Part shown: positions 1-64,000 of the stretch, piece by piece | How positions within the stretch are numbered: position 1 is the stretch's first letter | Layout: each line of letters opens with the position of its first letter | Assembly (NCBI RefSeq): GCF_008065135.1 | Contig: NZ_CP042914.1 | Location: 7,421,404-7,485,403, forward strand | Direction of reading: 5' to 3' | DNA: 64,000 nt | Source of the DNA: Roseimaritima ulvae | Lineage (GTDB): Bacteria; Planctomycetota; Planctomycetia; Pirellulales; Pirellulaceae | Made by a program: the position numbers and the translations under genes | The notes under the pieces: model-generated | The model's database searches: none | The model's input: the letters and a program-made list of their open reading frames with translations, nothing else | Told to the model about the DNA's origin: nothing

Positions 1-229
1 TCGAGCCGAAATCGAATTCCGCACCGCCCACCACTTCCACCTTGGCCAGCCCTTCCTGCTGCAGCGACCGCATGTGGGCCAGCAGATCCTTGGGCTGCAG
101 ATCCCCACCTTTGGTGAAATAGCCAAACTTCTCGTCCGTCCAGCTGTATCGGCGAACGGTACTCGTGTACCCGATTGCGCTGCCCGCGATGACGGCGACG
201 ACCAATAGGGCTAGAAAAATTTTCACCAT
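1..229 (-). CDS. DUF1573 domain protein, N-terminal part (cut by window edge)
   Basis: The reading frame starts at ATG 229 and stays open to the window edge, giving about 76 residues. An N-terminal hydrophobic segment (residues 1-20, beginning MVKIFLALLVVAV) suggests a signal peptide or membrane anchor. Near the cut end is GGAEFDFGS, which matches the opening strand of DUF1573, an Ig-like beta-sandwich common in planctomycetes and Bacteroidetes (family knowledge). The role is unknown; an exported or surface protein is likely. A purine-rich AAGGAG lies just 5' of the start, at unusually short spacing. The C-terminal domain is outside the window, so the DUF1573 call rests on one short motif. 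Confidence 0.6.
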   Translation of the reverse strand, partial: MVKIFLALLVVAVIAGSAIGYTSTVRRYSWTDEKFGYFTKGGDLQPKDLLAHMRSLQQEGLAKVEVVGGAEFDFGS

Positions 230-273
230 CTACTCCTTAGTAGAACCGTGTTGAGCCAACAGTTTAGCATCCC

Positions 274-470
274 CCGTAGCATGGGCGGGAACCGTAGCAT
301 GGGTCCCCGGCCCGTGCAGCAACCGTAGCATGGGTCCCCGGCCCGTGCAGGAACCGCCAAATCTCAAATCTCAAATCTCAAATCTCAAATCTCAAATCTC
401 AAATCTCAAATCCCGATACACGGGCCAGGGACCCATGCTACTTCACGGGCCAGGGACCCATGCTACTTCA
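274..470. repeat. Family A palindromic repeats in inverted arrangement
   Basis: Two or three forward units (CGTAGCATGGGTCCCCGGC...) at about 274-352 are followed by a heptamer array. Two reverse-orientation units (ACGGGCCAGGGACCCATGC...) follow at about 418-470. The whole block could fold as a large hairpin with the heptamers in the loop. The same short repeat recurs at 31.7, 43.3, 44.4, 54.7-55.0, 58.9 and 61.0 kb. Confidence 0.85.
358..412. repeat. Heptanucleotide tandem array (CAAATCT)n
   Basis: Seven perfect copies of CAAATCT followed by a partial copy. The same unit, in the same orientation, forms a ten-copy array at 47154-47223. Confidence 0.95.
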
Positions 471-492
471 CGAGCCCGTGCACCTTTTGTCC

Positions 493-2940
493 TCAGCTGC
501 TATCTACGGTTTTGGCGGGCATTGGGTTCGGCAGCCAGTTGTCGGCGGTGTCCTGACGCGGGCGTTCCGCGGCGGCTTGCCCGACAACTTCCACCGGCAA
601 AATCGTGACTCGGTGCAAAGCTCGCTCGATGTGCCCCCCGGCAGTCGTTAGCGAGCGGGCTCGATCAGCCCACTGGGCGGCTTGTGGGTCGCCCAGAGCT
701 TCGTAGATCAGAGCCAGTTGGGCGGCCAAGCGTTCGTTGGCCGGAGCGTTGGCGGCGGCCTGCTGATACAGTTTCGCCGCCGCTCGCAAATCGTCCTCTT
801 CGCCCCACCGTTGGTACAGGTGCAAACGCATCTCGCCCAGGAAGGCCAGCAACGAAGGATCGCCGGGAGCCGCCTGTCGAGCCGCGGCGGCGGCCGCTTC
901 CATCCCCTGCCGCAGCTCCGCAGTGTCCTGCCGCAACAAGACCCGACGATATAGATCGGCCAACCCCGCCCGAGGCGCCGAATCCCAGGGGTCGGCTTCG
1001 ATGGCTAGCCGATACGCCTGCGCCGCTTGCTCGACACTCCCGCTCTGCCGGGCCGCCGTGGCCTGCATCCCCCACCGGCTGGCTCCCGAAACCGGCCGCA
1101 ATTCGGTCCAGAAAAACGTCAGCAAGACCGTGGCGGCCGCAATCCCGACCGTCCACCGTCCGCCAGGAATCGTGACCGCCCCTTGCCCCGCTTCCTCGCC
1201 AGTCGCCGTGCAATCCTCGGCCAACATCATCCCGGCCAGCAACCACAGCGGCACCGCGACGCCGAGAATCGTCCAGCCCCCCGACAACATTAAGTGCAGC
1301 ACCAGTCCAGCCACAGCGCCTTGCACGACCCAACGCGGCAGCCGTCCGCCACGCCACCATCGCAGGGTCAGCCCCACGGTGCCCAGCGAGATGGGGATGG
1401 CCCACAGGTGGGCACCAAAATCCGGAGCCTGAACGATCACCAAGCCCAGCAGCCAGACCACTATCCAGCCGCCCGCGTAGCCCACGCCCAAGGCGCGGGC
1501 GCGGCGGTCCACCACGTCTTCGCCAGCAAACGCGTCCTCATCGGCCGGGACGGCAGCCGCATGAGCGTCGAGAGCATCCGCGGTCTGAACCGATTCGCTG
1601 CGGCCCAGCTGCCGTGAACGCAACACGATCAATGCAACCAAGCCCAACAGCAACAAGGTCGCCGGAACGCCTCCGGCCGCGGCGGTTTCCATCACCACGT
1701 TGTGAGGGTCAGCCGGTTGCTCACTGGCCTCAAGATCACGATAGGCTTCGTAGGCGGACTGGAAATTCCCCGGCCCACATCCGAACCAGGGTGAATCGGC
1801 CACCATCGCTGCCGTGCTCCGCCAGTACTGCCCGCGAACCGACAGCGATGCCCAGGCGCGTTCGGTCAGTTCGCGATTGGTGGCCACATAACCTGCCAGC
1901 CCCACGGCGGTCAACAACGCAATCCCCGCCAGTGCTCGCCATGTGCGGCCGTCCACGCGTCGCCGTACCGCTCCACCCTCGCGGAGAATCGCAAACATCA
2001 GCCAAGCGATCGAAACCAACACCACGGCTCCTACCGCCGAACGGCTGTTGGTCCGCAGCATCAGCGATCCAATTAACAGCACCGCGATGCCGAAACCGCA
2101 GCGCGAGGCAAGCGTTAACTTTGCCCATTGCGACAGAAGAATCCCCACCACCAACAACCAGGCCGGCACCAACAACCCGGCCAGGGAATTGGTCAACGCA
2201 AAGGTCGCGATCGGGCCCCCATCGGCCAGCCGGTTTTCAAAGATCATCCGTTGGGCAGACCCCGGCGGCGCGTCCACGCCGGCTTCACGCAGCACCGCTT
2301 CCGGCTCGGCGGCGTATCGAGCTCGGTCGGCTGGCAGACTGATCAACAACTGATGCCAACCATGTGTGGCCAGCAAAGCGGCTGACAACACCACCAACAA
2401 CACGACCGTCCGTCGCGATCTCGGGCTGCCGAACAATCGCCGGGCGGCGGTAAAACAACCGGCCGCAGCCGCCCACACCCAGAATTCGTTCACCGCCATC
2501 CGCAACTCAATGCCTCCCGACAGAGCCCACGCGCTGATCCCGATCCAGGCCGCCAAGCTCCAGGCGGCCAAATCAATCGCCCAGCCCGTGCGACGGAGGC
2601 CGCTGGCCGATTGCTCCGGGCAAGGGATGGCTAACCAAGCCAGACTGGCGGCGAACAGTGACAACGCACAGTGATACACCGCGGCTCCGCGTTCCACCGC
2701 CACACTGTCGACCGGCCAATGCGTAGCGAGCGCTAACAGGCCCGCCAACATCGCCGCGGCCAGAGCCGCCAACAACGGCCAGCGGAACGCAGCCGTAACC
2801 GAACTCGATTCGTTGGCCGACGCGCCCGCTCGCCTGCCGCCCGGCGTGGATGCTCGCCTGCCACTCGTCGCGGATGACCGCGCGGCAGAGGACCGACCGG
2901 CGGGTTGCGATGCGTTTGTTACGGCTCGTCTTTTCGCCAC
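493..2940 (-). CDS. O-antigen ligase/polymerase-like membrane protein with C-terminal TPRs
   Basis: Integral membrane protein of about 815 residues. Roughly ten or more hydrophobic helices fill residues 50-640. The loop holding GCGPGNF (about residue 387) and DPHN (about 412) is characteristic of the Wzy/WaaL O-antigen ligase family, which transfers or polymerises lipid-linked glycans at the outer face of the inner membrane. After the last helices, residues about 640-800 contain TPR-like repeats (for example AAQAYRLAIEADPWDSA). I prefer the GTG at 2940 because GGAG sits 8 bases upstream; an in-frame ATG at 2979 has no such site. The gene overlaps the end of the WecA-like gene by about 22 bases, so the two are probably translationally coupled and act in one surface-polysaccharide pathway. 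The exact substrate is unknown. Confidence 0.8.
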   Translation of the reverse strand: MAKRRAVTNASQPAGRSSAARSSATSGRRASTPGGRRAGASANESSSVTAAFRWPLLAALAAAMLAGLLALATHWPVDSVAVERGAAVYHCALSLFAASLAWLAIPCPEQSASGLRRTGWAIDLAAWSLAAWIGISAWALSGGIELRMAVNEFWVWAAAAGCFTAARRLFGSPRSRRTVVLLVVLSAALLATHGWHQLLISLPADRARYAAEPEAVLREAGVDAPPGSAQRMIFENRLADGGPIATFALTNSLAGLLVPAWLLVVGILLSQWAKLTLASRCGFGIAVLLIGSLMLRTNSRSAVGAVVLVSIAWLMFAILREGGAVRRRVDGRTWRALAGIALLTAVGLAGYVATNRELTERAWASLSVRGQYWRSTAAMVADSPWFGCGPGNFQSAYEAYRDLEASEQPADPHNVVMETAAAGGVPATLLLLGLVALIVLRSRQLGRSESVQTADALDAHAAAVPADEDAFAGEDVVDRRARALGVGYAGGWIVVWLLGLVIVQAPDFGAHLWAIPISLGTVGLTLRWWRGGRLPRWVVQGAVAGLVLHLMLSGGWTILGVAVPLWLLAGMMLAEDCTATGEEAGQGAVTIPGGRWTVGIAAATVLLTFFWTELRPVSGASRWGMQATAARQSGSVEQAAQAYRLAIEADPWDSAPRAGLADLYRRVLLRQDTAELRQGMEAAAAAARQAAPGDPSLLAFLGEMRLHLYQRWGEEDDLRAAAKLYQQAAANAPANERLAAQLALIYEALGDPQAAQWADRARSLTTAGGHIERALHRVTILPVEVVGQAAAERPRQDTADNWLPNPMPAKTVDSS

Positions 2941-4055
2941 CCAGTGGACTCCAGAATCACGATCAAGGTCAACATACACAGCACAATGCCAGCGACCAAC
3001 AATGCCCCGGGCAGCGTGACAAACGACAACAGCACGGCCGCCAAGCCGCAGGTCAGGGTCAACAAATGAATCGTCAGCACGGCTTGCACCTTGCTCAACC
3101 CCAAGTCGACCAGACGATGAGAGAAATGACTTTTGTCGCCTTCAAAGGGACTGCGGCCTTCGCGAATGCGAATCCATAACACCGTGGTCATGTCGTACAG
3201 CGGCACGGCCATCACACACAGCGGCGCGAACACGGCGTGCGGTCGAGCCTGTTCCTGATAGCCCGCGTAGGTCGCCAATAAGGTGGCCACGGCCACCAAG
3301 AAACCGACCAGGTAACTGCCTGAATCGCCCATAAAAATCCGTGCCGGCGGACGGTTGTGCCACAGAAACCCGACCAGCGATCCCGATACCACCAACAACA
3401 TCGCAGCCACCAACATCTGGGGTTGCCCCGATTCCGGATCCGGCGTCGACAACATCACCACCGACAACATCGCGGCCACGATCGCCGCCACGCCGCCGCT
3501 CAGGGCGTCCATATTGTCGAGCATATTAAAGGAGTTGATCAGCGCGACGATCCATAACACGGACAGGCACTTGGTCAGCCAGGGGACGGGAATGAAGGCG
3601 GTCAAGCTGAACCCTAAACCGAATACCACCGCGGCGGCCACCAGAATTTGAACCGCCAAACGTATCCACGGCGACAACCCCCGTCGATCGTCGATCAACC
3701 CCAACACGGCCAGCGCCGTCGCCGCCGCCAACACTCCCCATAACTCGCCCGTGCGGGCCCAGATGGCATCCAGGGATTCAGCGATCGAGGGCGGCAAATA
3801 CGCGGCCAGCGAGGGCGTCATCCGACAGACGCCCACAGCCAACGTGCCCAGGGCAAAGGTCGTCACCACCGCAAACCAGATCCCGATCCCACCGCCCAGC
3901 GGGGTCGGTTGGGTGTGCACCTTGCGATGGCCCGGGCGATCCAGCAATCCCAACCGCTCCGCCCCTCGGCGAACTGGATACAACATCGCGCATGACAGCA
4001 TCGCCGCCGGCACAAACGTGGCCAACACCAACAACCAAATCGGCGACAGCTCCAT
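2919..4055 (-). CDS. WecA/TagO-type undecaprenyl-phosphate sugar-1-phosphate transferase
   Basis: Polytopic membrane enzyme of the MraY/WecA superfamily (glycosyltransferase family 4). It would transfer a sugar-1-phosphate from a UDP-sugar to undecaprenyl phosphate, the first step of a surface glycan. Visible motifs are RKVHTQPTPLGGGIGIW near the N terminus, GLIDDRRGLSP, NMLDNMDALSGG, RIFMGDSGSYLVG with the catalytic Asp-rich loops, and a C-terminal GDKSHFSHRL His-containing loop typical of the WecA branch rather than MraY. I chose ATG 4055 because GGGAG lies 9 bases upstream. ATG 4073 and TTG 4106 are in-frame alternatives. The gene precedes and overlaps the O-antigen ligase-like gene. The sugar donor cannot be read from the sequence. 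Confidence 0.85.
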   Translation of the reverse strand: MELSPIWLLVLATFVPAAMLSCAMLYPVRRGAERLGLLDRPGHRKVHTQPTPLGGGIGIWFAVVTTFALGTLAVGVCRMTPSLAAYLPPSIAESLDAIWARTGELWGVLAAATALAVLGLIDDRRGLSPWIRLAVQILVAAAVVFGLGFSLTAFIPVPWLTKCLSVLWIVALINSFNMLDNMDALSGGVAAIVAAMLSVVMLSTPDPESGQPQMLVAAMLLVVSGSLVGFLWHNRPPARIFMGDSGSYLVGFLVAVATLLATYAGYQEQARPHAVFAPLCVMAVPLYDMTTVLWIRIREGRSPFEGDKSHFSHRLVDLGLSKVQAVLTIHLLTLTCGLAAVLLSFVTLPGALLVAGIVLCMLTLIVILESTGWRKDEP

Positions 4056-4209
4056 CAACACACGTGCTCCCATCCGCCCCAAGAAATAATTAACCGACGC
4101 AACCAACGGCGAGCTGAAATCCTATCGCGTCCCCTGGTTTATCACCACCTCCGTCGTCCCGCGCCGGCGATTCGGCAGCCACGAAACATATCGATTAAGA
4201 TATTTCGTT

Positions 4210-5130
4210 ATGAATACCAATCCCCTCCGCCGATCGGCCGGCCTGATGCGGCTGGCCCTTATCCTGACCACGACCATTGCCGCCAGCTGCGTCGATCTAG
4301 CCGGGCTCACCGCTGCCCCGCCCCAGTCGGCCGCCAAGCCGCCGCAACCGGACCGGCGAGTGACTTACAGCACCGCGAAAAACAGTCAAGGCGAAGCGGT
4401 TTCGCTGCAACTGCACATGTTCCTGCCGGAAAACTGGCAGGCTGAAGACCAACGCCCCGCCGCGGTGTTTTTCTTCGGCGGTGGCTGGAACGGCGGCACG
4501 CCCGCACAGTTCTACCCCTTCTGCGAACAACTGGCCGCCCGTGGGATGGTCTGCGCGTCGGCGGAATACCGCGTGAAAAGCCGCGATGGAACGCCGCCCA
4601 CCGCTTGCGTGGAAGATGGCCGCGCGGCGGTTGCGTTCCTAAGAGAACACGCCGAGCAGTGGGGCATCGACCCCAACCGGATTGCGGCCGGCGGCGGTTC
4701 GGCGGGCGGGCACGTTGCCGCGGCCACCGGCATTCTGCCCAGCGACAATGCCACCACGAGGCCGAACTTGTTGCTGCTGTACAACCCCGTGATCGATACT
4801 TCCGACAAAGGCTACGGCCGCAAACAGCTGGGCGTCGACTGGCAAGCCCTGTCGCCGCTGCACCACGTCGCCGCTGAGCAACCGCCTACGTTGATCTGCC
4901 ACGGCACGGCCGACACGACGACGCCTTACGCCGGAGTGGTGGCGTTTCGCAAAGCCATGACCGCCGCCGGAAACGTCTGCACCGTGGTCCCCTTCGCGGG
5001 CCGCAAACACGGCTTCTTCAACAGCCCCACCTTCCGGCGATCACTCGACGGCAAAGACTACGCGGCGACGATGAAAGCCACCGTTGAATTCCTCACCGCG
5101 CAAAACTGGTTGCCGGTTGGCAAAGAGTGA
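4210..5130 (+). CDS. Exported alpha/beta-hydrolase (acetyl-esterase/BD-FAE-like)
   Basis: 306 residues with a signal peptide at about 1-35. The alpha/beta-hydrolase hallmarks are in order: the oxyanion-hole strand FFFGGGWNGGT, the nucleophile elbow GGGSAGGH (Ser in GxSxG), the acid region HGTADTTTPY and the catalytic His in RKHGFFN. This pattern fits dienelactone hydrolase/acetyl-xylan-esterase-like enzymes that remove acyl groups from polysaccharides in the periplasm or outside (family knowledge; substrate inferred). It is transcribed divergently from the polysaccharide genes across a gap of about 150 bases and has no obvious operon partner. Confidence 0.8.
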   Translation: MNTNPLRRSAGLMRLALILTTTIAASCVDLAGLTAAPPQSAAKPPQPDRRVTYSTAKNSQGEAVSLQLHMFLPENWQAEDQRPAAVFFFGGGWNGGTPAQFYPFCEQLAARGMVCASAEYRVKSRDGTPPTACVEDGRAAVAFLREHAEQWGIDPNRIAAGGGSAGGHVAAATGILPSDNATTRPNLLLLYNPVIDTSDKGYGRKQLGVDWQALSPLHHVAAEQPPTLICHGTADTTTPYAGVVAFRKAMTAAGNVCTVVPFAGRKHGFFNSPTFRRSLDGKDYAATMKATVEFLTAQNWLPVGKE

Positions 5131-5276
5131 AGGGTGCTAACAAAATGCAATGCGTAGACTTTCCCCAGCATCTTTTTACAACCACACGCAACCTGAAGTG
5201 CGTCCCGTGGCAGCCTGGACAAAGTCGAAAACATCGGACACGAACGGCCAACAGGATGCATCGCTCCGAAAGTTGG

Positions 5277-5351
5277 CGACCGGAAAATTGGACGACCGGA
5301 AGATTAAAAGACGACTGCAACTAATTTTCCGGTCGTCAAATCTTCCGGTCG
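5277..5351. repeat. Nested inverted repeat of a 13-bp unit
   Basis: Two direct copies of CGACCGGAARATT (5277-5289 and 5293-5305) are followed by two inverted copies (5323-5335 and 5339-5351), so outer and inner copies can pair into a 75-base hairpin. It lies between the convergent genes ending at 5130 and 5412 and could serve as a bidirectional terminator, though no long T-run follows. Confidence 0.8.
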
Positions 5352-5411
5352 ATCACCGCGAACCACGCGCAGCAAATGCATGCGGTTTGGATCCCTCGTT
5401 TATCCCCTGCC

Positions 5412-6500
5412 CTAAGTCACTACCCGGACGATGACTAACGAACTGGCTTGCAGGCGGTCTTGTAACCAGGATACCGATGCCGAGAAGGATTGCGCGTAGC
5501 CGATCGTGTAGCCGGGCTGCATGGCGGCGATTTGTATTCCGATCGGTATCCCGCCGGCCACCAACACCGCTCCGCTGGTCCCAGGACCAAACGCGGACGC
5601 GGCTGCTGGACCACCGGCCGACCCTTTTAGTCCATAACGAATGATGTGCTGCAGGCGTCCCAGCCCTTCGATGTGCAAACTTGGGTAATACGTTTGCCAA
5701 TCCCAGGCCAGACGCCGCCGGTCCGCGAACAGCTGGCCGCTCGTGCCCCGAGATGTCCACGCCAGCAGATCGGCTTCGCGGGCCGTGGCAATTTCGTCCA
5801 ATCCGACGCGCGGCAGAAAACCGCTCAGCCACAGCCGGTCCAGCCCGGTTTCGACTAAGGCCACGTCCGGCCCGCCGGGGATCCTACCGCGAGCCACCAC
5901 GCGACCGCTGACCGCTCGCGGTCCATCCCCACACGTCACCTTCCGCTGCAACCGTGCCGCCTGTCCCGCCCTGCCCTGCCCCGTGGCGGCAAACAGATGC
6001 GAGACGGTTAGCACTCCCCAACGCCATGGCGAAGCCTGCGCATCGTCCGGGTTGCTCGGTACGGGCGGTACCGGTTGCACGCTCGTCCAGCGAACCACCA
6101 CGGCGGCGACCGCCTGCTGTCCTGGTACCCGGATGGGCACCCCCGTGGGCACCACGTCACCACTCTGCCGCACATCGGTCGCCAATGCGATGTCGTCATA
6201 CCGACCGGTGGAGCGATCCAGCAGCCGCAGTGATTCCCGCGGCGTGATCCGTTTCGCCGCCGGCACGCGGTGGCGTTTCTGCCAAACATCAAACTGAGCC
6301 ACAACGGGAAACGTGCCGTCAACATCTAGGGCCGCCGCGGCGGGTTTGGTATCCAGTGGCGCGAAGCCCACGGCGTGGATGTTTTCCGGATCGCGTTCGA
6401 CCACACGGCGCGTCAGCGTTTGTTGAATCCGTCGCAAACGATCAAACGAAAGACGAGACGACAAATTACGCCCCCACCAGCATCCGGACTTCAAAACCAT
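5412..6500 (-). CDS. Trypsin-fold serine protease-like protein
   Basis: 362 residues from ATG 6500, which has GGAG 6 bases upstream; the longer open frame 5' of it is a shadow of the preceding gene. Three segments match the chymotrypsin-fold triad: WGVLTVSHLF (His168), GGPDVALVE (Asp212) and FGPGTSGAVL (Ser309 in GTSG). The spacing between them is plausible for a small S1-like catalytic domain. No signal peptide is visible, although the partner gene encodes a lipoprotein. The start overlaps the end of the upstream lipoprotein gene by 35 bases, so coupling is likely. The triad is my reading from motifs. The last G of the usual GxSGG is A here, so an inactive or specialised protease is possible. 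Confidence 0.55.
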   Translation of the reverse strand: MVLKSGCWWGRNLSSRLSFDRLRRIQQTLTRRVVERDPENIHAVGFAPLDTKPAAAALDVDGTFPVVAQFDVWQKRHRVPAAKRITPRESLRLLDRSTGRYDDIALATDVRQSGDVVPTGVPIRVPGQQAVAAVVVRWTSVQPVPPVPSNPDDAQASPWRWGVLTVSHLFAATGQGRAGQAARLQRKVTCGDGPRAVSGRVVARGRIPGGPDVALVETGLDRLWLSGFLPRVGLDEIATAREADLLAWTSRGTSGQLFADRRRLAWDWQTYYPSLHIEGLGRLQHIIRYGLKGSAGGPAAASAFGPGTSGAVLVAGGIPIGIQIAAMQPGYTIGYAQSFSASVSWLQDRLQASSLVIVRVVT

Positions 6501-7446
6501 CGGTCGCTCCGATCCGCTGCAGCAACCACTGTTCGGCCGCCGCTTGCACGGGCAACGCCGCCGCCTCCTCCGGCAATCCGATCTGCACGACGACGCGGCC
6601 GCTGACCTGCTCCACATGGACTTCCCCCACGGCCGGATAATCGCGGTACAAGGCGCTGCGGAGTTCGATCGCCAGTTGCTGCAGATCCGGGGCAGCGGTG
6701 GGCAAAACACTCTGGCCAGCCATCCCGATTGGCGTGGTGGCCATCGCGTCCAAGGGTTGGAAGACCATCGTGCCGTTGTCGAAGGTCAGTCCATACAGCG
6801 GCTGCAAACCATCGCCACAACAGGCTTGCTCGTGCCCGCCCATATCGACCGGACAACCGGCATAGGGCAGGAAGCCGACGTAACGGAAGCCGTACAATCG
6901 TTTGCACCCGTGGCCATCGCGACCGACCACGGACTCATAAAATCCGATCGGCACGTTTCGCGACGGAACGGTGAAAGAGATGTCGGCGGCAGCATCCGAG
7001 GCGGCCGCCGTGGGTACGATGCCGCCGACGGCTTTGACCAACCCGCTGATGGCTTCGATGTTTTCATCGGTTTGGCTGTCCAGATCCTGACTGATTTCGG
7101 TCAGGTTCCAGCCGTCTTCCAACTTGATGCCCACGTTGGCGGTGCCGCAACCGGTGCGGACATCGATCGCGTACTCTTCGCTGAAGTCCGGCAGGTAGGC
7201 CAACGAGATCTTGACCATCGAGGGCACCAATTCGGTACGCGTCTTATCAACGGCCACTTCGGCGGGTTCGATCTTCAAATAGGGCTTGGGCCGATAGAAG
7301 CGGATACCGTTGTCGTCCTTGCTGGGATTGGCGTGCACGATCACGCGCGGCGTGCAGCCCAGCGAAGCCATCAGTAGCGAGCCAAAGCAAAACGCGCCGA
7401 GCAGTACCCACACTGCTCCGGTACTGTGTTGAGTGCGGGCGTCCAT
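6466..7446 (-). CDS. Lipoprotein of unknown function
   Basis: 326 residues. The N terminus has a type II signal peptide with the lipobox LMASLGC at about residues 26-32, so the mature protein should be lipidated. The rest is soluble, with a Cys-containing central part (GCPVDMGGHEQACCGDG) and no family I recognise. The C-terminal region (VGEVHVEQVSGRVVVQIGLP) reads as alternating beta and alpha. It precedes and overlaps the trypsin-fold gene, so it may be a partner, inhibitor or substrate of that protein; this is inference from position only. Confidence 0.75.
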   Translation of the reverse strand: MDARTQHSTGAVWVLLGAFCFGSLLMASLGCTPRVIVHANPSKDDNGIRFYRPKPYLKIEPAEVAVDKTRTELVPSMVKISLAYLPDFSEEYAIDVRTGCGTANVGIKLEDGWNLTEISQDLDSQTDENIEAISGLVKAVGGIVPTAAASDAAADISFTVPSRNVPIGFYESVVGRDGHGCKRLYGFRYVGFLPYAGCPVDMGGHEQACCGDGLQPLYGLTFDNGTMVFQPLDAMATTPIGMAGQSVLPTAAPDLQQLAIELRSALYRDYPAVGEVHVEQVSGRVVVQIGLPEEAAALPVQAAAEQWLLQRIGATDGFEVRMLVGA

Positions 7447-7641
7447 GTTGCCCCTCCGTTTCCATACGTGTCTGAGTGACCGGTCGCAGCCCTTGCACCG
7501 GTTCTAACGTACGTATCGGTCAGCCGGGGGGCACATCTAACCCCACCATGCGTCGGTTTGGCTGGTAGGGGTTAGAGAAACTGTGCGGGTTCGTTGAGCG
7601 CTCGTTTGCTGGAGAGCAATCGTTTGTTCCATGGCCGCAGT

Positions 7642-7812
7642 AGACGCCTGGCTTAGTAGCATTGAATTACCTTGGGAGCTCACTTCACCCTGGGAGGGCC
7701 GAGCGTCAGCGAGGGGAGGGTTTTTCGGCTGCGGATAACGGCTCTGACGACCTGCAAGACCAACGCACCCTCCCCGCTCGTTCCTCGCGACCCTCCCAGG
7801 GGGAGGGTGAAG
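7642..7812. repeat. Family C MITE-like element, copy 1 (subfamily 1)
   Basis: About 171 bases bounded by AGACGCCTG... on the left and GGGAGGGTGAAG on the right. Internal inverted arms pair (left CACCCTGGGAGGG, right CCCTCCCAGGGGGAGGGTG). It shares its left flank and core with the copy at 38846-39022. The gap 7447-7851 holds only this element and one Family B hairpin. Confidence 0.8.
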
Positions 7813-7818
7813 CGGTCC

Positions 7819-7844
7819 CCACGCTCTGGCGAGCGTAGCTACGG
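7819..7844. repeat. Family B palindrome
   Basis: Inverted-orientation copy of the CGTAGCTACGCTCGCCAGAG hairpin family, just beyond the stop of the DUF1501 gene. Confidence 0.75.
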
Positions 7845-7851
7845 GAGATGG

Positions 7852-9309
7852 CTACGAGAGGATCGGTTTGAGGACGTGGCCGTGGACGTCGGTTAAGCGG
7901 CGTTCGATGCCGTTGTGGTAATAGGTCAGACGTTCGTGATCGAGCCCCAGGATGTGCAGGATCGTGGCGTGGAAGTCGTATACCGTGGCCACGTCTTCCA
8001 CCGCCTGATACCCAAACTCGTCGGTGGCCCCATAGGTAAACGGGGCTTTCACTCCCGCGCCGGCCAGCCAGGCCGTAAAACCTTTGGGATTATGGTCGCG
8101 TCCGCTGGCACCGGCCTGGAACGTGGGCATCCGTCCGAACTCGGTACACCACACCACCAACGTATCTTTTAACAGTCCCCGCTGCTTCAGGTCACGCAGC
8201 AGCGCGGCGGTGGGCTGGTCCAGCACCGGCCCGTGTTTGCTGTACTGGGCCTGCAAATGTTTGTGCCCATCCCAGTTGCTAACGCCTTCCCCGCCGGTTT
8301 GATAAGCCCCGTTGAAGATCTGCACAAATCGCACGCCGCGTTCGACCAGGCGACGAGCCAGGATGCAGTTCTTGGCATAAGCGGCTTTGAGCGGATTTTC
8401 GCTGTCGTCGGCCCCATACATTTTGACAGTCGCCGCGGACTCGGTCGTCAAGTCACTTACCTCCGGAACGCTTAATTGCATCCGAGCCGCCAATTCGTAG
8501 CTGGCGATGCGAGCCGACAATTCACTGTCGCCGGGATACTGCTGCAGATGCCGACGATTCAGCTGTTGCAGAAACTCGCGGGTCCGCACGTCGGTGGTGC
8601 CATCCACGTGGGCGGGCCGCTGCAAATTGCGGAGCGGCTGGCTGGCGTTAAAGTCGGTGCCCTGGAAGGCGGCGGGCAGGAACCCAGGCCCCCAGTTATT
8701 CACACTCGATTGCGGGGTCCCACGCGGATCGGGAATCGCCACGTACGCCGGCAAGTCCTGGGTTTCGGTGCCCAGCGCCCACGTCACCCAAGCGCCCATG
8801 CTGGGAAAGCCATCCAGCGTAAATCCGGTGGACATGAAATTTTCGCCGGGGCCGTGCGTGCTGGTCTTGCCGGTCAGGGAGTGAATAAAACACATCTCGT
8901 CGGCCAACTCACCCAGCATCGGCACCAGTTCCGAGACCATTTTGCCGGACTCACCGCGCGGTTTAAACTCCCAGGGACTTTTGGTGAGGTTTCCCTGGCC
9001 GCCTTGGAAGGTGACCAGCTTTTCGCCGCCGGGCATGGGCTGGCCATGACGTTTGATCAGTTCGGGTTTGTAGTCGAACGTATCCAACTGGCTGCACGCA
9101 CCCGAGCAGAAGATCATCAGGACGTTTTTGGCTCGCGGTTCGGCGTGCGGCGGCCGCGCGGCGAAGGGCTGGGCGGGATCGATCTGCGGACGGCCCGTCA
9201 ATTTATCGGCGGCTAGCAACCCTTGATCGTGCAGCATGCTGGCCAGCGCAATGCCGCCCAAACCTCCGGCGCCGTTGAGCAACAATTTTCGTCGGTTCAA
9301 TTTGGTCAT
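7852..9309 (-). CDS. DUF1501 protein (alkaline-phosphatase-superfamily fold), Tat-exported
   Basis: 485 residues from ATG 9309, 14 bases after the upstream gene. The N terminus [16 protein letters not shown] is a twin-arginine-like signal. DUF1501 proteins share the sulfatase/alkaline phosphatase fold. Visible family hallmarks are [38 protein letters not shown] followed by [10 protein letters not shown], and the C-terminal [17 protein letters not shown]. It forms a two-gene unit with the upstream PSD1/DUF1553 gene, an arrangement seen very widely in planctomycetes. The biochemical activity of these pairs is not established to my knowledge; a role in degrading complex, possibly sulfated, organic matter is a common inference. 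Confidence 0.9.
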
Positions 9310-9323
9310 GATCGCAAAAACTC

Positions 9324-12089
9324 TTATGGCACAAAGACGAATTCGTTGGTGTTTAACATCGCTCTGGCAAACGCCTGCCAACCGACTTGTTCAATAAACT
9401 GCGACGCGCTCTCGACCTCATCGGGTTCCGGTTGGCGAGCGAAACACAGCTCGTAGGCTCGCACAATTTTCTCCGTCCGCGAGGCTTCCGAAGCGTTGAG
9501 CCGCTGGACCAGAAAATCAGCCTGCTGCATCACAAACCGGCTGTTCAACAGATTCAAGGCTTGCAGCGGAGTGGTACTGCTGACCCGACGAGGCGTCACC
9601 TGGCTGCCATCGGGACAATCAAAGACGCCAAACACCGAATCGCGTTCCTGGCGGACTTTGGTCATATAGATCATCCGCCGCCAATCTTCCGGACCGTAAC
9701 TCGACTTGGGAAAGTAATGACGGACGTTTTCCGGTTCGACTTCAAAGGCGCTGAACCCGGGTCCACCGATGCGCAAATCCAGCTTGCCGGTCACCGACAA
9801 CATGCAATCTCGAATCGCTTCGGCTTCCAAACGCCGTGGTGGGAACCGCCACAGCAACCGCGAGCCGGCATCGACGGCCATGGCATCTTCACGGGGACGG
9901 CTGTCCTGGCGCCAAGTGTCGGACAGCAAGATCGAGCGGTGCAAACGCTTCAGCGACCAGCCGCCGGCGACCAATTCGCTGGCCAACCAATCCAACAGTT
10001 GGGGATGCGTGGGATCGGTCCCGTTGGCTCCGAAATCGCTCGGCGTATCCACAATCCCGGTACCGAAATGCCCCTGCCACAAACGGTTCACGATCACCCG
10101 AGCGGTCAAAGGATTGTTGGGATCGACGATCCAGCGGGCGATCGCCAGCCGTCGCTGTTGCTCCGGTGCATCGGCGTCCAACCGCAGATCGCTCAACGCC
10201 TGCAGAGCTGCCGGGGCAACCTGTTCACGCTGCGCACCGGGTTCCCCGCGATACAGACGGTGCGTCGGTCCGGGTTGCTGGAAGGTCCCAGCATACACTT
10301 TTTTTGGTTCCGACAACGTGTCGCGTCGGCGATTCAGCTGTTCCAGTTCGGCATACAGCGTCCGCCCCTGCTGGGCCACGTCCGCGGGGAAAGTATCAAA
10401 CGCATACCGTGGTTCGTCGTCCGCGTCGTTTCCCAGGCTGCGGCGATCCTGCGAACTGGCGACCGGTTGCCACAGTTGCCCATCCAAAGAAACATCGATT
10501 TGGTAGTTGGTTGCCACGCGATCGTTGTACTGGGACTCGCGATCACGCCCCCAGACAACTTCGTGAATGTCCAGCTCATCCGGTAATTCGATCTGCACCC
10601 AACCGCCGGAAACCTGGCTGCAGATCCAGCTCTGCGGGTTGCCGTAGCGACCATCGTTGATCTGTGCCAGTTTATGCAAGGGATGGGTAAAGTCGCCCGA
10701 TGACGTCGCTTTGGCGCCGGCCGTCGCGAGCGCTACGTTCCGCTGGCCGGCATAGATTTCCAATTCGTCGATGCAGGGCTGGCCGCCGTTGGTGGCATGG
10801 ATGGTAAACCGTACGAACCGGGCTCGCGTCGGAGCAAAGGTTTCCACATTGCGTTTGGCATTCACGGCCGCTCGCAAACCATCCTCAGCGGTTCGCAGGA
10901 ATTTTTTCAGGCTCTGTCGCCGTTCGCGGATCTGCTGGGTTAAGGCCTCGAGTTCGCGGGTGGTTTGCGGCGCCGGCGGCAGCGTTCGCTCGGCGTGTTG
11001 GACACCGGCGAACACCGCTTGCATGGCGTAGTAGTCGGTTTGCGAGATCGGGTCAAATTTGTGGTTGTGGCAGCGTGCACAACCAATGGTCAATCCCAGG
11101 AAGGCGGTGCCCGTGGTATTGATGATGTCAGCCAGTTCGTCCTGTCGCTGGGCCAGCGTTAACTCCAGGTTCTTCCCCTTCACCAAATCGTAGGGGCCGG
11201 CGACCAGGAATCCCGTTCCCACGCCCTCGCCGACGGCGTCCCCAGCGATCTGCTGCACTACAAATTCGTCGAACGGCTTGTCGTCGTTAAGGGAATCGAT
11301 CACCCAGTCGCGAAAGGGCCACGCGTTGGGACGTTCGCGATTGGTTTCGAATCCGTGCGTCTCGCCGAACCGCACCAGGTCCAGCCAATGCGCCGCCCAG
11401 CGTTCGCCATAGCGAGGACTGTCCAGCACTTCGTCCACCAGCAATTCCCAGGCGTCGGGACGCTGGTCATCGACAAAGGCTTGCACCTGATGGGGCGTGG
11501 GCGGCAGACCGTGCATGACCAGAAACAGCCGGCGGATCAAACGGCGTCGATCAGCCGCCGCGGACATATCCAACCCGGCGTCGCTCAATTTGGCTCGCAC
11601 AAAGGCATCGATCGGATTGCGGTCGGAGACGCCGTCGTCGGCGACGGTCGTTGGCACCTGCGGTCGGCGAATCGGCTGGAACGACCAGTGATCGATCGTC
11701 TGGTCCGCCAACTGCTCGGCAGCCGACTGCCAAGCCGGCGCGTTGTTCACCCAGGCCCGCAGGTGGGCGAGTTGTTCGTCTGACAGTGGATCGCCATCGG
11801 GCGGCATCCGCGAATCTTCATCCTCGGTCGTCACCCGTTCGATTAAATAACTGCCTGCGGCATCGCCTGGCACGATCACCCGTTCGCCCGAATCACCGCC
11901 GGCCAGCGCCGCCAGAGGCGATTCCAGCGACAGGTTGGATTCGGCCAAATCGGTGCCGTGGCAGTCGATGCAGTGTTCCTGAAAGATCGGCAGCACGTCG
12001 CGTTGGAAGTCGGTCTCCGCAGCCGCTAAACAAGCTGCTGCGAGGGTACAGCCAATAAAAAAACTGCAGATGCGAAGCGATGGATTCAT
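9324..12089 (-). CDS. PSD1 / planctomycete cytochrome-c domain protein (DUF1549-DUF1553) with discoidin-like insert
   Basis: About 921 residues with an N-terminal signal peptide. A PSCyt1 domain with the haem-binding motif HCIDCH lies at about residue 40 and is followed by a [12 protein letters not shown] Met-containing loop. DUF1549 follows (residues about 160-370, [48 protein letters not shown], itself a second CxxCH). Residues about 430-560 form an F5/8-type C (discoidin-like) carbohydrate-binding module, and DUF1553 ([26 protein letters not shown]) completes the protein. I chose ATG 12089; GTG 12095 is the alternative. It lies directly upstream of a DUF1501 gene. The substrate-binding insert suggests glycan contact at the cell surface or in the periplasm (inference). 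Confidence 0.9.
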
Positions 12090-12605
12090 GATCACGGTCG
12101 TTGGGCGGGGAGCACGCGATTACGGAATCGGCCGACCTGCCGGTCCGTTGATGAAGATCTCGCGTCCTGGGGCCCCCATTATAGCCGCTACGGAGGACGT
12201 CGATGGAAAGTTACTCAGCCGGCCAGAAGAAAGTCCGTAGCTACGCTCGCCAGAGCGTGGGACCGCGGCGACTCAGCGAATGGGAAGCCAAGTGGATGGC
12301 AAGCTAGGCGGAGGCCTGGTGGTTGCGTCGGGGCATAGGGTGCGAGCAAATGCAATTGACCGCCGGTGACGTATTCGTCGGCGCCTGTGGCTACGTCGTT
12401 TAACCCGTAGCCGCAGGAGCCTCAAAATGCGTTGCCCACACCATTGAGCATGACAGGCTCCGAAGGCGCCGGCGTTGTCCGCCGGGGCGTGTGAATCGAA
12501 GCGAACAGGTGGTGGGGATCGAGTGTGATCGCCAATATCCGTGGCGGCTCGCGCCGGTGCCTGCGGCTACGGGTTAAACGATCAAGTGGACGGCTTGCTG
12601 GCTGG
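12090..12605. other. Intergenic region with Family B copy and an additional hairpin repeat
   Basis: No credible gene seen. It contains a Family B palindrome at 12236-12261. A second palindromic repeat, built from CCTGYGGCTACG and its complement, lies at about 12384-12418. A partial inverted copy of this second repeat (CCTGCGGCTACGGGTTAAAC) lies at 12561-12580. The upstream promoter of the 12089 gene must lie in the first 100 bases or so. Confidence 0.7.
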
Positions 12606-14006
12606 CTAGGCCAGGATGTCTTGCATGACGTTGCCGTGGACGTCGGTCAGCCGGAAGTCGCGGCCGGCGTAGCGGTACGTCAGCTGGGTGTGGTCGAGTC
12701 CCAACAGGTGCAAGATGGTGGCGTGCCAATCGTGGATGTGGCACTTGTTCTCGACGGCTTCGAAACCGTGCTCATCGGTGGCCCCGTAGCTGAAGCCGCC
12801 TTTGACGCCACCACCGGCCATCCAGGTGGTGTAGCCTTTGTTGTTGTGGTTGCGGCCGTCACCGTTCTGAGCCGCCGGCGTGCGTCCGAACTCGCCGCCC
12901 CAGATCACCAGCGTATCTTTCAGCAGATCGCGTTGCTTCAGATCCTGCAGCAAACCGGCGATGGGTTGGTCGCAACCTTCGGCGCGGGCCTTGTGATCTT
13001 GCGTCAAGTTGAAATGCTGGTCCCAGTTGCCGTGAGTGACTTCGACAAATCGCACGCCGGCTTCGATAAACCGTCGCGCGAGCAGGCACTGTTTGCCAAA
13101 ATTGGCGGTGGGCCCATCCTCGGCTCCGTACATGGCCAGCGTTTCGCGACTCTCATTCGACGTATCCATCAGTTCGGGCATGGCGTCCTGCATCCGGAAC
13201 GCCAACTCATAGGACTCGATAACGCCTTCGACGCCGGGCTGGAATTCATCGCGTTCGAGTTTCTCCTGGTTCAGCGATTGGACAAAATCCAATTGGCGAC
13301 GTTGCTGCGATTTGCTCAGCCGAGCGTTGCGGATATCCGGCACCGACTCCGCGGTACCGCCGGCAGCGAAGCGATTCGCGCGGCCTCCGCGTCCGACCTT
13401 CGAGCCGCCGTAGATGGCCGGCAAAAAAGCGCTGCCGTAGTTGCGTGAACTGCCGGCCGGCGGACTGAGCGAAACGAAGCCGGGCAAGCTGTCGTTTTCG
13501 GTCCCCAAGCCGTACAGCGTCCAGGCTCCCAACGAAGGCCGAATGAACTGCGCGGTGCCGGTGTGCATTTGCGTCATCGCGCCGGGATGCACCGGTTGGT
13601 CACACTGCATGGAACGGATCAAACACAAGTCATCGGCGTGCTGGGCGACCTGCGGGAACAGATCGGAAATCCACAATCCGCTTTCCCCACGCTGCCGGAA
13701 CTCCCACGGCGAGCGGAGCAGACTGCCGCCGTATCGTCCGCGTTTGCCGTGGTCGCGATTTAATTGCGGCTTGTAGTCAAAGGTATCGACGTGCGAGGGA
13801 CCTCCCTGCATGCACAAGAAGATGACGCGTTTGGCGCGGGCCGGAAAGTGTGGCGAACGCGGAGCCAAGGGATTGGTGTCGGGCTTGTCGGCCGCACCGG
13901 CCGCTTGCTGGGCTGCCAAACGCGTGCTGATGCCGCTGAACGCCAAGTACCCGAAACCGGCCGAAACCGTCTGCAACGCTTGACGACGGGAAATCACAGG
14001 AAACAT
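12606..14006 (-). CDS. DUF1501 protein, second paralogue
   Basis: 466 residues from ATG 14006, with AAGG 8 bases upstream; the longer frame is not needed. The N terminus VISRRQALQTVSAGFGYLA is Tat-like. The domain pattern matches the copy at 7852: KRVIFLCMQGGPSHVDTFDYKP, MTQMHTGTAQF, GGEFGRTPAAQNGDGRNHNNKG, ATILHLLGLDHTQLTYRYAGRDFRLTDVHG. It starts 10 bases after the stop of the upstream PSD1 gene, so the two are surely one transcription unit. Sequence identity with the other DUF1501 protein is low, so this is an old paralogue rather than a recent duplication. Confidence 0.9.
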   Translation of the reverse strand: MFPVISRRQALQTVSAGFGYLAFSGISTRLAAQQAAGAADKPDTNPLAPRSPHFPARAKRVIFLCMQGGPSHVDTFDYKPQLNRDHGKRGRYGGSLLRSPWEFRQRGESGLWISDLFPQVAQHADDLCLIRSMQCDQPVHPGAMTQMHTGTAQFIRPSLGAWTLYGLGTENDSLPGFVSLSPPAGSSRNYGSAFLPAIYGGSKVGRGGRANRFAAGGTAESVPDIRNARLSKSQQRRQLDFVQSLNQEKLERDEFQPGVEGVIESYELAFRMQDAMPELMDTSNESRETLAMYGAEDGPTANFGKQCLLARRFIEAGVRFVEVTHGNWDQHFNLTQDHKARAEGCDQPIAGLLQDLKQRDLLKDTLVIWGGEFGRTPAAQNGDGRNHNNKGYTTWMAGGGVKGGFSYGATDEHGFEAVENKCHIHDWHATILHLLGLDHTQLTYRYAGRDFRLTDVHGNVMQDILA

Positions 14007-14016
14007 AGTGGGAACC

Positions 14017-16779
14017 TTAATCGATAAAACGGAATTCGGCCGAAGCAAACAAACTCTGACACAACACTGCCAACGCCTGAGCGTCATCGGTGGTTGACTG
14101 TAGATCTCGCATCAAGCGAGCGGCCGCGGAGCTTTCGCTGGCCGTGGGCAAACGGGCGAAGGTCAACCGAAACGCCTCGTCAATGCGGTCTTCGAACCGG
14201 CGGTGCCGCTTGGCAATCCGCTCCGCCAGCGACTGACTCTGCTGGATCACAAAGGGATTGTTCATCATGTATAAGGCTTGATTGGCCGTGTTGGAGGTTT
14301 CGCGTGTTCCGATCGGGCTGTTGGCGTCGGCAAAGTCAAACACCTCCAGACAACGTGGTTCCTCGTCCCGTACGATCGGCAAGTACACGCTGCGGAACTT
14401 GGCGTCTTCCATATCCAACGCGTTGGCGGCTTGCCGAGCCAACTCCCGTAACTGGGTCTGCATCTCGCGTTGCGTCGCCTCGCGAACCTCCCGCATGCGT
14501 GCCGCCTCTCCACGGCCGCCCTGCCCTCGTCCCGCTGGTCCACGCCCGGCTTGCCCGCGTCCGAACGGTCCCCGTCCAAACTGACCACGGCCGAACTGGC
14601 CCCTCTCAAACTGGCCGCGACCGTCGGTGTCGCCCGACCGCTGCCGAGCTCGCACCAAGGCCTGCTGACGGATTTCTTCCACTTGCTTGCGGATCTGTTG
14701 CCGGGGATCGCCCAGCACGCCATCGCGGACGCGAACATATCCCGCTTCGGCCACCACCGATGCGACGGGACGCTCCAAGTCCAGCTCGCCGCTAATACTC
14801 AGCATGCTGTCGCGGATCGCTTCGGCGTCCAAACGTTTGGCGTTGGCACGCCACAACAGGGCATTGTCGGGATCGCGTTGGTGATACTCAGGGTTAAAGT
14901 CGGAAGCGACTCGATAGATCCGTGAGGTGGCGATCTCGCGGACGATTTCTTTCACCGACCAATCGGATTGCATGAACCGCACAGCCAGATAGTCCAGCAA
15001 TTCCGGATGGCTGGGACTGGCGCCGGTAACCCCAAAATTCTCAGTGCTGGTCACGATGCCCCGCCCCATCATGGTCTGCCAGATGCGGTTAACCATCACC
15101 CGAGCGGTCAAGGGATTCTGTTCGCTGCCGATCCAGCGAGCCAATTCCAATCGCCCACTGGAGGCGGGATCGATCTGCAGTGGCTGTTCGCACAGCACCT
15201 GCGGCACACCGCGAGCAACAACCTGTCCGGGTTGGTCGATTTCACCACGGATCAGCACGCGAGCGTCTTGGAAGGGAGCCTGTTCTTGGACTCCCATACA
15301 GTAGCTGCGCGGATTTCCGTCATCATCCACCACGGCCAACTGAGCCGACAGATCGGCCATTCGGTTTTGCAGTCGCAGGGCGTTCATCTGTCCGCCGCCG
15401 GTCTGTCCGCCGGAGCGACGTTGGCGCCGAGCCTCCAGCAATTCCTGCTCGGTATCGGCAAACTCTTGTTTCAAATCGGCCAATTCCTGGGCCGTGTAGC
15501 GTCGTCCGACGGGGCGTGGATCTTGCACCGGCAACTGCAGCAAACTGCTGGCTCGCCGGGCTTGCACGTTCGTGTAGCCGCCCATGTCCGAGGGCGGGTT
15601 GCCGAAATAAGTCGTCATGTTGCGAAAGATGCCAGCCATCGCGTAGTAATCGGTTTGAGGGATGGCATCGAACTTGTGATCGTGGCAGCGAGCGCAGGCG
15701 ACCGAGGTTCCCAGAAAGACACGCGTAGTCGTATCGATCTGTTCGTCGATCAAGTCGTTGGCAAATTGCACCCGGTTCTGCTCGTTGACGTTCTTCGCGC
15801 CCATCGCCAAAAAGGCCGTACCGATCAACTGCTCGGCCCACTGCGCGTCGTCTTTGGCGGGCAACAGATCGCCGGCCAATTGTTCCTGTACAAATTGATT
15901 GAAGGGCTTGTCGGCGTTGAAGGAATCGATCACATAGTCGCGATACCGCCAGGCATGCGGATACGTCATATTGACTTCGCGTCCGGTCGATTCGGCATAA
16001 CGAGCGACGTCCAGCCAGTGCCGACCCCACCGCTCGCCGAACTGCGGCTTCTGCAGCAACCGCTCCACCACCATGGCTACCGCGTCGTCCGGATCACGTT
16101 GCCACTGCTCGTCGAACCATTCCAATTGTTGCGGCGTAGGCGGCAAGCCCACCAGATCGAAGCACAGCCGCCGCAGCACGTGATTGGCCGCCGCGTCGGC
16201 GGCCGGCAGCATCTCGGCTTGCTGCAGCCTGGCTAACACAAAGTGGTCGACTTCCGTGTTGGGCCAAGCCGCATTGTCGACCGTGGGCAGCGATGGCATC
16301 CGCGGCGGCTGATAGGCCCAGAAGGAATGCCGAGCTTGTTCGATATCCTCCGGTGCAATCGTCGATTTGATTTCGGTGATCACCGTCTCGCGCGGGTCGG
16401 CCGCGCCGCTTTCGATCCATTTGCGAAAATCAGCAATCACCTCCGGCGACAGTTTTCGCTTCGGCGGCATCACAAAGTCTTGATGCGTGATGGCGTTATA
16501 TAACAGGCTCTGTTCCAGATCGCCGGGCACAATCGCCGGCCCGCTGCTGCCGCCGACATGCGTCAGTTGTTTGGTGTCGAGCCGCAGTCCGCCGCGTGCA
16601 TTGCCGGTCTTGTTGGAGTGGCAGCCATAGCACTCCTTTACCAACACCGGGCGAATCTTGGTTTCGAAAAAATCCAACTCCTCGGCCGTCGGCTCCGCGG
16701 CAATCCCCACACGGCACGCCAGGACGCCGGCCAACAACCCTATCCAGACAAAACCGCGAGCGACTGGAGCAATCTGCAT
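14017..16779 (-). CDS. PSD1 / planctomycete cytochrome-c domain protein (DUF1549-DUF1553) with RG-rich insert
   Basis: About 920 residues from ATG 16779 (signal peptide VARGFVWIGLLAGVLACRVG). PSCyt1 haem motif ECYGCH at about residue 50 with a MPPKRKLSPE loop; DUF1549 with LPPTPQQLEWF, FGERWGRHWLDVARYAES and CARCHDHKFDAIP; DUF1553 with RVMVNRIWQTMMGRGIV and RRLDAEAIRDSMLS. About residues 715-760 (bases roughly 14497-14640) are a low-complexity run of RGQFGRGPFGRG-type repeats inserted before the C-terminal conserved block. A coiled-coil-like segment (LADLKQEFADTEQELLEARR) lies mid-protein. Upstream partner of the DUF1501 gene at 12606. Confidence 0.9.
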   Translation of the reverse strand: MQIAPVARGFVWIGLLAGVLACRVGIAAEPTAEELDFFETKIRPVLVKECYGCHSNKTGNARGGLRLDTKQLTHVGGSSGPAIVPGDLEQSLLYNAITHQDFVMPPKRKLSPEVIADFRKWIESGAADPRETVITEIKSTIAPEDIEQARHSFWAYQPPRMPSLPTVDNAAWPNTEVDHFVLARLQQAEMLPAADAAANHVLRRLCFDLVGLPPTPQQLEWFDEQWQRDPDDAVAMVVERLLQKPQFGERWGRHWLDVARYAESTGREVNMTYPHAWRYRDYVIDSFNADKPFNQFVQEQLAGDLLPAKDDAQWAEQLIGTAFLAMGAKNVNEQNRVQFANDLIDEQIDTTTRVFLGTSVACARCHDHKFDAIPQTDYYAMAGIFRNMTTYFGNPPSDMGGYTNVQARRASSLLQLPVQDPRPVGRRYTAQELADLKQEFADTEQELLEARRQRRSGGQTGGGQMNALRLQNRMADLSAQLAVVDDDGNPRSYCMGVQEQAPFQDARVLIRGEIDQPGQVVARGVPQVLCEQPLQIDPASSGRLELARWIGSEQNPLTARVMVNRIWQTMMGRGIVTSTENFGVTGASPSHPELLDYLAVRFMQSDWSVKEIVREIATSRIYRVASDFNPEYHQRDPDNALLWRANAKRLDAEAIRDSMLSISGELDLERPVASVVAEAGYVRVRDGVLGDPRQQIRKQVEEIRQQALVRARQRSGDTDGRGQFERGQFGRGQFGRGPFGRGQAGRGPAGRGQGGRGEAARMREVREATQREMQTQLRELARQAANALDMEDAKFRSVYLPIVRDEEPRCLEVFDFADANSPIGTRETSNTANQALYMMNNPFVIQQSQSLAERIAKRHRRFEDRIDEAFRLTFARLPTASESSAAARLMRDLQSTTDDAQALAVLCQSLFASAEFRFID

Positions 16780-17214
16780 GGGACCAGACTTCTTCGTTGG
16801 AGTAGCAAACGAGCGATGAGCCAAGAAATTAGGACTCCCCCTTAAACCATACCCGTTACCAATAGTTTCGTTGACTTTTTTCTCGCCCCGGCCCCGCCCC
16901 GTTCCCCAGAAGCAAGACAGCACCCCCCGACGGCGCCGCGTCGTTCCCGATTAACCCGCAAAACCCTACCCAGCCTCACGCGCGGACCATTCGGCAAAAC
17001 GCGGCCCCAAATTCCAGTACCTGCCTGGCGGCGCCCGGTTTCTTGACCAGAACGCCTGCTGGCCGGCCGATAGCCGAGTAAAGAGTGAAGACGAGCGCCA
17101 ACCAAACAGGGTGGGTCCGTCAGCAAGGTTTTACCAACAATTCATTCGCAAACTCCAAGTGGCCCGCGGTTGCGAGCCATCGCGGCAGTTTGGCGAGTGA
17201 GGAGAAATAACATT
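16780..17214. other. Divergent intergenic region, no gene seen
   Basis: Separates the PSD1 gene from the divergently transcribed porin. I see no credible coding frame or repeat. A GAGGAG purine run sits 10-12 bases before the porin ATG. This upstream region and the first 38 or so codons of the porin gene are not shared with the second porin copy. Confidence 0.6.
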
Positions 17215-18495
17215 ATGAAACTTAGTAAATTGGCGTTGGTCGCCGCGCTGGCATGTGCAATGCATGGTGGAAGCGTCTTCGGCCAAGAATGGACAAATTC
17301 CAACATCTCCCTGGCTTCCTGTTGCGAACCCAGCTGCGACGATGGCTGTGACAGCGGTTGCGACAGCGGCTGCGACAGCCACGGTGGCTTTGGTCTGGGA
17401 CTGGGCGATTGCTCGCTGGGTGACTGCTTGAGCTGTGGCGATTGCTGCATCGGCGATCCCTACGAAGTCTTCGGCGACTGCTACGGCTGGCACGTCGGTG
17501 GCTGGGGACAACTGGGGTATCACTCCAGCGACGCTGGCAACCGCTTCAACGACGATGCCGATGGCATCCGTCTGCAGCAGGCTTGGCTGTACGCCGAGAA
17601 AGCCGTCGACGGTAGCTGTGGCTTCGACATCGGCGGTCGCGCCGACTTCATGTACGGCATCGATGGACCCGACACCCAAGCCTTTGGCCCCAACGACGAT
17701 AGCTGGGACCAGGACTGGGACAACGGCGGATCGTACGGCTGGGCGATGCCTCAGTTGTACGTCGAAGCCGCTTATGGTGACCTGTCGGTTAAGGCCGGAC
17801 ATTTCTACACCATCATCGGTTACGAAGTCGTTGGCGCTCCGGACAACTTCTTCTACAGCCACGCCTACACGATGTACAACAACGAGCCGTTTACCCACAC
17901 CGGGTTCTTGGCCAGTTACGCCGCCAGCGAAGACCTGACGGTGTTCGCCGGCTACACCTTTGGTTGGGACAGCGGCTTCGAAGACAACGGCGATAACTTC
18001 CTGGGCGGTTTCTCGCTCGGATTGACCGAAGACATCTCCTTCACCTATGCCACCACCGTCGGTCGCTTCGGCACCAACTACAACGGCATGGGCGTTGTCG
18101 AAGACGGCTACATGCACTCCATGGTGCTGGACGTGGCTTTGAGCGAGAACCTGCAGTGGGTTTCGCAGTTCGACCTGATCGATACCGAGCGAGCCAGCGA
18201 CGGAGCGAGCATTCGCGAAGGCGCCGCGTTCGTCAACTACTTGATCTACGGCATCAACGACTGCACTTCGGTGGGGGTCCGCCACGAGTACTTCCATCGC
18301 AACGCCAGCCTGGCCGACGCGGCGGACGTGGACGTCAACGACCTGACGTTTGGAGTCAACCATCGGTTGAACGCCAACGTGATCGTGCGTCCCGAGCTTC
18401 GCTGGGACTGGGACGAAAACGGAGCGTTTGGTGCGAACGAGAACAATCGTGCGGCCCAGACGACCTTTGGTGTCGACGCCATCGTGACCTTCTAA
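17215..18495 (+). CDS. BBP2-type outer-membrane porin, Cys-rich N terminus (copy 1)
   Basis: 426 residues from ATG 17215, which begins a clean signal peptide (MKLSKLALVAALACAMHGG...FGQ). The mature N terminus is strikingly Cys-rich: CDDGCDSGCDSGCDS, then CSLGDCLSCGDCC and DCYGWHVGGW. The remainder alternates aromatic, amphipathic beta strands with Gly/Asp turns and ends in Phe (VDAIVTF), as expected for an outer-membrane beta barrel of the BBP2 (DUF1597) group abundant in planctomycetes. Codons from about 39 to the stop, plus the terminator, are almost identical to the gene at 28418-29704. Signal peptide and upstream region differ. Likely role: passive transport of small solutes. Confidence 0.8.
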   Translation: MKLSKLALVAALACAMHGGSVFGQEWTNSNISLASCCEPSCDDGCDSGCDSGCDSHGGFGLGLGDCSLGDCLSCGDCCIGDPYEVFGDCYGWHVGGWGQLGYHSSDAGNRFNDDADGIRLQQAWLYAEKAVDGSCGFDIGGRADFMYGIDGPDTQAFGPNDDSWDQDWDNGGSYGWAMPQLYVEAAYGDLSVKAGHFYTIIGYEVVGAPDNFFYSHAYTMYNNEPFTHTGFLASYAASEDLTVFAGYTFGWDSGFEDNGDNFLGGFSLGLTEDISFTYATTVGRFGTNYNGMGVVEDGYMHSMVLDVALSENLQWVSQFDLIDTERASDGASIREGAAFVNYLIYGINDCTSVGVRHEYFHRNASLADAADVDVNDLTFGVNHRLNANVIVRPELRWDWDENGAFGANENNRAAQTTFGVDAIVTF

Positions 18496-18623
18496 GTCCG
18501 CGATCGCGGTTGATCCGCCCTCGCGGCGACAAGGTCCTCAAAACAAAACCGGCTGGTGCTCGAAGCAAACACCAGCCGGTTTTTTTCGTTACAAAATCGT
18601 AGCTACCGTCGCCAGACGGTGGG
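17331..18623 (+). repeat. 1.29-kb near-identical inverted repeat, left copy
   Basis: Extends from about codon 39 of porin 1 through its stop, terminator and a Family B hairpin. It matches the reverse strand of 28291-29582 with only a handful of differences visible by eye: stop TAA versus TAG, a few silent changes and one T in the terminator run. Confidence 0.9.
18545..18587 (+). terminator. Rho-independent terminator of porin 1
   Basis: Stem ACCGGCTGGTG / CACCAGCCGGT with a loop of about 11 bases, followed by TTTTTTT; 50 bases after the porin stop. Confidence 0.9.
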
Positions 18624-18718
18624 GGGACGGAACGATTGCAAATTGCAAAATGGACATTGCAAGTTGCAAATTGGTGGGCCCGGGAGCATCGCTACGCTAC
18701 ACAGCTTGCGGAGCGCAA

Positions 18719-19660
18719 TTAGCGGGGCTTGCGTTTGGTCAGCTTTTTGGCCGGGGCCTTGGACGACTTGGCGGTCGCTTTTTTGGCGGGCGTTTTTTTG
18801 CTGGCCGTGTCTTTGCTCGCCGACTTTTTGGCCGTGGCCTTTTTGGTCGTGGCCTTGGTGTCGGCGGCTTTTTTCCCGGCCGAGGCGGGTTTGGCTTTGT
18901 CGGCTGCGGGTTTGCCGGACGCCTTTTTGGTCTTCTGGGTGTCTTTGGCCGACGTGCTCGAAGCAGTGGATTTGACTATCGGCGTCGAGCTGGCCAGCAG
19001 GACGGCGCCGTTTTTATCGACTGCACTAACCACCGCCGCAACGGTTTTGTCTTTGGCGTTTTTCTTCCAAGCTGCGCTGGCTTGTTGCAACAGCGAGCCA
19101 AACTCCATGCCTTTGTTCTTCGGAATGGCTCGTTCCAATCCCGGCACCTTGCGGGAGGCCATTTCCGTTTCGTTGATGATCCCACAGGCAAACATGATCC
19201 ACAGGCCACCGTTGTCGACCGGGATACTGTGTCCGCCCAAACCCTGTTGAGTGACGTATGACAGGACAAACGGGGTCATTCCCGGCAGGGCTTCGAATTG
19301 CTCCACGGCCTTGCCGAGGTTTTGTTTTTTCATATCGTCCAACTCGAACGAATAGAAGGCCTCGAAGGCCGACTGCAAGACCCGCTTCAAGCGTGTGGCG
19401 GCAGCCATCGAATTAGGCAGATTGGACAGCACATCCGAAATTTCCGCGATCGTGGTGACGCGAACTTCGTTCCAGTCGAAGTACTGTTGTTCTAGCTTCG
19501 CCAACCCCTCATCGGCCAGTTCGCTGGGAGCCCCTTCCAGCAAGCAGGCGTACAACAGATGCTCCATCACCGGGCGGCTGGAGCTGGGCAGCGGTTTGTA
19601 ATGTTTTTTCAGGGCGGACTGAAGTTTGGAAATACGAGTGGCTCGGTTACTGGCGGTCAT
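18719..19660 (-). CDS. HhH-GPD/endonuclease III-like protein with histone H1-like tail
   Basis: 313 residues in two parts. Residues about 20-200 resemble the helical HhH-GPD fold: an ISDVLSNLP...RLKRVLQSAF helix pair, an LPGMTPFVLSYVTQQ helix-turn, and HSIPVDNGGLW where EndoIII/AlkA proteins carry VDTHV. The catalytic Lys and the four-Cys iron-sulfur cluster are not visible, so glycosylase activity is doubtful. From about residue 235 the sequence is a Lys/Ala/Ser/Thr tail (KKATAKKSASKDTASKK) like eukaryotic H1 or bacterial Hc1/HupB tails, which bind DNA. It is the last gene of the nusA-infB-rbfA run. A DNA-binding or nucleoid role is inferred. Confidence 0.65.
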   Translation of the reverse strand: MTASNRATRISKLQSALKKHYKPLPSSSRPVMEHLLYACLLEGAPSELADEGLAKLEQQYFDWNEVRVTTIAEISDVLSNLPNSMAAATRLKRVLQSAFEAFYSFELDDMKKQNLGKAVEQFEALPGMTPFVLSYVTQQGLGGHSIPVDNGGLWIMFACGIINETEMASRKVPGLERAIPKNKGMEFGSLLQQASAAWKKNAKDKTVAAVVSAVDKNGAVLLASSTPIVKSTASSTSAKDTQKTKKASGKPAADKAKPASAGKKAADTKATTKKATAKKSASKDTASKKTPAKKATAKSSKAPAKKLTKRKPR

Positions 19661-19741
19661 CGCGCGGTGTCCGTGTGGACGGAGTGTGGAGATTAAATAG
19701 GGGAAAGCATGTCGAACGGGGGCTGTTTCGACAGCGTGGGC

Positions 19742-20242
19742 TCATCCGAGCCTGGCATCGTCATCCGACGCTGCATCGTTGTCTTGGTCGGCCGGCTGGC
19801 TAGCGGCGTCGTCCGTGGCCGGTTCCGTTTCGCTGTCCGCCCCTTCGCCATCGACATCGGGGGTCGTCAAGCCGGCCTTGGCCGCCTCTTCGGCTTCGCG
19901 TTCGCGACGCAGTCGATCGAGCAGTTCGCCGACCTCCAAAGCGCTGCGTGTGCCCTTATCGATTTCGAATCGCAATTTGGGGATGTAACGACTATCGATT
20001 CGATCGGCGATTTTGGCTTGCAGGAAGCCCGCGGAGTGTTGCAAGCCGCGCAACGACAGGCGTTCCTGGGCTTCGTCCCCGCGAACACTGACCAACACTT
20101 TGGCCTCCCGCATATCCGCGCTGACTTTAACCCCCACGACGGTAACGTCTTGGATGCGCGGATCGCGCAGGTCCGTCAGGATGGCGGTCGCCACGACTTC
20201 GCGGATGGCTTCGGCAGCTTTAAGTAAACGACGACTGGTCAC
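19742..20242 (-). CDS. rbfA: Ribosome-binding factor A
   Basis: 166 residues. RbfA is a KH-type protein needed for 16S rRNA 5'-end maturation and 30S assembly. The N-terminal SRRLLKAAEAIREVVATAI, the DPRIQDVTVVGVKVSADMREAKVLVSV core and the IPKLRFEIDKG segment match the family. After about residue 130 an acidic tail (EREAEEAAK... DDAASQPADQDNDAASDDD) makes the protein longer than the usual 120 or so residues. It follows infB by about 70 bases, the classical order. Confidence 0.93.
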   Translation of the reverse strand: MTSRRLLKAAEAIREVVATAILTDLRDPRIQDVTVVGVKVSADMREAKVLVSVRGDEAQERLSLRGLQHSAGFLQAKIADRIDSRYIPKLRFEIDKGTRSALEVGELLDRLRREREAEEAAKAGLTTPDVDGEGADSETEPATDDAASQPADQDNDAASDDDARLG

Positions 20243-20313
20243 GGAAAGACAATGCGGTTACAGGCGGAATCGCGCGCGCGGAGCGCGGCGCGGAAAACAG
20301 GAAACAAGCTCGA

Positions 20314-23241
20314 TCAGTCCAACGTACGGGCGACTTGCTCGATCTTGTAGGCTTCCAACACATCGTCTTGCTTGATGTCGTTGAAGCCGGACAGTTTGAT
20401 GCCACATTCCATGCCGCGAGGCACTTCTTTGACATCTTCTTTGATGCGTCGCAAGGCATCGAGCGGATAGTCGCCGATCGTGCGACCGTCGCGATTAACG
20501 CGGATCCGGCAGCCTCGCTGGATGGACCCTTGAGCCACATAACAACCGGCGATGGTGCCCACGCGACTGATCTGGAAGGTCTGTTTGACCAAAGCCCGAC
20601 CGAGTTCGACGACGCGTTCTTCCGGTCGCAGGCGACCTTCGATCATGGCCTTGATTTCGTCGGTCAGCTTGTAGATCACGTCGTAGCGACGAATCTCGAC
20701 CCCACGTTCATCGGCCAACGAGCGAGCCGCGTCGTCGGGCATCACGTTAAACGCCAGAATCACGGCATCGGAAGCGGAAGCCAAGGTGACGTCGGCCAGC
20801 GTGACGCCACCGACGCTGCGTTGGAGCACACGGACTTCGACTTCCGGGTTGTCCAGCTTGCTCAGCTCTTTGTCGATCGCTTCGAGCGAACCGCGAACGT
20901 CCGAGCGAATGATCACGTTCAGCTTGGTCTTCTCTTGCTGTTCGCCCAAACGCCCTTCTTCCACCAATTGTTGGAAGTGCTCGAAGGACACCTTGGTGGT
21001 CACTCCGGACAGGTTTTCGGTGCGATGACCATGTTCACGCGACTGGGCGATTTCGCGAGCTTGCGTGATATCGTCCAAAACGTGGAAGCGGTCACCGGCG
21101 CCCGGCGGTTCGTCCAAGCCCATCAGATTAACGGGCGTGCTAGGACCGGCTTCCTGCATCGCTTCGCCAGTCAAGGTGTTGCTCATCGCTCGCACCCGAC
21201 CGTGGGCGGCACCACAGACGACGACATCGCCGATCCGCAGGGTACCGTTTTGCACGACCATTTTGGCCACCACTCCGCGGTCGCCTTGCTGTTCGGCTTC
21301 CAAACAAACACCCAACGCTTTGCGGTCAGGGTTGGCTTGGTATTCATTCAGTTCGGCGATCGTCAGCAGGGTTTCTAATAACTCGTCCATCCCCATCCCA
21401 GTGATGGCACTGGTTTTGACGACTTCGATATCGCCACCCCATTCGCTGGGCGTCAACTGATGTTCGGTCAACTGGGTCATCGTCCGCATCGGGTCGACGC
21501 CTTCCAGATCCGACTTATTCAAAGCCACCACGATCGGCACACCGGCGGCTTTGGCATGACTGATGGCTTCTTCGGTTTGCGGCATGATGCCGTCGTCGGC
21601 CGCGACGACCAGCACCGCGATATCGGTCACGTTGGCACCACGTGCCCGCATTTCGGTAAAGGCTTCGTGGCCAGGCGTATCGACAAAGGTGACCTGCCGG
21701 TCATCTTTATCGACGGTGTAGGCACGGATGTGTTGAGTAATCCCGCCGGCTTCACCGCTGACCACATCGATTCCGATCAGGCGATCAAGCAAGCTGGTTT
21801 TACCGTGGTCGACGTGCCCCAAGAAGGTCACGATGGGAGCTCGTGGGACCAGCTTCTCTTGCTCGTCTTCCTGCTCTTCGATCGTGGTGATCAGTTCGTC
21901 TTCGAGGGTTTCGTGAGCCTTCAGCTGGATATCCAGATCCAACTCGGCCGCAATCAGCTCCGCCGTTTCCTGATCGATCGAGGCGTTGATGTTGGCCATC
22001 GTGCCCATGCCCATCAGGAACCGCAGGACGTTGGCCACCGGCACGCCAGCCGCTTCGCAAAACTCGCGGATCGAGCAGGGCAATTCCAGGGTGACTGCAT
22101 CTTTTCGGGGCGCCGCGGTGTTGACGCCTTTGCGTCGTCGCGGCCCCGAATGCCGGCCTCCGGGACGCCGACGACCGTAGTCTCCGCCGCCCTCGAGCAT
22201 CAGGTTGCGTTTATTGTTGGGACGCCGGCTCTTGTTGCGATCCGGTCGAGCTCCAGCCATCCCGGCACTGCGACGTTTTTCGCCCGCATCTTCGGTTTCG
22301 CCACCACGGCCGCCACGGCCTTTGGCCTTCTCAGCGAATTCGCTCAAACCGCCGGTGCCAATCTTCGACTTTTTGGTCTTCTCTTCGGAGACCACTTTGT
22401 CGATGCCGGCCGCGTCGCCTTGCTTGTGCCCGGCGATGGCGTCTTTGGTGAATCGCACTTCGGGCTGCTGAGCCGGCGGATCGCCGGAAGCTTTGCGAGC
22501 CACCGGGGGCTTGGCATCAGGCAGGGCCGCCAGATTGATTTTGATCGAAGGTTCGCGACGCTTGGGCGGACGGCTGGGCTTGCTGCCCTTGCTGTCGCCT
22601 CGATCGGAGCGATTGCCACGACCGATTACACGAATCTTGCCGCTGCCGCCCGGTCCCACCGGATCACGACGCATCGGCGACAAGGGCCCCGGCGCGGCTT
22701 CGGGCATCTTGGATTTCCGCTCGGCCGCAGCCGGCTGGGCCGGTTCGGAGGGCGCGGCGGGCTTGGCCGCAGGAGCTGACTCGGCCGCAGGCTTGGCAGC
22801 TGGCGGAGTCTCCACAGCGGGCTTTTCTTTGACAGCATCGCTCTGGGGCGACTCGGCCGCAGCATCACCGCTGGGAACCGACGGAGTTTCCGCTGCGGGC
22901 TTGGCGGGGGCTGGCGACTCGGCAGTAGGCTTGACCGACAACGGCGGCTTGGTACCGGACCGACGTCCGAGCACACGATTGGCCGTGGCACGATCGGCTG
23001 CGGGATCGGCTTCCCTTACGGGGGCGATCGGAGCACTGGCGGCGGCTTTAGAAACCGGAGCGGGCGAGGCCTTTTTAGATCGGCCACCCTCCAGATATTT
23101 TTCAACTCGCTGGACCTCATCGTCGTCCAGACTAGCCAGCGCTGAGCCTTTACCGGTGACACCGGCTTTTTTACAGATTTCGACCAGTTCTTTACTGTCT
23201 AACTTTAAGTCTTTTGCGAGCGCGTAAATGCGTACGGGCAC
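20314..23241 (-). CDS. infB: Translation initiation factor IF-2
   Basis: 975 residues; GTPase that places initiator fMet-tRNA on the 30S subunit. The start is GTG 23241 ([20 protein letters not shown], the IF-2 N-terminal domain). Residues about 55-380 are a long Pro/Ala/Lys/Arg-rich disordered region. The second IF-2 N-terminal motif follows ([23 protein letters not shown]). The G domain shows G1 [13 protein letters not shown]3 DTPGHEAF and G4 NKSD, followed by domains II-IV ([35 protein letters not shown]). Located between nusA and rbfA. Confidence 0.97.
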
Positions 23242-23414
23242 GGGGCAAGGATCCTGTGAATCGATTTGGGGTCGGTTGGTCAGCCACCGTGGACTGGCAA
23301 AACCGACGAATTGTGTCGTTAAATTACATTATTTCCTCCATTCGCTCCGTACGCCGAAAGGCGCGAAGCGACCATCCTGACCCAGGCGGATTCCCGCTGG
23401 GCCGTGGCGAAGCA

Positions 23415-24869
23415 TCAACTACTCTGCTGACTGGTTGGCGCCGCATCTCCCGGCGAAGCTCCTTCCTGACCTTCGCCAGTCTGCTCGCCGTCTGAACCAG
23501 CCTGCTCGCTGCCTGCGTCGGCTTGTTCGCCGCTTGAGTCGGCTTGCTCGCCGCTTGAGTCGGCTTGCTCCGCTTGCGAAGCGGGTTCCGCCGGAGCACT
23601 GGGCTCGGCGGCTGGCGAAGCTTCTGCTTCGGGGGTCGGTTCAGGAGCCGCGGTCGTTTCCGCCGTGTCCTGAGCCTGTTTTTCTCGATCACGTCGCTGA
23701 CGTCGTTCTTCGGCTGCCGCGACTTCGGCTTCCTCCGCCTTGCCTTCCGCCTGCTCGACGATGCGGTCGACTTGTTCTTCGGTCAGACCGCTCATTTCCA
23801 TCAGGGCATCGGGCTCGATCACCGACAAGTCATCATAGGACAAATAGCCCTGTTCGACCAAGGCGCCGGCCAAATCTTCGGTGACCCCATCCAGCTCACT
23901 AAAACCGGAAACGGCCCGACTGATCTGCTCCTCCAGCTCGTTGCCGGTCATGATCTCGATGTCCCAGCCGCACAACTTGCTAGCCAGGCGAACATTTTGA
24001 CCACGACGGCCGATCGCCAAGGACAACTGATCTTCCTGCACCAACACGATGGCCCGGCCGATCATGTCACACAACAACACCTGCTCGACCGTTGCCGGTT
24101 GCAGGGCATTAGGCACTAACACCAGCGGGTCTTCGCTGTAGCGGATCACGTCGATGTGTTCGCCAGCCAATTCTTCTCGCACGGCCTTGATCCGGCTACC
24201 GCGGAACCCGACGCAAACCGCAATCGGATCGACCTGATTGTCCATACTGGCAACGGCGACTTTACTGCGATAACCGGGCTCGCGACTGACCGATTTAATC
24301 TCAATCGTGCCATCGGACAGCTCGGGAATTTCCTGCTCGAACAACCGCTGCACCAACTGCGGACGGGTCCGACTGAGCACCACGCGGATGCGGTTACCGG
24401 TTGCACGCACCTCAAACACCACGGCCCGAATCCGCTCGCCGGCGTGCAGGGATTCCCCTGGAATCTGTTCACTGCGAGGCAAAATGGCTTCGACATTACC
24501 CAGATTGACCGTGGCCACTCCACCGTCGGCGCGTCCGATTACCCCGCTGACGATCTGCCCGATCAGCTCGCGGTACTCCAACATCAAGGAGTCGCGTTCG
24601 GCCTCTTTAACCTTCTGAATGATGACTTGCTTAGCGGTCTGAGCCCCAATACGGCCGATCTGGTCATCCCCCAGCGGCTCACCGTCCAAGACAGCTTGAG
24701 CCTGACCGCTCTGGCGGTCCAAACGCACGACTATATCCGCATCTTCTCCATACTGCCGCTTGGCAGCCGTTTGCAGAGCAGACTCGATCGCGGAGAACAC
24801 GATTTCCTTATCAATGTTCTTTTCGCGATGAAGCGAGTCGACGTAGCGAAGGATATCTTGGGGATTCAT
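23415..24869 (-). CDS. nusA: Transcription termination/antitermination factor NusA
   Basis: 484 residues. The NusA N-terminal domain (MNPQDILRYVDSLHREKNID, FSAIESALQTAAKRQYG), the S1 domain (GQIVSGVIGRADGGVATVNLG), two KH domains (PIAVCVGFRGSRIKAVREELAGE; QLSLAIGRRGQNVRLASKLCGW) and a C-terminal HhH-like segment (GVTEDLAGALVEQGYLSYDDL) are all present. The last 110 residues are an acidic, Ala/Glu/Ser-rich tail with repeats of QADSSGE, longer than typical. First gene of the nusA-infB-rbfA run. RimP, often encoded just upstream in other bacteria, is not here. A terminator separates nusA from the gene before it, so it probably has its own promoter. Confidence 0.97.
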   Translation of the reverse strand: MNPQDILRYVDSLHREKNIDKEIVFSAIESALQTAAKRQYGEDADIVVRLDRQSGQAQAVLDGEPLGDDQIGRIGAQTAKQVIIQKVKEAERDSLMLEYRELIGQIVSGVIGRADGGVATVNLGNVEAILPRSEQIPGESLHAGERIRAVVFEVRATGNRIRVVLSRTRPQLVQRLFEQEIPELSDGTIEIKSVSREPGYRSKVAVASMDNQVDPIAVCVGFRGSRIKAVREELAGEHIDVIRYSEDPLVLVPNALQPATVEQVLLCDMIGRAIVLVQEDQLSLAIGRRGQNVRLASKLCGWDIEIMTGNELEEQISRAVSGFSELDGVTEDLAGALVEQGYLSYDDLSVIEPDALMEMSGLTEEQVDRIVEQAEGKAEEAEVAAAEERRQRRDREKQAQDTAETTAAPEPTPEAEASPAAEPSAPAEPASQAEQADSSGEQADSSGEQADAGSEQAGSDGEQTGEGQEGASPGDAAPTSQQSS

Positions 24870-24893
24870 GCAGGCTTGGACAGTTTTCCATAG

Positions 24894-24928
24894 ATAAAAA
24901 AAACGGCCCGGGCAGAAATTGACCCGGG
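24894..24928 (-). terminator. Rho-independent terminator upstream of nusA
   Basis: On the minus strand, GCCCGGG-10 nt-CCCGGGC is followed by CGTTTTTTTT. It lies between the stop of the exported protein gene (24960) and the nusA start (24869), so it ends that transcript or acts as a leader attenuator. Confidence 0.85.
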
Positions 24929-24959
24929 CGCGTCGCAGGATCTCGATGAATGGTTGAGG

Positions 24960-25535
24960 TTAACGACCTAGCGAATCGCTGTCAACCAACAACGGCTCGG
25001 CAAACGCTACCGGTGCCACCGACTCCAACACCCCCACAGTAGGGACAGAGACGCGAACCCGCAACACCGCCCATCGCGGCCGCGGCGCGAACCGTTTCGC
25101 TCGCGAGGACTGCCCCAACAAGCCCCGCGGTTCCGCGACACGCTTGGGCAATTGAACCTCCGCTACCCCCGCGGCGTTGAATTCTAACTGCTTCCACCAC
25201 CGCATCGTCTTGCCCGGAGCGTCGACATAATGTGTGCGGTCGGGCGACGGAACCCTCGCGACCAACTCAAAGGTGGCGTGGGCGCGGAGCGGCGCTGGAC
25301 GCGAGTGCTTATCGAGCAACATGACCTGAGCCCGCCAACCATCCGACTCCGCATCGCGGTCCCAGTTGGCCAGACACGCCTCCAACGTGGCATGCGTGGG
25401 ACGCCCCACGACACCCTGACTAAAATCTTGGGCAACCGCCGCTTGGGACATCAGCGATAGCAGACACAGCCCCCCCACAGCAACGCGACCAAACGAACTG
25501 GCAATCTTAAAGGAAGACGGAGCGGAGCGAATCAT
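24960..25535 (-). CDS. Exported protein of unknown function
   Basis: 191 residues with an N-terminal signal peptide (SFGRVAVGGLCLLSLMSQAAVAQ). The mature part contains GWRAQVMLLDKHSRPAPLRAHATFELVARVPSPD followed by further strand-rich segments, suggesting a small beta-sandwich. No family is recognised. It is followed by a strong terminator before nusA, so it is probably a separate transcription unit. Confidence 0.7.
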   Translation of the reverse strand: MIRSAPSSFKIASSFGRVAVGGLCLLSLMSQAAVAQDFSQGVVGRPTHATLEACLANWDRDAESDGWRAQVMLLDKHSRPAPLRAHATFELVARVPSPDRTHYVDAPGKTMRWWKQLEFNAAGVAEVQLPKRVAEPRGLLGQSSRAKRFAPRPRWAVLRVRVSVPTVGVLESVAPVAFAEPLLVDSDSLGR

Positions 25536-25799
25536 CGGGCAGACCTGTTAAGCAAGGGTTCCACAACAGCAGAACCACCTGAGGTTGCAAACGCGGGGCC
25601 CAAGCGACCCGAGGAACGTCCCCATTGAACCTAAACACAATTACCAACAGGGTTTGCGAGGGAAGCGACAGGATCTGCGATCGTTGCAATGTGGTTTTTG
25701 AGCAACAACAACCGTGGCGGAAAAACCACATCACCGATCGCCGCCGCCATCACGCACGACTCGCGAGGCGCAAAGGGGGCGCGAGGCAGATACACGCCT
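25536..25799. other. Intergenic stretch without recognised gene
   Basis: Part of a 520-base gap between two minus-strand genes. The only recognisable content is the Family C element that follows. Short open frames here overlap the repeat and are not credible. Confidence 0.5.
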
Positions 25800-25956
25800 C
25801 TTCACGCTCCCTCTGGGAGAGTCGAGCGTCAGCGAGGAGAGGGCGACCGCGCCGCCGCAAAAACTATAAAAACCTCCCCTCGCTAAGGCTCGACCCTCCT
25901 TGAAAAGGAGGGTGAAGCAAGCGGCCCCAAGGTCCAATGCTGCAGCAATACAATTG
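25800..25956. repeat. Family C MITE-like element, copy 2 (subfamily 2)
   Basis: The core CTTCACGCTCCCTCTGGGAG to GGAGGGTGAAG has inner motifs GTCGAGCGTCAGCGAG and CTCGCTAAGGCTCGAC in inverted arrangement. The right flank (GGCCCCAAGGTCCAATGC...) is shared with the copies at 43.1 and 44.2 kb. Confidence 0.8.
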
Positions 25957-26055
25957 ACGCCGCGGAAGATGCGCGCGGGAACCGGTCGCTAGTGCGATGC
26001 GGCTGATGAAGGGACGTTAGCCCACGGTTTCCGCCACGGGTCATCCTGACGCTGC

Positions 26056-27372
26056 TTAGTCGTCGAAACGAGCGATGCGGATCGCAGCGGCTTGGCCCTG
26101 TGGGGTCACATTGACCGACAAAAAGCTGTCGCCGGCGGGCGTCTGGTTGTCGACCGTGACGGGAATGTCGCAGCGAGGGTCGGGAGTATCGTAGTTCAAG
26201 GTCGGGAATAGGGTGCCGTGCTGCAGGGCCATCAAGCTGGCGATCGCTTCGACCATTCCTCCCCCGGCGCCCAAGTTACCGAAGTGGCTTTTGGCGGCTA
26301 CCACCGGCGGGATCTTTCCGGCCGGTGCGAACACGTCCCCGATGGCGGCGGCTTCTTGCGCGTCGCCTTCGACGGTGCCCAGACCATGCGCGTGCACATG
26401 ACCGACGGTCTTGGCCTCGCCCAACGCCGCCCGCATCACATTCGCCAAAGCTTGACGCTGGAACTGGGGGGTCACCCGAGCCGTCACGGCACTGCTGCCA
26501 TAACCGACGATTTCTCCCAGAATGGTGGCCCCGCGTGCCTCCGCGTGGGAGAGGGTTTCCAAAACCATGGCCCCCGCTCCTTCGCCCAGCACCCCGCCAT
26601 CGCGATCGGCATCAAAGGGACGACTCATCGCCGTGGGATCATCACGGTCACTTGCCAAATCCTCTTGCATGCAGGCGTGCATGGTACGGAAGGGATGGAT
26701 CCGCGAACCGGTCGCCCCCACCAGAATCGCATCGGAATGCCCGCGCTGGAGCGTCAGATAGGCTTCGGACAAAGCGGCGGCCGCACTGGCCTCCCGCAGC
26801 GTGATTGAATTGTTCGGTCCCTGCAGGTCGTTGTAGATCGCGATATGGCTGGCCGGCATATTGGGCAGATACTTCAGCAACCACAGCGGGTTGACCTGCG
26901 GCTTACCATCCGGCCCCCAGCGTTCAAAATGAAACTCGCCTTGCTCATCCAGGCATTTTTCTACCCCTGCAGCGAACTCCTCAGGCAGCGTCATGATGTA
27001 GTCGCAGCCGTAGATCACACCCGTCCGATAGGGATCACGTCGCTCGGCTGACAAATCGGCGGACGTCAGCGCCAACTGGGCGGCCGCAACCCCCATTTCG
27101 ATTTCTCGGCACATCACCTTGCTGCCCTTGCGAATCGTCCGCTGCAGCGGTTTTTCGAGCGGTCCGTAGTCGCCGATCGCGCCGCTAAACTGCGAGGCCT
27201 CCGCACCGTTGCTTAGCGGTAACGACTCGGTGGGGACGCGGCTCAGGGGCCCCACCCCGCTACGGCCCTGTTGCAAGGACTGAAAGAGCGTCTGAACGTC
27301 GTTACCCAACGGACTAATCACCCCCAAACCGGTGATCACGATACGGGGCAAGGGGTTGGTGTGCTGAGCCAT
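26056..27372 (-). CDS. Beta-ketoacyl-ACP synthase-like protein with catalytic Cys replaced by Glu
   Basis: 438 residues with the KAS II thiolase fold from end to end: RIVITGLGVISPLGND at the N terminus, RPFDADRDGGVLGEGAGAMV, VHAHGLGTVEGDAQE and KSHFGNLGAGGGMVEAI. At the nucleophile site, where KAS enzymes have TACxSG after GPN-S-I, this protein reads TLREASA, so Glu194 replaces Cys. The first catalytic His (HAHG) is kept, but the second (normally KS..GH) is Asn. It therefore resembles chain-length-factor or decarboxylating KSQ proteins, though those have Gln. It may act as a non-condensing partner or a malonyl decarboxylase. No ACP or second KS gene is adjacent. Confidence 0.85.
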   Translation of the reverse strand: MAQHTNPLPRIVITGLGVISPLGNDVQTLFQSLQQGRSGVGPLSRVPTESLPLSNGAEASQFSGAIGDYGPLEKPLQRTIRKGSKVMCREIEMGVAAAQLALTSADLSAERRDPYRTGVIYGCDYIMTLPEEFAAGVEKCLDEQGEFHFERWGPDGKPQVNPLWLLKYLPNMPASHIAIYNDLQGPNNSITLREASAAAALSEAYLTLQRGHSDAILVGATGSRIHPFRTMHACMQEDLASDRDDPTAMSRPFDADRDGGVLGEGAGAMVLETLSHAEARGATILGEIVGYGSSAVTARVTPQFQRQALANVMRAALGEAKTVGHVHAHGLGTVEGDAQEAAAIGDVFAPAGKIPPVVAAKSHFGNLGAGGGMVEAIASLMALQHGTLFPTLNYDTPDPRCDIPVTVDNQTPAGDSFLSVNVTPQGQAAAIRIARFDD

Positions 27373-27598
27373 TTCTGCTTAATGATGTGTAATACTGGCA
27401 ATAACCGTCATGATTCAATCCGATAGGGGGCCATTCTAACCACGAAAACCGGACGACGACGAGGCGGTAACGGATTGGCGGCGGCGGCCCCCAACGAGGA
27501 TTGCCGAAATATTCCGCGAAACCCTCATCCTGTTCGCCGGTTTACTTATCCACCTGATCTGAGTCCACCCAAACCTTTTCTTTTTTTGGAGTTCGTCC

Positions 27599-28276
27599 AT
27601 GAACCTACGTTTTGTCCGCTACAGCTGCGCCGCTCTCTGTTCGCTGGCGCTGGCCGTTTCCTCAGCCGCCGCCCAACCACCCGAGCGTGACCGCCCCGAC
27701 GGTGGCCGCCCCCCCCGAGGTGAACGCGACGGCGATCGCCCACGACGAGGCCCCGGCGATCGACAAGGCGGCCCGGAAGTCGCTCCCGACGCGATGGCCA
27801 AACAAATGATCGAACGATTCGACAAAGACGGCGACAAGAAACTCGACTCCACCGAATTGGTGGCCGCGCTAACCGAGATGCGGAACCTCCGTGGTCGCCG
27901 TGGCGGTGGACGCCCCGAAGGTGGCCGGCCCGAAGGTGGACGCCCCGAAGGTGGCCGGCCCGATGGTGAACGAGGACCACGCGAAGGTTTTAATCCGGAA
28001 GCCATGCTGCAACGCATCTTCGAACAGAACGACAAGGATGACGACGGCAAACTGAGCGGCGACGAAATTCCCGAACGTATGCAACGCAACCTCGATCGCA
28101 TCGACACCAATGACGACGGAGCGGTCGACAAAAAGGAAGCGGAAGCCATGTTCAGCCAGATGCGTGATCGTCGTCCCGGCGGCGACCGCCCCCGCGATGG
28201 CGGAGGCCGGCGACGCGGTGAAGGCGATGGCGCCCGCCCCGAAGGCGATCGGCCTCGACGTCCCCCGGCGGAATAA
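27599..28276 (+). CDS. Exported EF-hand protein
   Basis: 225 residues with a signal peptide ([17 protein letters not shown]). Three canonical EF-hand loops are visible: [24 protein letters not shown] and [12 protein letters not shown], each with Asp at positions 1, 3 and 5 and Glu at 12, so calcium binding is very likely. They are separated and flanked by Gly/Arg/Pro/Asp-rich disordered runs, including four tandem GGRPEG-type repeats (bases about 27905-27965). Such EF-hand proteins are numerous in planctomycetes. The function is unknown; a cell-surface calcium sensor or matrix protein is a guess. Convergent with porin copy 2. Confidence 0.8.
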
Positions 28277-28290
28277 ACGACGCCCGCGGG

Positions 28291-29582
28291 CCCACCGTCT
28301 GGCGACGGTAGCTACGATTTTGTAACGAAAAAACCGGCTGGTGCTTGCTTCGAGCACCAGCCGGTTTTGTTTTGAGGACCTTGTCGCCGCGAGGGCGGAT
28401 CAACCGCGATCGCGGAACTAGAAGGTCACGATGGCGTCGACACCAAAGGTCGTCTGGGCCGCACGATTGTTCTCGTTCGCACCAAACGCTCCGTTTTCGT
28501 CCCAGTCCCAGCGAAGCTCGGGACGCACGATCACGTTGGCGTTCAACCGATGGTTGACTCCAAACGTCAGGTCGTTGACGTCCACGTCCGCCGCGTCGGC
28601 CAGGCTGGCGTTGCGATGGAAGTACTCGTGGCGGACCCCCACCGAAGTGCAGTCGTTGATGCCGTAGATCAAGTAGTTGACGAACGCGGCGCCTTCGCGA
28701 ATGCTCGCTCCGTCGCTGGCTCGCTCGGTATCGATCAGGTCGAACTGCGAAACCCACTGCAGGTTCTCGCTCAAAGCCACGTCCAGCACCATGGAGTGCA
28801 TGTAGCCGTCTTCGACAACGCCCATGCCGTTGTAGTTGGTGCCGAAGCGACCGACGGTGGTGGCATAGGTGAAGGAGATGTCTTCGGTCAATCCGAGCGA
28901 GAAACCGCCCAGGAAGTTATCGCCGTTGTCTTCGAAGCCGCTGTCCCAACCAAAGGTGTAGCCGGCGAACACCGTCAGGTCTTCGCTGGCGGCGTAACTG
29001 GCCAAGAACCCGGTGTGGGTAAACGGCTCGTTGTTGTACATCGTGTAGGCGTGGCTGTAGAAGAAGTTGTCCGGAGCGCCAACGACTTCGTAACCGATGA
29101 TGGTGTAGAAATGTCCGGCCTTAACCGACAGGTCACCATAAGCGGCTTCGACGTACAACTGAGGCATCGCCCAGCCGTACGATCCGCCGTTGTCCCAGTC
29201 CTGGTCCCAGCTATCGTCGTTGGGGCCAAAGGCTTGGGTGTCGGGTCCATCGATGCCGTACATGAAGTCGGCGCGACCGCCGATGTCGAAGCCACAGCTA
29301 CCGTCGACGGCTTTCTCGGCGTACAGCCAAGCCTGCTGCAGACGGATGCCATCGGCATCGTCGTTGAAGCGGTTGCCAGCGTCGCTGGAGTGATACCCCA
29401 GTTGTCCCCAGCCACCGACGTGCCAGCCGTAGCAGTCGCCGAAGACTTCGTAGGGATCGCCGATGCAGCAATCGCCACAGCTCAAGCAGTCGCCCAGCGA
29501 GCAATCGCCCAGTCCCAGACCAAAGCCACCGTGGCTGTCGCAGCCGCTATCGCAACCGCTGTCACAGCCATCGTCGCAGCTG
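28291..29582 (-). repeat. 1.29-kb near-identical inverted repeat, right copy
   Basis: Reverse-strand counterpart of 17331-18623. It covers the porin body, terminator and Family B hairpin. The intervals between the copies hold nusA, infB, rbfA and four other genes. Confidence 0.9.
28328..28367. terminator. Bidirectional terminator between EF-hand and porin 2 genes
   Basis: Stem ACCGGCTGGTGCT / AGCACCAGCCGGT, flanked by A-run on the left and T-run on the right, so it can serve both convergent transcripts. Confidence 0.85.
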
Positions 29583-29704
29583 GATTCAAAGCAGGAAGCA
29601 GGCACAACCGCATCGAAACGTGTATTGTATTCTTGTGCGGAAGCGGTACCGAAGTGCATCCCGCACGCGGCCGCTGCCAGCAAAGCTATTTTGCTAATTT
29701 TCAT
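28418..29704 (-). CDS. BBP2-type outer-membrane porin, Cys-rich N terminus (copy 2)
   Basis: 428 residues from ATG 29704, with GGAG 8 bases upstream. The signal peptide (MKISKIALLAAAACGMHFGTASA) and the first mature residues (QEYNTRFDAVVPASCFE) differ from copy 1. From SCDDGCDSGC to the C-terminal VDAIVTF the two proteins are identical as translated. The family, barrel architecture and Cys-rich plug are as for copy 1. Two promoters and signal sequences driving one mature porin suggest differential expression of the same channel, maintained by gene conversion. Confidence 0.8.
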   Translation of the reverse strand: MKISKIALLAAAACGMHFGTASAQEYNTRFDAVVPASCFESSCDDGCDSGCDSGCDSHGGFGLGLGDCSLGDCLSCGDCCIGDPYEVFGDCYGWHVGGWGQLGYHSSDAGNRFNDDADGIRLQQAWLYAEKAVDGSCGFDIGGRADFMYGIDGPDTQAFGPNDDSWDQDWDNGGSYGWAMPQLYVEAAYGDLSVKAGHFYTIIGYEVVGAPDNFFYSHAYTMYNNEPFTHTGFLASYAASEDLTVFAGYTFGWDSGFEDNGDNFLGGFSLGLTEDISFTYATTVGRFGTNYNGMGVVEDGYMHSMVLDVALSENLQWVSQFDLIDTERASDGASIREGAAFVNYLIYGINDCTSVGVRHEYFHRNASLADAADVDVNDLTFGVNHRLNANVIVRPELRWDWDENGAFGANENNRAAQTTFGVDAIVTF

Positions 29705-29862
29705 AAAGGATTCTCCCCAATCCAAAGTTTGGCGTACAAACGAAGTGATTTGCTTTCCGCCTTAGAAAGGGCTATCGACCGTTCAGCGTTCGGCGACAGG
29801 GGGAGAATACGTATTGTGCAGCCAAAGCCGTTTTGAGAATCCAATCAGTCCAGGAGTAGCGA

Positions 29863-30879
29863 TTATGCGGACCGCCCCCCCCGCACAGTGCACGCCCCTC
29901 CGCTCACCACCCGTTGGATAAACAAGGGGCTTAAAAACGCCAGATTGGCCACGATCATGATCGTCCCAAAGGTGATCATTCCCAGGAACAGAGCGATCCC
30001 GCCGTGCACCATCACGGCCATCGCCAACACCAGCGGACGGGTCAACCGTGGCCAAACCAACGCACAGTAAAACGCTTCCCAAATCACCGTCGCGTGCGAA
30101 AGGGTGCTGCAGAGCGTCGGATTGCGAGCCACCAGCCACGTGATATCGATCGACTGATACTCCAGATTCGCGGCCGAAAACCACAAAGCGCTACCGTCCC
30201 ACCAGGTTTCCCCGCGAGCCTTCCAGAGCCCCCCGAAGAAATAGATCACGCATAGCTGCAGCTGCATGAGCCGGGTGGCAATCGTGGCGGTAGATGACGG
30301 CCCCGCAGCCGGCCACAGCCGCTTACCCCATCTGCCAGACACCAACTCAGGCCAGCGTCGCCGCACCCGTGCATCGAACGAGTACACCGCCCCCGAAGGC
30401 GCGATCATCAGATACATCAACAACATGGTGACGATCTGATCGAGGCCGAACAGGGCGCCGGTCAACCGATGCATATACATTAACTGCAGCGCCCAAGCCA
30501 ACGGCGCTACCACTCGTGTACCCAGCCCCACCATCAGCATGCCCGCCACCGCCATCGCAAAGAGATGGTGGATCCACAACAGTGTGGGGCTCTCGATATA
30601 CCACAGATAAGACCAGCCAAAGTCTCCATTGCGAGGCACCACGGCCCCGCCGTGCAGGTCCTGAATGGTGGCGTTATCCACCCACGCCGTGCCGCCCAAA
30701 AAGGACAGCAGGTCCGTCGCCAACACCACGTGCGTATACAGCAACATCGCTCCCACGGCGATGCGGATCACCGCCAGGGTGTGAGGCTGCCGGGGCTGAA
30801 ACCAAAATGAGTTCCAGCCGTCGGTCCACTGCTGTTTCCATTGCCACGCCGACTCGGCGGTTGCTTTCAACATGCTCAT
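29863..30879 (-). CDS. HTTM-domain membrane protein
   Basis: 338 residues with about eight hydrophobic helices. The pattern LAVIRIAVGAMLLYTHVV, GYW-like GWSYLWYIES, LGTRVVAPLAWALQLMYMHR and LQLCVIYFFGGLWKARGETWWDG matches HTTM proteins, a family related to the membrane part of vitamin-K-dependent gamma-carboxylase. Bacterial HTTM proteins have no agreed function. The start overlaps the stop of the upstream gene in an ATGA, so the two are translationally coupled and probably form a complex. Confidence 0.75.
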   Translation of the reverse strand: MSMLKATAESAWQWKQQWTDGWNSFWFQPRQPHTLAVIRIAVGAMLLYTHVVLATDLLSFLGGTAWVDNATIQDLHGGAVVPRNGDFGWSYLWYIESPTLLWIHHLFAMAVAGMLMVGLGTRVVAPLAWALQLMYMHRLTGALFGLDQIVTMLLMYLMIAPSGAVYSFDARVRRRWPELVSGRWGKRLWPAAGPSSTATIATRLMQLQLCVIYFFGGLWKARGETWWDGSALWFSAANLEYQSIDITWLVARNPTLCSTLSHATVIWEAFYCALVWPRLTRPLVLAMAVMVHGGIALFLGMITFGTIMIVANLAFLSPLFIQRVVSGGACTVRGGRSA

Positions 30880-31679
30880 GATCGCCCCGGCTCGGTCGGA
30901 AGTTCACGGCGGACGGCACCAGCCGGTGAAGGTTGGCCCGGTGCAATCTCCTGTGGATTGAGAGGTGCGCCCAAGCCCGGCAGCGGCTCGACCGCCACCG
31001 GGGCCCATTCGTCGGGCAATTCGGTATACAGTCGCTCGTCACGCAGCCGCACGCTGTCCAGTAAATACTCGGGCACAAAGGGAGCTCGATGTTCGATGCG
31101 GGCGATGGACACGTGTTGCACCTCGACACCCACCGTACTGGCGACATGCCGCCGGAACGAATCGCGAATGGCTTCGAACTGTTGTCGCGACGCCCGCCAA
31201 TCCGCGATTTCCTCGCTGGTGTCGTCTCGCAACTCCGCCGGCAACCGCGCGGCGTGTAGGTTATGCAGGAATTCGGTCAGCATAAAGTGGCGGTGATACA
31301 GCAACCGCGGCCACTGCTGCTGCAAGCTGGGGAAGGTTTCTTTCAAAGGCTCTCCACCAGGGTTCTCCACGCGCACCTCGATCAGATGGCTGGGGCCGGG
31401 ATCGGGCGCAAAAAAGGCGTAACCATGGTTCAGATACGTGAACTCACTGTAAGCCTTGACCGGCCGATTGAAGGCCTCGCCGGCCGGCGACCCTTCGATG
31501 CTCATCGGCGCGCGAGTCATGAACTCCACCGGTTCGCCAAGCACGGCCCACAACTGCCAGATGATCAAACCACTGGCGATCCACCGCCAACGCACCGCTG
31601 GCAGCTCGGCGGTCTCGCTCGCAGCGAGGCTGGTTGGATCGGAGCTCGCCTTGGCACCCGAAGCGGAAGTAGCGGTCAT
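30876..31679 (-). CDS. HTTM-associated protein of unknown function
   Basis: 267 residues. One membrane helix (RWRWIASGLIIWQLWAVLG, about residues 30-48) is followed by a soluble domain with YLNHGYAFFAPDPGPSHLIEVRV and LPAELRDDTSEEIADWRAS. It has no recognised catalytic motif. Proteins of this shape commonly sit next to HTTM genes in planctomycetes and may be the soluble partner (family context from memory, moderate certainty). The stop overlaps the HTTM start. Confidence 0.65.
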   Translation of the reverse strand: MTATSASGAKASSDPTSLAASETAELPAVRWRWIASGLIIWQLWAVLGEPVEFMTRAPMSIEGSPAGEAFNRPVKAYSEFTYLNHGYAFFAPDPGPSHLIEVRVENPGGEPLKETFPSLQQQWPRLLYHRHFMLTEFLHNLHAARLPAELRDDTSEEIADWRASRQQFEAIRDSFRRHVASTVGVEVQHVSIARIEHRAPFVPEYLLDSVRLRDERLYTELPDEWAPVAVEPLPGLGAPLNPQEIAPGQPSPAGAVRRELPTEPGRS

Positions 31680-31705
31680 GACAATGCCAACCGGTCTGGT
31701 GAGTT

Positions 31706-31782
31706 TGTAGCATGGGCCCCTGGCCCTTGGAAATCGGTCACGGACAATCTTAAAGAGTCACGGGCCGGGGGCCCATGCTACG
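31706..31782. repeat. Family A inverted pair
   Basis: Forward unit GTAGCATGGGCCCCTGGCCC and reverse unit CACGGGCCGGGGGCCCATGC about 30 bases apart, forming a hairpin upstream of the HTTM-associated gene. Confidence 0.85.
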
Positions 31783-31830
31783 AAACGGAGGCCCGCCGGC
31801 AGGATGCCGCGACCGAAAAGCATAGCCCAT

Positions 31831-31865
31831 AAAAAACGCCGCCCGAGTGTAACACTCAGGCGGCG
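31831..31865 (-). terminator. Rho-independent terminator of the TIGR03000 gene
   Basis: On the minus strand, CGCCGCCTGAGTG pairs with CACTCGGGCGGCG around a tight loop, then TTTTTT. It lies 30 bases after the gene's stop. Confidence 0.9.
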
Positions 31866-31894
31866 TAGCATGTCTGTCGATCCGCGGGGGATGT

Positions 31895-33124
31895 TTAGCG
31901 GACGGCCAACGAAGCCGTGTCGGCTTGGCCAGCAAAGTCAAACGCCAATTCGCGTTCGCTGCCTGCGACCAAACGCAGCACCTGCTTCTTGGTGATCTCA
32001 CGACCGTCGCGGACAATCGTGACGGCGACTTCGTAATTTTCCCAAACTTCGCCTTGGCTCAACTGCTGCGTGCGGAAAACCCGGGTCTCGCCTTCCGCTG
32101 CAGTGGGATTGCCGGCCAACACGACCTTGGCATCGCTGGGAACATGGACGGTCAAAGCCGTTTCCACATCACGTTTCGCCGGAGCGCTGAACACGACGCG
32201 TTCTTTATCACCGGCTCGTACACGAAGCGTCTTGGTTTCCTTGATCGGCTGACCATTGACTTCACCTTCGACTTCGATTTTGTACGAATAAGTAAAGCCT
32301 TCCTTCAGTCCGCGAGACATGAACTGACGGATCGGCCCTTCGCTGGTCGTGGGATGACCGTTGACCGTGACGTGTGCCGAAGCGGGAACGGCAACGGTGA
32401 TCAAAGCCGAATCCTTGTGCAGACGAGCTTCCGCGGGAACGGCCGGAGTGGCCGGCGTCGGAGCGGCTTCGCCAGCACCTTCCACGGCTCCCTCAAGAAC
32501 CGCACCTTCGCTCATGGGCTGGTCGACGATCGTACCGGACTCATAACCGTATCCGCCGCTGACCACCGGGGACGAGTAGCTGACGGCCGGAGCCGCGTAG
32601 GAATACGTCACGTGTCCACTGGAACCGCCGCTGGATCCACCGCTCGAGCCGCCACTGGATCCACCGCTAGCGTAGGAGTGATAGTGACGAGCTCGGTAGG
32701 TGGTGTAACCGCTGCTGCCGTAACTGCTGTAGCCGCTGCTGCCGTGACTGCTGCTGCCATAGCTGACGTAGCCACTGCTGCCGTAGCTGCTGTGTCCGCT
32801 GCTACCCCAACGAGCGGCGTGACGAGCGCGTTTGCGGGCGATGTGGTTGTGTACTTTTCGGTGCAAATGCCCCAACAAACCGCCGCTGCTGCCACCACTG
32901 CTGCCGTAGCTTCCATAGCTACCACCGCTGCTCCCATAGCTGCCATAACTGCCGCCGCTGCTTCCACTACTACCGTAGTAAGCCACGTAGCCGCTCGAAC
33001 CACTCGAGCCGCTAGAGCCCCCAAACGAACTGTACCCGCGAGAGCCCCAACCGGCATCCGCCGGTGTACATGCAAACACGGCCAGCAACGTCGCAGCTGG
33101 TGCCAATAATCGAGTTTTCTTCAT
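31895..33124 (-). CDS. TIGR03000-domain exported protein with Gly/Ser/Tyr-rich region
   Basis: 409 residues from ATG 33124, at the start of a signal peptide (MKKTRLLAPAATLLAVFACTPADA). Residues about 25-190 are a low-complexity region of SSGSSG, YGSSG and SYGSSGG units with a basic island (HRKVHNHIARKRARHA). Two tandem TIGR03000 domains follow: LITVAVPASAHVTVNGHPTT... and ALTVHVPSDAKVVLAGNPTA..., each with the GxxRxFxTxxL and YxYxVxxxVxxxG pattern of this planctomycete-specific family. The function is unknown. The composition resembles structural, adhesive or silk-like proteins, so a cell-wall or matrix role is plausible. A strong terminator follows. Confidence 0.85.
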   Translation of the reverse strand: MKKTRLLAPAATLLAVFACTPADAGWGSRGYSSFGGSSGSSGSSGYVAYYGSSGSSGGSYGSYGSSGGSYGSYGSSGGSSGGLLGHLHRKVHNHIARKRARHAARWGSSGHSSYGSSGYVSYGSSSHGSSGYSSYGSSGYTTYRARHYHSYASGGSSGGSSGGSSGGSSGHVTYSYAAPAVSYSSPVVSGGYGYESGTIVDQPMSEGAVLEGAVEGAGEAAPTPATPAVPAEARLHKDSALITVAVPASAHVTVNGHPTTSEGPIRQFMSRGLKEGFTYSYKIEVEGEVNGQPIKETKTLRVRAGDKERVVFSAPAKRDVETALTVHVPSDAKVVLAGNPTAAEGETRVFRTQQLSQGEVWENYEVAVTIVRDGREITKKQVLRLVAGSERELAFDFAGQADTASLAVR

Positions 33125-33263
33125 GAGTTGCTTCCTTCGGTTAGCCGATCGCTGCATCCCCCCAGGGGCACCATCCCCCTCGCTGGTAGATGTAGACCAA
33201 CCTAGGATAACTCGCTGCCGTGGCCGTTCAAGCAGGAAGGGTAAATTTTAGCGAATACAGAAG

Positions 33264-34568
33264 CTAGCGAACTTCGAGACTTATGTCGTCAAAATCGGCG
33301 ATGCCGGTGGCGCCGAACAATCCGATCCGCACGATCGCTTCACGGCTCTGCGGCGGCACGCGAATCAGGCGACTTTCTTCCCGCCAGGAGCGGGTGCCGC
33401 GAAACGGGCCCAGCCAAAACGTCCCCAGTTCGCGTCGTTGCTTGTCGTAAAAGGTGAGGGCCACCATCGGCAGCCGATCGGCCCGATCACTGCCCCCCAC
33501 ATTCTCGGTGCGGACCTTGCCCGCCAGCCGCACCATCGTGACCTCGCGGCCGTCGATGGCCAAACCTTGCAGGAGATGCGAATCCAGTCCCGAGGTTTCA
33601 TTTTCAAAGCGTACAAAAGCGGCTCCCTCGGCGGGCGACGATCCGCGCGAGCCTTCGGCGGACGTGCTGCCGTCCACCTGAATGCCGCCGCCCACCCGCT
33701 GCACTTGGCGGCCGTAGTACCACCCTGGAATGTGCACGGGCGACGAACCGGCTTGCTCAAAGTTTCCGTTGATGATCTTGGGGTTGGCCGGATCGGGCTG
33801 CTGCTGGCGTCCCTGTTCGGCGGTTCCGGTCATCGGTACGAACAACGTCGGCCGCAGCGGCTGGCGTTCCAACTCGCCGTCTTTCTTAATCATCCGGTAC
33901 AGGGTTTGTTGGTAGCGTTCGCCGACCGGGATGATCATCTGACCGCCTTCGCGAAGCTGTTCGACCAGCGGCTTGGGGATCGATTCGGGCGAACAGGTGA
34001 CGATGATCTTGTCAAACGGCGCCGCTTCGGGCCAACCCAAAAAGCCATCCCCCACTTTCGCCGAGACGTTGTCATAGCCCAGCTCGTCGAGCACCTTGGC
34101 GGCCCGCTCGCCCAACGGACGCACGATCTCGATCGTGTAAACGTGTTCGACCAAAGGGCTCAACACGGCCGCCTGATAGCCGCTTCCGGTGCCGATTTCC
34201 AAGACTTTGTCGGTCGGCTGGGGATCCAGGGCCTCGGTCATCAAAGCCACGATGAAGGGGCTGCTGATGGTTTGCGCATCGCCGATTGGCAAAGCCATAT
34301 CGTAATAGGCCTTGCTGCGTTGCGAGGCCGGCACAAATTCGTGGCGAGGCGTTTCGGCGATCGAACGCAACACCCGCGAATCGGTCACCCCCGCCGTTTT
34401 GATGCGGGTTTCCACCAATTCCTGCCGCACTTTGGCAAACGGATCTTCAGCCAACACAGTGGTCCTTCCCAAGAAACACATGACGACGCTCGCTCCCACG
34501 AGCCCCGCACACAGCGGGGTCAGGCAGCGGCCAGAAACAAACAGCAAGGACCACATTTTGGGCAACAT
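33264..34568 (-). CDS. Exported protein-L-isoaspartate O-methyltransferase fused to a C-terminal beta-sandwich
   Basis: 434 residues from ATG 34568, with GAGG 7 bases upstream; TTG 34598 is the weaker alternative. A hydrophobic signal-like segment (SGRCLTPLCAGLVGASVVMCFL) precedes a complete PCMT domain: HEFVPASQRSKAYYDMALPIGDAQTIS, SAM-binding VLEIGTGSGYQAAVLSPL, and FDKIIVTCSPESIPKPLVEQL. PCMT repairs isoaspartyl residues in aged proteins using SAM, normally in the cytoplasm. From about residue 265 a second domain begins (IINGNFEQAG...IPGWYYGRQVQ), resembling a carbohydrate-binding/galactose-binding-like sandwich. How an exported PCMT would obtain SAM is unclear, so another methylation role or cytoplasmic retention are alternatives. 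Confidence 0.82.
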   Translation of the reverse strand: MLPKMWSLLFVSGRCLTPLCAGLVGASVVMCFLGRTTVLAEDPFAKVRQELVETRIKTAGVTDSRVLRSIAETPRHEFVPASQRSKAYYDMALPIGDAQTISSPFIVALMTEALDPQPTDKVLEIGTGSGYQAAVLSPLVEHVYTIEIVRPLGERAAKVLDELGYDNVSAKVGDGFLGWPEAAPFDKIIVTCSPESIPKPLVEQLREGGQMIIPVGERYQQTLYRMIKKDGELERQPLRPTLFVPMTGTAEQGRQQQPDPANPKIINGNFEQAGSSPVHIPGWYYGRQVQRVGGGIQVDGSTSAEGSRGSSPAEGAAFVRFENETSGLDSHLLQGLAIDGREVTMVRLAGKVRTENVGGSDRADRLPMVALTFYDKQRRELGTFWLGPFRGTRSWREESRLIRVPPQSREAIVRIGLFGATGIADFDDISLEVR

Positions 34569-34767
34569 CAATCGGCCTCGAACGGCGCGGGGGGACAAAG
34601 CGGGAACGGAACAACTGAGAACCGGGACTTCCCAGCCTATCTTCAGAATAGCGGCCGGCCCCGGTTTCGAAAAACCGCGGCCGGAATCTCCGCCCCATTT
34701 GGCGGCCGAGTTGCCAATCGGTCCGCCTGTGCCGTTTGTAGCGAGCGACGCGATCGCTCGCGACGCC

Positions 34768-36291
34768 CTAACGAGCGTCGATGGTCACGCCCGGCCAATC
34801 GTCGCTGCGAAACGGCGTCAGCGGCAGGTCATCTTTGGTATACAGATTGACCACCGGATTATCCGCCCAGCCATAACGTACGGCCACCGGTTCGGACACC
34901 TCTTCGCTGGCAACTTCGATCCGCCCATCGGGCAAAATCTTGGCGTCCGCCCAGACGAACTTGCGATCCTCGCCCGCAACGGCAAATCCAACCGGCTGTT
35001 TGACGTCAAAGGGTCGCCAACCGGCGCCCACGTGGTCGAAGCTCAGCACCAACTTGCCGTCAGCTTTTTCCAGTGAAGCGAACCGTGGACTCTGGTAGTC
35101 CATCTCCACGCCGTAATCTCGCGCCAGCGCCCAACGGGCCAGGCGTCGGCCCACGATCTGCTTGTCACGCGGATGGATGTCCTTGCCTTCGCCCTTGTCG
35201 ATGATCACCGCTTCGCCGGTATTGGGCAATTTGTCCATGGTCATCGTCTGCGCTTCCCGCAGCTCGGCCCAACTGCTCTCGGCCGGCTGCTCCACTTCGC
35301 CGCGGAAATCGGCCAACTGCACCCAGTAAAAAGGAAAATCGCCTTCGCCCCAATCCTCACGCCACTGCGAAATCATCAGCGGGAACAGCTCGCGATACTG
35401 ATACGCTCGTCCGGCATTGGATTCGCCTTGATACCAGATCGCCCCACGGATGCCGTAACCGATGTGAGAACTCAACACGCCGTTGTAGATATTGCCAGGG
35501 TTATGGTTGCCAAACACGCCGCGTTTGAGTCCCGCCAGCTGCTTCTTTTCGGCTTCGCTCAAGTCCGACTTTTCGCTCAGCTGTTTGTATTTGTTTTCCA
35601 TGACTTCGAATCGCTCCAGCAGCGGCCCGTACATTTCTGGGTTTTGGGCCAGCGTCTCGCGCGGCACCCAAGCTTCGGCGGACGAACCACCCCAAGCGTT
35701 GTTGATCAGGCCCACAGGAACGCCCAGCGTCTGGTGCAGCTGACGGCCGAAGAAATATCCCACGGCGGAGAAACTGCCGACCGTCTCGGGGGAGCACACC
35801 ATCCAGGGCCGGTTGTCATGCGTCCAAACTTTCTCCTGCGATCCCACTTGGGGAAAGTTGATCATGCGAATCTGAGGATAATTGGCGGCCGCGATTTCCA
35901 GATCGGCATCGTTCGAATTGCCAACCCGCCAAGCCATGTTGGACTGCCCGCTGCAGATCCAGACCTCGCCGACCAGGATGTCGCTGATCGTCACCTGGTT
36001 GTTTCCTTTAACCGTCATCGTCAGCGGCTCGCCCACCGATAGCGGTTCCAACATCACACTCCAGTTACCTTCGTCATCGGCCGTCGCCGCATGCTGTTGC
36101 TCGCCCAACTTGACGGTCACCTGCTCCCCAGCGTCCGCTCGCCCCCAAACCCGGTTGGGCTGGTCGCGTTGCAGCACCATGTGGTCGGTAAAAATGTTCG
36201 GCAAACGCACGTCGCCGCGAGCGTCGCCGGCCAACACCGCGGCGGCGGCCAACAGGACCGCATAGGAGGAGAAACGGAACACAGACAACAT
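34768..36291 (-). CDS. Sialate O-acetylesterase-like (SASA domain) exported enzyme
   Basis: 507 residues with a signal peptide (FRFSSYAVLLAAAAVLAGDARG). An Ig-like N-terminal domain starts at VRLPNIFTDHMVLQRDQPNRVWG, as in carbohydrate esterase family 6-related SASA proteins. The nucleophile block ICSGQSNMAW lies at about residue 115, with NNAWGGSSAEAW (oxyanion) and IWYQGESNA in sequence; the Asp-His pair lies in the KDIHPRDKQ region. It would remove O-acetyl groups from sialic acids or plant/algal polysaccharides. Transcribed alone. The precise substrate is not readable. Confidence 0.87.
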   Translation of the reverse strand: MLSVFRFSSYAVLLAAAAVLAGDARGDVRLPNIFTDHMVLQRDQPNRVWGRADAGEQVTVKLGEQQHAATADDEGNWSVMLEPLSVGEPLTMTVKGNNQVTISDILVGEVWICSGQSNMAWRVGNSNDADLEIAAANYPQIRMINFPQVGSQEKVWTHDNRPWMVCSPETVGSFSAVGYFFGRQLHQTLGVPVGLINNAWGGSSAEAWVPRETLAQNPEMYGPLLERFEVMENKYKQLSEKSDLSEAEKKQLAGLKRGVFGNHNPGNIYNGVLSSHIGYGIRGAIWYQGESNAGRAYQYRELFPLMISQWREDWGEGDFPFYWVQLADFRGEVEQPAESSWAELREAQTMTMDKLPNTGEAVIIDKGEGKDIHPRDKQIVGRRLARWALARDYGVEMDYQSPRFASLEKADGKLVLSFDHVGAGWRPFDVKQPVGFAVAGEDRKFVWADAKILPDGRIEVASEEVSEPVAVRYGWADNPVVNLYTKDDLPLTPFRSDDWPGVTIDAR

Positions 36292-36532
36292 GGTGGGTAC
36301 CTCGGGATATCGTGTCAGGAGGGAACAATCGGGGCCGACAGTCTAACGCCCCGCCCCACCGCTTGCCATCAAGCAACGCCATAAAGGGCCAGCCAAGGGG
36401 CGTTGAGGTGCCAAAAATTTGACGCTGGCTGAGGGAACGAGATAAAATCGAACGCCGCGCTCATCCGCGTCCCGCTACCAGCCGCTGCCCCCGGCCTCAT
36501 CCCCTATCAAACGCCCAACGACGGTCCCCATT

Positions 36533-38644
36533 GTGGCGAAGTTAAATGTAGATCTGGACGACTTTCACGAAGGCAATTTGCCGCCATCGTGCATTTGCTG
36601 TGGCGGCCCCTCCTGCGTGTCGGTGGAGCGACGTTTTCTGCCCACGCCGACCTGGTTGCTGGTCTTGAACTATCTGCCGCTGGGCAACATCTGGTTGTCC
36701 AGCCGCGACACCCGCGGCAAAGTTCCCCTGTGCCGCAAACACAAACGCCGCCTAACGCTGGGGCGGAAGTTGCGAATCGTGGGCTTTGCACTGATCGCCC
36801 TGGTGATTTTGTCCGCCATCCTGGCGATCGCCTTGGGCGGCCCCACCGCCGCGCCGCTGCTGTTCCTGGCCGTGCTGTGCCTGGTTCCCTTGGTGGTCCT
36901 GCTGGGGCCCTGCGCCTTTTACGTCGATTTGACCACGCCCCGCGTCAGCTCGCTGGACTCGTCGACGGTTACCCTGGACAGCGTCTCCCCGAAGTTTGCC
37001 AAACAAGTGGTGGACCAGTCGCCCGAAGGCTTGCCCACCACGGCCGAACGCCTCCCCAGTTCCGAAAGCTTACCCGCGATCCTGCTCGGCCTGAGCCTGA
37101 CGTTTTTATTCCTCCCCACCGCGGTGGCCTTCGGAGCATGGGGGCTGAGCCACTTCAACCGTGAACCGCAGCTGGCCCAAAATCGCCCTGCCGAACCTCC
37201 GGCTGGCCCTGCGGCCAAGCCCAACACACGCAGCCTCGCACAGAACAGCGAACGGCAGAACAGCGAACGGCAAACCGACGCGAGGGGCGAAGCCGTGGCC
37301 GAACCCGACGCCGCCCTCCCCTCCCCTGTCTCCGGTACCGCCCCGGCGTCCGCGTCAGGGCCCGCGAGCTCCCCACAATACGACCCGGTCATGGGAACCC
37401 TGCTGCCCGCCACGCCGGACCGAGCGACTCCGGCCATGTCAGCCACCCCTGCCCCGCCAGACGACTCAACTAACTCGGACAGCTCAAGCGCCCCTGCCGA
37501 CTCTGCCACCCCTGACGACTCTGCCAACGCCAACGAACCGCCCGCTTCCACGCCCGCACCAAACTCCCCCTCCACCCCCGCTTCCGTCGCCGAAGCGATC
37601 GACGCCCTGCTGCGCAGCGAAACCTCGACGGCGAAAGCGTCGCTGCTGGCTTGGCTGCAAGATCAGGACATTGCACCGGAGGATCAATCGGCGGTGCTGG
37701 CACGGATCAATGCTCGCAATCCCAACATCCAGGACGCGGCCAACGAATTGGTCGAACTGCTGCAGATCCCCACCGCGGCGATCATCGAGCAATGCCTCGC
37801 CGACCTGGAGGATTCGTCCATCGATAACCGGCAAGTCGCTCGGCGGCTGGCGGCTTGCGAGGTCGAAGCCGATTCGCGGGTCGCATTGGGCCGAGCTCTC
37901 GCCAAAGCGATCACCGCCAGAGGAGTCGAACTGGACCCGCTGGTCGAAACTTTTAAGCAGTGTGCGGGACACGAACATGTGCCGGAGATCATTGAATTGC
38001 TGTCCGAAAAACAAAGCGGCAAGGTGCTCGATGCCGGCCGCGCAGTAGCGATTCACCTGCGCGATCCCGACGTCTACCCAGCCGTGGTCCGGTTGATCGA
38101 CGTGCCCTTTGGCGATCGGCGCACGGCGGAGGTCTGCCGCGAAATCGGGCCCGCCATCGAACAAGCCTTGTGGCCCTACTTGACCAATCCCCGACGTGCC
38201 CGATTGGCGGCTGAAATCCTCCGCGACATTGGGACCCCCGAAAGCATCCGCCCTCTGCTGGCCGCCGCCAACCGCACCACGGACCAATCATTGCAACGCG
38301 TCTGCGGCGAAGCGGTTACCACGATTCGCCAACAAGGCAAAGCCCGAGCCAGGGCGTTGGCCGCAGCCGAAGCACAACGCTTGGCCGCCACGGAGGCCGC
38401 TACCGGTGAGCACCCCACTGGGAGATCGACCGCCGGCGGCCCGGCGGCAAACGACACAGCCGCTGAACCCGCCGCGACGAAGCTCCGCACCTGGACCGAT
38501 CGCACGGGGCGATTCAAGCGGCAAGGCGAATTGGTCAGCGTCACCGAGACCACCGCCTCGATTCGTATCGCGGGCAAGGTGGTGCAGATCCCGATCGCGC
38601 AATTAAGTGAAGCCGACCAACAGTTCCTGGCGGGACAACGGTGA
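36533..38644 (+). CDS. Membrane protein with N-terminal Cys cluster, HEAT-like repeats and C-terminal SHD1 domain
   Basis: 703 residues from GTG 36533. The N terminus has clustered Cys (SCICCGGPSC and a later LCRKHKRR) that could bind zinc, then two adjacent membrane helices (about 80-130) and a third (about 185-210). A long Pro/Ala/Ser/Asp linker (about 215-355) leads to helical HEAT-like repeats (about 360-600, for example DPDVYPAVVRLIDVPFGDRRTAEVCREIG). The C-terminal 60 residues (RTWTDRTGRFKRQGELVSV... VVQIPIAQLSEADQQFL) match SHD1, a eukaryote-like domain expanded in planctomycetes. Its stop overlaps the next start, so the two are coupled. Role unknown; scaffold or trafficking is speculation. 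Confidence 0.7.
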   Translation: MAKLNVDLDDFHEGNLPPSCICCGGPSCVSVERRFLPTPTWLLVLNYLPLGNIWLSSRDTRGKVPLCRKHKRRLTLGRKLRIVGFALIALVILSAILAIALGGPTAAPLLFLAVLCLVPLVVLLGPCAFYVDLTTPRVSSLDSSTVTLDSVSPKFAKQVVDQSPEGLPTTAERLPSSESLPAILLGLSLTFLFLPTAVAFGAWGLSHFNREPQLAQNRPAEPPAGPAAKPNTRSLAQNSERQNSERQTDARGEAVAEPDAALPSPVSGTAPASASGPASSPQYDPVMGTLLPATPDRATPAMSATPAPPDDSTNSDSSSAPADSATPDDSANANEPPASTPAPNSPSTPASVAEAIDALLRSETSTAKASLLAWLQDQDIAPEDQSAVLARINARNPNIQDAANELVELLQIPTAAIIEQCLADLEDSSIDNRQVARRLAACEVEADSRVALGRALAKAITARGVELDPLVETFKQCAGHEHVPEIIELLSEKQSGKVLDAGRAVAIHLRDPDVYPAVVRLIDVPFGDRRTAEVCREIGPAIEQALWPYLTNPRRARLAAEILRDIGTPESIRPLLAAANRTTDQSLQRVCGEAVTTIRQQGKARARALAAAEAQRLAATEAATGEHPTGRSTAGGPAANDTAAEPAATKLRTWTDRTGRFKRQGELVSVTETTASIRIAGKVVQIPIAQLSEADQQFLAGQR

Positions 38645-39852
38645 TGGGAATCCAATTTGATTGCCAGTGCGGCAAACACTATCGCGTCTCGAGTAAATAC
38701 GTCGGCCAGTCGGCGCGCTGCCGGCACTGCGGGACGACGCTGTGCATCCCCGCGCCGCAGCCCGCCGCGGTGCAACAGGCCGTCCCTGCACAGGCCGTCC
38801 CTGCACAGGCCGTCCCGCCCGAGCCGGCAACGGGTGTCCCGGAGGAGACGCCTGACTTAGCAGCATTGCATCACCATCCGGCTTCGCTTCACCCTCCCTC
38901 CGGGAGGGTCGAGCGTCAGCGAGGGGAGGGTTTTTCGGCTGCGGAAAATGACTCTAACAACCCGCAACTCCAAAGTGCCCTCCCTGCACGTTCCTCGCGA
39001 CCCTCCCAGAGGGAGGGTGAAACACTACCAAGCCAGACGTCCCCCGGTGCAGCCGCGCCGGCGGTGCTGCAACGCACGGACAGTAAACCAGCCCTGCCCA
39101 GCCGCACCATGTTTTCGGCTGTCAAAAAGCAGCCGGGCACCCAACTGATCAGCAGCCACTGTTATCGCCTGGCCGGCCAACCACGGCTTCAGGTCTACGC
39201 CGGTTTCGGCCATCAGCTGACCAATATCAACCCCGGCGAACACGACCTGTCTCGACTGGAATTGTTTCATATCCGCGATGGTTTGGGGGAATACGCGGTC
39301 CTTCAGTCCTACGACGGCACCGGCCCGCTGCCGACGGAATACGTGGCCCGCATGCGAGGCTGCCTGCCGACCCCGCTGGCACTGCTCAAAACGTCCGCCG
39401 ATCGTCAATTGGAGGTGGGCAGTGCGATCGCCGGACCGCTGGGGGTGCTGCTGGCTCAAGCGGCTTCGAAAGTCCAGTCGGTGTGGGCGGCGACCGATGG
39501 CAGTCAGCCGCCACTGGCCCAAGCGGCACAGCAAAACACCACGCTGTCGGCGAATATCCATTGGGATGGAGAATTCAAAATGGGACCGCTTTCGGTCACC
39601 CACCATCTGCGGTGGGCCGTCCAAGCGATTCCCTTGGATGACGAAAGCTTTCTGCTGGTAGCCGCTGCGGTGCCGCGTAAGAAACTGATCGGGTTGCGGT
39701 TCGACCTCCCCTGGTTCGCTCGATATCGAACCGAGTTCGCCCATTTGGTAAACGCTCAGCAAGCCAGCGAATGCGGCGAGTTCGACTATGTCGATCCCGG
39801 TGTCTGGCTGTTGGGCACCACCGAAGCGCTGCACTGGGTCGACCTCGACTGA
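38644..39852 (+). CDS. Zinc-ribbon-start protein of unknown function, carrying an in-frame MITE
   Basis: 402 residues from ATG 38644, overlapping the previous stop. Residues 5-34 form a short zinc ribbon (FDCQCGKHYRV...ARCRHCGTTLC), a pattern common at planctomycete N termini. Residues 35-67 contain short AVPAQ repeats. Residues 68-126 are encoded by a Family C element. The conserved-looking globular part starts at about residue 145 (MFSAVKKQPGTQLISSHCYRLAG) and continues to the C terminus. No family is recognised. Coupling to the SHD1 protein suggests a joint function. Confidence 0.65.
   Translation: MGIQFDCQCGKHYRVSSKYVGQSARCRHCGTTLCIPAPQPAAVQQAVPAQAVPAQAVPPEPATGVPEETPDLAALHHHPASLHPPSGRVERQRGEGFSAAENDSNNPQLQSALPARSSRPSQREGETLPSQTSPGAAAPAVLQRTDSKPALPSRTMFSAVKKQPGTQLISSHCYRLAGQPRLQVYAGFGHQLTNINPGEHDLSRLELFHIRDGLGEYAVLQSYDGTGPLPTEYVARMRGCLPTPLALLKTSADRQLEVGSAIAGPLGVLLAQAASKVQSVWAATDGSQPPLAQAAQQNTTLSANIHWDGEFKMGPLSVTHHLRWAVQAIPLDDESFLLVAAAVPRKKLIGLRFDLPWFARYRTEFAHLVNAQQASECGEFDYVDPGVWLLGTTEALHWVDLD
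38846..39022. repeat. Family C MITE-like element, copy 3 (subfamily 1), inside a gene
   Basis: 177 bases (59 codons exactly) homologous to 7642-7812, including the left flank AGACGCCTGACTTAGCAGC. It is read through in frame and encodes a Pro/Ser/Arg-rich stretch between the zinc ribbon and the globular domain. Confidence 0.85.
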
Positions 39853-39967
39853 CGTGGGTCCGGAACCGCCGGCGGAGCGATTCAAAATATCCGTGTTGCA
39901 ATTTTTACAAACTCGCTGCTAGACTCCCTGCGTCCGAAGATATTTACCCCAGCAGGGAGGCTGGAAC

Positions 39968-41611
39968 GTGTTAGCTCGATCGCCGATCCGAACCAAGCTG
40001 CTGCTGGCATTGGCGATCCTGACCGCCATGGTCACGACGATGGCCTTCAGCGGTTTCTGGGGCCTGTATCGTTACCGTCAACTGGCCAATAACGTCAGCC
40101 AACGCGCTGCCGAAATCCCTCAGACCAACGCCTTGATCCGCAGTGTCGACATCCTGCGCGAAAGCTGTCGACGGATCGAAGAGGTGCGTTTCCAACGCGC
40201 CATCTTGGGCTCGGAAAGCCCGCTGTCGAGTTCGATCTTAAAGAGCGAAAGCGAACAATTCGACAACGCGCTGCGGGAGTTCTCTTCGGTGATGGATCGC
40301 TACAAGGCGTCCCTAGCCAATTCTCCATCGGAAGACATTCTGTTCGCCGACCCGCAGCGTCAGCAGTTTATTTTGTCCCGTATCGATCTGACACTGCAGC
40401 AAATCAAAGACATCCAACGCCGCCCCGTGCAGGAACTGGAAGCCATCGATTTCGCCACGCTGCAATTGGAACTGGATGCTCTCTATCACCAAACCCAAAA
40501 ACTACCCGCCTTCCTGCAGATGCGGATGGCCAACGTGCGAGACGAGGTCAAAGGGCAATACCGGACCTGGATCGGAGTGGCTTGGTTCTGCACGATCCTG
40601 GCTGTAACCATGCTGGGCGTGCTGCTGTGGCTGTTCCGCACCCTGGTCGTGCAACCGTTCCGCACGCTGCTCGATGGCTGCCGTTTGGTTGCCGGCGGCC
40701 AATTTAATCACCACATCGAACTGGGCACCGGCGACGAACTGGACGAATTGGGTCAAGCCATGAACGGCATGACGATGCGGTTCCAACAGACTTGTACCGA
40801 ACTGGAAGAGGTCTGCGACGACCTGGATCGCCAGGTCCGCGAACGCACGCGGGAAGTCATCCAACGCGAACAACTGGCCAGCGTGGGTTTTCTAGCCGCC
40901 GGCGTGGCGCACGAAATCAACAACCCGCTGGCCTCGATCGCCTGGAGTGCCGAAGCTTTGGAATCGCGTCTGCATGACGCCCTGCACGGTACTGGCGACA
41001 CTCGCTCGATCACGGCCGAAGAAGCCGAAACGCTGCGTAAAAACCTGTCCCGCATCCAGGACGAAGCCTTTCGCTGCAAAGGCATCACCGAACGGCTGCT
41101 GGATTTCAGCCGCTTGGGAAACGTCAACGTGGCCCCCACCGATATCGGCACCCTGGTCGAAGACGTGGTCTCGATGGTCGGCACACTGGGCCAATACCGC
41201 TGCAAATCGATCCGCGTCGACTGCCCGGAAACGGTCGTGGCGTCGATCAACGCTCAAGAAATTCGCCAGGTCGTACTGAACCTGCTGACCAACGCATTGG
41301 AAAGCGTCCCCAGCGACGGTCAGGTCCGCGTGAGCATTCGCAAACGCGATCAGCAGGCCTCGATCAGCGTCGCCGATAACGGTTGCGGGATGACCGAAGA
41401 AGTTCGCGACCATTTGTTCGAACCGTTTTTCACCCGTCGCAAGGATGGCCATGGCACGGGGCTGGGCCTGAGCATCACGTACCGGATTATTTGCAAACAT
41501 GGCGGACTGATCACGGCCCACAGCGATGGCGTGGGACGCGGATCGCGTCTGGAAGTCACCCTGCCTCTAGAACCTGTCGAGAATCAACATGGCACGTCCC
41601 AAGCCGCTTGA
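39968..41611 (+). CDS. Membrane-bound sensor histidine kinase
   Basis: 547 residues from GTG 39968, with GGAGG 7 bases upstream. TM1 (about 10-33) and TM2 (about 203-228) bracket a helical periplasmic sensor of about 165 residues. A HAMP linker follows (RTLVVQPFRTLLDGCRLVAGG...ELDELGQAMNGM), then a coiled coil, the HisKA phosphoacceptor GFLAAGVAHEINNPLASIAW and a complete HATPase_c domain (N box QVVLNLLTNALESV, G1 VADNGCGM, G2 GTGLGLSITYRI). The stop overlaps the sigma-54 regulator gene, so this is its cognate kinase, comparable to NtrB/ZraS-type systems. The signal is unknown. Confidence 0.93.
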   Translation: MLARSPIRTKLLLALAILTAMVTTMAFSGFWGLYRYRQLANNVSQRAAEIPQTNALIRSVDILRESCRRIEEVRFQRAILGSESPLSSSILKSESEQFDNALREFSSVMDRYKASLANSPSEDILFADPQRQQFILSRIDLTLQQIKDIQRRPVQELEAIDFATLQLELDALYHQTQKLPAFLQMRMANVRDEVKGQYRTWIGVAWFCTILAVTMLGVLLWLFRTLVVQPFRTLLDGCRLVAGGQFNHHIELGTGDELDELGQAMNGMTMRFQQTCTELEEVCDDLDRQVRERTREVIQREQLASVGFLAAGVAHEINNPLASIAWSAEALESRLHDALHGTGDTRSITAEEAETLRKNLSRIQDEAFRCKGITERLLDFSRLGNVNVAPTDIGTLVEDVVSMVGTLGQYRCKSIRVDCPETVVASINAQEIRQVVLNLLTNALESVPSDGQVRVSIRKRDQQASISVADNGCGMTEEVRDHLFEPFFTRRKDGHGTGLGLSITYRIICKHGGLITAHSDGVGRGSRLEVTLPLEPVENQHGTSQAA

Positions 41612-42977
41612 ACAAGAAGCCAAGATGCGAATCCTGTTCGCGGACGACGAAACCAATCTGCAAGAATTGGTGCGCAGCGAAGTTCCCCGGATGGGTTACG
41701 CCGTGACCGTCTGCCCCGATGGCCTGACAGCCGTTGCGGCACTGGAAAAAGAAGCCTTCGATTGCATGATCGTGGACCTGCAGATGCCGGGCTTGAATGG
41801 TTTGCAGGTGATCGAAAGAGCCGCCCAGCTGCGGCCCGAGATGGACACCGTGATCATGACCGGTAACCCCAGCCAGGAAACGGCCATCGCGGCGGTCCAG
41901 TTCCAGGTCTTCGACTACCTCACCAAACCCTGCCGCTTGGCGGATATCGCCGGCCTGCTCGGTCGCGTTTGCGAACGCCGGCAGAGCCGCCGGCAAGTCG
42001 CCGCGTTGGAACACCGTGTTCGCCGCGCCGAAGGCGAAACGCGGTTGATTGGCGAACATCCCTCGATGCACGAAACCGCTCGCCTGATCGAACGCGTGGC
42101 CGCCGCCGAAAGCACCGTACTGATTCGTGGCGAAACCGGCTGCGGCAAAGAACTGGTGGCCCGCTCGCTGCACGAACACAGCAACCGCGCCAGCCAACCC
42201 TTCGTCGCCATCAACTGCGGTGCGCTGCCCGAGAATTTAATTGAAAGCGAATTGTTCGGACACTGCCGCGGCTCCTTCACCGGCGCCGACGCCGCCCGCA
42301 CCGGCCTGTTCGAAATGGCCGACGGAGGCACCCTGTTCTTGGACGAAATCGGCGAACTGCCGCTGTCGATGCAAGCCAAACTGCTGCGGGTGCTGGAAAC
42401 CGGCGACATCCGCCGCGTCGGTGATAACGAAACCAAACACATCGACGTCCGCGTGGTCTGCGCCACCCACCGCGACCTGGATCAAATGGTCCACGACGGC
42501 GAATTTCGCGAAGACCTGATGTTCCGCATCAACACCTTCGAAGTCCGCGTCCCCGCACTGCGCGAACGCAGCAGCGATATCCCGCTGCTGGCCAGCCATC
42601 TGCTGAAACGCTTCCGCCCCGAAACCGAGGGCCAGCCCGACGAGCTATTCGCTCCGGAAACCCTGCGACTGCTGGCCGAACACGTCTGGCCGGGCAACGT
42701 CCGTGAACTGGCCAACGTGATCGAACATTCTGCGATCCTGTGTGACAAACTGCCGATCCTGCCCGAGCACCTGCCGCGTCACTTCAGCAACCGCCAACTC
42801 CGCAAAGAGCTGCGTTCGAGCGGCCCGATCAGCCTCCGCGACCTGGAAATGCACGCGATCGAAGAAGCCCTGGAACGTCACGACGGCAACAAACCCGCCG
42901 CCGCCGCGGAACTGGGCATCAGCCTCAAAACCCTTTACAACAAACTCAACGCCGCCGTAGACAGCAAAGCCGGCTAA
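41589..42977 (+). CDS. Sigma-54-dependent response regulator (NtrC family)
   Basis: 462 residues. The receiver domain has acidic pocket ADDE and phosphoacceptor Asp63 (IVDLQMP) with the switch Thr in VIMTGNP and Lys in YLTKPCR. The AAA+ domain shows Walker A GETGCGKELVAR, GSFTGA (usual GAFTGA with one conservative change) for sigma-54 contact, Walker B GGTLFLDEIGEL and the RIN..VRVPALRER sensor. A Fis-type HTH (ALERHDGNKPAAAAELGISLKTLYNKL) ends the protein. The start at 41589 overlaps the kinase stop; ATG 41625 is possible. The targets are not evident; I found no convincing -24/-12 promoter nearby. Confidence 0.95.
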   Translation: MARPKPLEQEAKMRILFADDETNLQELVRSEVPRMGYAVTVCPDGLTAVAALEKEAFDCMIVDLQMPGLNGLQVIERAAQLRPEMDTVIMTGNPSQETAIAAVQFQVFDYLTKPCRLADIAGLLGRVCERRQSRRQVAALEHRVRRAEGETRLIGEHPSMHETARLIERVAAAESTVLIRGETGCGKELVARSLHEHSNRASQPFVAINCGALPENLIESELFGHCRGSFTGADAARTGLFEMADGGTLFLDEIGELPLSMQAKLLRVLETGDIRRVGDNETKHIDVRVVCATHRDLDQMVHDGEFREDLMFRINTFEVRVPALRERSSDIPLLASHLLKRFRPETEGQPDELFAPETLRLLAEHVWPGNVRELANVIEHSAILCDKLPILPEHLPRHFSNRQLRKELRSSGPISLRDLEMHAIEEALERHDGNKPAAAAELGISLKTLYNKLNAAVDSKAG

Positions 42978-42983
42978 TGTTCC

Positions 42984-43009
42984 CGTAGCCGAACTCGCCA
43001 GAGTTTGGA
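42984..43009. repeat. Family B palindrome
   Basis: CGTAGCCGAACTCGCCAGAG-type unit 7 bases after the regulator's stop. Confidence 0.8.
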
Positions 43010-43059
43010 TCGCGGCGGCAAAGTATTGGGTGCGAGCAAACAGCCCTTCACCCTCCCTT

Positions 43060-43247
43060 GGGACGTGAAGTGTATTAATGCCGGATTCACTTCACTCTCC
43101 CTCTGGGAGAGTCGAGCGTCAGCGAGGAGAGGGCGACCGCGCCGCTGCAAAAATCATAAAAACCTCCCCTCGCTAAGGCTCGACCCTCCTGGAAAAGGAG
43201 AGTGAAGAAAGAGGCCCCAAGATCCAATGCTGCAGCAACACAATTGC
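43060..43247. repeat. Family C MITE-like element, copy 4 (subfamily 2)
   Basis: Starts GGGACGTGAAGTGTATTAAT and continues through the same core as 25800-25956. The right end is degenerate compared with the copy at 44159. Confidence 0.85.
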
Positions 43248-43277
43248 TTCCCCACGCGGCTGAGGATAGTTCGCCTG

Positions 43278-43364
43278 ACACGGGCCGGGGGCCCATGCTA
43301 CGGTTTTCACACGGGCCGGGGGCAAATGTTACGGTTTCCACACGGGCCGGGGGCCCATGCTACT
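43278..43364. repeat. Family A tandem triplet
   Basis: Three reverse-orientation units (ACACGGGCCGGGGGCCCATG and variants) about 31 bases apart, directly after the lexA stop; the middle unit is degenerate. Confidence 0.9.
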
Positions 43365-43379
43365 TGGCACAGATGCTAC

Positions 43380-43982
43380 TTACATTTGCGAGCGGATCAC
43401 GCCTACGGCTACGCCCATGACGTTGGCTTCGCGGACGTAGATCGGATCCATGTCTGCGTTGGCTGGTTGCAAGCGAATCCGTCCGTCTTCGGGGTACCAA
43501 TACTTCAACGTGGCTTCGCCTTCGGGCGTCTGGGCCACAACGATCGAACCGGGCGAAGCGGAATCCGTGCGTTGAACTACCACGTAGTCCCCGTCGGCGA
43601 TGTGGGCTTCGATCATCGAGTCGCCGGACACCTGCAAGATAAACCGATCCTCGCCGGCAAAAATCTCGCTCAGATTTAAGCGATCGTTTTGCTCAAAGGC
43701 CAACGTTGTGGGCCCCGCTGCGACGATGCCCGCAAACTGGATCGCCCCGGCGGAGCGATCGGCCTCATGCGTCAATTCAATGGCTCGCGACTTGTTAGGA
43801 CTGCGGCGGATCAGCCCCTTTCGTTCGATCGCCTTCAAATGGCACATCACTCCGTTGGGACTCTTGATGCCAAACTCCTCGCCGATCTCCCGCACCGTGG
43901 GCCCATACCCACGCTTGACGATCAGTCGGCGAATCAAATCGTAGACCTGCTGTTGACGTTCGGTAAGCTGCTGACCTTCCAT
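43380..43982 (-). CDS. lexA: LexA repressor
   Basis: 200 residues. N-terminal winged helix: LTERQQQVYDLIRRLIVKRGYGPTVREIGEEFGIKSPNGVMCHLKAIERKGLI. The hinge carries the self-cleavage site AAG (GIVAAGPT). The S24 peptidase dyad is Ser in VSGDSMIEAHI and Lys in GEATLKYWYPEDG. The protein represses SOS genes and is inactivated by RecA-stimulated autocleavage. The operator recognised by this phylum's LexA is not something I can assign from this sequence. It stands alone; the neighbouring spaces are filled with repeats. Confidence 0.97.
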   Translation of the reverse strand: MEGQQLTERQQQVYDLIRRLIVKRGYGPTVREIGEEFGIKSPNGVMCHLKAIERKGLIRRSPNKSRAIELTHEADRSAGAIQFAGIVAAGPTTLAFEQNDRLNLSEIFAGEDRFILQVSGDSMIEAHIADGDYVVVQRTDSASPGSIVVAQTPEGEATLKYWYPEDGRIRLQPANADMDPIYVREANVMGVAVGVIRSQM

Positions 43983-44050
43983 CTAAGGATACTCCCTATG
44001 TGGGTGATGCGCGGCCGCCAAGGAACCCCGGGCCGTCCGTTCAGTATCAG

Positions 44051-44078
44051 ATTGTACACCCCAACTGGCGTCTGTCTA
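44051..44078 (-). promoter_or_regulatory. Candidate sigma-70-type promoter of lexA
   Basis: On the minus strand TAGACA (44078-44073), 16-base spacer, TACAAT (44056-44051), about 70 bases before the lexA start. Each hexamer has one mismatch to consensus. Self-regulation would place an operator here; I cannot identify it. Confidence 0.4.
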
Positions 44079-44158
44079 CACCCACCCCAGGGAATGGGGG
44101 TAGAGAGAAACGCTTCCGCGTTGCCAGCGACGTGCGGTCAATAAGTGTTCGACCCCGT

Positions 44159-44345
44159 GGGACGTGAAATGTATTACTGCAGCATTGGACCTTGGGGCCG
44201 CTTGCTTCACCCTCCTTTTTGAGGAGGGTCGAGCCTTAGCGAGGGGAGGTTCTTTTGCGGCGGCGCGGTCGCCCTCTCCTCGCTGACGCTCGACTCTCCC
44301 AGAGGGAGAGTGAAGTGAATCCGGCATTAATACACTCCACGTCCC
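44159..44345. repeat. Family C MITE-like element, copy 5 (subfamily 2, inverted)
   Basis: 187 bases with recognisable 18-base terminal inverted repeats: left GGGACGTGAAATGTATTA, right end reverse-complements to GGGACGTGGAGTGTATTA. The core is the reverse complement of copies 2 and 4. This copy best defines the ends. Confidence 0.88.
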
Positions 44346-44441
44346 TTGGGGTCCACTGCGGGAATTTCACAAATCCTTGGGTGCGCTGCGCGACCCAAGG
44401 CTTTGTTGTCCGACCGTGTTGCGGTCAAGCACTCCCACGGA

Positions 44442-44467
44442 CACACGGGCCAGGGGCCCATGCTACT
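44442..44467. repeat. Family A single unit
   Basis: ACACGGGCCAGGGGCCCATG-type unit immediately downstream of the OYE-family gene stop. Confidence 0.85.
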
Positions 44468-44476
44468 TGAGCGGCT

Positions 44477-45937
44477 CTACGCCTGTTCGGCGGCCTTTTT
44501 CAGCTCGACCAGCTGCTGCCGCTCGGGCAGCGATTTGTAGGCCGGATCCAGCGGATAGCAGCCGCTGATGATGCCGTTGCGTGGGGCGGTCGTGCAGTCG
44601 CTGAAGGTCCGGCAAATCAGCTTGCGCTGCAAGCTATCGCCGGCCAGCACGTCGGCGGGTAATTGGGGATACGACAACACCATCCGCCCCAAGCCCACGG
44701 CGTCGATCATCCCGGTGCGGACCACGGCCTGGGCCACGTGAGGAACAAATTGTTGCAGGTAGGTATACCCCGAGCCGACCGTAAACATCTCGGGTACGGC
44801 GGCCTTGCAGCGAGCGGCCATCTCGATCTGCCGCACGACCCCGCACAGCGGATCTTCGGGCGGCTGGTAACCATCGCTGGGAGGAAAGATCGCCGGCCGC
44901 TGGATGTGGGGGTTGTAGTAGGGACTGCCACAGCTGAGGTTCAGCAGCCGCACGCCTCGCCGCGCCAACTGCTTGACCAGCTGAATCGGTTCTTCCAGAT
45001 CCTGCTGCAGCGGATCCTCGGGGCGGCACCCAAAGCCGGCTTGATAAGGCCGATCGCTGTCACCACCGGCCGGCTGCCCGACCTCCTCGCCGGATTCATA
45101 GGGCAACGTATCAAACAAACTCAACCGCACCCCGATGGCCAACCTCGGGCAGGCACTGCGGACCGCGTCGATGATCGAAAGCAACAGCCGCGTTCGCCCG
45201 GCAAAATCGCCGCCGTATCGCCCAGGACGCGACCGCGCGCTCAAAAATTCGTGCAACAAATAGCCATGACAGGCTTTGATGTCGACAAAATGAAATCCGC
45301 AGCGCTGGGCCAACCGCGCCGCCCGCACGTAGTCGTCGACCAGTTCCTCCAGTTCCGTATCGGTCCACAGCACCGAGTCATCGTCTGGATCGATGCCGAA
45401 CCGCTCATCCAGCAAGGGATGATGATAAGCGATCCGCGGTTCCAAACGATCTTTTTGATAGGGCCGGCAGAAGCGGCCGCTGTGAGTCAACTGCAGCCCG
45501 ATGACCAGATCGTCGGTATTGTCCATGGCCTGCTGGTGGCCATCGACCAGAGCCTGATGCAGCGACCGCAAACCGGCTTCGTTGCTGCTGATGGCCATCG
45601 TCTGATGTGGGTTGGCGCGCCCATCGGGACGAACCGCAGCGGCTTCTCCGCCCCAGATCAACTTCGCGCCGCTTTCCCCAAACCGCCGCCAACGACGAAT
45701 TGTCCACTGCGACGGACTGCCATCGGGTTCGGCGTCCCAACCTTCCATGGGATGAATGCACCAGCGATTGCCAATCGTCAACTCACCGGCGCGCCCGGCG
45801 GCCGCCAACGGCGAGCCCTCTGCGGCGGACAAGGGAGCTGGGTCGATGGGCAGCGACAGCCCGAGCTGCTGCAGCCGCTCAGTGAGCGCTTCGGGCGTGC
45901 GAAGCTGCGCGATTTTTCCATAGGTGGGCGGGGCCAT
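44477..45937 (-). CDS. NADH:flavin oxidoreductase / old yellow enzyme family
   Basis: 486 residues forming one FMN-binding TIM barrel. Landmarks: NRWCIHPMEGWDAEPDG (FMN site), QLTHSGRF (substrate-binding His), FHFVDIKACHGYLLHEFLSARSRPGRYGG (the canonical OYE/DCR signature H-GYL--FLS--N with RYGG), GVRLSLFD, NLSCGSPYYNP and AVGLGRMVLSYP. There is no C-terminal iron-sulfur or pyridine-nucleotide domain, so it is a single-domain reductase. A Cys pair near the end (CRTFSDCTTAPRNG) sits where larger family members bind Fe-S. It follows uppP by 15 bases on the same strand. The substrate is unknown. Confidence 0.88.
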   Translation of the reverse strand: MAPPTYGKIAQLRTPEALTERLQQLGLSLPIDPAPLSAAEGSPLAAAGRAGELTIGNRWCIHPMEGWDAEPDGSPSQWTIRRWRRFGESGAKLIWGGEAAAVRPDGRANPHQTMAISSNEAGLRSLHQALVDGHQQAMDNTDDLVIGLQLTHSGRFCRPYQKDRLEPRIAYHHPLLDERFGIDPDDDSVLWTDTELEELVDDYVRAARLAQRCGFHFVDIKACHGYLLHEFLSARSRPGRYGGDFAGRTRLLLSIIDAVRSACPRLAIGVRLSLFDTLPYESGEEVGQPAGGDSDRPYQAGFGCRPEDPLQQDLEEPIQLVKQLARRGVRLLNLSCGSPYYNPHIQRPAIFPPSDGYQPPEDPLCGVVRQIEMAARCKAAVPEMFTVGSGYTYLQQFVPHVAQAVVRTGMIDAVGLGRMVLSYPQLPADVLAGDSLQRKLICRTFSDCTTAPRNGIISGCYPLDPAYKSLPERQQLVELKKAAEQA

Positions 45938-45952
45938 GTCTGTTGTTGTTCC

Positions 45953-46747
45953 TTAATTTTTCACCGGAGCGTCGATCAATCCCCAGTACCACAAAACCAT
46001 CACCAGCAGCCCGGCGGGGATACACCAATAGGCAAACCAATCCAAACGCCCTTGCCGACTCCAGCGAATCAGCCACCGCAGCGACACCAACCCAACCAGG
46101 AAAGCCACCACGGCTCCTGATAATAACACGCCCATGCCTTCACTACTTGGTGGGGCATCGATCAGGTCCTTTACCGCCAACACGGTCGCGCCCAGGATGG
46201 CGGGGATCGCCAACAGAAAGGAAAACGTCACGGCATCGTCGTTTTTTAATCCCAACAAGCGGCCGCCCACGATCGTCGAACCGCTGCGGCTGACCCCCGG
46301 CAAGATCGCAAAGGCTTGAAAACAACCCACCACCAGCGCTCGCCACCAACCAAAGCTCTGGTAGCTCGTGTCGCCCTTGGGCAGCCATCGTAATGTCAAT
46401 AACAGCCCGCCAGTGACCAGAAACATACAGCCCGCCAGCAGCGGCGAATGCAAGATGAACTCAAACTTCTTCTTGATCGTCAGCCCCACAATGGCGGCCG
46501 GCACCGTGCCCACCACCAACAGCGGCACCACCCGGCGATCGGCGCGCAGCAAAGCCCAAATCCGCTGCCAATAGACCACCAAAATCGACGCCAACGTGCC
46601 GGCGTGCAAAATGATCTCCAACGACGCCGATTCGTCTTTGATCTCCATCAGCGCCCCCAACACCACCAGGTGCCCGGATGAGCTGATCGGCAAAAATTCG
46701 GCGATCCCCTGCACCACCGCCAGAACCCATACGTCAATCCAAGACAT
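45953..46747 (-). CDS. uppP: Undecaprenyl-diphosphate phosphatase
   Basis: 264 residues from ATG 46747, polytopic. The two active-site signatures are intact: QGIAEFLPISSSGHLVV near the N terminus and PGVSRSGSTIVGG in the second half. The enzyme dephosphorylates undecaprenyl diphosphate to recycle the glycan carrier lipid and confers bacitracin tolerance. This matches the use of the same carrier by the WecA-like gene at 2919 in this window. First gene of a two-gene unit with the OYE-family reductase. Confidence 0.95.
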   Translation of the reverse strand: MSWIDVWVLAVVQGIAEFLPISSSGHLVVLGALMEIKDESASLEIILHAGTLASILVVYWQRIWALLRADRRVVPLLVVGTVPAAIVGLTIKKKFEFILHSPLLAGCMFLVTGGLLLTLRWLPKGDTSYQSFGWWRALVVGCFQAFAILPGVSRSGSTIVGGRLLGLKNDDAVTFSFLLAIPAILGATVLAVKDLIDAPPSSEGMGVLLSGAVVAFLVGLVSLRWLIRWSRQGRLDWFAYWCIPAGLLVMVLWYWGLIDAPVKN

Positions 46748-46794
46748 CAAAAACTATCCAAACTGTGTTGAGTCGATCATTCACCCCACGCCGG

Positions 46795-46860
46795 CCGTAG
46801 CCGAGCGTCGCCAGACTTTGGACGGCGTCGAATTCCAAACTCTGGCGAGTTCGGCTACGG
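46795..46860. repeat. Family B inverted pair
   Basis: CGTAGCCGAGCGTCGCCAGA and TCTGGCGAGTTCGGCTACGG arms in inverted orientation around a short spacer, upstream of uppP. Confidence 0.85.
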
Positions 46861-46994
46861 GAACCGTTTCCCTAGCCGCCCGCACAGGCCAAAAGCTAGT
46901 CTTTCCCCAGTGATTTCGCTACGCCACAAGCCGCAAGCCACAAAGCTCTCTAGCCGACCGCGGCGATTAACCTATACGCTACAGCCGCCCGGAG

Positions 46995-47133
46995 TTGGTT
47001 GTTGGTTGTTGGTTGTTGGTTGTTGGTTGTTGGTTGTTGGTTGTTGGTTGTTGGTTGTTGGCTGTTGGCTGTTGGCTGTTGGCTGTTGGCTGTTGGTTGG
47101 TGGTTGGTGGTTGGTGGTTGGTGGTTGGTGGTG
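46995..47133. repeat. Heptanucleotide tandem array (GTTGGTT and variants)
   Basis: About twenty consecutive 7-base units that change stepwise from GTTGGTT to GTTGGCT and then GGTGGTT while keeping the 7-base register. Confidence 0.95.
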
Positions 47134-47153
47134 GGACGGAAGGGACAAGCCGA

Positions 47154-47223
47154 CAAATCTCAAATCTCAAATCTCAAATCTCAAATCTCAAATCTCAAAT
47201 CTCAAATCTCAAATCTCAAATCT
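47154..47223. repeat. Heptanucleotide tandem array (CAAATCT)10
   Basis: Ten perfect CAAATCT units ending 12 bases before the DUF368 start. They are open in several frames, including the DUF368 frame, where they would encode ISNLKSQ heptads. Confidence 0.95.
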
Positions 47224-47235
47224 CAAGAAAATCCC

Positions 47236-48216
47236 GTGCCCGACTCGCCCCCTCCCCCTTCGCCGGTCGCCGCGACCTGGACGGCGGACATCGTGAATGT
47301 GCTCCGCGGCTACTTAATGGGTGCGGCCGATACGGTGCCCGGCGTCAGTGGCGGTACGGTCGCCTTGATCCTTGGCCACTACCAACGCCTGGTCACGGCG
47401 ATCAGCCATTTCGACTCGACGGCCCTGCACATGCTCCGCCAGCGGCAGCTCCGCGCGGCCGCGGTCCACTGCGACCTGCGGTTCCTGATCGCCCTGGGCA
47501 TCGGCGTGGCCACCGGGATCCTCACCCTGGCCAGCTTGATGCACTGGTTGCTGGACCACCGCATGCCGGAAACGCTCAGCGTTTTCTTTGGCCTGGTGCT
47601 GGCCAGTAGCATGATCGTGGCTCAACAAATCCGCCGCTGGTCAGCCGGTTCGATCACGCTCGGGCTGCTCGCCGTGGTGTCCGCCTATGCGCTGTGCAGT
47701 TTGACGCCCACAGCCACCGAACCCAGCTTGGGCTTCATTTTCCTGGCCGCCATGATCGCGATTTGCGCGATGATTTTGCCGGGTATCAGCGGCGCATTTA
47801 TTTTGCTGCTACTGGGCGTCTACCAGCCAATCACGGGGCTGATCAAAGATCTGGCTCATGGACAACTGACCACCGACGCGTTGATCAAGCTGAGCACATT
47901 CGCGTTGGGCTGCGCGCTGGGCCTGGCCCTGTTCAGCCGTCTACTGCGGTGGCTGCTGGCTCGTTACCGCGATCCCACCTTCGCCGTCCTGCTGGGATTA
48001 ATGCTCGGTTCGCTGCGCAGACTGTGGCCGCTGCAACAAGCCACCCCGGAAACGCTGGATGCCAAATTTTCGCAGCGCCAGTGGGTGCTGGTCTCGCCAG
48101 CGGATTGGCCGGGATCGCTGTGGCTGCTTCTGGGCTTGGCCCTGGCCGCCTGCGTCGGCGTATTGGTCTTCGAACAACTCGGTCGGCGGCTGAGCCAACA
48201 CGAAGAGCGCCCGTAG
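47236..48216 (+). CDS. DUF368 polytopic membrane protein
   Basis: About 326 residues from GTG 47236. The conserved start of the family (VLRGYLMGAADTVPGVSGGTVALILGHY) begins about 20 residues later, and a second copy of the motif (MIAICAMILPGISGAFILLLLGVYQPI) lies mid-protein, giving an internal pseudo-repeat with about eight helices. DUF368 proteins are related to flippases for undecaprenyl phosphate (PopT family) by published work I recall, which would fit uppP divergently upstream. The frame stays open through the heptamer arrays, so an upstream start cannot be excluded. Its TAG stop lies inside a Family B hairpin. Confidence 0.85.
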   Translation: MPDSPPPPSPVAATWTADIVNVLRGYLMGAADTVPGVSGGTVALILGHYQRLVTAISHFDSTALHMLRQRQLRAAAVHCDLRFLIALGIGVATGILTLASLMHWLLDHRMPETLSVFFGLVLASSMIVAQQIRRWSAGSITLGLLAVVSAYALCSLTPTATEPSLGFIFLAAMIAICAMILPGISGAFILLLLGVYQPITGLIKDLAHGQLTTDALIKLSTFALGCALGLALFSRLLRWLLARYRDPTFAVLLGLMLGSLRRLWPLQQATPETLDAKFSQRQWVLVSPADWPGSLWLLLGLALAACVGVLVFEQLGRRLSQHEERP

Positions 48217-48279
48217 CCGAAGTCGCCAGACTTTGGACAGCCGAGCAAACCATCCCAACTCTGGCGAGTTCGGCTACGA
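48212..48279. repeat. Family B inverted pair between convergent genes
   Basis: Left arm CGTAGCCGAAGTCGCCAGAC supplies the DUF368 stop codon; right arm CTCTGGCGAGTTCGGCTACG ends at the mntR stop. It may work as a bidirectional terminator. Confidence 0.85.
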
Positions 48280-48708
48280 TTACGGCTTTGAGGACAAGCC
48301 CTGAGCGGCGATCTGTTCGAACCGCCGCAGTGTTGAGGGGCTGACGTGGTGCTCGATGCCCTCGGCGTCGATCGCCGCGGTCCGTTCGTCGATGCCCAGC
48401 GCCAACAAGAACTGAAACACGATTTCGTGACGCTGCCGGCATTTCTTGGCCAGCCGTTTGCCCGCCGCTGTCAATGCGATCGGCTTATAGGGTTCGGTGA
48501 CCACCAGCCCCTCGGTTTGCAAGCGTTCGACGATCCGATGCACGGTGACGTTGCTGACCGAAAACCTGCCCGCCAAATCGGTGATCCGGCAAACCGCATT
48601 TTCAGCCACTATCTCGGCGATCGCTTCCACGTAGTCTTCGGCCGTCTCGGTCTGGTGGTCGGCGCGGGTCCGGCGGTGTGGTGCGGATGCTCGAATCGTC
48701 TTGGCCAC
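48280..48708 (-). CDS. mntR: Manganese-responsive transcriptional regulator (DtxR/MntR family)
   Basis: 142 residues from GTG 48708, with AGGA 7-8 bases upstream; the longer open frame upstream reads through the operator region and is rejected. N-terminal winged helix: ETAEDYVEAIAEIVAENAVCRITDLAGRFSVSNVTVHRIVERLQTEGLV. The dimerisation/metal domain has RHEIVFQFLLALGIDERTAAIDAEGIEHHVS, the segment that distinguishes MntR (DAEGIEHH) and supplies the Mn ligands. It lacks the SH3-like third domain of DtxR/IdeR. It is divergent from a metal ABC transporter with operator-like palindromes between them, so it most likely represses that operon when Mn is plentiful. Confidence 0.9.
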   Translation of the reverse strand: MAKTIRASAPHRRTRADHQTETAEDYVEAIAEIVAENAVCRITDLAGRFSVSNVTVHRIVERLQTEGLVVTEPYKPIALTAAGKRLAKKCRQRHEIVFQFLLALGIDERTAAIDAEGIEHHVSPSTLRRFEQIAAQGLSSKP

Positions 48709-48757
48709 GGGCGCTTCCTGAAGTTCACAAGGTGAGGGCGGGCGGTAGATGATACGG

Positions 48758-48786
48758 TTGACACTAAGTTTAGCAAAGGCTAAGTT
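48758..48786 (+). promoter_or_regulatory. Sigma-70-like promoter of the metal ABC operon
   Basis: TTGACA (48758-48763), 17-base spacer, TAAGTT (48781-48786), directed toward the binding-protein gene. The first operator-like palindrome overlaps the spacer and -10, a position suited to repression. Confidence 0.6.
48769..48784. promoter_or_regulatory. Operator-like palindrome 1 (probable MntR box)
   Basis: TTTAGCAAAGGCTAAG: arms TTTAGC / GCTAAG, imperfect dyad overlapping the promoter. Confidence 0.6.
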
Positions 48787-48795
48787 CGCTAAAGG

Positions 48796-48811
48796 TTTAG
48801 CATTTGCTAAA
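48796..48811. promoter_or_regulatory. Operator-like palindrome 2 (probable MntR box)
   Basis: TTTAGCATTTGCTAAA: perfect 7-base arms TTTAGCA / TGCTAAA separated by 2 bases. The geometry is like MntR/DtxR-family operators. Between the two boxes lies a further half-site GCTAAA (48788-48793). Confidence 0.65.
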
Positions 48812-48833
48812 TTTAAAACATCCAAAATCAAAC

Positions 48834-48936
48834 GTAGCCGAAGTCGCCAGACTTTGGACACGTAGCCGAAAATCCAAACTCTGGCGAGTTCGGCTACGGG
48901 AGTGCCGCAATCCAAACTCTGGCGAGTTCGGCTACC
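48834..48936. repeat. Family B triplet in the metal-transporter leader
   Basis: One forward and two reverse units (CGTAGCCGAAGTCGCC..., TCTGGCGAGTTCGGCTACGG twice) between the operators and the binding-protein start, so the 5' leader RNA would be highly structured. Confidence 0.85.
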
Positions 48937-48971
48937 AGCGTGCCAGCGACGAAAGTGCAACAGGGAAAGCG

Positions 48972-49976
48972 ATGGATCGGATGCGGAACTTTTTGGTGAT
49001 CGGGCAACAGCTGGCAATCTGGTCGGTGGCGTGGGTGGCATGCCTGGGCTGCAACGGCCCCGCCTCCCAAACCGAGGGGCCTGCGGCGGAACTGGACTAC
49101 CCGATCAAGGTCACCGCCACGGTGGGCATGGTCGCCGATATCGTGCGGCAAGTCGGTGGCGAACAGGTGGCGGTCACGCAAATCTGCGGTCCCGGTGTCG
49201 ACCCCCATCTCTACAAAGTCACTCGCGACGACGCGCAAACGCTCAGCAACGCCGACATGATCTTCTACAGCGGCCTGATGCTGGAAGGCAAAATGTCCGA
49301 CACGCTGGTCAAAATGGCTCGCCGACGCCCCGTCATCGCGGTGACCGAGGCGATCGATGAATCGGTGCTGTTGGAACCCGAAGAGATGCAGGGGCATTAC
49401 GACCCCCACGTCTGGATGGACGTCTCGGCATGGGCGCAGTGCGTCACGGCGGTGGCCGACGCGCTGGCGGAATTCGACCCCGCTCACGCCGCCGAGTACG
49501 AACAACGCGCGGCCGAGTACCGTACGCAATTGCAGGCGCTGCATCAGTACGGGCAGGAAGCCATCAGCACTATTCCCGCGGACAGCCGCGTGCTGGTCAC
49601 CTCCCACGACGCCTTTAACTACATGGGCCGCGCCTACGGACTGGACGTCCAAGGCGTGCAAGGGCTGTCGACCGAATCGGAAGCCGGCTTACAACGCGTC
49701 AATGAATTGGTCGATATGCTGGTCAAACAAGACGTGCACGCCGTGTTCATCGAAAGCAGCGTGCCACGCAAGAGCATCGATGCGTTGGTCGAAGGCGCGC
49801 AGGCTCAAGGCCACCAAGTCACCATCGGCGGCGAACTATACTCCGATGCCATGGGAAAAGCCGGCACCTACGAAGGCACCTACATCGGCATGCTGGACCA
49901 TAACATTACGACCGTCACCCGGGCCCTGGGCGGCCAAGCCCCCGCGGGAGGACTGAACGGCAAACTATCCCCATAA
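48972..49976 (+). CDS. Metal ABC transporter substrate-binding lipoprotein (TroA/MntA type)
   Basis: 334 residues from ATG 48972 with GGGAAAG just upstream; the longer frame starts inside the repeats. Lipobox VACLGC at about residues 19-24. The cluster A-I fold is clear: KVTATVGMVADIVRQVGGE, GVDPHLYKVTRDDAQTLSNADMIFY (first His ligand), GHYDPHVWMD (second His), VFIESSVPRKSIDAL (Glu region) and GTYIGMLDHN (Asp ligand). There is no His-rich acidic loop as found in ZnuA, so Mn or Fe is more likely than Zn, in line with the MntR gene next door. The stop TAA lies in a degenerate Family B repeat. Confidence 0.92.
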   Translation: MDRMRNFLVIGQQLAIWSVAWVACLGCNGPASQTEGPAAELDYPIKVTATVGMVADIVRQVGGEQVAVTQICGPGVDPHLYKVTRDDAQTLSNADMIFYSGLMLEGKMSDTLVKMARRRPVIAVTEAIDESVLLEPEEMQGHYDPHVWMDVSAWAQCVTAVADALAEFDPAHAAEYEQRAAEYRTQLQALHQYGQEAISTIPADSRVLVTSHDAFNYMGRAYGLDVQGVQGLSTESEAGLQRVNELVDMLVKQDVHAVFIESSVPRKSIDALVEGAQAQGHQVTIGGELYSDAMGKAGTYEGTYIGMLDHNITTVTRALGGQAPAGGLNGKLSP

Positions 49977-50034
49977 CCGAACTCGCCAGAGTTTGGACGA
50001 GCAGCTCCCGCTTTATCCCTTATGTAAAAACTCC

Positions 50035-50841
50035 ATGAATCCCTTGGCACACACCGAATCTGCTCCGGCAGCCGACCCGGAACAGCCCTTGTCGATTCAT
50101 GACCTGACGGTCGCTTATGACCGCAAGCCCGTCCTCTGGGACGTCGGGTTTGACGTCCCACCAGGATCCCTGGTCGGCGTCGTGGGCCCCAATGGAGCGG
50201 GCAAGAGCACGCTGCTGAAGGCCGTCATGGACCTATTGCCGCGAGCCTCGGGACGGATCGAAGTCTTCGGCCAGCCGTACCGCAAAACGCGACATCGCGT
50301 GGGCTATGTGCCGCAGCGAGAAAGCGTTGACTGGGACTTTCCCGTCGATGCCCTGGACGTGGTCACGATGGGCTTGTACCGCGACGTCGGTTGGTGCCTG
50401 CCGGTCCGCAAAAAACATCGCCGCCAAGCTCTCGAAGCGCTTGACCGGGTGGGCATCGCCGACCTCGCCTCGCGGCAGATCAGCCAGCTCTCAGGCGGCC
50501 AACAACAGCGCACCTTTTTGGCCCGGGCTCTGGTGCAAGACGCCGACTTGTACCTGATGGACGAACCCTTCGCCGCCGTCGACGCGGCCACCGAACGGGC
50601 CATCATCGACATCCTGCGAGACATGAAGCAGCACAACAAAACGTCGGTGGTGATCCATCACGACCTGCAAAGTGTGCCGGAATATTTTGACTACGTGGTG
50701 CTGTTGAACATGCGGATCGTGGCCCACGGACCGGTCTCCCAAACCTTCACGCCGGAAAACCTGCAAAAGACCTACGGCGGACGATTGACGTTGTTGGATG
50801 AAGTAGCCGAAGCGATGCGCCGCCGGGAGCGATCGCTATGA
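50035..50841 (+). CDS. Metal ABC transporter ATP-binding protein
   Basis: 268 residues from ATG 50035. Walker A VVGPNGAGKSTLLKA, Q-loop YVPQRESVDWDFPV, signature LSGGQQQRTFLARAL, Walker B DLYLMDEPFAAVD and switch His VIHHDLQS are all intact. The VPQRxxVDWxFP stretch is typical of Mn/Zn (MntB/ZnuC/TroB) ATPases. The stop overlaps the first permease start (ATGA), so translation is coupled. Confidence 0.95.
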   Translation: MNPLAHTESAPAADPEQPLSIHDLTVAYDRKPVLWDVGFDVPPGSLVGVVGPNGAGKSTLLKAVMDLLPRASGRIEVFGQPYRKTRHRVGYVPQRESVDWDFPVDALDVVTMGLYRDVGWCLPVRKKHRRQALEALDRVGIADLASRQISQLSGGQQQRTFLARALVQDADLYLMDEPFAAVDAATERAIIDILRDMKQHNKTSVVIHHDLQSVPEYFDYVVLLNMRIVAHGPVSQTFTPENLQKTYGGRLTLLDEVAEAMRRRERSL

Positions 50842-52457
50842 CGACGCTCGCCCCCGTAGCTACGCTCGCCAGAGCGTGGACAGCCGCGCCGAACCACCTT
50901 CTGGCGAAGGTAGCTACGATGCGCGGTCGCGGCGTCAAACTGCTCGCCTGCTTCCTCTTACTCTGCCTTTTCGCCAGCACCGCGTCGGCCCAACCGCCGA
51001 GCGCCCCCCAACAGCCTTCTTCCCAGGAATCGATCGCCGACCGCAGCATTTCCTGGCCCACTTGGCCTCGAGTCCGACGCGTGCTGTTGCTGCAGGACTA
51101 CAACACTCGCGTGGTCATCATCGGTACCACGCTGCTGGGCTGTGCGGCCGGCATGGTGGGCAGCTTTACCCTGCTCCGCAAACGCGCCTTGATGGGCGAC
51201 GCGCTCAGCCACGCCACGCTGCCCGGCATCGGTCTGGCATTTATCTTGGCAACGCACTACGGACAGGATGGTAAATCGATGCCGATCCTGTTGCTCGGCG
51301 CAACTATCAGTGGGTTGATCGGCGTGGGCACCATCCTGGCCATCGGGCATTTAACGCGGCTAAAAGAAGACACGGCGATCGGGGCGGTGCTGAGCGTGTT
51401 TTTTGGCGCCGGCGTAGCGATGCTCAGCGTCGTGCAACAGATGAGCCAAGGCAACGCGGCGGGATTGGAATCGTTTGTTTACGGCAAGACGGCTTCGATG
51501 GGCATGGCGGACATGCGGTTGATCGTAGCCGCGGCGGTGATCTGCATCTTCGGCTGCACACTGTTGTTCAAAGAATTCAAACTGCTGTGCTTCGACGATG
51601 GTTTCGCCGGCTCACGAGGCTTTCCGGTCAAGCGATTAGACATGACGCTGATGGGTCTGGTCGTGGTCGCGACGATCGTGGGCCTGCAAGCGGTGGGCCT
51701 GATCCTGATGATCGCCCTGTTGATCATCCCCGCCGCCGCCGCCCGCTTCTGGACGGAAAAGCTGGGTCAGATGTTTCTCATTTCCGGCTCCTTGGGCGCG
51801 ATCAGCGGCATGCTGGGCGCCGGCACCAGCGCGTTGTTTTCCAAACTGCCATCTGGCGCCATGATCGTGTTGGTTTGCACCGCCATGTTTGGTTTCAGCA
51901 TGATCTTTGGCTCGGCTCGCGGGGTCTTGATCCGCGCCCTCAAACGCCGACGGCTGAACCGATCCGTCGACCGGCAACACCTGCTGAGAGCTTTATACGA
52001 AATGCGGGAAACCGATCCGCAAGCTCCCGCTCCGCCCGCCCGCGAATCGGACTCCGGCAGCTACCGCAGAGCCGCTCGCGGGACCGTACCGGTCGCCGAC
52101 TTGCTGCAAGTCCGCAGCTGGTCGCGAGCGCGATTGATGCGGGAGATCCGACGCTCTCAAGCCGATGAATTGGTCGAATGCAGCGACAATAAAGTTCAAC
52201 TGACCAAACGCGGAGCCGTCGAAGCGCAGCGTCTGACTCGCGAACATCGGCTCTGGGAATTGTTCCTGATCACCCATGCCGACGTCGCTCCCAGTCAAGT
52301 GGACCGCGACGCCGACGCCATCGAACATGTGTTGGAACCGGAGATCGTGGCGGAACTGGAAGCTTTGCTCAGCCGCGAACAGCCCACGATTCCGGCCAGC
52401 CCGCACTCGCTGGCCGCCCACCCCGCTGCGGCTCCTCCGGCAGGCGAGGAGAGCTAG
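50838..52457 (+). CDS. Metal ABC transporter permease fused to a C-terminal DtxR-like domain (permease 1)
   Basis: 539 residues from ATG 50838 (GGGAG 8 bases upstream, overlapping the ATPase stop). An alternative ATG at 50919 starts directly at a signal-like segment (KLLACFLLLCLFASTASAQ) and also has GAAGG upstream. The ABC-3 permease domain spans about residues 90-390 with GSFTLLRKRALMGDALSHATLPGI, FGAGVAMLSVVQQM and VGLQAVGLILMIALLIIPAAAARFW. From about residue 415 a DtxR-like module follows: ADLLQVRSWSRARLMREI...LTKRGAVEAQRLTREHRLWELFL and AIEHVLEPEIV. One metal-ligand position (usual VH) reads VD. A Family B hairpin is inside the N-terminal coding region. Confidence 0.9.
   Translation: MTTLAPVATLARAWTAAPNHLLAKVATMRGRGVKLLACFLLLCLFASTASAQPPSAPQQPSSQESIADRSISWPTWPRVRRVLLLQDYNTRVVIIGTTLLGCAAGMVGSFTLLRKRALMGDALSHATLPGIGLAFILATHYGQDGKSMPILLLGATISGLIGVGTILAIGHLTRLKEDTAIGAVLSVFFGAGVAMLSVVQQMSQGNAAGLESFVYGKTASMGMADMRLIVAAAVICIFGCTLLFKEFKLLCFDDGFAGSRGFPVKRLDMTLMGLVVVATIVGLQAVGLILMIALLIIPAAAARFWTEKLGQMFLISGSLGAISGMLGAGTSALFSKLPSGAMIVLVCTAMFGFSMIFGSARGVLIRALKRRRLNRSVDRQHLLRALYEMRETDPQAPAPPARESDSGSYRRAARGTVPVADLLQVRSWSRARLMREIRRSQADELVECSDNKVQLTKRGAVEAQRLTREHRLWELFLITHADVAPSQVDRDADAIEHVLEPEIVAELEALLSREQPTIPASPHSLAAHPAAAPPAGEES
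50855..50919. repeat. Family B inverted pair inside the 5' end of permease 1
   Basis: CGTAGCTACGCTCGCCAGAG and CTTCTGGCGAAGGTAGCTAC arms; translated in frame if the 50838 start is used, otherwise it forms the leader of the 50919 start. Confidence 0.85.
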
Positions 52458-52459
52458 AC

Positions 52460-53842
52460 ATGTACTTGTGGGAACACTGGAGCTGGCAGATCGATGGCTG
52501 GATCGTGGTCGCGGGCATGCTGTGCGCCGTGGCGGCGTCATTGCTGGGCAATTTTCTGGTCCTGCGGCGGATGAGTATGCTGGGCGACGCGATCACCCAC
52601 GCCATCCTGCCGGGACTGGCGGTGGCCTTTTTCGTCAGCTCCAGCCGCAGCAGCTTGCCGATGTTTTTGGGCGCCGTGATCGTGGGGATTTTGACGGCGC
52701 TGTTTACCGAATGGATCCGTAAATTCGGCAACGTCGATGAAGGCGCGTCGATGGGGGTGGTCTTTACTTCCCTGTTCGCCTTGGGCCTGGTGATGATCGT
52801 GCAAGCTGCCGACCACGTCGACCTGGACGCCGGTTGCGTGCTGTACGGTGCAATCGAAATGACTTGGCTGGACATGGTCTCCATCGGCGGCTGGGAAGTT
52901 CCGCGAGCGGTTGCCGTACTGACGGTGGTGACGGTCCTGAACGCATTGTTCGTGACGCTGTTCTTCAAAGAGCTGAAATTGACGTCCTTCGACCCCGCGT
53001 TGGCGACCACTACGGGGTTTAACGCCAGCTTGATGCATTACTTGCTGATGGTCCTGGTTGCCGTCACGGCGGTGGCCAGCTTTGAAAGCGTGGGCAGCAT
53101 CCTGGTGGTGGCGATGTTTATCGTGCCGCCGGCAACCGCTTATATGTTGACCGACCGCCTCCGCACAATGATCGGCTTAAGCGCCGCGTTGGCTGCCCTG
53201 TCGGCCCTGCTGGGACATGTTGGGGCGGTCGAAGTGCCACGTTGGTTTGGCTACCGCAGCACCACCACGGCGGGCATGATGGCCGTCGCTGCGGGAGTCT
53301 TGTTGATGCTGGCGATCCTGTTCAGCCCTCGCCATGGGATGCTGGTCAAATTCATCCGCCGCCGCTTGCTGGCCTGGAAAATCCTGGCCGATGACATTGT
53401 CGCCCTGCTGTATCGCTTGCAGGAACGAGGGGATGCCGCACAGACCGACCCGCAATCTCTCCGCGCCCTGCTGCTTGCCGACCAATTCACCTTCCGCCTG
53501 GTTCTCGGCTGGTTGCGACAGCAAAAATACGTGGAACAAGCGGAGTCGCAGATGCGACTGACGCGAAGGGGCAAGCACGTGGCCCGACAAGTTGTTCGTT
53601 CGCACCGTTTGTGGGAACAGTACCTGACCTCCCACGCCAATGTGGATGTGGGACGCGTCCACGACAAAGCCGAACGGCTGGAACATTTTACCGACCGCAA
53701 CCTCCGCGACGAACTGGACGCCGCGACCGACGCCCCGGCGATCGACCCGCACGGTGCCCCGATCCCGATCGAAGACCACGAGGCGAGTACTCAAAGCGAT
53801 TCCCAAACGCAAAGCGACAGGCAAGCTCAGAGCGATTCATAG
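52460..53842 (+). CDS. Metal ABC transporter permease fused to a C-terminal DtxR-like domain (permease 2)
   Basis: 460 residues from ATG 52460, with GAGGAG upstream and 2 bases after the previous stop. The ABC-3 permease domain spans about residues 15-290: LLGNFLVLRRMSMLGDAITHAILPGLAVAF, ASMGVVFTSLFALGLVMI and FESVGSILVVAMFIVPPATAYML. Residues about 320-440 form a DtxR/MntR-like module (QFTFRLVLGWLRQQKYVEQAESQMRLTRRGKHVARQVVRSHRLWEQYL) with the full metal-ligand signature VHDKAERLEHF. The two permeases would form the channel heterodimer, each with a cytoplasmic sensor-like tail. Confidence 0.92.
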   Translation: MYLWEHWSWQIDGWIVVAGMLCAVAASLLGNFLVLRRMSMLGDAITHAILPGLAVAFFVSSSRSSLPMFLGAVIVGILTALFTEWIRKFGNVDEGASMGVVFTSLFALGLVMIVQAADHVDLDAGCVLYGAIEMTWLDMVSIGGWEVPRAVAVLTVVTVLNALFVTLFFKELKLTSFDPALATTTGFNASLMHYLLMVLVAVTAVASFESVGSILVVAMFIVPPATAYMLTDRLRTMIGLSAALAALSALLGHVGAVEVPRWFGYRSTTTAGMMAVAAGVLLMLAILFSPRHGMLVKFIRRRLLAWKILADDIVALLYRLQERGDAAQTDPQSLRALLLADQFTFRLVLGWLRQQKYVEQAESQMRLTRRGKHVARQVVRSHRLWEQYLTSHANVDVGRVHDKAERLEHFTDRNLRDELDAATDAPAIDPHGAPIPIEDHEASTQSDSQTQSDRQAQSDS

Positions 53843-54669
53843 GCCGCACGGATGGTCGCCGCACCATGGGCGCGTTCCAGTCGCCGCACAGTAAAGTGCG
53901 CGCGAGCCAGTTCCTGGTAGTGGTCGATGAAATAAGTATTGATCAACGCCCCGCCGACAGCGCCCACGACGGGGATCGCCTGAGCCGCCACCTTTTCGCT
54001 GACCACCACCCCAAATCGTTTGCCGATCTCGGTGATTAACCGCACCAGTGGCGGCGCTGTAGCGTCCACCGAACCGCTCTTGGCCATGTACTTGGCCGCA
54101 TCGGCGGTGTGTTTGGCCAGCCCCGCGCGGACGGCAAAATAACCGATCTCCGTGTTGTCATCGACGTTTCGCGGTTCGTTGGCGGCCCCCAGCGCAAACA
54201 CTTCCAGACAGGCCACGCGGGTCTGCAACTCGCTTAGGTCCTCACCTTGGCTGCGAGCGATATCGGCGACGCTGCGAAGGATCAGCAGCGTCGAAACGGG
54301 CAACTCGGCGGCGACCGAAGCCAACCCAAACGCGCCGCCCGCCGCTCCGGTCAGCCCGGCCATCCATTTATGGCTGAGCAACCGCGGGGCACCGCCTTTG
54401 TCAGCGTTTTCGTCACCCAGCGTTTTGACGGCCACATCCAGCGCCGTCCGCAGCGCCTTGTCGATCGCCCCGTGCACGGCGTTTTCGGCCACGTCGGGCA
54501 ACATCCGCATCGTGGCCGTGACCGGCATCCCCAGCAACTCGGTCAGCCGATCCGCCATCCCGCGATGCGTCAACACTTCCTTGGCTTCCCGCAATTCCGA
54601 CAACGCAACCTGGTCGCTCAGCACAATCAATCCGGTTTCCGTCAATTCCCTTTCCTCGTCGCTCAACAC
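53827..54669 (-). CDS. EcsC family protein
   Basis: 280 residues. The helical, Gly/Ala-rich pattern matches the EcsC family (KWMAGLTGAAGGAFGLASVAAELPVSTLLILRSVADIARSQGED, AQAIPVVGAVGGALINTYFIDHYQELARAHFTVRRLER). EcsC lies beside ABC transporter genes in Bacillus, but its function is unresolved, and most bacterial homologues are predicted peripheral membrane proteins. Convergent with permease 2, overlapping it by 16 bases at the 3' ends. Confidence 0.88.
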   Translation of the reverse strand: MLSDEERELTETGLIVLSDQVALSELREAKEVLTHRGMADRLTELLGMPVTATMRMLPDVAENAVHGAIDKALRTALDVAVKTLGDENADKGGAPRLLSHKWMAGLTGAAGGAFGLASVAAELPVSTLLILRSVADIARSQGEDLSELQTRVACLEVFALGAANEPRNVDDNTEIGYFAVRAGLAKHTADAAKYMAKSGSVDATAPPLVRLITEIGKRFGVVVSEKVAAQAIPVVGAVGGALINTYFIDHYQELARAHFTVRRLERAHGAATIRAAYESL

Positions 54670-55080
54670 ATTCTCCTTTTGTGGGGGTGATGATGATTCG
54701 CCGCGAATTCATTGTAGTGCAGTTTCGTAGCATGGGCCCCCGGCCCGTGACTGCTGGCAGCAGCGATGAGGCAGCAGCGATGAGGCAGCACCGATACGCA
54801 TTACAAGGCAAAAGGACCTAAGGGACTAAAAGGACCCAAGCGACAGCGTGGTTTTCCCTCACTCCTCACTCCTCACTCCTCACTCCTCACTCCTCACTCC
54901 TCACTCCTCACTCCTCACTCTCCCACTCTCCCACTCTCCCACTCTCCCACTCTCCCACTCTCCCACTCTCCCACTCTCCCACTCTCCTCACTCTCCCACG
55001 GGCCGGGGGCCCATGCTACTTCGGAGCGGATATAATCGTCGCTATTCCTCTTCCCTACCCTGCCCTGCTTGAGACCTACC
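54670..55080. repeat. Tandem-repeat block flanked by inverted Family A units
   Basis: A forward Family A unit at 54726-54749 and a reverse unit at 54997-55020 bracket an array of CACTCCT heptamers (about 54858-54919), which shifts to TCCCACTC octamers (about 54920-54985). A GATGAGGCAGCA duplication lies at about 54765-54790. The organisation is the same as at 274-470. No gene seen. Confidence 0.9.
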
Positions 55081-55857
55081 ATGCAACGACTTTTACTTTC
55101 TCTGACAACTCTATTTGCTTGTTTACTGTGCGCTTCGCCCCTTCGCGCCGAAGTGGGCGTCGGTGCCGCTCCGCCGGCGGGCGCGGAAATGCTGATCGAC
55201 GGCTCGCGCGAAATGCTGGACGAGAAATGGACGTATTGGCAAGGCCCCGGGTTTGCGTCCTCGCTGCCGATAAAATGGAAAATCGTCGAGGACCCGGTTG
55301 ATGAGGGCACGGTGTTGATGAGCCACGACCCGGTCTCGGCGGGCGGCAAATACGGGACGGCCGATATTGTCACCAAAAAACCGTACCGCGATTTTCGTCT
55401 GCACATCGAATTTCTGGTCAGCAAACCCGGCGGCAACAGCGGCGTGTACCTGCAAAACCGCTTCGAAATCCAAGTCCTCGACGGCGATAAAACCAAGCAC
55501 GGGATGGGGGCGGTGATCAACGAAACCGAATCGCCCTACCACGCCTATAACGGCGCAGGCAAATGGAACGCCTACGACATCCTGTTCCGCGCCGCTCGCT
55601 TTGAAGACGGCAAAATGGTGCAAAAACCCTTGGTGTCGATGTACTTCAACGGGAAAAAAGTCCACGAAAATGTGCAGATCAACAAGGTCTGGGGCGGCCC
55701 CCGCTCGGGCGTCGATGGCGGCAATGACGGCGGCGCCGGGATCACCGATTCCCCTCAAGGCCTGAAATTACAAAGCGAAGGGCACGACGTGCGGTACCGC
55801 AACACCTGGATCAAGGAGGTCACGCTAGCAGACGCCGACACCGACTTTAACGAGTGA
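55081..55857 (+). CDS. Exported DUF1080 (3-keto-disaccharide hydrolase/ConA-like) protein
   Basis: 258 residues from ATG 55081, with signal peptide LLLSLTTLFACLLCASPLRA. The concanavalin-like DUF1080 domain is clear: MLDEKWTYWQGPG, FRLHIEFLVSKPGGNSGVYLQNRFEIQVLDG, GKWNAYDILFRAARFEDGK, SMYFNGKKVHENV and IKLQSEGHDVRYRNTWIKEV-like end. Family members hydrolyse or bind glycans. They are very abundant in planctomycetes. Confidence 0.9.
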   Translation: MQRLLLSLTTLFACLLCASPLRAEVGVGAAPPAGAEMLIDGSREMLDEKWTYWQGPGFASSLPIKWKIVEDPVDEGTVLMSHDPVSAGGKYGTADIVTKKPYRDFRLHIEFLVSKPGGNSGVYLQNRFEIQVLDGDKTKHGMGAVINETESPYHAYNGAGKWNAYDILFRAARFEDGKMVQKPLVSMYFNGKKVHENVQINKVWGGPRSGVDGGNDGGAGITDSPQGLKLQSEGHDVRYRNTWIKEVTLADADTDFNE

Positions 55858-55941
55858 TTGTCGTTTCCGAAAACAGGCCCAGCGTCTACATTTGCGAATA
55901 ATGCGAGCCCACACAATTCAGAATCAGCCGCAGGGCGCTAG

Positions 55942-57669
55942 CCCGGATTATGCATCCGCCCGTTGTTGACGCGGGCAGTTGGGCTCGCTACTTCCTGCGA
56001 CGGGGTGGGAGGCGTTTTGAGGGGCTTGGGCCGGCGGTCAGCGCAGAAGCTCCCCCTCCCCAAATCGATGTCGCTCGCTCTGAGTGTCGCCTCGCGGGGA
56101 GTTGGGGAGGCGTTAATCGCTGCGGCACAGACGCTGCATGACGTGCTCGTACAGAGCTTCGGAGGGACAATGGCTCGCCATGTGAAAGACCACACGGCGG
56201 CTGGTCACCCGAACGCGAGCGGCGATCTTGAGAAGCCGCAGACGGATGGTATCGACGCGCAGGCGTGCTGCCTTCGTGTCAGAAAGTCCCAGGCGACGCA
56301 CGCCATCGAGCAACACGTATGCAAAGGACGAAAGCATCAAGCGGAACTGGTTGGCCACGAACCTGCTACAACTGGTGCGGTCGGCAAACAGCCCCAATTG
56401 TGTCTCCTTGATCCGGTTCTCCATCTCGCCGCGCGGGCAGTAGCGTGTGCGGTAGAACTCTTCCGGATTAATAGCCACCGAGCAAAGCGTTCCCGCATCC
56501 TGCAACTGCCGCACCCGCTTGCCGTCGATAGTAACGCGACGATAAGTCGGATCAACGATGCCTTCCTCACTGGGGAGATTCGTGACCACGAAACGCGGGT
56601 TGGTGCCCTGGCTGCTATATTCCGCCTTACCCACGACCCAGCGACTGCAATCCCAAGATTTTTGTGTGCGGTAGCGAAACCACTTGAAGACGGACTGCGT
56701 GCCCCCATAGAGTCCGTGGCGAATCTGGGCTTGCGTCATTTCGCAAGCGATTTGCTTGTCTAAAACGTTGTTGTGCTGCAAGCCAAAGACGTATCCGACA
56801 TCGTTTTTATCACACCAACGCATCAAGCGTTCGATGGCAAATCCGCTGTCGCCGCGAATGATGATTTTCACATCGGGCCAGCGGGAGCGGATCTTCTGGA
56901 TCAGCAATTTGGTAATCGGCCGAGCATGATGGGCGGCCCCGACTTTGCTGGGGCGAAGGTGCGAAACCAACAGGTGGTCGTCACAGAAAACATACAGGGG
57001 AAGAAAGCAGTAGCCATCATAAAAGCCGTTGAAATGCCGTTGCTCTTGATTTCCGTGGATCGTGTCGTCGGTGGCATCGTAGTCCAAGATGATTTCTTCG
57101 GGCGGTTGCTCATAGCTTTCCAGAAACAGGTCCACAAGGAGCTCGTTCAACCGCAAGATTGTCTTGGTGTCGATCCTGTTCTCTAATCGGGAGTGCGTTG
57201 AGGGGCTGGCCAGCGGGGAGTGATCGCCGTCGTAATTGTGTTCCGCGGGAACCCGCCCGGCAGCGACTTGAAACGCCGGGTCGTGTCGCAGCGCGTCGTG
57301 GTCGTTGCCATCTTCGTAACCTGCGGCGATGGCAAAGATGCGGGAGGTGAGCAGTTCGGCTTGAGGGTGGACCGTGTGAAGCGGATCGCGAGGATCGGGG
57401 ATGGCTTGATCGAGCCGTCGAATCAAATCGAGTCTTCGGTCGACCTCTCGCAGAAGCAGCAAGCCACCATCGGTGGTCAGCGTTCCGCCGTCGAAATCAA
57501 AATCGACCGCTTGTCGTCGGAGCCGTTTCAAAACGGGGCGTTTTCGTTTACGCTGTGCCATTGCAGAAGCCTCGGGCTTGTCGTGTATGAAGTGTCGTAA
57601 CTCCAATACATAGCAGGGCTGAGGCTTTTGCGCTATAGGGGCAACCGATAAACGGGTGCATAATCCGGG
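55942..57669 (-). mobile_element. Complete IS1380-family insertion sequence
   Basis: 1728 bases with imperfect terminal inverted repeats (left CCCGGATTATGCATCCG, right end reverse-complements to CCCGGATTATGCACCCG). It is flanked on both sides by CTAG (55938-55941 and 57670-57673), a 4-base target duplication. One intact transposase gene fills it. The insertion splits a Family D palindrome. Confidence 0.95.
56113..57561 (-). CDS. IS1380 family transposase
   Basis: 482 residues from ATG 57561 (MAQRKRKRPVLKRLRR); the longer frame is unneeded. DDE residues lie in ILDYDATDDTIHG (Asp), IIRGDSGFA (Asp) and RYCPRGEMENRIKE (Glu), the last being the IS1380 RG..ENRIKE signature. TTDGGLLLLREVDRRL at the N terminus is also typical. 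The frame is uninterrupted, so the element may still be active. Confidence 0.95.
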   Translation of the reverse strand: MAQRKRKRPVLKRLRRQAVDFDFDGGTLTTDGGLLLLREVDRRLDLIRRLDQAIPDPRDPLHTVHPQAELLTSRIFAIAAGYEDGNDHDALRHDPAFQVAAGRVPAEHNYDGDHSPLASPSTHSRLENRIDTKTILRLNELLVDLFLESYEQPPEEIILDYDATDDTIHGNQEQRHFNGFYDGYCFLPLYVFCDDHLLVSHLRPSKVGAAHHARPITKLLIQKIRSRWPDVKIIIRGDSGFAIERLMRWCDKNDVGYVFGLQHNNVLDKQIACEMTQAQIRHGLYGGTQSVFKWFRYRTQKSWDCSRWVVGKAEYSSQGTNPRFVVTNLPSEEGIVDPTYRRVTIDGKRVRQLQDAGTLCSVAINPEEFYRTRYCPRGEMENRIKETQLGLFADRTSCSRFVANQFRLMLSSFAYVLLDGVRRLGLSDTKAARLRVDTIRLRLLKIAARVRVTSRRVVFHMASHCPSEALYEHVMQRLCRSD

Positions 57670-57787
57670 CTAGCCCCCGGTTCTTTGGGCGCATCCAGGG
57701 AACCGGGGGCGAGCGCCCAAACGGCTGATGAAGACTTGGATTTCAACGACTATTTCTGCCAAATCGCTGATAAAGGACGTGACTGTG

Positions 57788-58834
57788 ATGCAACGGAATG
57801 CCTGCTTAAAACCCCTGTGGGGACTGCTGCTGTTTGCCGCGGTGGCCTTCACCGGCCCGGTCGCTCGCGGCCAATTCGCCGAAGAACGCACGATCCAAAT
57901 GGCCGCCGTGGTGCTGAATGAAGCGATGGCCACGCCCGGCAACCGGATTCCTCAGTCGCTGCTGGAAAACGCTCACGGCGTGGCGATTATCCCCAACGTG
58001 GTCAAAGGCAGTTTTATCGTCGGAGCTCGGCATGGTCGCGGCGTGCTGTTCGTTCGCGAACCCAACGGCGTCTGGCACGCTCCGGTATTCATCACCCTGA
58101 CCGGCGGCAACATCGGTTGGCAGGTCGGCGTGCAAGCTTCCGACCTGGTGTTGGTGTTTAAAACCGAACGCAGTATTCAGGGTATTTTGGACGGCAAGCT
58201 GACGCTGGGTGCCGATGCGGCGGCCGCTGCCGGCCCGGTGGGTCGCCAAGGCGGGGTCGCCACCGATGGCCAATTACAAGCGGAGATCTACACCTATTCG
58301 CGCAGCCGTGGCTTGTTCGCCGGCGTCTCGGTCGATGGCTCGGTGGTACAGATGGATCGATTCGCCAATGGATCGTACTACCGCAGCGGCCCGGGGCAGG
58401 AAGTGGTCGTGCCCCAGGCAGCGGCTCAGCTAACTCAGGTTGTGGCCACTTACGCCGGTAACCAACCGATCGTGCCCGCACCCGAATACGCGTCGGCTGC
58501 CCCCAGCGATCCCTTTGTCAAACAATACGGTGCCCGCGAGTCGGATGTGCTGCGAGCCCAATTGGTGGAGATCTCGCCGCGGCTGTTCAACCTGCTGGAC
58601 GAACGCTGGACGGCTTACCTGGCCCTGCCGATCCCTCTGTTGCGAGGCGAGGACCCGGACCCGGCGGCGTTGCAAGCCACGATCCAAAACTTCACCGCCG
58701 CGGCCAGCGATCCCCAATACCAACAACTGACGGGCCGCCCCGAATTCCAATCGGTGTACGCATTGCTGAAACACTACCAGCAATCGCTCAACGCCTCCCC
58801 CACCGCCCTGCAATTGCCCCCGCCTCCGCAGTAA
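57788..58834 (+). CDS. Exported SYLF (Ysc84-like) lipid-binding domain protein
   Basis: 348 residues from ATG 57788, which begins a signal peptide (LWGLLLFAAVAFTGPVARG); ATG 57728 is the longer option. The SYLF domain spans about residues 35-220: RTIQMAAVVLNEAMATPGNRIPQSLLENAHGVAIIPNVVKGSFIVGARHGRGVLFVRE, GGNIGWQVGVQASDLVLVF and AEIYTYSRSRGLFAGVSVDGSVV. The C-terminal 120 residues are helical and not recognised. SYLF proteins bind phosphoinositides or actin in eukaryotes; bacterial roles are unknown. Confidence 0.88.
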   Translation: MQRNACLKPLWGLLLFAAVAFTGPVARGQFAEERTIQMAAVVLNEAMATPGNRIPQSLLENAHGVAIIPNVVKGSFIVGARHGRGVLFVREPNGVWHAPVFITLTGGNIGWQVGVQASDLVLVFKTERSIQGILDGKLTLGADAAAAAGPVGRQGGVATDGQLQAEIYTYSRSRGLFAGVSVDGSVVQMDRFANGSYYRSGPGQEVVVPQAAAQLTQVVATYAGNQPIVPAPEYASAAPSDPFVKQYGARESDVLRAQLVEISPRLFNLLDERWTAYLALPIPLLRGEDPDPAALQATIQNFTAAASDPQYQQLTGRPEFQSVYALLKHYQQSLNASPTALQLPPPPQ

Positions 58835-58903
58835 ACCGATACGCGCGAGACATGCGATATACAAGTTGTGAGAGCAATGCATTTCCGCCGGGCTCCCCGC
58901 CGG

Positions 58904-58928
58904 CACGGGCCAGGGGCCCATGCTACTT
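58904..58928. repeat. Family A single unit
   Basis: CACGGGCCAGGGGCCCATGC unit abutting the stop of the GH32 gene. Confidence 0.85.
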
Positions 58929-58929
58929 A

Positions 58930-60942
58930 CTACTGCTTCCAGGCGGACTTCAACTTCCGCACCGTCAGTTCTTCAATCGTTGCTTGTCCGCCTTCGGCTC
59001 GCACCGCAAACGTCTTCGGTCCCTCACGCGGATCGATGTAATAGGCGCCGAACGTCTCGCCCCCAAACGCAAACGCTTCGACGCTCAAACGATCAATCAA
59101 CAAACGCAGCGATACCGAACCGTCTCGCGGCGCCAGATTCTCCAGCGTCACAAACTCCTGCGGCTGGCCAGAATCGTTGATCCCTTGATGCAACAACCGC
59201 TGCTTGGCCACGTCGTACCGCAGCGAGACGCGCGGCAAATCCAACACCACCTGCTTGGCATCGCCGGGCCGAAACGTGACCTCCAGATCGACCAGATCCA
59301 AATCCGCATCCAACGCCTGAGCTTGCTCTCCAAGGACAACGTTGCGAACCGTTTGACGGTTCGTCACCAACGACTCGATCTCCTTGATCGGCCAGCAGAA
59401 CAAGCGGATTCCGGAGGGTGTGGTTTTCAGACTTAACTCATAAGGAAACGCCATCTGCTGGTTGTGAGGCACATCAAACAGATTGGCCGAATTCGGACCG
59501 CCGCGCATCCAGCCGATCTGGACGACGCGGCCATCGGGCGCTTGATTGAAGGTTTGAGCGGCGTAGTAGTTACCGCGAGCGATCTGCAACGTTTGCGTTT
59601 CGGCGGAAAATTTCTGACCGTCAAATCGACCGATTTCATAATCAAAGCTCGCATCGTAAATCAAGCACTTGGTGTTGTCGGCGTCTCCGTCGACGGGCAA
59701 GAACACCACGTCCATGCACTCAAACGCCCAGTCTCGCATCAGATCCGAAGCGACTTCCCAATCGACCAAATTGTCCGACGTAAACCAACGCACGCGGCCC
59801 GGGTCGCGTTGCACCCACAGCGCCATCACCCACTGCTTCGAAGCTTCATGCCAAAACACTTTGGGGTCCCGTTCACCGCTGTCAAATCCTTGGTTGTCGA
59901 CGATCGCGCGGCCCTCGTTCCAGTACGTCCACGTCGCTCCATTATCGGTGCTATACGCCATCGCTTGATAAAAAGCGGGCTTGGCTGCGAACGTAAAAAA
60001 CGCGCACATCGTTTTGGTGTCGCCGACCTGTTTGCCCAAGCTGTTGTTGTGATCGATGACTGCGGTACCTGAAAAAATCGTGCCCGCGCGGCGATCCACG
60101 CGGTACGGCAACAGGGCATGCTTCTGCTGCGTCCAGTGCAACATGTCGGGACTGGTGGCGTGGCCCCACGTCATATTGCCCCAGTTGGTTCCGTTGGGAT
60201 TGTGCTGAAAGAACAAATGGTATTTCTCGCCGTCGTAAACCATGCCGTTGGGATCGTTCAGCCAGTTCTTCTTGGAGACAAAGTGAAACTGAGGCCGCAA
60301 CGGTTGGTCGTAGCCCACCTCGGGATAGCTGGTGGCGGTAACGCTATCGAGCAACGCGAAGTCTTTGGAATGGTCCTCGACGGCTTTGTCCGTGCCGCGG
60401 AAGTCATCGACGTTGATGTGCCCCCAGCCACCACGAGCGTGATCGAATACTTGCAGCCGAGCCTGCTGGCCCAGGTACGGGCGAACGTCAGCGCTGACCA
60501 GAATCATCGTCTCGCTGTCCACACCGGTGGCCAATTCGATCTGCTTGCCGTCGACCAGCAACTTGACGCCCACCTGGCCGGGCAAGTTGCCGGCACCGAT
60601 TCGGAAGGTGATGTACGGCCGGCGGATCGTGAACGGCTGCGAGGTCAGCGTGCCGGTCAGTTGGTCACCAGCAATTTCACCGGGCCGGCCAATTTCGCCG
60701 GTGTATTTTTCATACCCGCCGATCCACCATTCGCCCTGCAGATTGCTGGATTCGCGATTGCGAGCCGCTGTATTGTCGCCCTTGGTGGGCTGCACCTGAA
60801 AGGCCTCGCCTTCGGCCGTCCAGCCCGCCAGCGTACCGCTTTCGAAATCTGAATTGGGAAACAGCAACTCGTCCGCGTGGGCAGCAAAGCAAGTTGTCAG
60901 ACACGACAGCAAAAACAGTTTTTTCAACATCGATATAGCCAT
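58930..60942 (-). CDS. Glycoside hydrolase family 32 (levanase/invertase-like) with N-terminal lectin-like domain
   Basis: 670 residues with signal peptide (LKKLFLLSCLTTCFAAHA). Residues about 25-190 form a galactose-binding-like jelly roll (FPNSDFESGTLAGWTAEGEAF...GHINVDDF). The five-bladed propeller carries all GH32 catalytic motifs: KNWLNDPNGM (Asp nucleophile), GERDPKVFW (transition-state Asp) and AFECMDVV (Glu acid/base in EC). The C-terminal beta-sandwich ends the protein (LRLLIDRLSVEAFAFGGETF). It hydrolyses beta-fructans such as levan, inulin or sucrose. Standing alone between repeats; no fructose transport genes are visible here. Confidence 0.95.
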   Translation of the reverse strand: MAISMLKKLFLLSCLTTCFAAHADELLFPNSDFESGTLAGWTAEGEAFQVQPTKGDNTAARNRESSNLQGEWWIGGYEKYTGEIGRPGEIAGDQLTGTLTSQPFTIRRPYITFRIGAGNLPGQVGVKLLVDGKQIELATGVDSETMILVSADVRPYLGQQARLQVFDHARGGWGHINVDDFRGTDKAVEDHSKDFALLDSVTATSYPEVGYDQPLRPQFHFVSKKNWLNDPNGMVYDGEKYHLFFQHNPNGTNWGNMTWGHATSPDMLHWTQQKHALLPYRVDRRAGTIFSGTAVIDHNNSLGKQVGDTKTMCAFFTFAAKPAFYQAMAYSTDNGATWTYWNEGRAIVDNQGFDSGERDPKVFWHEASKQWVMALWVQRDPGRVRWFTSDNLVDWEVASDLMRDWAFECMDVVFLPVDGDADNTKCLIYDASFDYEIGRFDGQKFSAETQTLQIARGNYYAAQTFNQAPDGRVVQIGWMRGGPNSANLFDVPHNQQMAFPYELSLKTTPSGIRLFCWPIKEIESLVTNRQTVRNVVLGEQAQALDADLDLVDLEVTFRPGDAKQVVLDLPRVSLRYDVAKQRLLHQGINDSGQPQEFVTLENLAPRDGSVSLRLLIDRLSVEAFAFGGETFGAYYIDPREGPKTFAVRAEGGQATIEELTVRKLKSAWKQ

Positions 60943-61002
60943 ACGGAGTTTCCGCGAGCGAGTCCTAAAAATTTCCAGACCATTCTACCAACCGCAAACC
61001 CA

Positions 61003-61220
61003 CGTAGCATGGCTCCCCGAGCCGTGTCCTCCCCGTACCCGTAGCATGGGCCCCCGGCCCGTGTCCTCCCCGTAGCATGGGCCCCTGGCCCGTGTCCTCC
61101 CCGTAGCATGGGCCCCTGGCCCGTGTCCTCCTCGTAGCATGGGCCCCCGGCCCGTGTCCTCCCCGTAGCATGGGCCCCTGGCCCGTGTCCTCCTCGTAGC
61201 ATGGGCCCCCGGCCCATGTC
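61003..61220. repeat. Seven-unit Family A array with 31-base period
   Basis: Units start at 61003, 61040, 61071, 61102, 61133, 61164 and 61195; the last six are exactly 31 bases apart. Each has the near-palindromic core GCATGGGCCCCYGGCCCGTG followed by TCCTCC. It sits between the divergent GH32 and PSD1-type genes. Confidence 0.95.
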
Positions 61221-61354
61221 TGATGCAAATGATTGTGTGGTGGTTGTCGATACGGTTAGGCGACACGTGTCGCCCCAACAACCACATCTCGTTCGCGCCC
61301 ACTGCCCTCCGCCGGCTATAATGGCGTCCCCCACCCCTTGCCCAGGATCCTCGA

Positions 61355-64000
61355 GTGCGTCGCTCCACCATTCCCTTCCGCTTCCTCGTGTTAGCATTGC
61401 TGACCTCAGCGTCCACCACGAATGCTGCGGAACAACCGCCCTCATTTGTCGCGCAGCTGGCGCAGCCGCTGACGGAAAAATGTGTTCGTTGTCATCGGCC
61501 GGACAACTTGGAAGGCGGATTGGACCTGACCACGCGTGAGGGCATGCTCACCGGCGGCGACAGTGGCCCCGGTTTGGTGCCCGGCCAGCCCGACGACAGC
61601 CCGATCTACCTGCGTTCCGTTCCGCGGGAAGGCGAAATTCCCGAGATGCCCGAAGAAGGCGCTCCGTTGACGGCCGCGCAAGCTGACACGCTGCGACGCT
61701 GGATCGCCGACGACGCCCCCTGGCCGGAAAATTTGGAACTGAAAGAAACCGCCAAAGCGGGCGCCGATTTCTGGTCCCTGCAGCCGCTGCGCGAAGCCCC
61801 CATCCCCGCGGTTACCGACGCTCCGCCATCGTGGCAAGTTAATCCGATCGACCGGTTTATTTTCGACAAACTGGCCCAGCACGAACTCACTCCGGCCCCC
61901 GCCACCGATCCGGTTCGCTTCATCCGCCGGTTGAGTTTTGATCTGCTGGGCTTGCCGCCATCGCCGCAGCAAGTTGCCGACTTCCAGCTCGACTGTCAAC
62001 AATCCGCAACCGCCGCAGCGCAGCAAACCTCGCAGCCCGGTTTACCCGACGAGGCCGTCGAACGCCTGATCGATCAATTGCTCGCTCGTCCTCAATTCGG
62101 TGAACGCTGGGCACGGCACTGGCTCGATATCGCCCACTACGCCGACACGCACGGTTTTGAACGCGACCGCCGACGCGATCAGGCCTGGCCCTATCGCGAC
62201 TACGTCATCCGCAGCTTCAACGATGACAAACCCTACGATCAATTCCTGCGGGAACAGATCGCTGGTGATGTGTTGGCGCCCGACAATCCCGACGCGGTGA
62301 TCGCCACCGGTTTTCTGGCCGCCGGCCCCTGGGATTATGTCGGTCAGGTGGAAACCAAAAGCTCGATGCTGCGGCGCGCCGCGCGGTCTCTCGACCTGGA
62401 CGACATGGTCACTCAAGTCATGGCTGCCACAGTGGGCATGACCGTCAATTGCGCCCGCTGCCACGACCACAAACTCGATCCCATCACGCAATCCGAGTAC
62501 TACGAACTGACCGCCGTGTTCGCCGGCTTGCGACGCGCCGAGCGTGACGTCAGTCCAACTGCTCGACAGGACTATGAAGCCAATCGCACCCGCATCGAAC
62601 AACAACTCTCGGACGTTGCCGCGTCCCTGGCCCGGTTGAAATCCGATGCCATCGATCTAGCGGACGTGGTCGGCGGCGGCGACGGATATGGAACCGGCAA
62701 GAAAGGCGCGGGCATCGATGTCCGCAACGGTCAAACGCAAGCTCAACCGCTCGCCAGCCTCGACAACATTCAACCAGGCCACTTTGCCACCTCTGCCCTG
62801 CCCTTTGTCGACGGTGTATTTGTTCCAGCCGTAGAGCAAACTCAGATCACTTCCAGTGGGCTAACCGCCGACAACCTACCCACACACGGCGGCAACGCTT
62901 GGGACGCCATTCGCAACGGACCGGTCACCAGCCAGTTTTCCACTCAACTGGGCGACGTCGACTATGCCACCGCCGGACATTCCCTTTTGGGGCTGCACGC
63001 CAACGCCGGGATCACTTTTGACCTGCATGCCATTCGCGACACCCATGCACTCAACACGCCACTGCGGTTCTCCACCGTCGTCGGCTACGGCGGCCGCACG
63101 GTGGAACCGAGCGCGGAATACCTCGTATTGCTCGACGGAGAATTAAAATCAACCGGTAAATTGGGGCGGAACGACACGGCGTCAGTGGAACTGGAGCTGC
63201 CCGACTCGGCGCGGTTCCTGACCCTCATCGCCACCGATGGCGGCAACGGCTACAGCCATGATCAAATTTCGTTCGGCGATCCCCGGCTGGCCGAATTGAA
63301 GCCTCGCCAGTCGACGCCGGACCGACAGGAACAGATCGCCGAACTGGAAAAACGTCAGCAACAACTTCTGCAGCAACAACAGGAAAACGCCCTCCAGCCG
63401 CCGCAGGTGTTCTTTGGCGTGGTCGCTGAATCGCCACCGAGTACGCACATCTTGATCCGCGGCAATCCGGAAACGCCGGGTGAAGCGGTCGCGCCGGGGA
63501 CGCTGCGTCTGGGGGGTGACGCGGTGAACTTTGGCACAACCGACATGCCGGACAGCCAGCGACGGATTGCTCTGGCCGATTGGATTACCGATCCCCAAAA
63601 TCCGCTAACCGCACGCGTCATCGTCAACCGTTTGTGGCACCACCACTTCGGCCGCGGCATCGTGGGCACGCCCAGCGACTTTGGTTACGGTGGCGAGCGT
63701 CCCTCCCATCCAGAGTTGCTTGATTGGTTGGCCGCCGAGTTGATTCGTGCCGATTGGAGCCTCAAGCACATCCATCGGCTGATCGTCAGCTCGCAAACCT
63801 ATCGCATGACCAGTCGCTCGAGTGATCCGGCGGCGAGCCAAATCGATAGCGACAACCACTTGCTGTGGCGGATGAACGCCCGGCGACTGGAAGCCGAAGC
63901 GATTCGCGATGCGGTCCTTGTCTGCTCAGGGAAACTGAACCCGCAAATGTACGGACCCGGCTACCGCGACTTTGACTATCACGACGCCTACGCCCCGATC
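61355..64000 (+). CDS. PSD1 / planctomycete cytochrome-c domain protein (DUF1549-DUF1553), 3' end missing
   Basis: Open from GTG 61355 (AGGA 7 bases upstream) to the window end, 882 codons. Signal peptide (PFRFLVLALLTSASTTNA). PSCyt1 haem motif KCVRCH at about residue 46 with an EMPEEGAPLT loop. DUF1549 has LSFDLLGLPPSPQQV, FGERWARHWLDIAHYADTHGFE and NCARCHDHKLDPI. About residues 440-650 contain an NPCBM-like sandwich (LLGLHANAGITFDLHAIRD...LLDGELKSTGKLG). DUF1553 then begins ([37 protein letters not shown]). Roughly the last 100-150 residues lie outside. Whether a DUF1501 gene follows cannot be seen. Confidence 0.93.
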   Translation, partial: MRRSTIPFRFLVLALLTSASTTNAAEQPPSFVAQLAQPLTEKCVRCHRPDNLEGGLDLTTREGMLTGGDSGPGLVPGQPDDSPIYLRSVPREGEIPEMPEEGAPLTAAQADTLRRWIADDAPWPENLELKETAKAGADFWSLQPLREAPIPAVTDAPPSWQVNPIDRFIFDKLAQHELTPAPATDPVRFIRRLSFDLLGLPPSPQQVADFQLDCQQSATAAAQQTSQPGLPDEAVERLIDQLLARPQFGERWARHWLDIAHYADTHGFERDRRRDQAWPYRDYVIRSFNDDKPYDQFLREQIAGDVLAPDNPDAVIATGFLAAGPWDYVGQVETKSSMLRRAARSLDLDDMVTQVMAATVGMTVNCARCHDHKLDPITQSEYYELTAVFAGLRRAERDVSPTARQDYEANRTRIEQQLSDVAASLARLKSDAIDLADVVGGGDGYGTGKKGAGIDVRNGQTQAQPLASLDNIQPGHFATSALPFVDGVFVPAVEQTQITSSGLTADNLPTHGGNAWDAIRNGPVTSQFSTQLGDVDYATAGHSLLGLHANAGITFDLHAIRDTHALNTPLRFSTVVGYGGRTVEPSAEYLVLLDGELKSTGKLGRNDTASVELELPDSARFLTLIATDGGNGYSHDQISFGDPRLAELKPRQSTPDRQEQIAELEKRQQQLLQQQQENALQPPQVFFGVVAESPPSTHILIRGNPETPGEAVAPGTLRLGGDAVNFGTTDMPDSQRRIALADWITDPQNPLTARVIVNRLWHHHFGRGIVGTPSDFGYGGERPSHPELLDWLAAELIRADWSLKHIHRLIVSSQTYRMTSRSSDPAASQIDSDNHLLWRMNARRLEAEAIRDAVLVCSGKLNPQMYGPGYRDFDYHDAYAPI

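Follow-up and report, generated by a model that had tools for sequence, protein, structure and literature searches.

Permeases fused to DtxR-like modules in a putative manganese importer operon of Roseimaritima ulvae: candidates for metal sensing at the transporter

Metal uptake by importers of the MntABC type is usually explained by transcriptional repressors. In Roseimaritima ulvae, an operon probably encoding such an importer lies beside a gene for a stand-alone MntR, and both of its permeases end in a module which itself resembles this repressor family. This raises the question of what repressor-like modules do on two membrane proteins. The window analysed here comprises 64,000 nt (contig NZ_CP042914.1, positions 7,421,404 to 7,485,403), and the following features were assigned in it:

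48280–48735, minus strand: stand-alone MntR, taken as 151 aa (its ORF extends to 49041); NF008273, PF01325 and PF02742 all over cut-off
48769–48784, no strand: MntR-box-like palindrome TTTAGCAAAGGCTAAG, one mismatch; site class recurring upstream of such operons
48796–48811, no strand: MntR-box-like palindrome TTTAGCATTTGCTAAA, exact; site class recurring upstream of such operons
48972–49976, plus strand: ZnuA-type metal-binding lipoprotein, start placed by eye (ORF from 48804); PF01297, E 1.2e-79
50035–50841, plus strand: ABC ATPase, start placed by eye (ORF from 49993); PF00005, E 1.5e-30
50838–52457, plus strand: permease 1 (P1), ABC-3 core with DtxR-like tail; PF00950, PF02742, AF2 model, PsaBC match
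51957–52457, plus strand: P1 tail, PF02742 part at 52203–52373; altered ligands, in the order H381, H470, E474, D489, D493, E496, H497
52460–53842, plus strand: permease 2 (P2), ABC-3 core with DtxR-like tail; PF00950, PF02742, AF2 model, PsaBC and DR2539 matches
53339–53842, plus strand: P2 tail, modelled as a complete two-domain DtxR fold; PF02742 part at 53561–53767

The operon and its two fused permeases

The genes lie where the original prediction placed them. The stand-alone regulator scored 165.8 bits with the NCBIfam manganese MntR model NF008273 (cut-off 153), which confirms the original prediction of an MntR next to the importer genes. With a ZnuA-type substrate-binding protein, an ABC ATPase and ABC-3 permeases beside MntR, the locus has the composition of MntABC/PsaABC importers. 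It probably encodes an MntABC-type importer for Mn(II) and possibly Fe(II), manganese being deduced only from MntR and the box-like sites. The ABC-3 profile PF00950 matched both permeases (E 2e-59 and 3.2e-43), and no other ABC-3 match was present in the whole 8.2 Mb genome. In the same frame each permease continues into Fe_dep_repr_C (PF02742; E 2.1e-13 and 3.6e-20, both above the curated cut-off). Thus, a DtxR/MntR-like module at the end of both permeases was correctly predicted, while the DNA-binding model PF01325 had no match in either tail (E up to 1). Since the two-tailed operon recurs in many genomes, the tails are not due to chance; the PF02742 E-values and the structural models also rule out a chance motif.

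This kind of permease-DtxR fusion is already known from Chlamydia trachomatis YtgCR (ytgABCD), a precedent which the original prediction did not name. In the excerpts of the literature available to us, YtgCR is the only experimentally studied relative found and works as a cleaved repressor, and a review reports relatives from 11 phyla. Compared by description and not by sequence, the two systems share a TroC-like ABC permease with a C-terminal DtxR-like module and an operon encoding a substrate-binding protein, an ATPase and two permeases. According to the same excerpts, however, one chlamydial permease is fused, and YtgR is cleaved and binds DNA, whereas the R. ulvae operon has both permeases fused, differing ligand sets, a junction of fixed length, a recognition helix that has drifted, and MntR as a separate protein. 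Among the matches listed in a search of open-licence PMC articles, no planctomycete double fusion was recognised.

Metal site, junction helix and DNA-recognition helix

For comparison, relatives were picked by the pattern VR[SA]HRLWEx[YFW], which yielded at least 598 stretches; 596 were confirmed and 80 were kept. Because the pattern contains HRLWE, the invariance of this motif is partly a selection effect. The tail sets omit duplicate loci of the window's genome (L001-L006, L157), identical tails and tails shorter than 110 residues. Reduction at 85% identity left 90 of 95 P1 tails and 112 of 127 P2 tails, and the P1 set was brought to 89 by removal of one tail shorter than 130 residues. In the P2-class set, 27 of the 112 rows stem from loci without a visible P1-class gene, including single-permease systems and cut contigs.

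The AlphaFold (AF2) model of P2 (mean pLDDT 92.2) has a core resembling the manganese importer PsaBC (PDB 7kyp/7kyo), with a TM-score to target of up to 0.82; for the P1 model it reaches 0.87. However, the matched PsaBC chains of 258–290 residues are too short for a DtxR-like tail. The P2 tail aligns with the repressor DR2539 (8pw0) over 131 columns (rmsd 1.8 Å, TM 0.86, 36% identity). A truncated tail without wHTH was therefore rejected, the model having the full two-domain fold despite the failure of PF01325. With DR2539, MntR, SloR and DtxR the P2 tail shares this fold and the metal ligands (D312, H382, E386, H401, E405, E408 and H409, followed by DPHG at 429–432). Unlike these repressors, the P1 and P2 tails are attached to a membrane protein and their recognition helix is not conserved; the tails in the window also have no third domain.

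The DtxR/MntR ligand set is retained throughout the P2 class: the equivalents of D8, H77, E83, H98, E102 and H103 were each found in 112 of 112 tails, as was the Asp of DPHG. For P1 the original prediction had assumed one changed ligand, but according to the alignments three positions differ from P2. The set unlike that of P2 is mostly conserved among the 89 P1 tails. In the P1 model, residues 481–500, which span D489–H497, have a pLDDT of 55–58. Since P1 has no ligands or no tail in some lineages, a two-site dimer is not essential.

The junction between core and tail is strictly fixed. From the Gly after the membrane segment to the first ligand, exactly 19 residues were counted in all 112 P2-class and all 89 P1 tails, in contrast to the wHTH (DNA-binding) segment of the same tails, which has many lengths. 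In the AF2 models a single unbroken helix leads from the membrane into the tail (P2 residues 294–322, P1 residues 363–392).

The recognition helix behaves differently in tails and stand-alone proteins. At 16 loci with MntR (L083 was excluded as a copy of L042), its identity was 0.68 in MntR versus 0.38 in P1 and 0.31 in P2, while that of the metal region was 0.63, 0.67 and 0.56, respectively (P2 over a shortened window). In 11 hand-chosen genomes the recognition-helix values were 0.82 for IdeR, 0.28 for P1 and about 0.33 for P2, the P2 metal region reaching 0.64. A comparison of 20 of the 21 genomes with both loci (G041 was excluded, since its permeases are one fused gene) gave 0.79 for IdeR versus 0.26 for P2, with IdeR higher in 189 of 190 pairs; the metal regions had 0.76 and 0.56, respectively. 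Over the whole sets, recognition-helix identity was 0.24–0.25 in tails and 0.64–0.66 in stand-alone proteins. Neither tail thus shows the conserved recognition helix or the PF01325 match of a DtxR/MntR transcriptional repressor. The DNA-facing positions of the P2 helix are hydrophobic, and the P1 helix is arginine-rich. The mean charge at positions 37–50 was +2.9 in P1, +2.3 in P2, +2.1 in stand-alone MntR and +0.2 in IdeR; since both tail helices stay positive, charge fails to separate them from DNA binders. As judged from these alignments, both tails apparently kept the metal pocket and lost the DNA-reading surface. Helix identity was likewise low (0.25) in five three-domain tails of single-permease systems.

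Operator sites and transcriptional control

In the window alone, a box search allowing two mismatches was not significant, since 25 of 100 shuffles reached two matches; the weight of the two boxes comes from their position and their recurrence across operons. The MntR box was found in 31 of 82 operon upstream regions, versus one match in 778 kb elsewhere. A second palindrome, TTTTGn6CAAAA, is present at 29 of 86 operons and never together with the MntR box, and 24 of the 86 operons have neither. Both palindromes were absent from 30 stand-alone regulator loci (L007-L036, approximately 3 kb each), and IdeR can therefore only be proposed as the reader of the second one. A stand-alone DtxR-family gene adjoins the operon in only 16 of 89 loci. 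By hand count, a shorter DtxR-family frame was also present in 36 of the 42 genomes of the order with a long fused frame; in the other six (completeness 90–99%) none was seen. Transcription is probably run separately, by stand-alone MntR and, in other lineages, by IdeR.

Possible action and origin of the tails

We consider it rather likely that the DtxR/MntR module of each permease has been repurposed as a cytoplasmic metal-responsive regulatory domain of this Mn(II), possibly Fe(II), importer. A metal sensor at the transporter, probably acting by feedback inhibition, is the best reading, because it fits the invariant ligands, the fixed-length helical junction, the drifted recognition helices and the separate operators. 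The feedback proposed in the original prediction is thus favoured, while its alternative of DNA or membrane-tethered regulation is disfavoured, although the helices are still positive.

In the proposed mechanism, the chain would exit the last membrane helix and run as one unbroken helix into DtxR helix 1, which bears the first ligand. Cytoplasmic metal would bind chiefly to the canonical P2 site and pull helix 1 against the metal/dimer domain. Pairing of the P1 and P2 modules on the cytoplasmic side, as a pseudo-symmetric dimer, could then halt the transport cycle, a trans-inhibition as in MetNI and ModBC. The regulatory fold of MetNI and ModBC differs from DtxR and sits on the ATPase. According to the available part of a review, substrate on the cytoplasmic side restrains both transporters; the likeness concerns the proposed way of working only, and membership of that group is not claimed. 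If true, a repressor fold with a metal switch, without DNA reading and with a fixed-length link to both permeases would couple metal sensing directly to transport, and would offer a testable alternative to repressor release for permease-DtxR fusions.

It is unlikely that the tails serve without feedback control, whether by accepting, buffering or chaperoning metal where it leaves the importer on the cytoplasmic side, or by aiding assembly. Conservation of the ligands and not of the DNA-recognition helix would suit such a role, as would the loss of P1 tail ligands in some lineages, but the retained two-domain fold and the fixed-length coupling helix suggest conformational signalling. Even less probable is release of the tail by cleavage, after which it would repress its own operon in a metal-dependent manner. 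The available description of YtgR, a cleavage product of YtgC that binds to the ytg promoter, offers a precedent, the P2 model has a complete wHTH fold, and some lineages have no stand-alone DtxR-family frame or operons with neither palindrome. However, the tail helices drift among genomes of the same operator class while the helices of stand-alone IdeR and MntR are conserved, the junction is an invariant helix and not a variable linker, and the window already has a stand-alone MntR and box-like sites. Sequence-specific DNA regulation by the tails is accordingly disfavoured. That uncleaved permeases bind DNA or keep the operon near the membrane is very improbable, since P1 and P2 have no conserved recognition sequence even among genomes sharing one palindrome, despite helices at least as positive as that of MntR.

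Returning to the sensor at the transporter, we tentatively suggest, as an extension which may well not hold, that a DtxR-type repressor on both permeases has become a hetero-dimeric brake controlled by metal. In a widespread class of Mn/Fe importers, the tails of P1 and P2 would pair on the transporter, DNA recognition would have been abandoned, and the old DNA-binding helix would touch the ATPase or the membrane. If true, the ABC-3 importer family would possess a metal feedback domain, and the same action might hold for most permease-repressor fusions, the cleaved chlamydial form being exceptional.

The presumed occurrence of the fusion in other planctomycetes was borne out by the genomes of relatives: both tails are present in 26 of 40 loci taken from the same order, and the fusion was found across the phylum. 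A recent or local fusion was rejected on the basis of this spread and the same 19-residue junction. The tree fits either one fusion before the P1/P2 split or two fusions, as P1 and P2 each group with a different one of the two Deinococcus permeases; the single-permease rows do not form one resolved group in it.

Tailed permeases of the operon

The metal transport operon has the following layout:
48280-53842: divergent MntR gene (mntR, 48280-48735, minus strand), then genes for a ZnuA-type metal-binding lipoprotein (SBP), an ABC ATPase and two ABC-3 permeases (P1, 50838-52457, and P2, 52460-53842, both plus strand)
between mntR and the SBP gene: two MntR-box-like palindromes, which resemble the E. 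coli MntR box

In both permeases, the profile search revealed a DtxR/MntR-like tail with a PF02742 match after the ABC-3 core. The host genome (8.2 Mb, one contig) has no ABC-3 match besides P1 and P2; it contains two Fur-family matches and four PF02742 matches, of which two are the tails and two are stand-alone proteins. The second stand-alone protein (L196:3300-3800, in the same genome) is MntR-like by sequence and has a TTAGCn4GCTAA palindrome close by.

The AlphaFold model of P2 has a mean pLDDT of 92.2 (50-row alignment). Foldseek matched the core of this model to PsaBC, an importer of Mn (TM to target up to 0.82); for the tail, it found DR2539, an Mn-dependent repressor (8pw0; TM 0.86, rmsd 1.8 Å, 131 columns, 36% identity). 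Based on the latter match, the P2 tail is predicted to comprise a winged helix and a metal/dimer domain, although PF01325 gave no match in this tail in the profile search. Confidence is lower for the P1 model (mean pLDDT 83.1; winged-helix blocks 91-97; residues 481-500, containing D489-H497, 55-58), whose core matches PsaBC with TM 0.87; the match of the P1 tail to DtxR (1bi2) is weak (E 9e-3, TM 0.68, rmsd 4.0). In line with the original prediction, the profile and fold matches thus support DtxR-like tails on both permeases.

In both models the first ligand sits on a single unbroken helix that runs on from the end of the membrane part to form DtxR helix 1 (P2 294-322, P1 363-392). Exactly 19 residues lie between the first ligand and the conserved Gly that follows the last membrane helix in 112/112 P2-class proteins (P2-like permeases, single-permease systems included) and in 89/89 P1 proteins, while many different distances were found between this ligand and the LT motif past the wing. 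A fixed helical register combined with a variable length of the winged helix-turn-helix (wHTH) would point to mechanical coupling more than to a cleavable linker.

Distribution and metal ligands of the tails

PF02742 was matched in all 58 order-level genomes searched, in 42 of them in an open frame of at least 400 aa; 36 of these 42 also have a match in a shorter frame (both hand counts, by frame length only). Among 40 loci of relatives from the order, classified by profile, complete ones show the gene order SBP-ATPase-P1-P2. Both permeases are tailed in 26 loci, a tail-less P1 stands beside a tailed P2 in four, a tailed P2-class permease occurs alone in eight and a P1-class gene alone in two, some at contig ends. 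A contig scan for the tail yielded at least 598 stretches (596 of 598 confirmed, 80 kept). Among the matches listed, the kept stretches are mostly from Planctomycetota, including Rhodopirellula baltica, Gimesia, Rubripirellula and Phycisphaerae, and the nearest named relatives of the P2 tail are planctomycetes; this list also holds two further MAGs, one from Kiritimatiellae that has both tails and one from Bdellovibrionales, as well as three Bacteroidota records in which the locus shows a single permease. The suspected occurrence of the fusion in other planctomycetes is thereby confirmed. At the phylum level the tail profile was matched in 87/148 genomes, stand-alone proteins included, and in 82/144 genomes of the phylum to which the Kiritimatiellae MAG belongs, several of which have two adjacent long frames at the profile level.

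Ligands were counted in 112 P2-class and 89 P1 tails after removal of near-copies, using position names in a mixed MntR/DtxR numbering. In P2-class tails, the equivalents of D8, H77, E83, H98, E102 and H103 are D, H, E, H, E and H in 112/112 each, the conservation of HRLWE being partly selected by the contig-scan pattern and the other ligand positions being free of such selection. At the E99/C102 position, 90 of them have E and 13 have H, and the DPHG Asp is kept in all 112. The P1 counts show a set that is altered yet conserved: D8 is replaced by H in 63 and N in 12 (D in 6), H98 is D in 83 (H in 5) and E99/C102 is D in 74 (E in 8), with H77 kept as H in 82, E83 as E in 81, E102 as E in 80 and H103 as H in 78. 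Some lineages have lost the P1 ligands or the entire P1 tail, with P2 intact. A natural P1-P2 fusion of 802 aa (L076:2080-4488) lacks the P1 tail and retains that of P2. In five single-permease systems (L059-L062, L073) the tails are longer, and since an extra C-terminal domain follows the DPHG motif, we named them IdeR-like three-domain tails by eye.

Recognition helices and operators

The mean pairwise identity in the recognition-helix window is 0.25 for P1 and 0.24 for P2, versus 0.56 and 0.53 in the metal regions; for stand-alone repressors, the helix and metal-region values are 0.66 and 0.62 (MntR, n=15) and 0.64 and 0.70 (IdeR, n=33). At 16 matched loci, the helix identity is 0.68 for MntR versus 0.38 for P1 and 0.31 for P2, MntR being higher in 118/120 pairs in either comparison, and the metal regions give 0.63, 0.67 and 0.56, respectively. 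In 11 hand-chosen genomes, IdeR (0.82) exceeds P1 (0.28) in 55/55 and P2 (0.32) in 54/55 pairs. Similarly, in 20 of the 21 genomes with both loci, the helix identity is 0.79 for IdeR versus 0.26 for P2 (IdeR higher in 189/190 pairs), with metal regions at 0.76 and 0.56. Leu/Trp are frequent in the P2 helix at the DNA-facing positions of DtxR. DNA reading by the tails appears, from these sequences, to have been lost, and the proposed regulation at the DNA is unlikely in a sequence-specific form, given the drift relative to matched MntR and IdeR. Since net charge fails to separate the tail helices from those of the repressors (P1 +2.9, P2 +2.3, MntR +2.1, IdeR +0.2), the tails may still contact nucleic acid or lipid unspecifically.

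The MntR-box core TAGCn4GCTA lies within 700 bp upstream of 31/82 operons and occurs once in the other 778 kb of those loci. A second palindrome, TTTTGn6CAAAA, precedes the SBP gene in 29/86 operons (relatives' loci L038-L076 and others); among upstream regions without the MntR box it was found in 29/53, versus 1/53 control stretches. The two are mutually exclusive: 33 of the 86 upstream regions contain the MntR box, none both palindromes and 24 neither. Because TTTTGn6CAAAA is present in 10 of the 11 hand-chosen genomes, in which the P1 and P2 helices differ widely, IdeR may be its reader. A stand-alone DtxR-family gene adjoins the operon in only 16/89 loci. Together with the differing operator classes, this suggests that different lineages place the operon under different transcriptional regulators but retain the tails.

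Mechanism, ancestry and surroundings

Most economically, the tails may be read as regulatory domains through which the transporter senses metal; which way they would act on transport, their pairing as a dimer and their contact with the ATPase are inferred. The trans-inhibited importers MetNI and ModBC, as outlined in a review, offer an analogy. The kind of fusion is already known: in Chlamydia YtgCR, too, a DtxR module is fused to an ABC permease, and a review places its relatives in 11 phyla. However, the YtgCR tail is described as cleaved and acting as a repressor, whereas sequence-specific repression by the P1 and P2 tails is unlikely. New here are three points: both permeases are fused, with two different ligand sets; the junction has a fixed length; and the evidence speaks against such a repressor role.

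In the tree, the two permeases of a Deinococcus operon separate, one grouping with P1, the other with P2. On a Deinococcus peraridilitoris plasmid (L189:4492-5965), the P2 counterpart ends wHTH-like (by eye) without a metal domain, and this end overlaps a separate 131-aa DtxR-like gene. It could be either a relic or a precursor.

A dispersed repeat of 28-36 nt, AAACTCTGGCGAGTTCGGCTACG and its inverse, surrounds the operon genes (46832-46867, 48251-48286, 48871-48944, 49972-49999, 50855-50882). As one diverged copy lies inside the annotated P1 N-terminus, the true start, judged by eye, may be about 27 codons downstream. The neighbouring membrane proteins (45953-46750 and 46999-48216) presumably resemble UppP and DUF368, judging by eye. 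Tandem repeats, CAAATCT and CCTCACT/CACTCTCC, adjoin the operon at 47154-47230 and 54857-54995.
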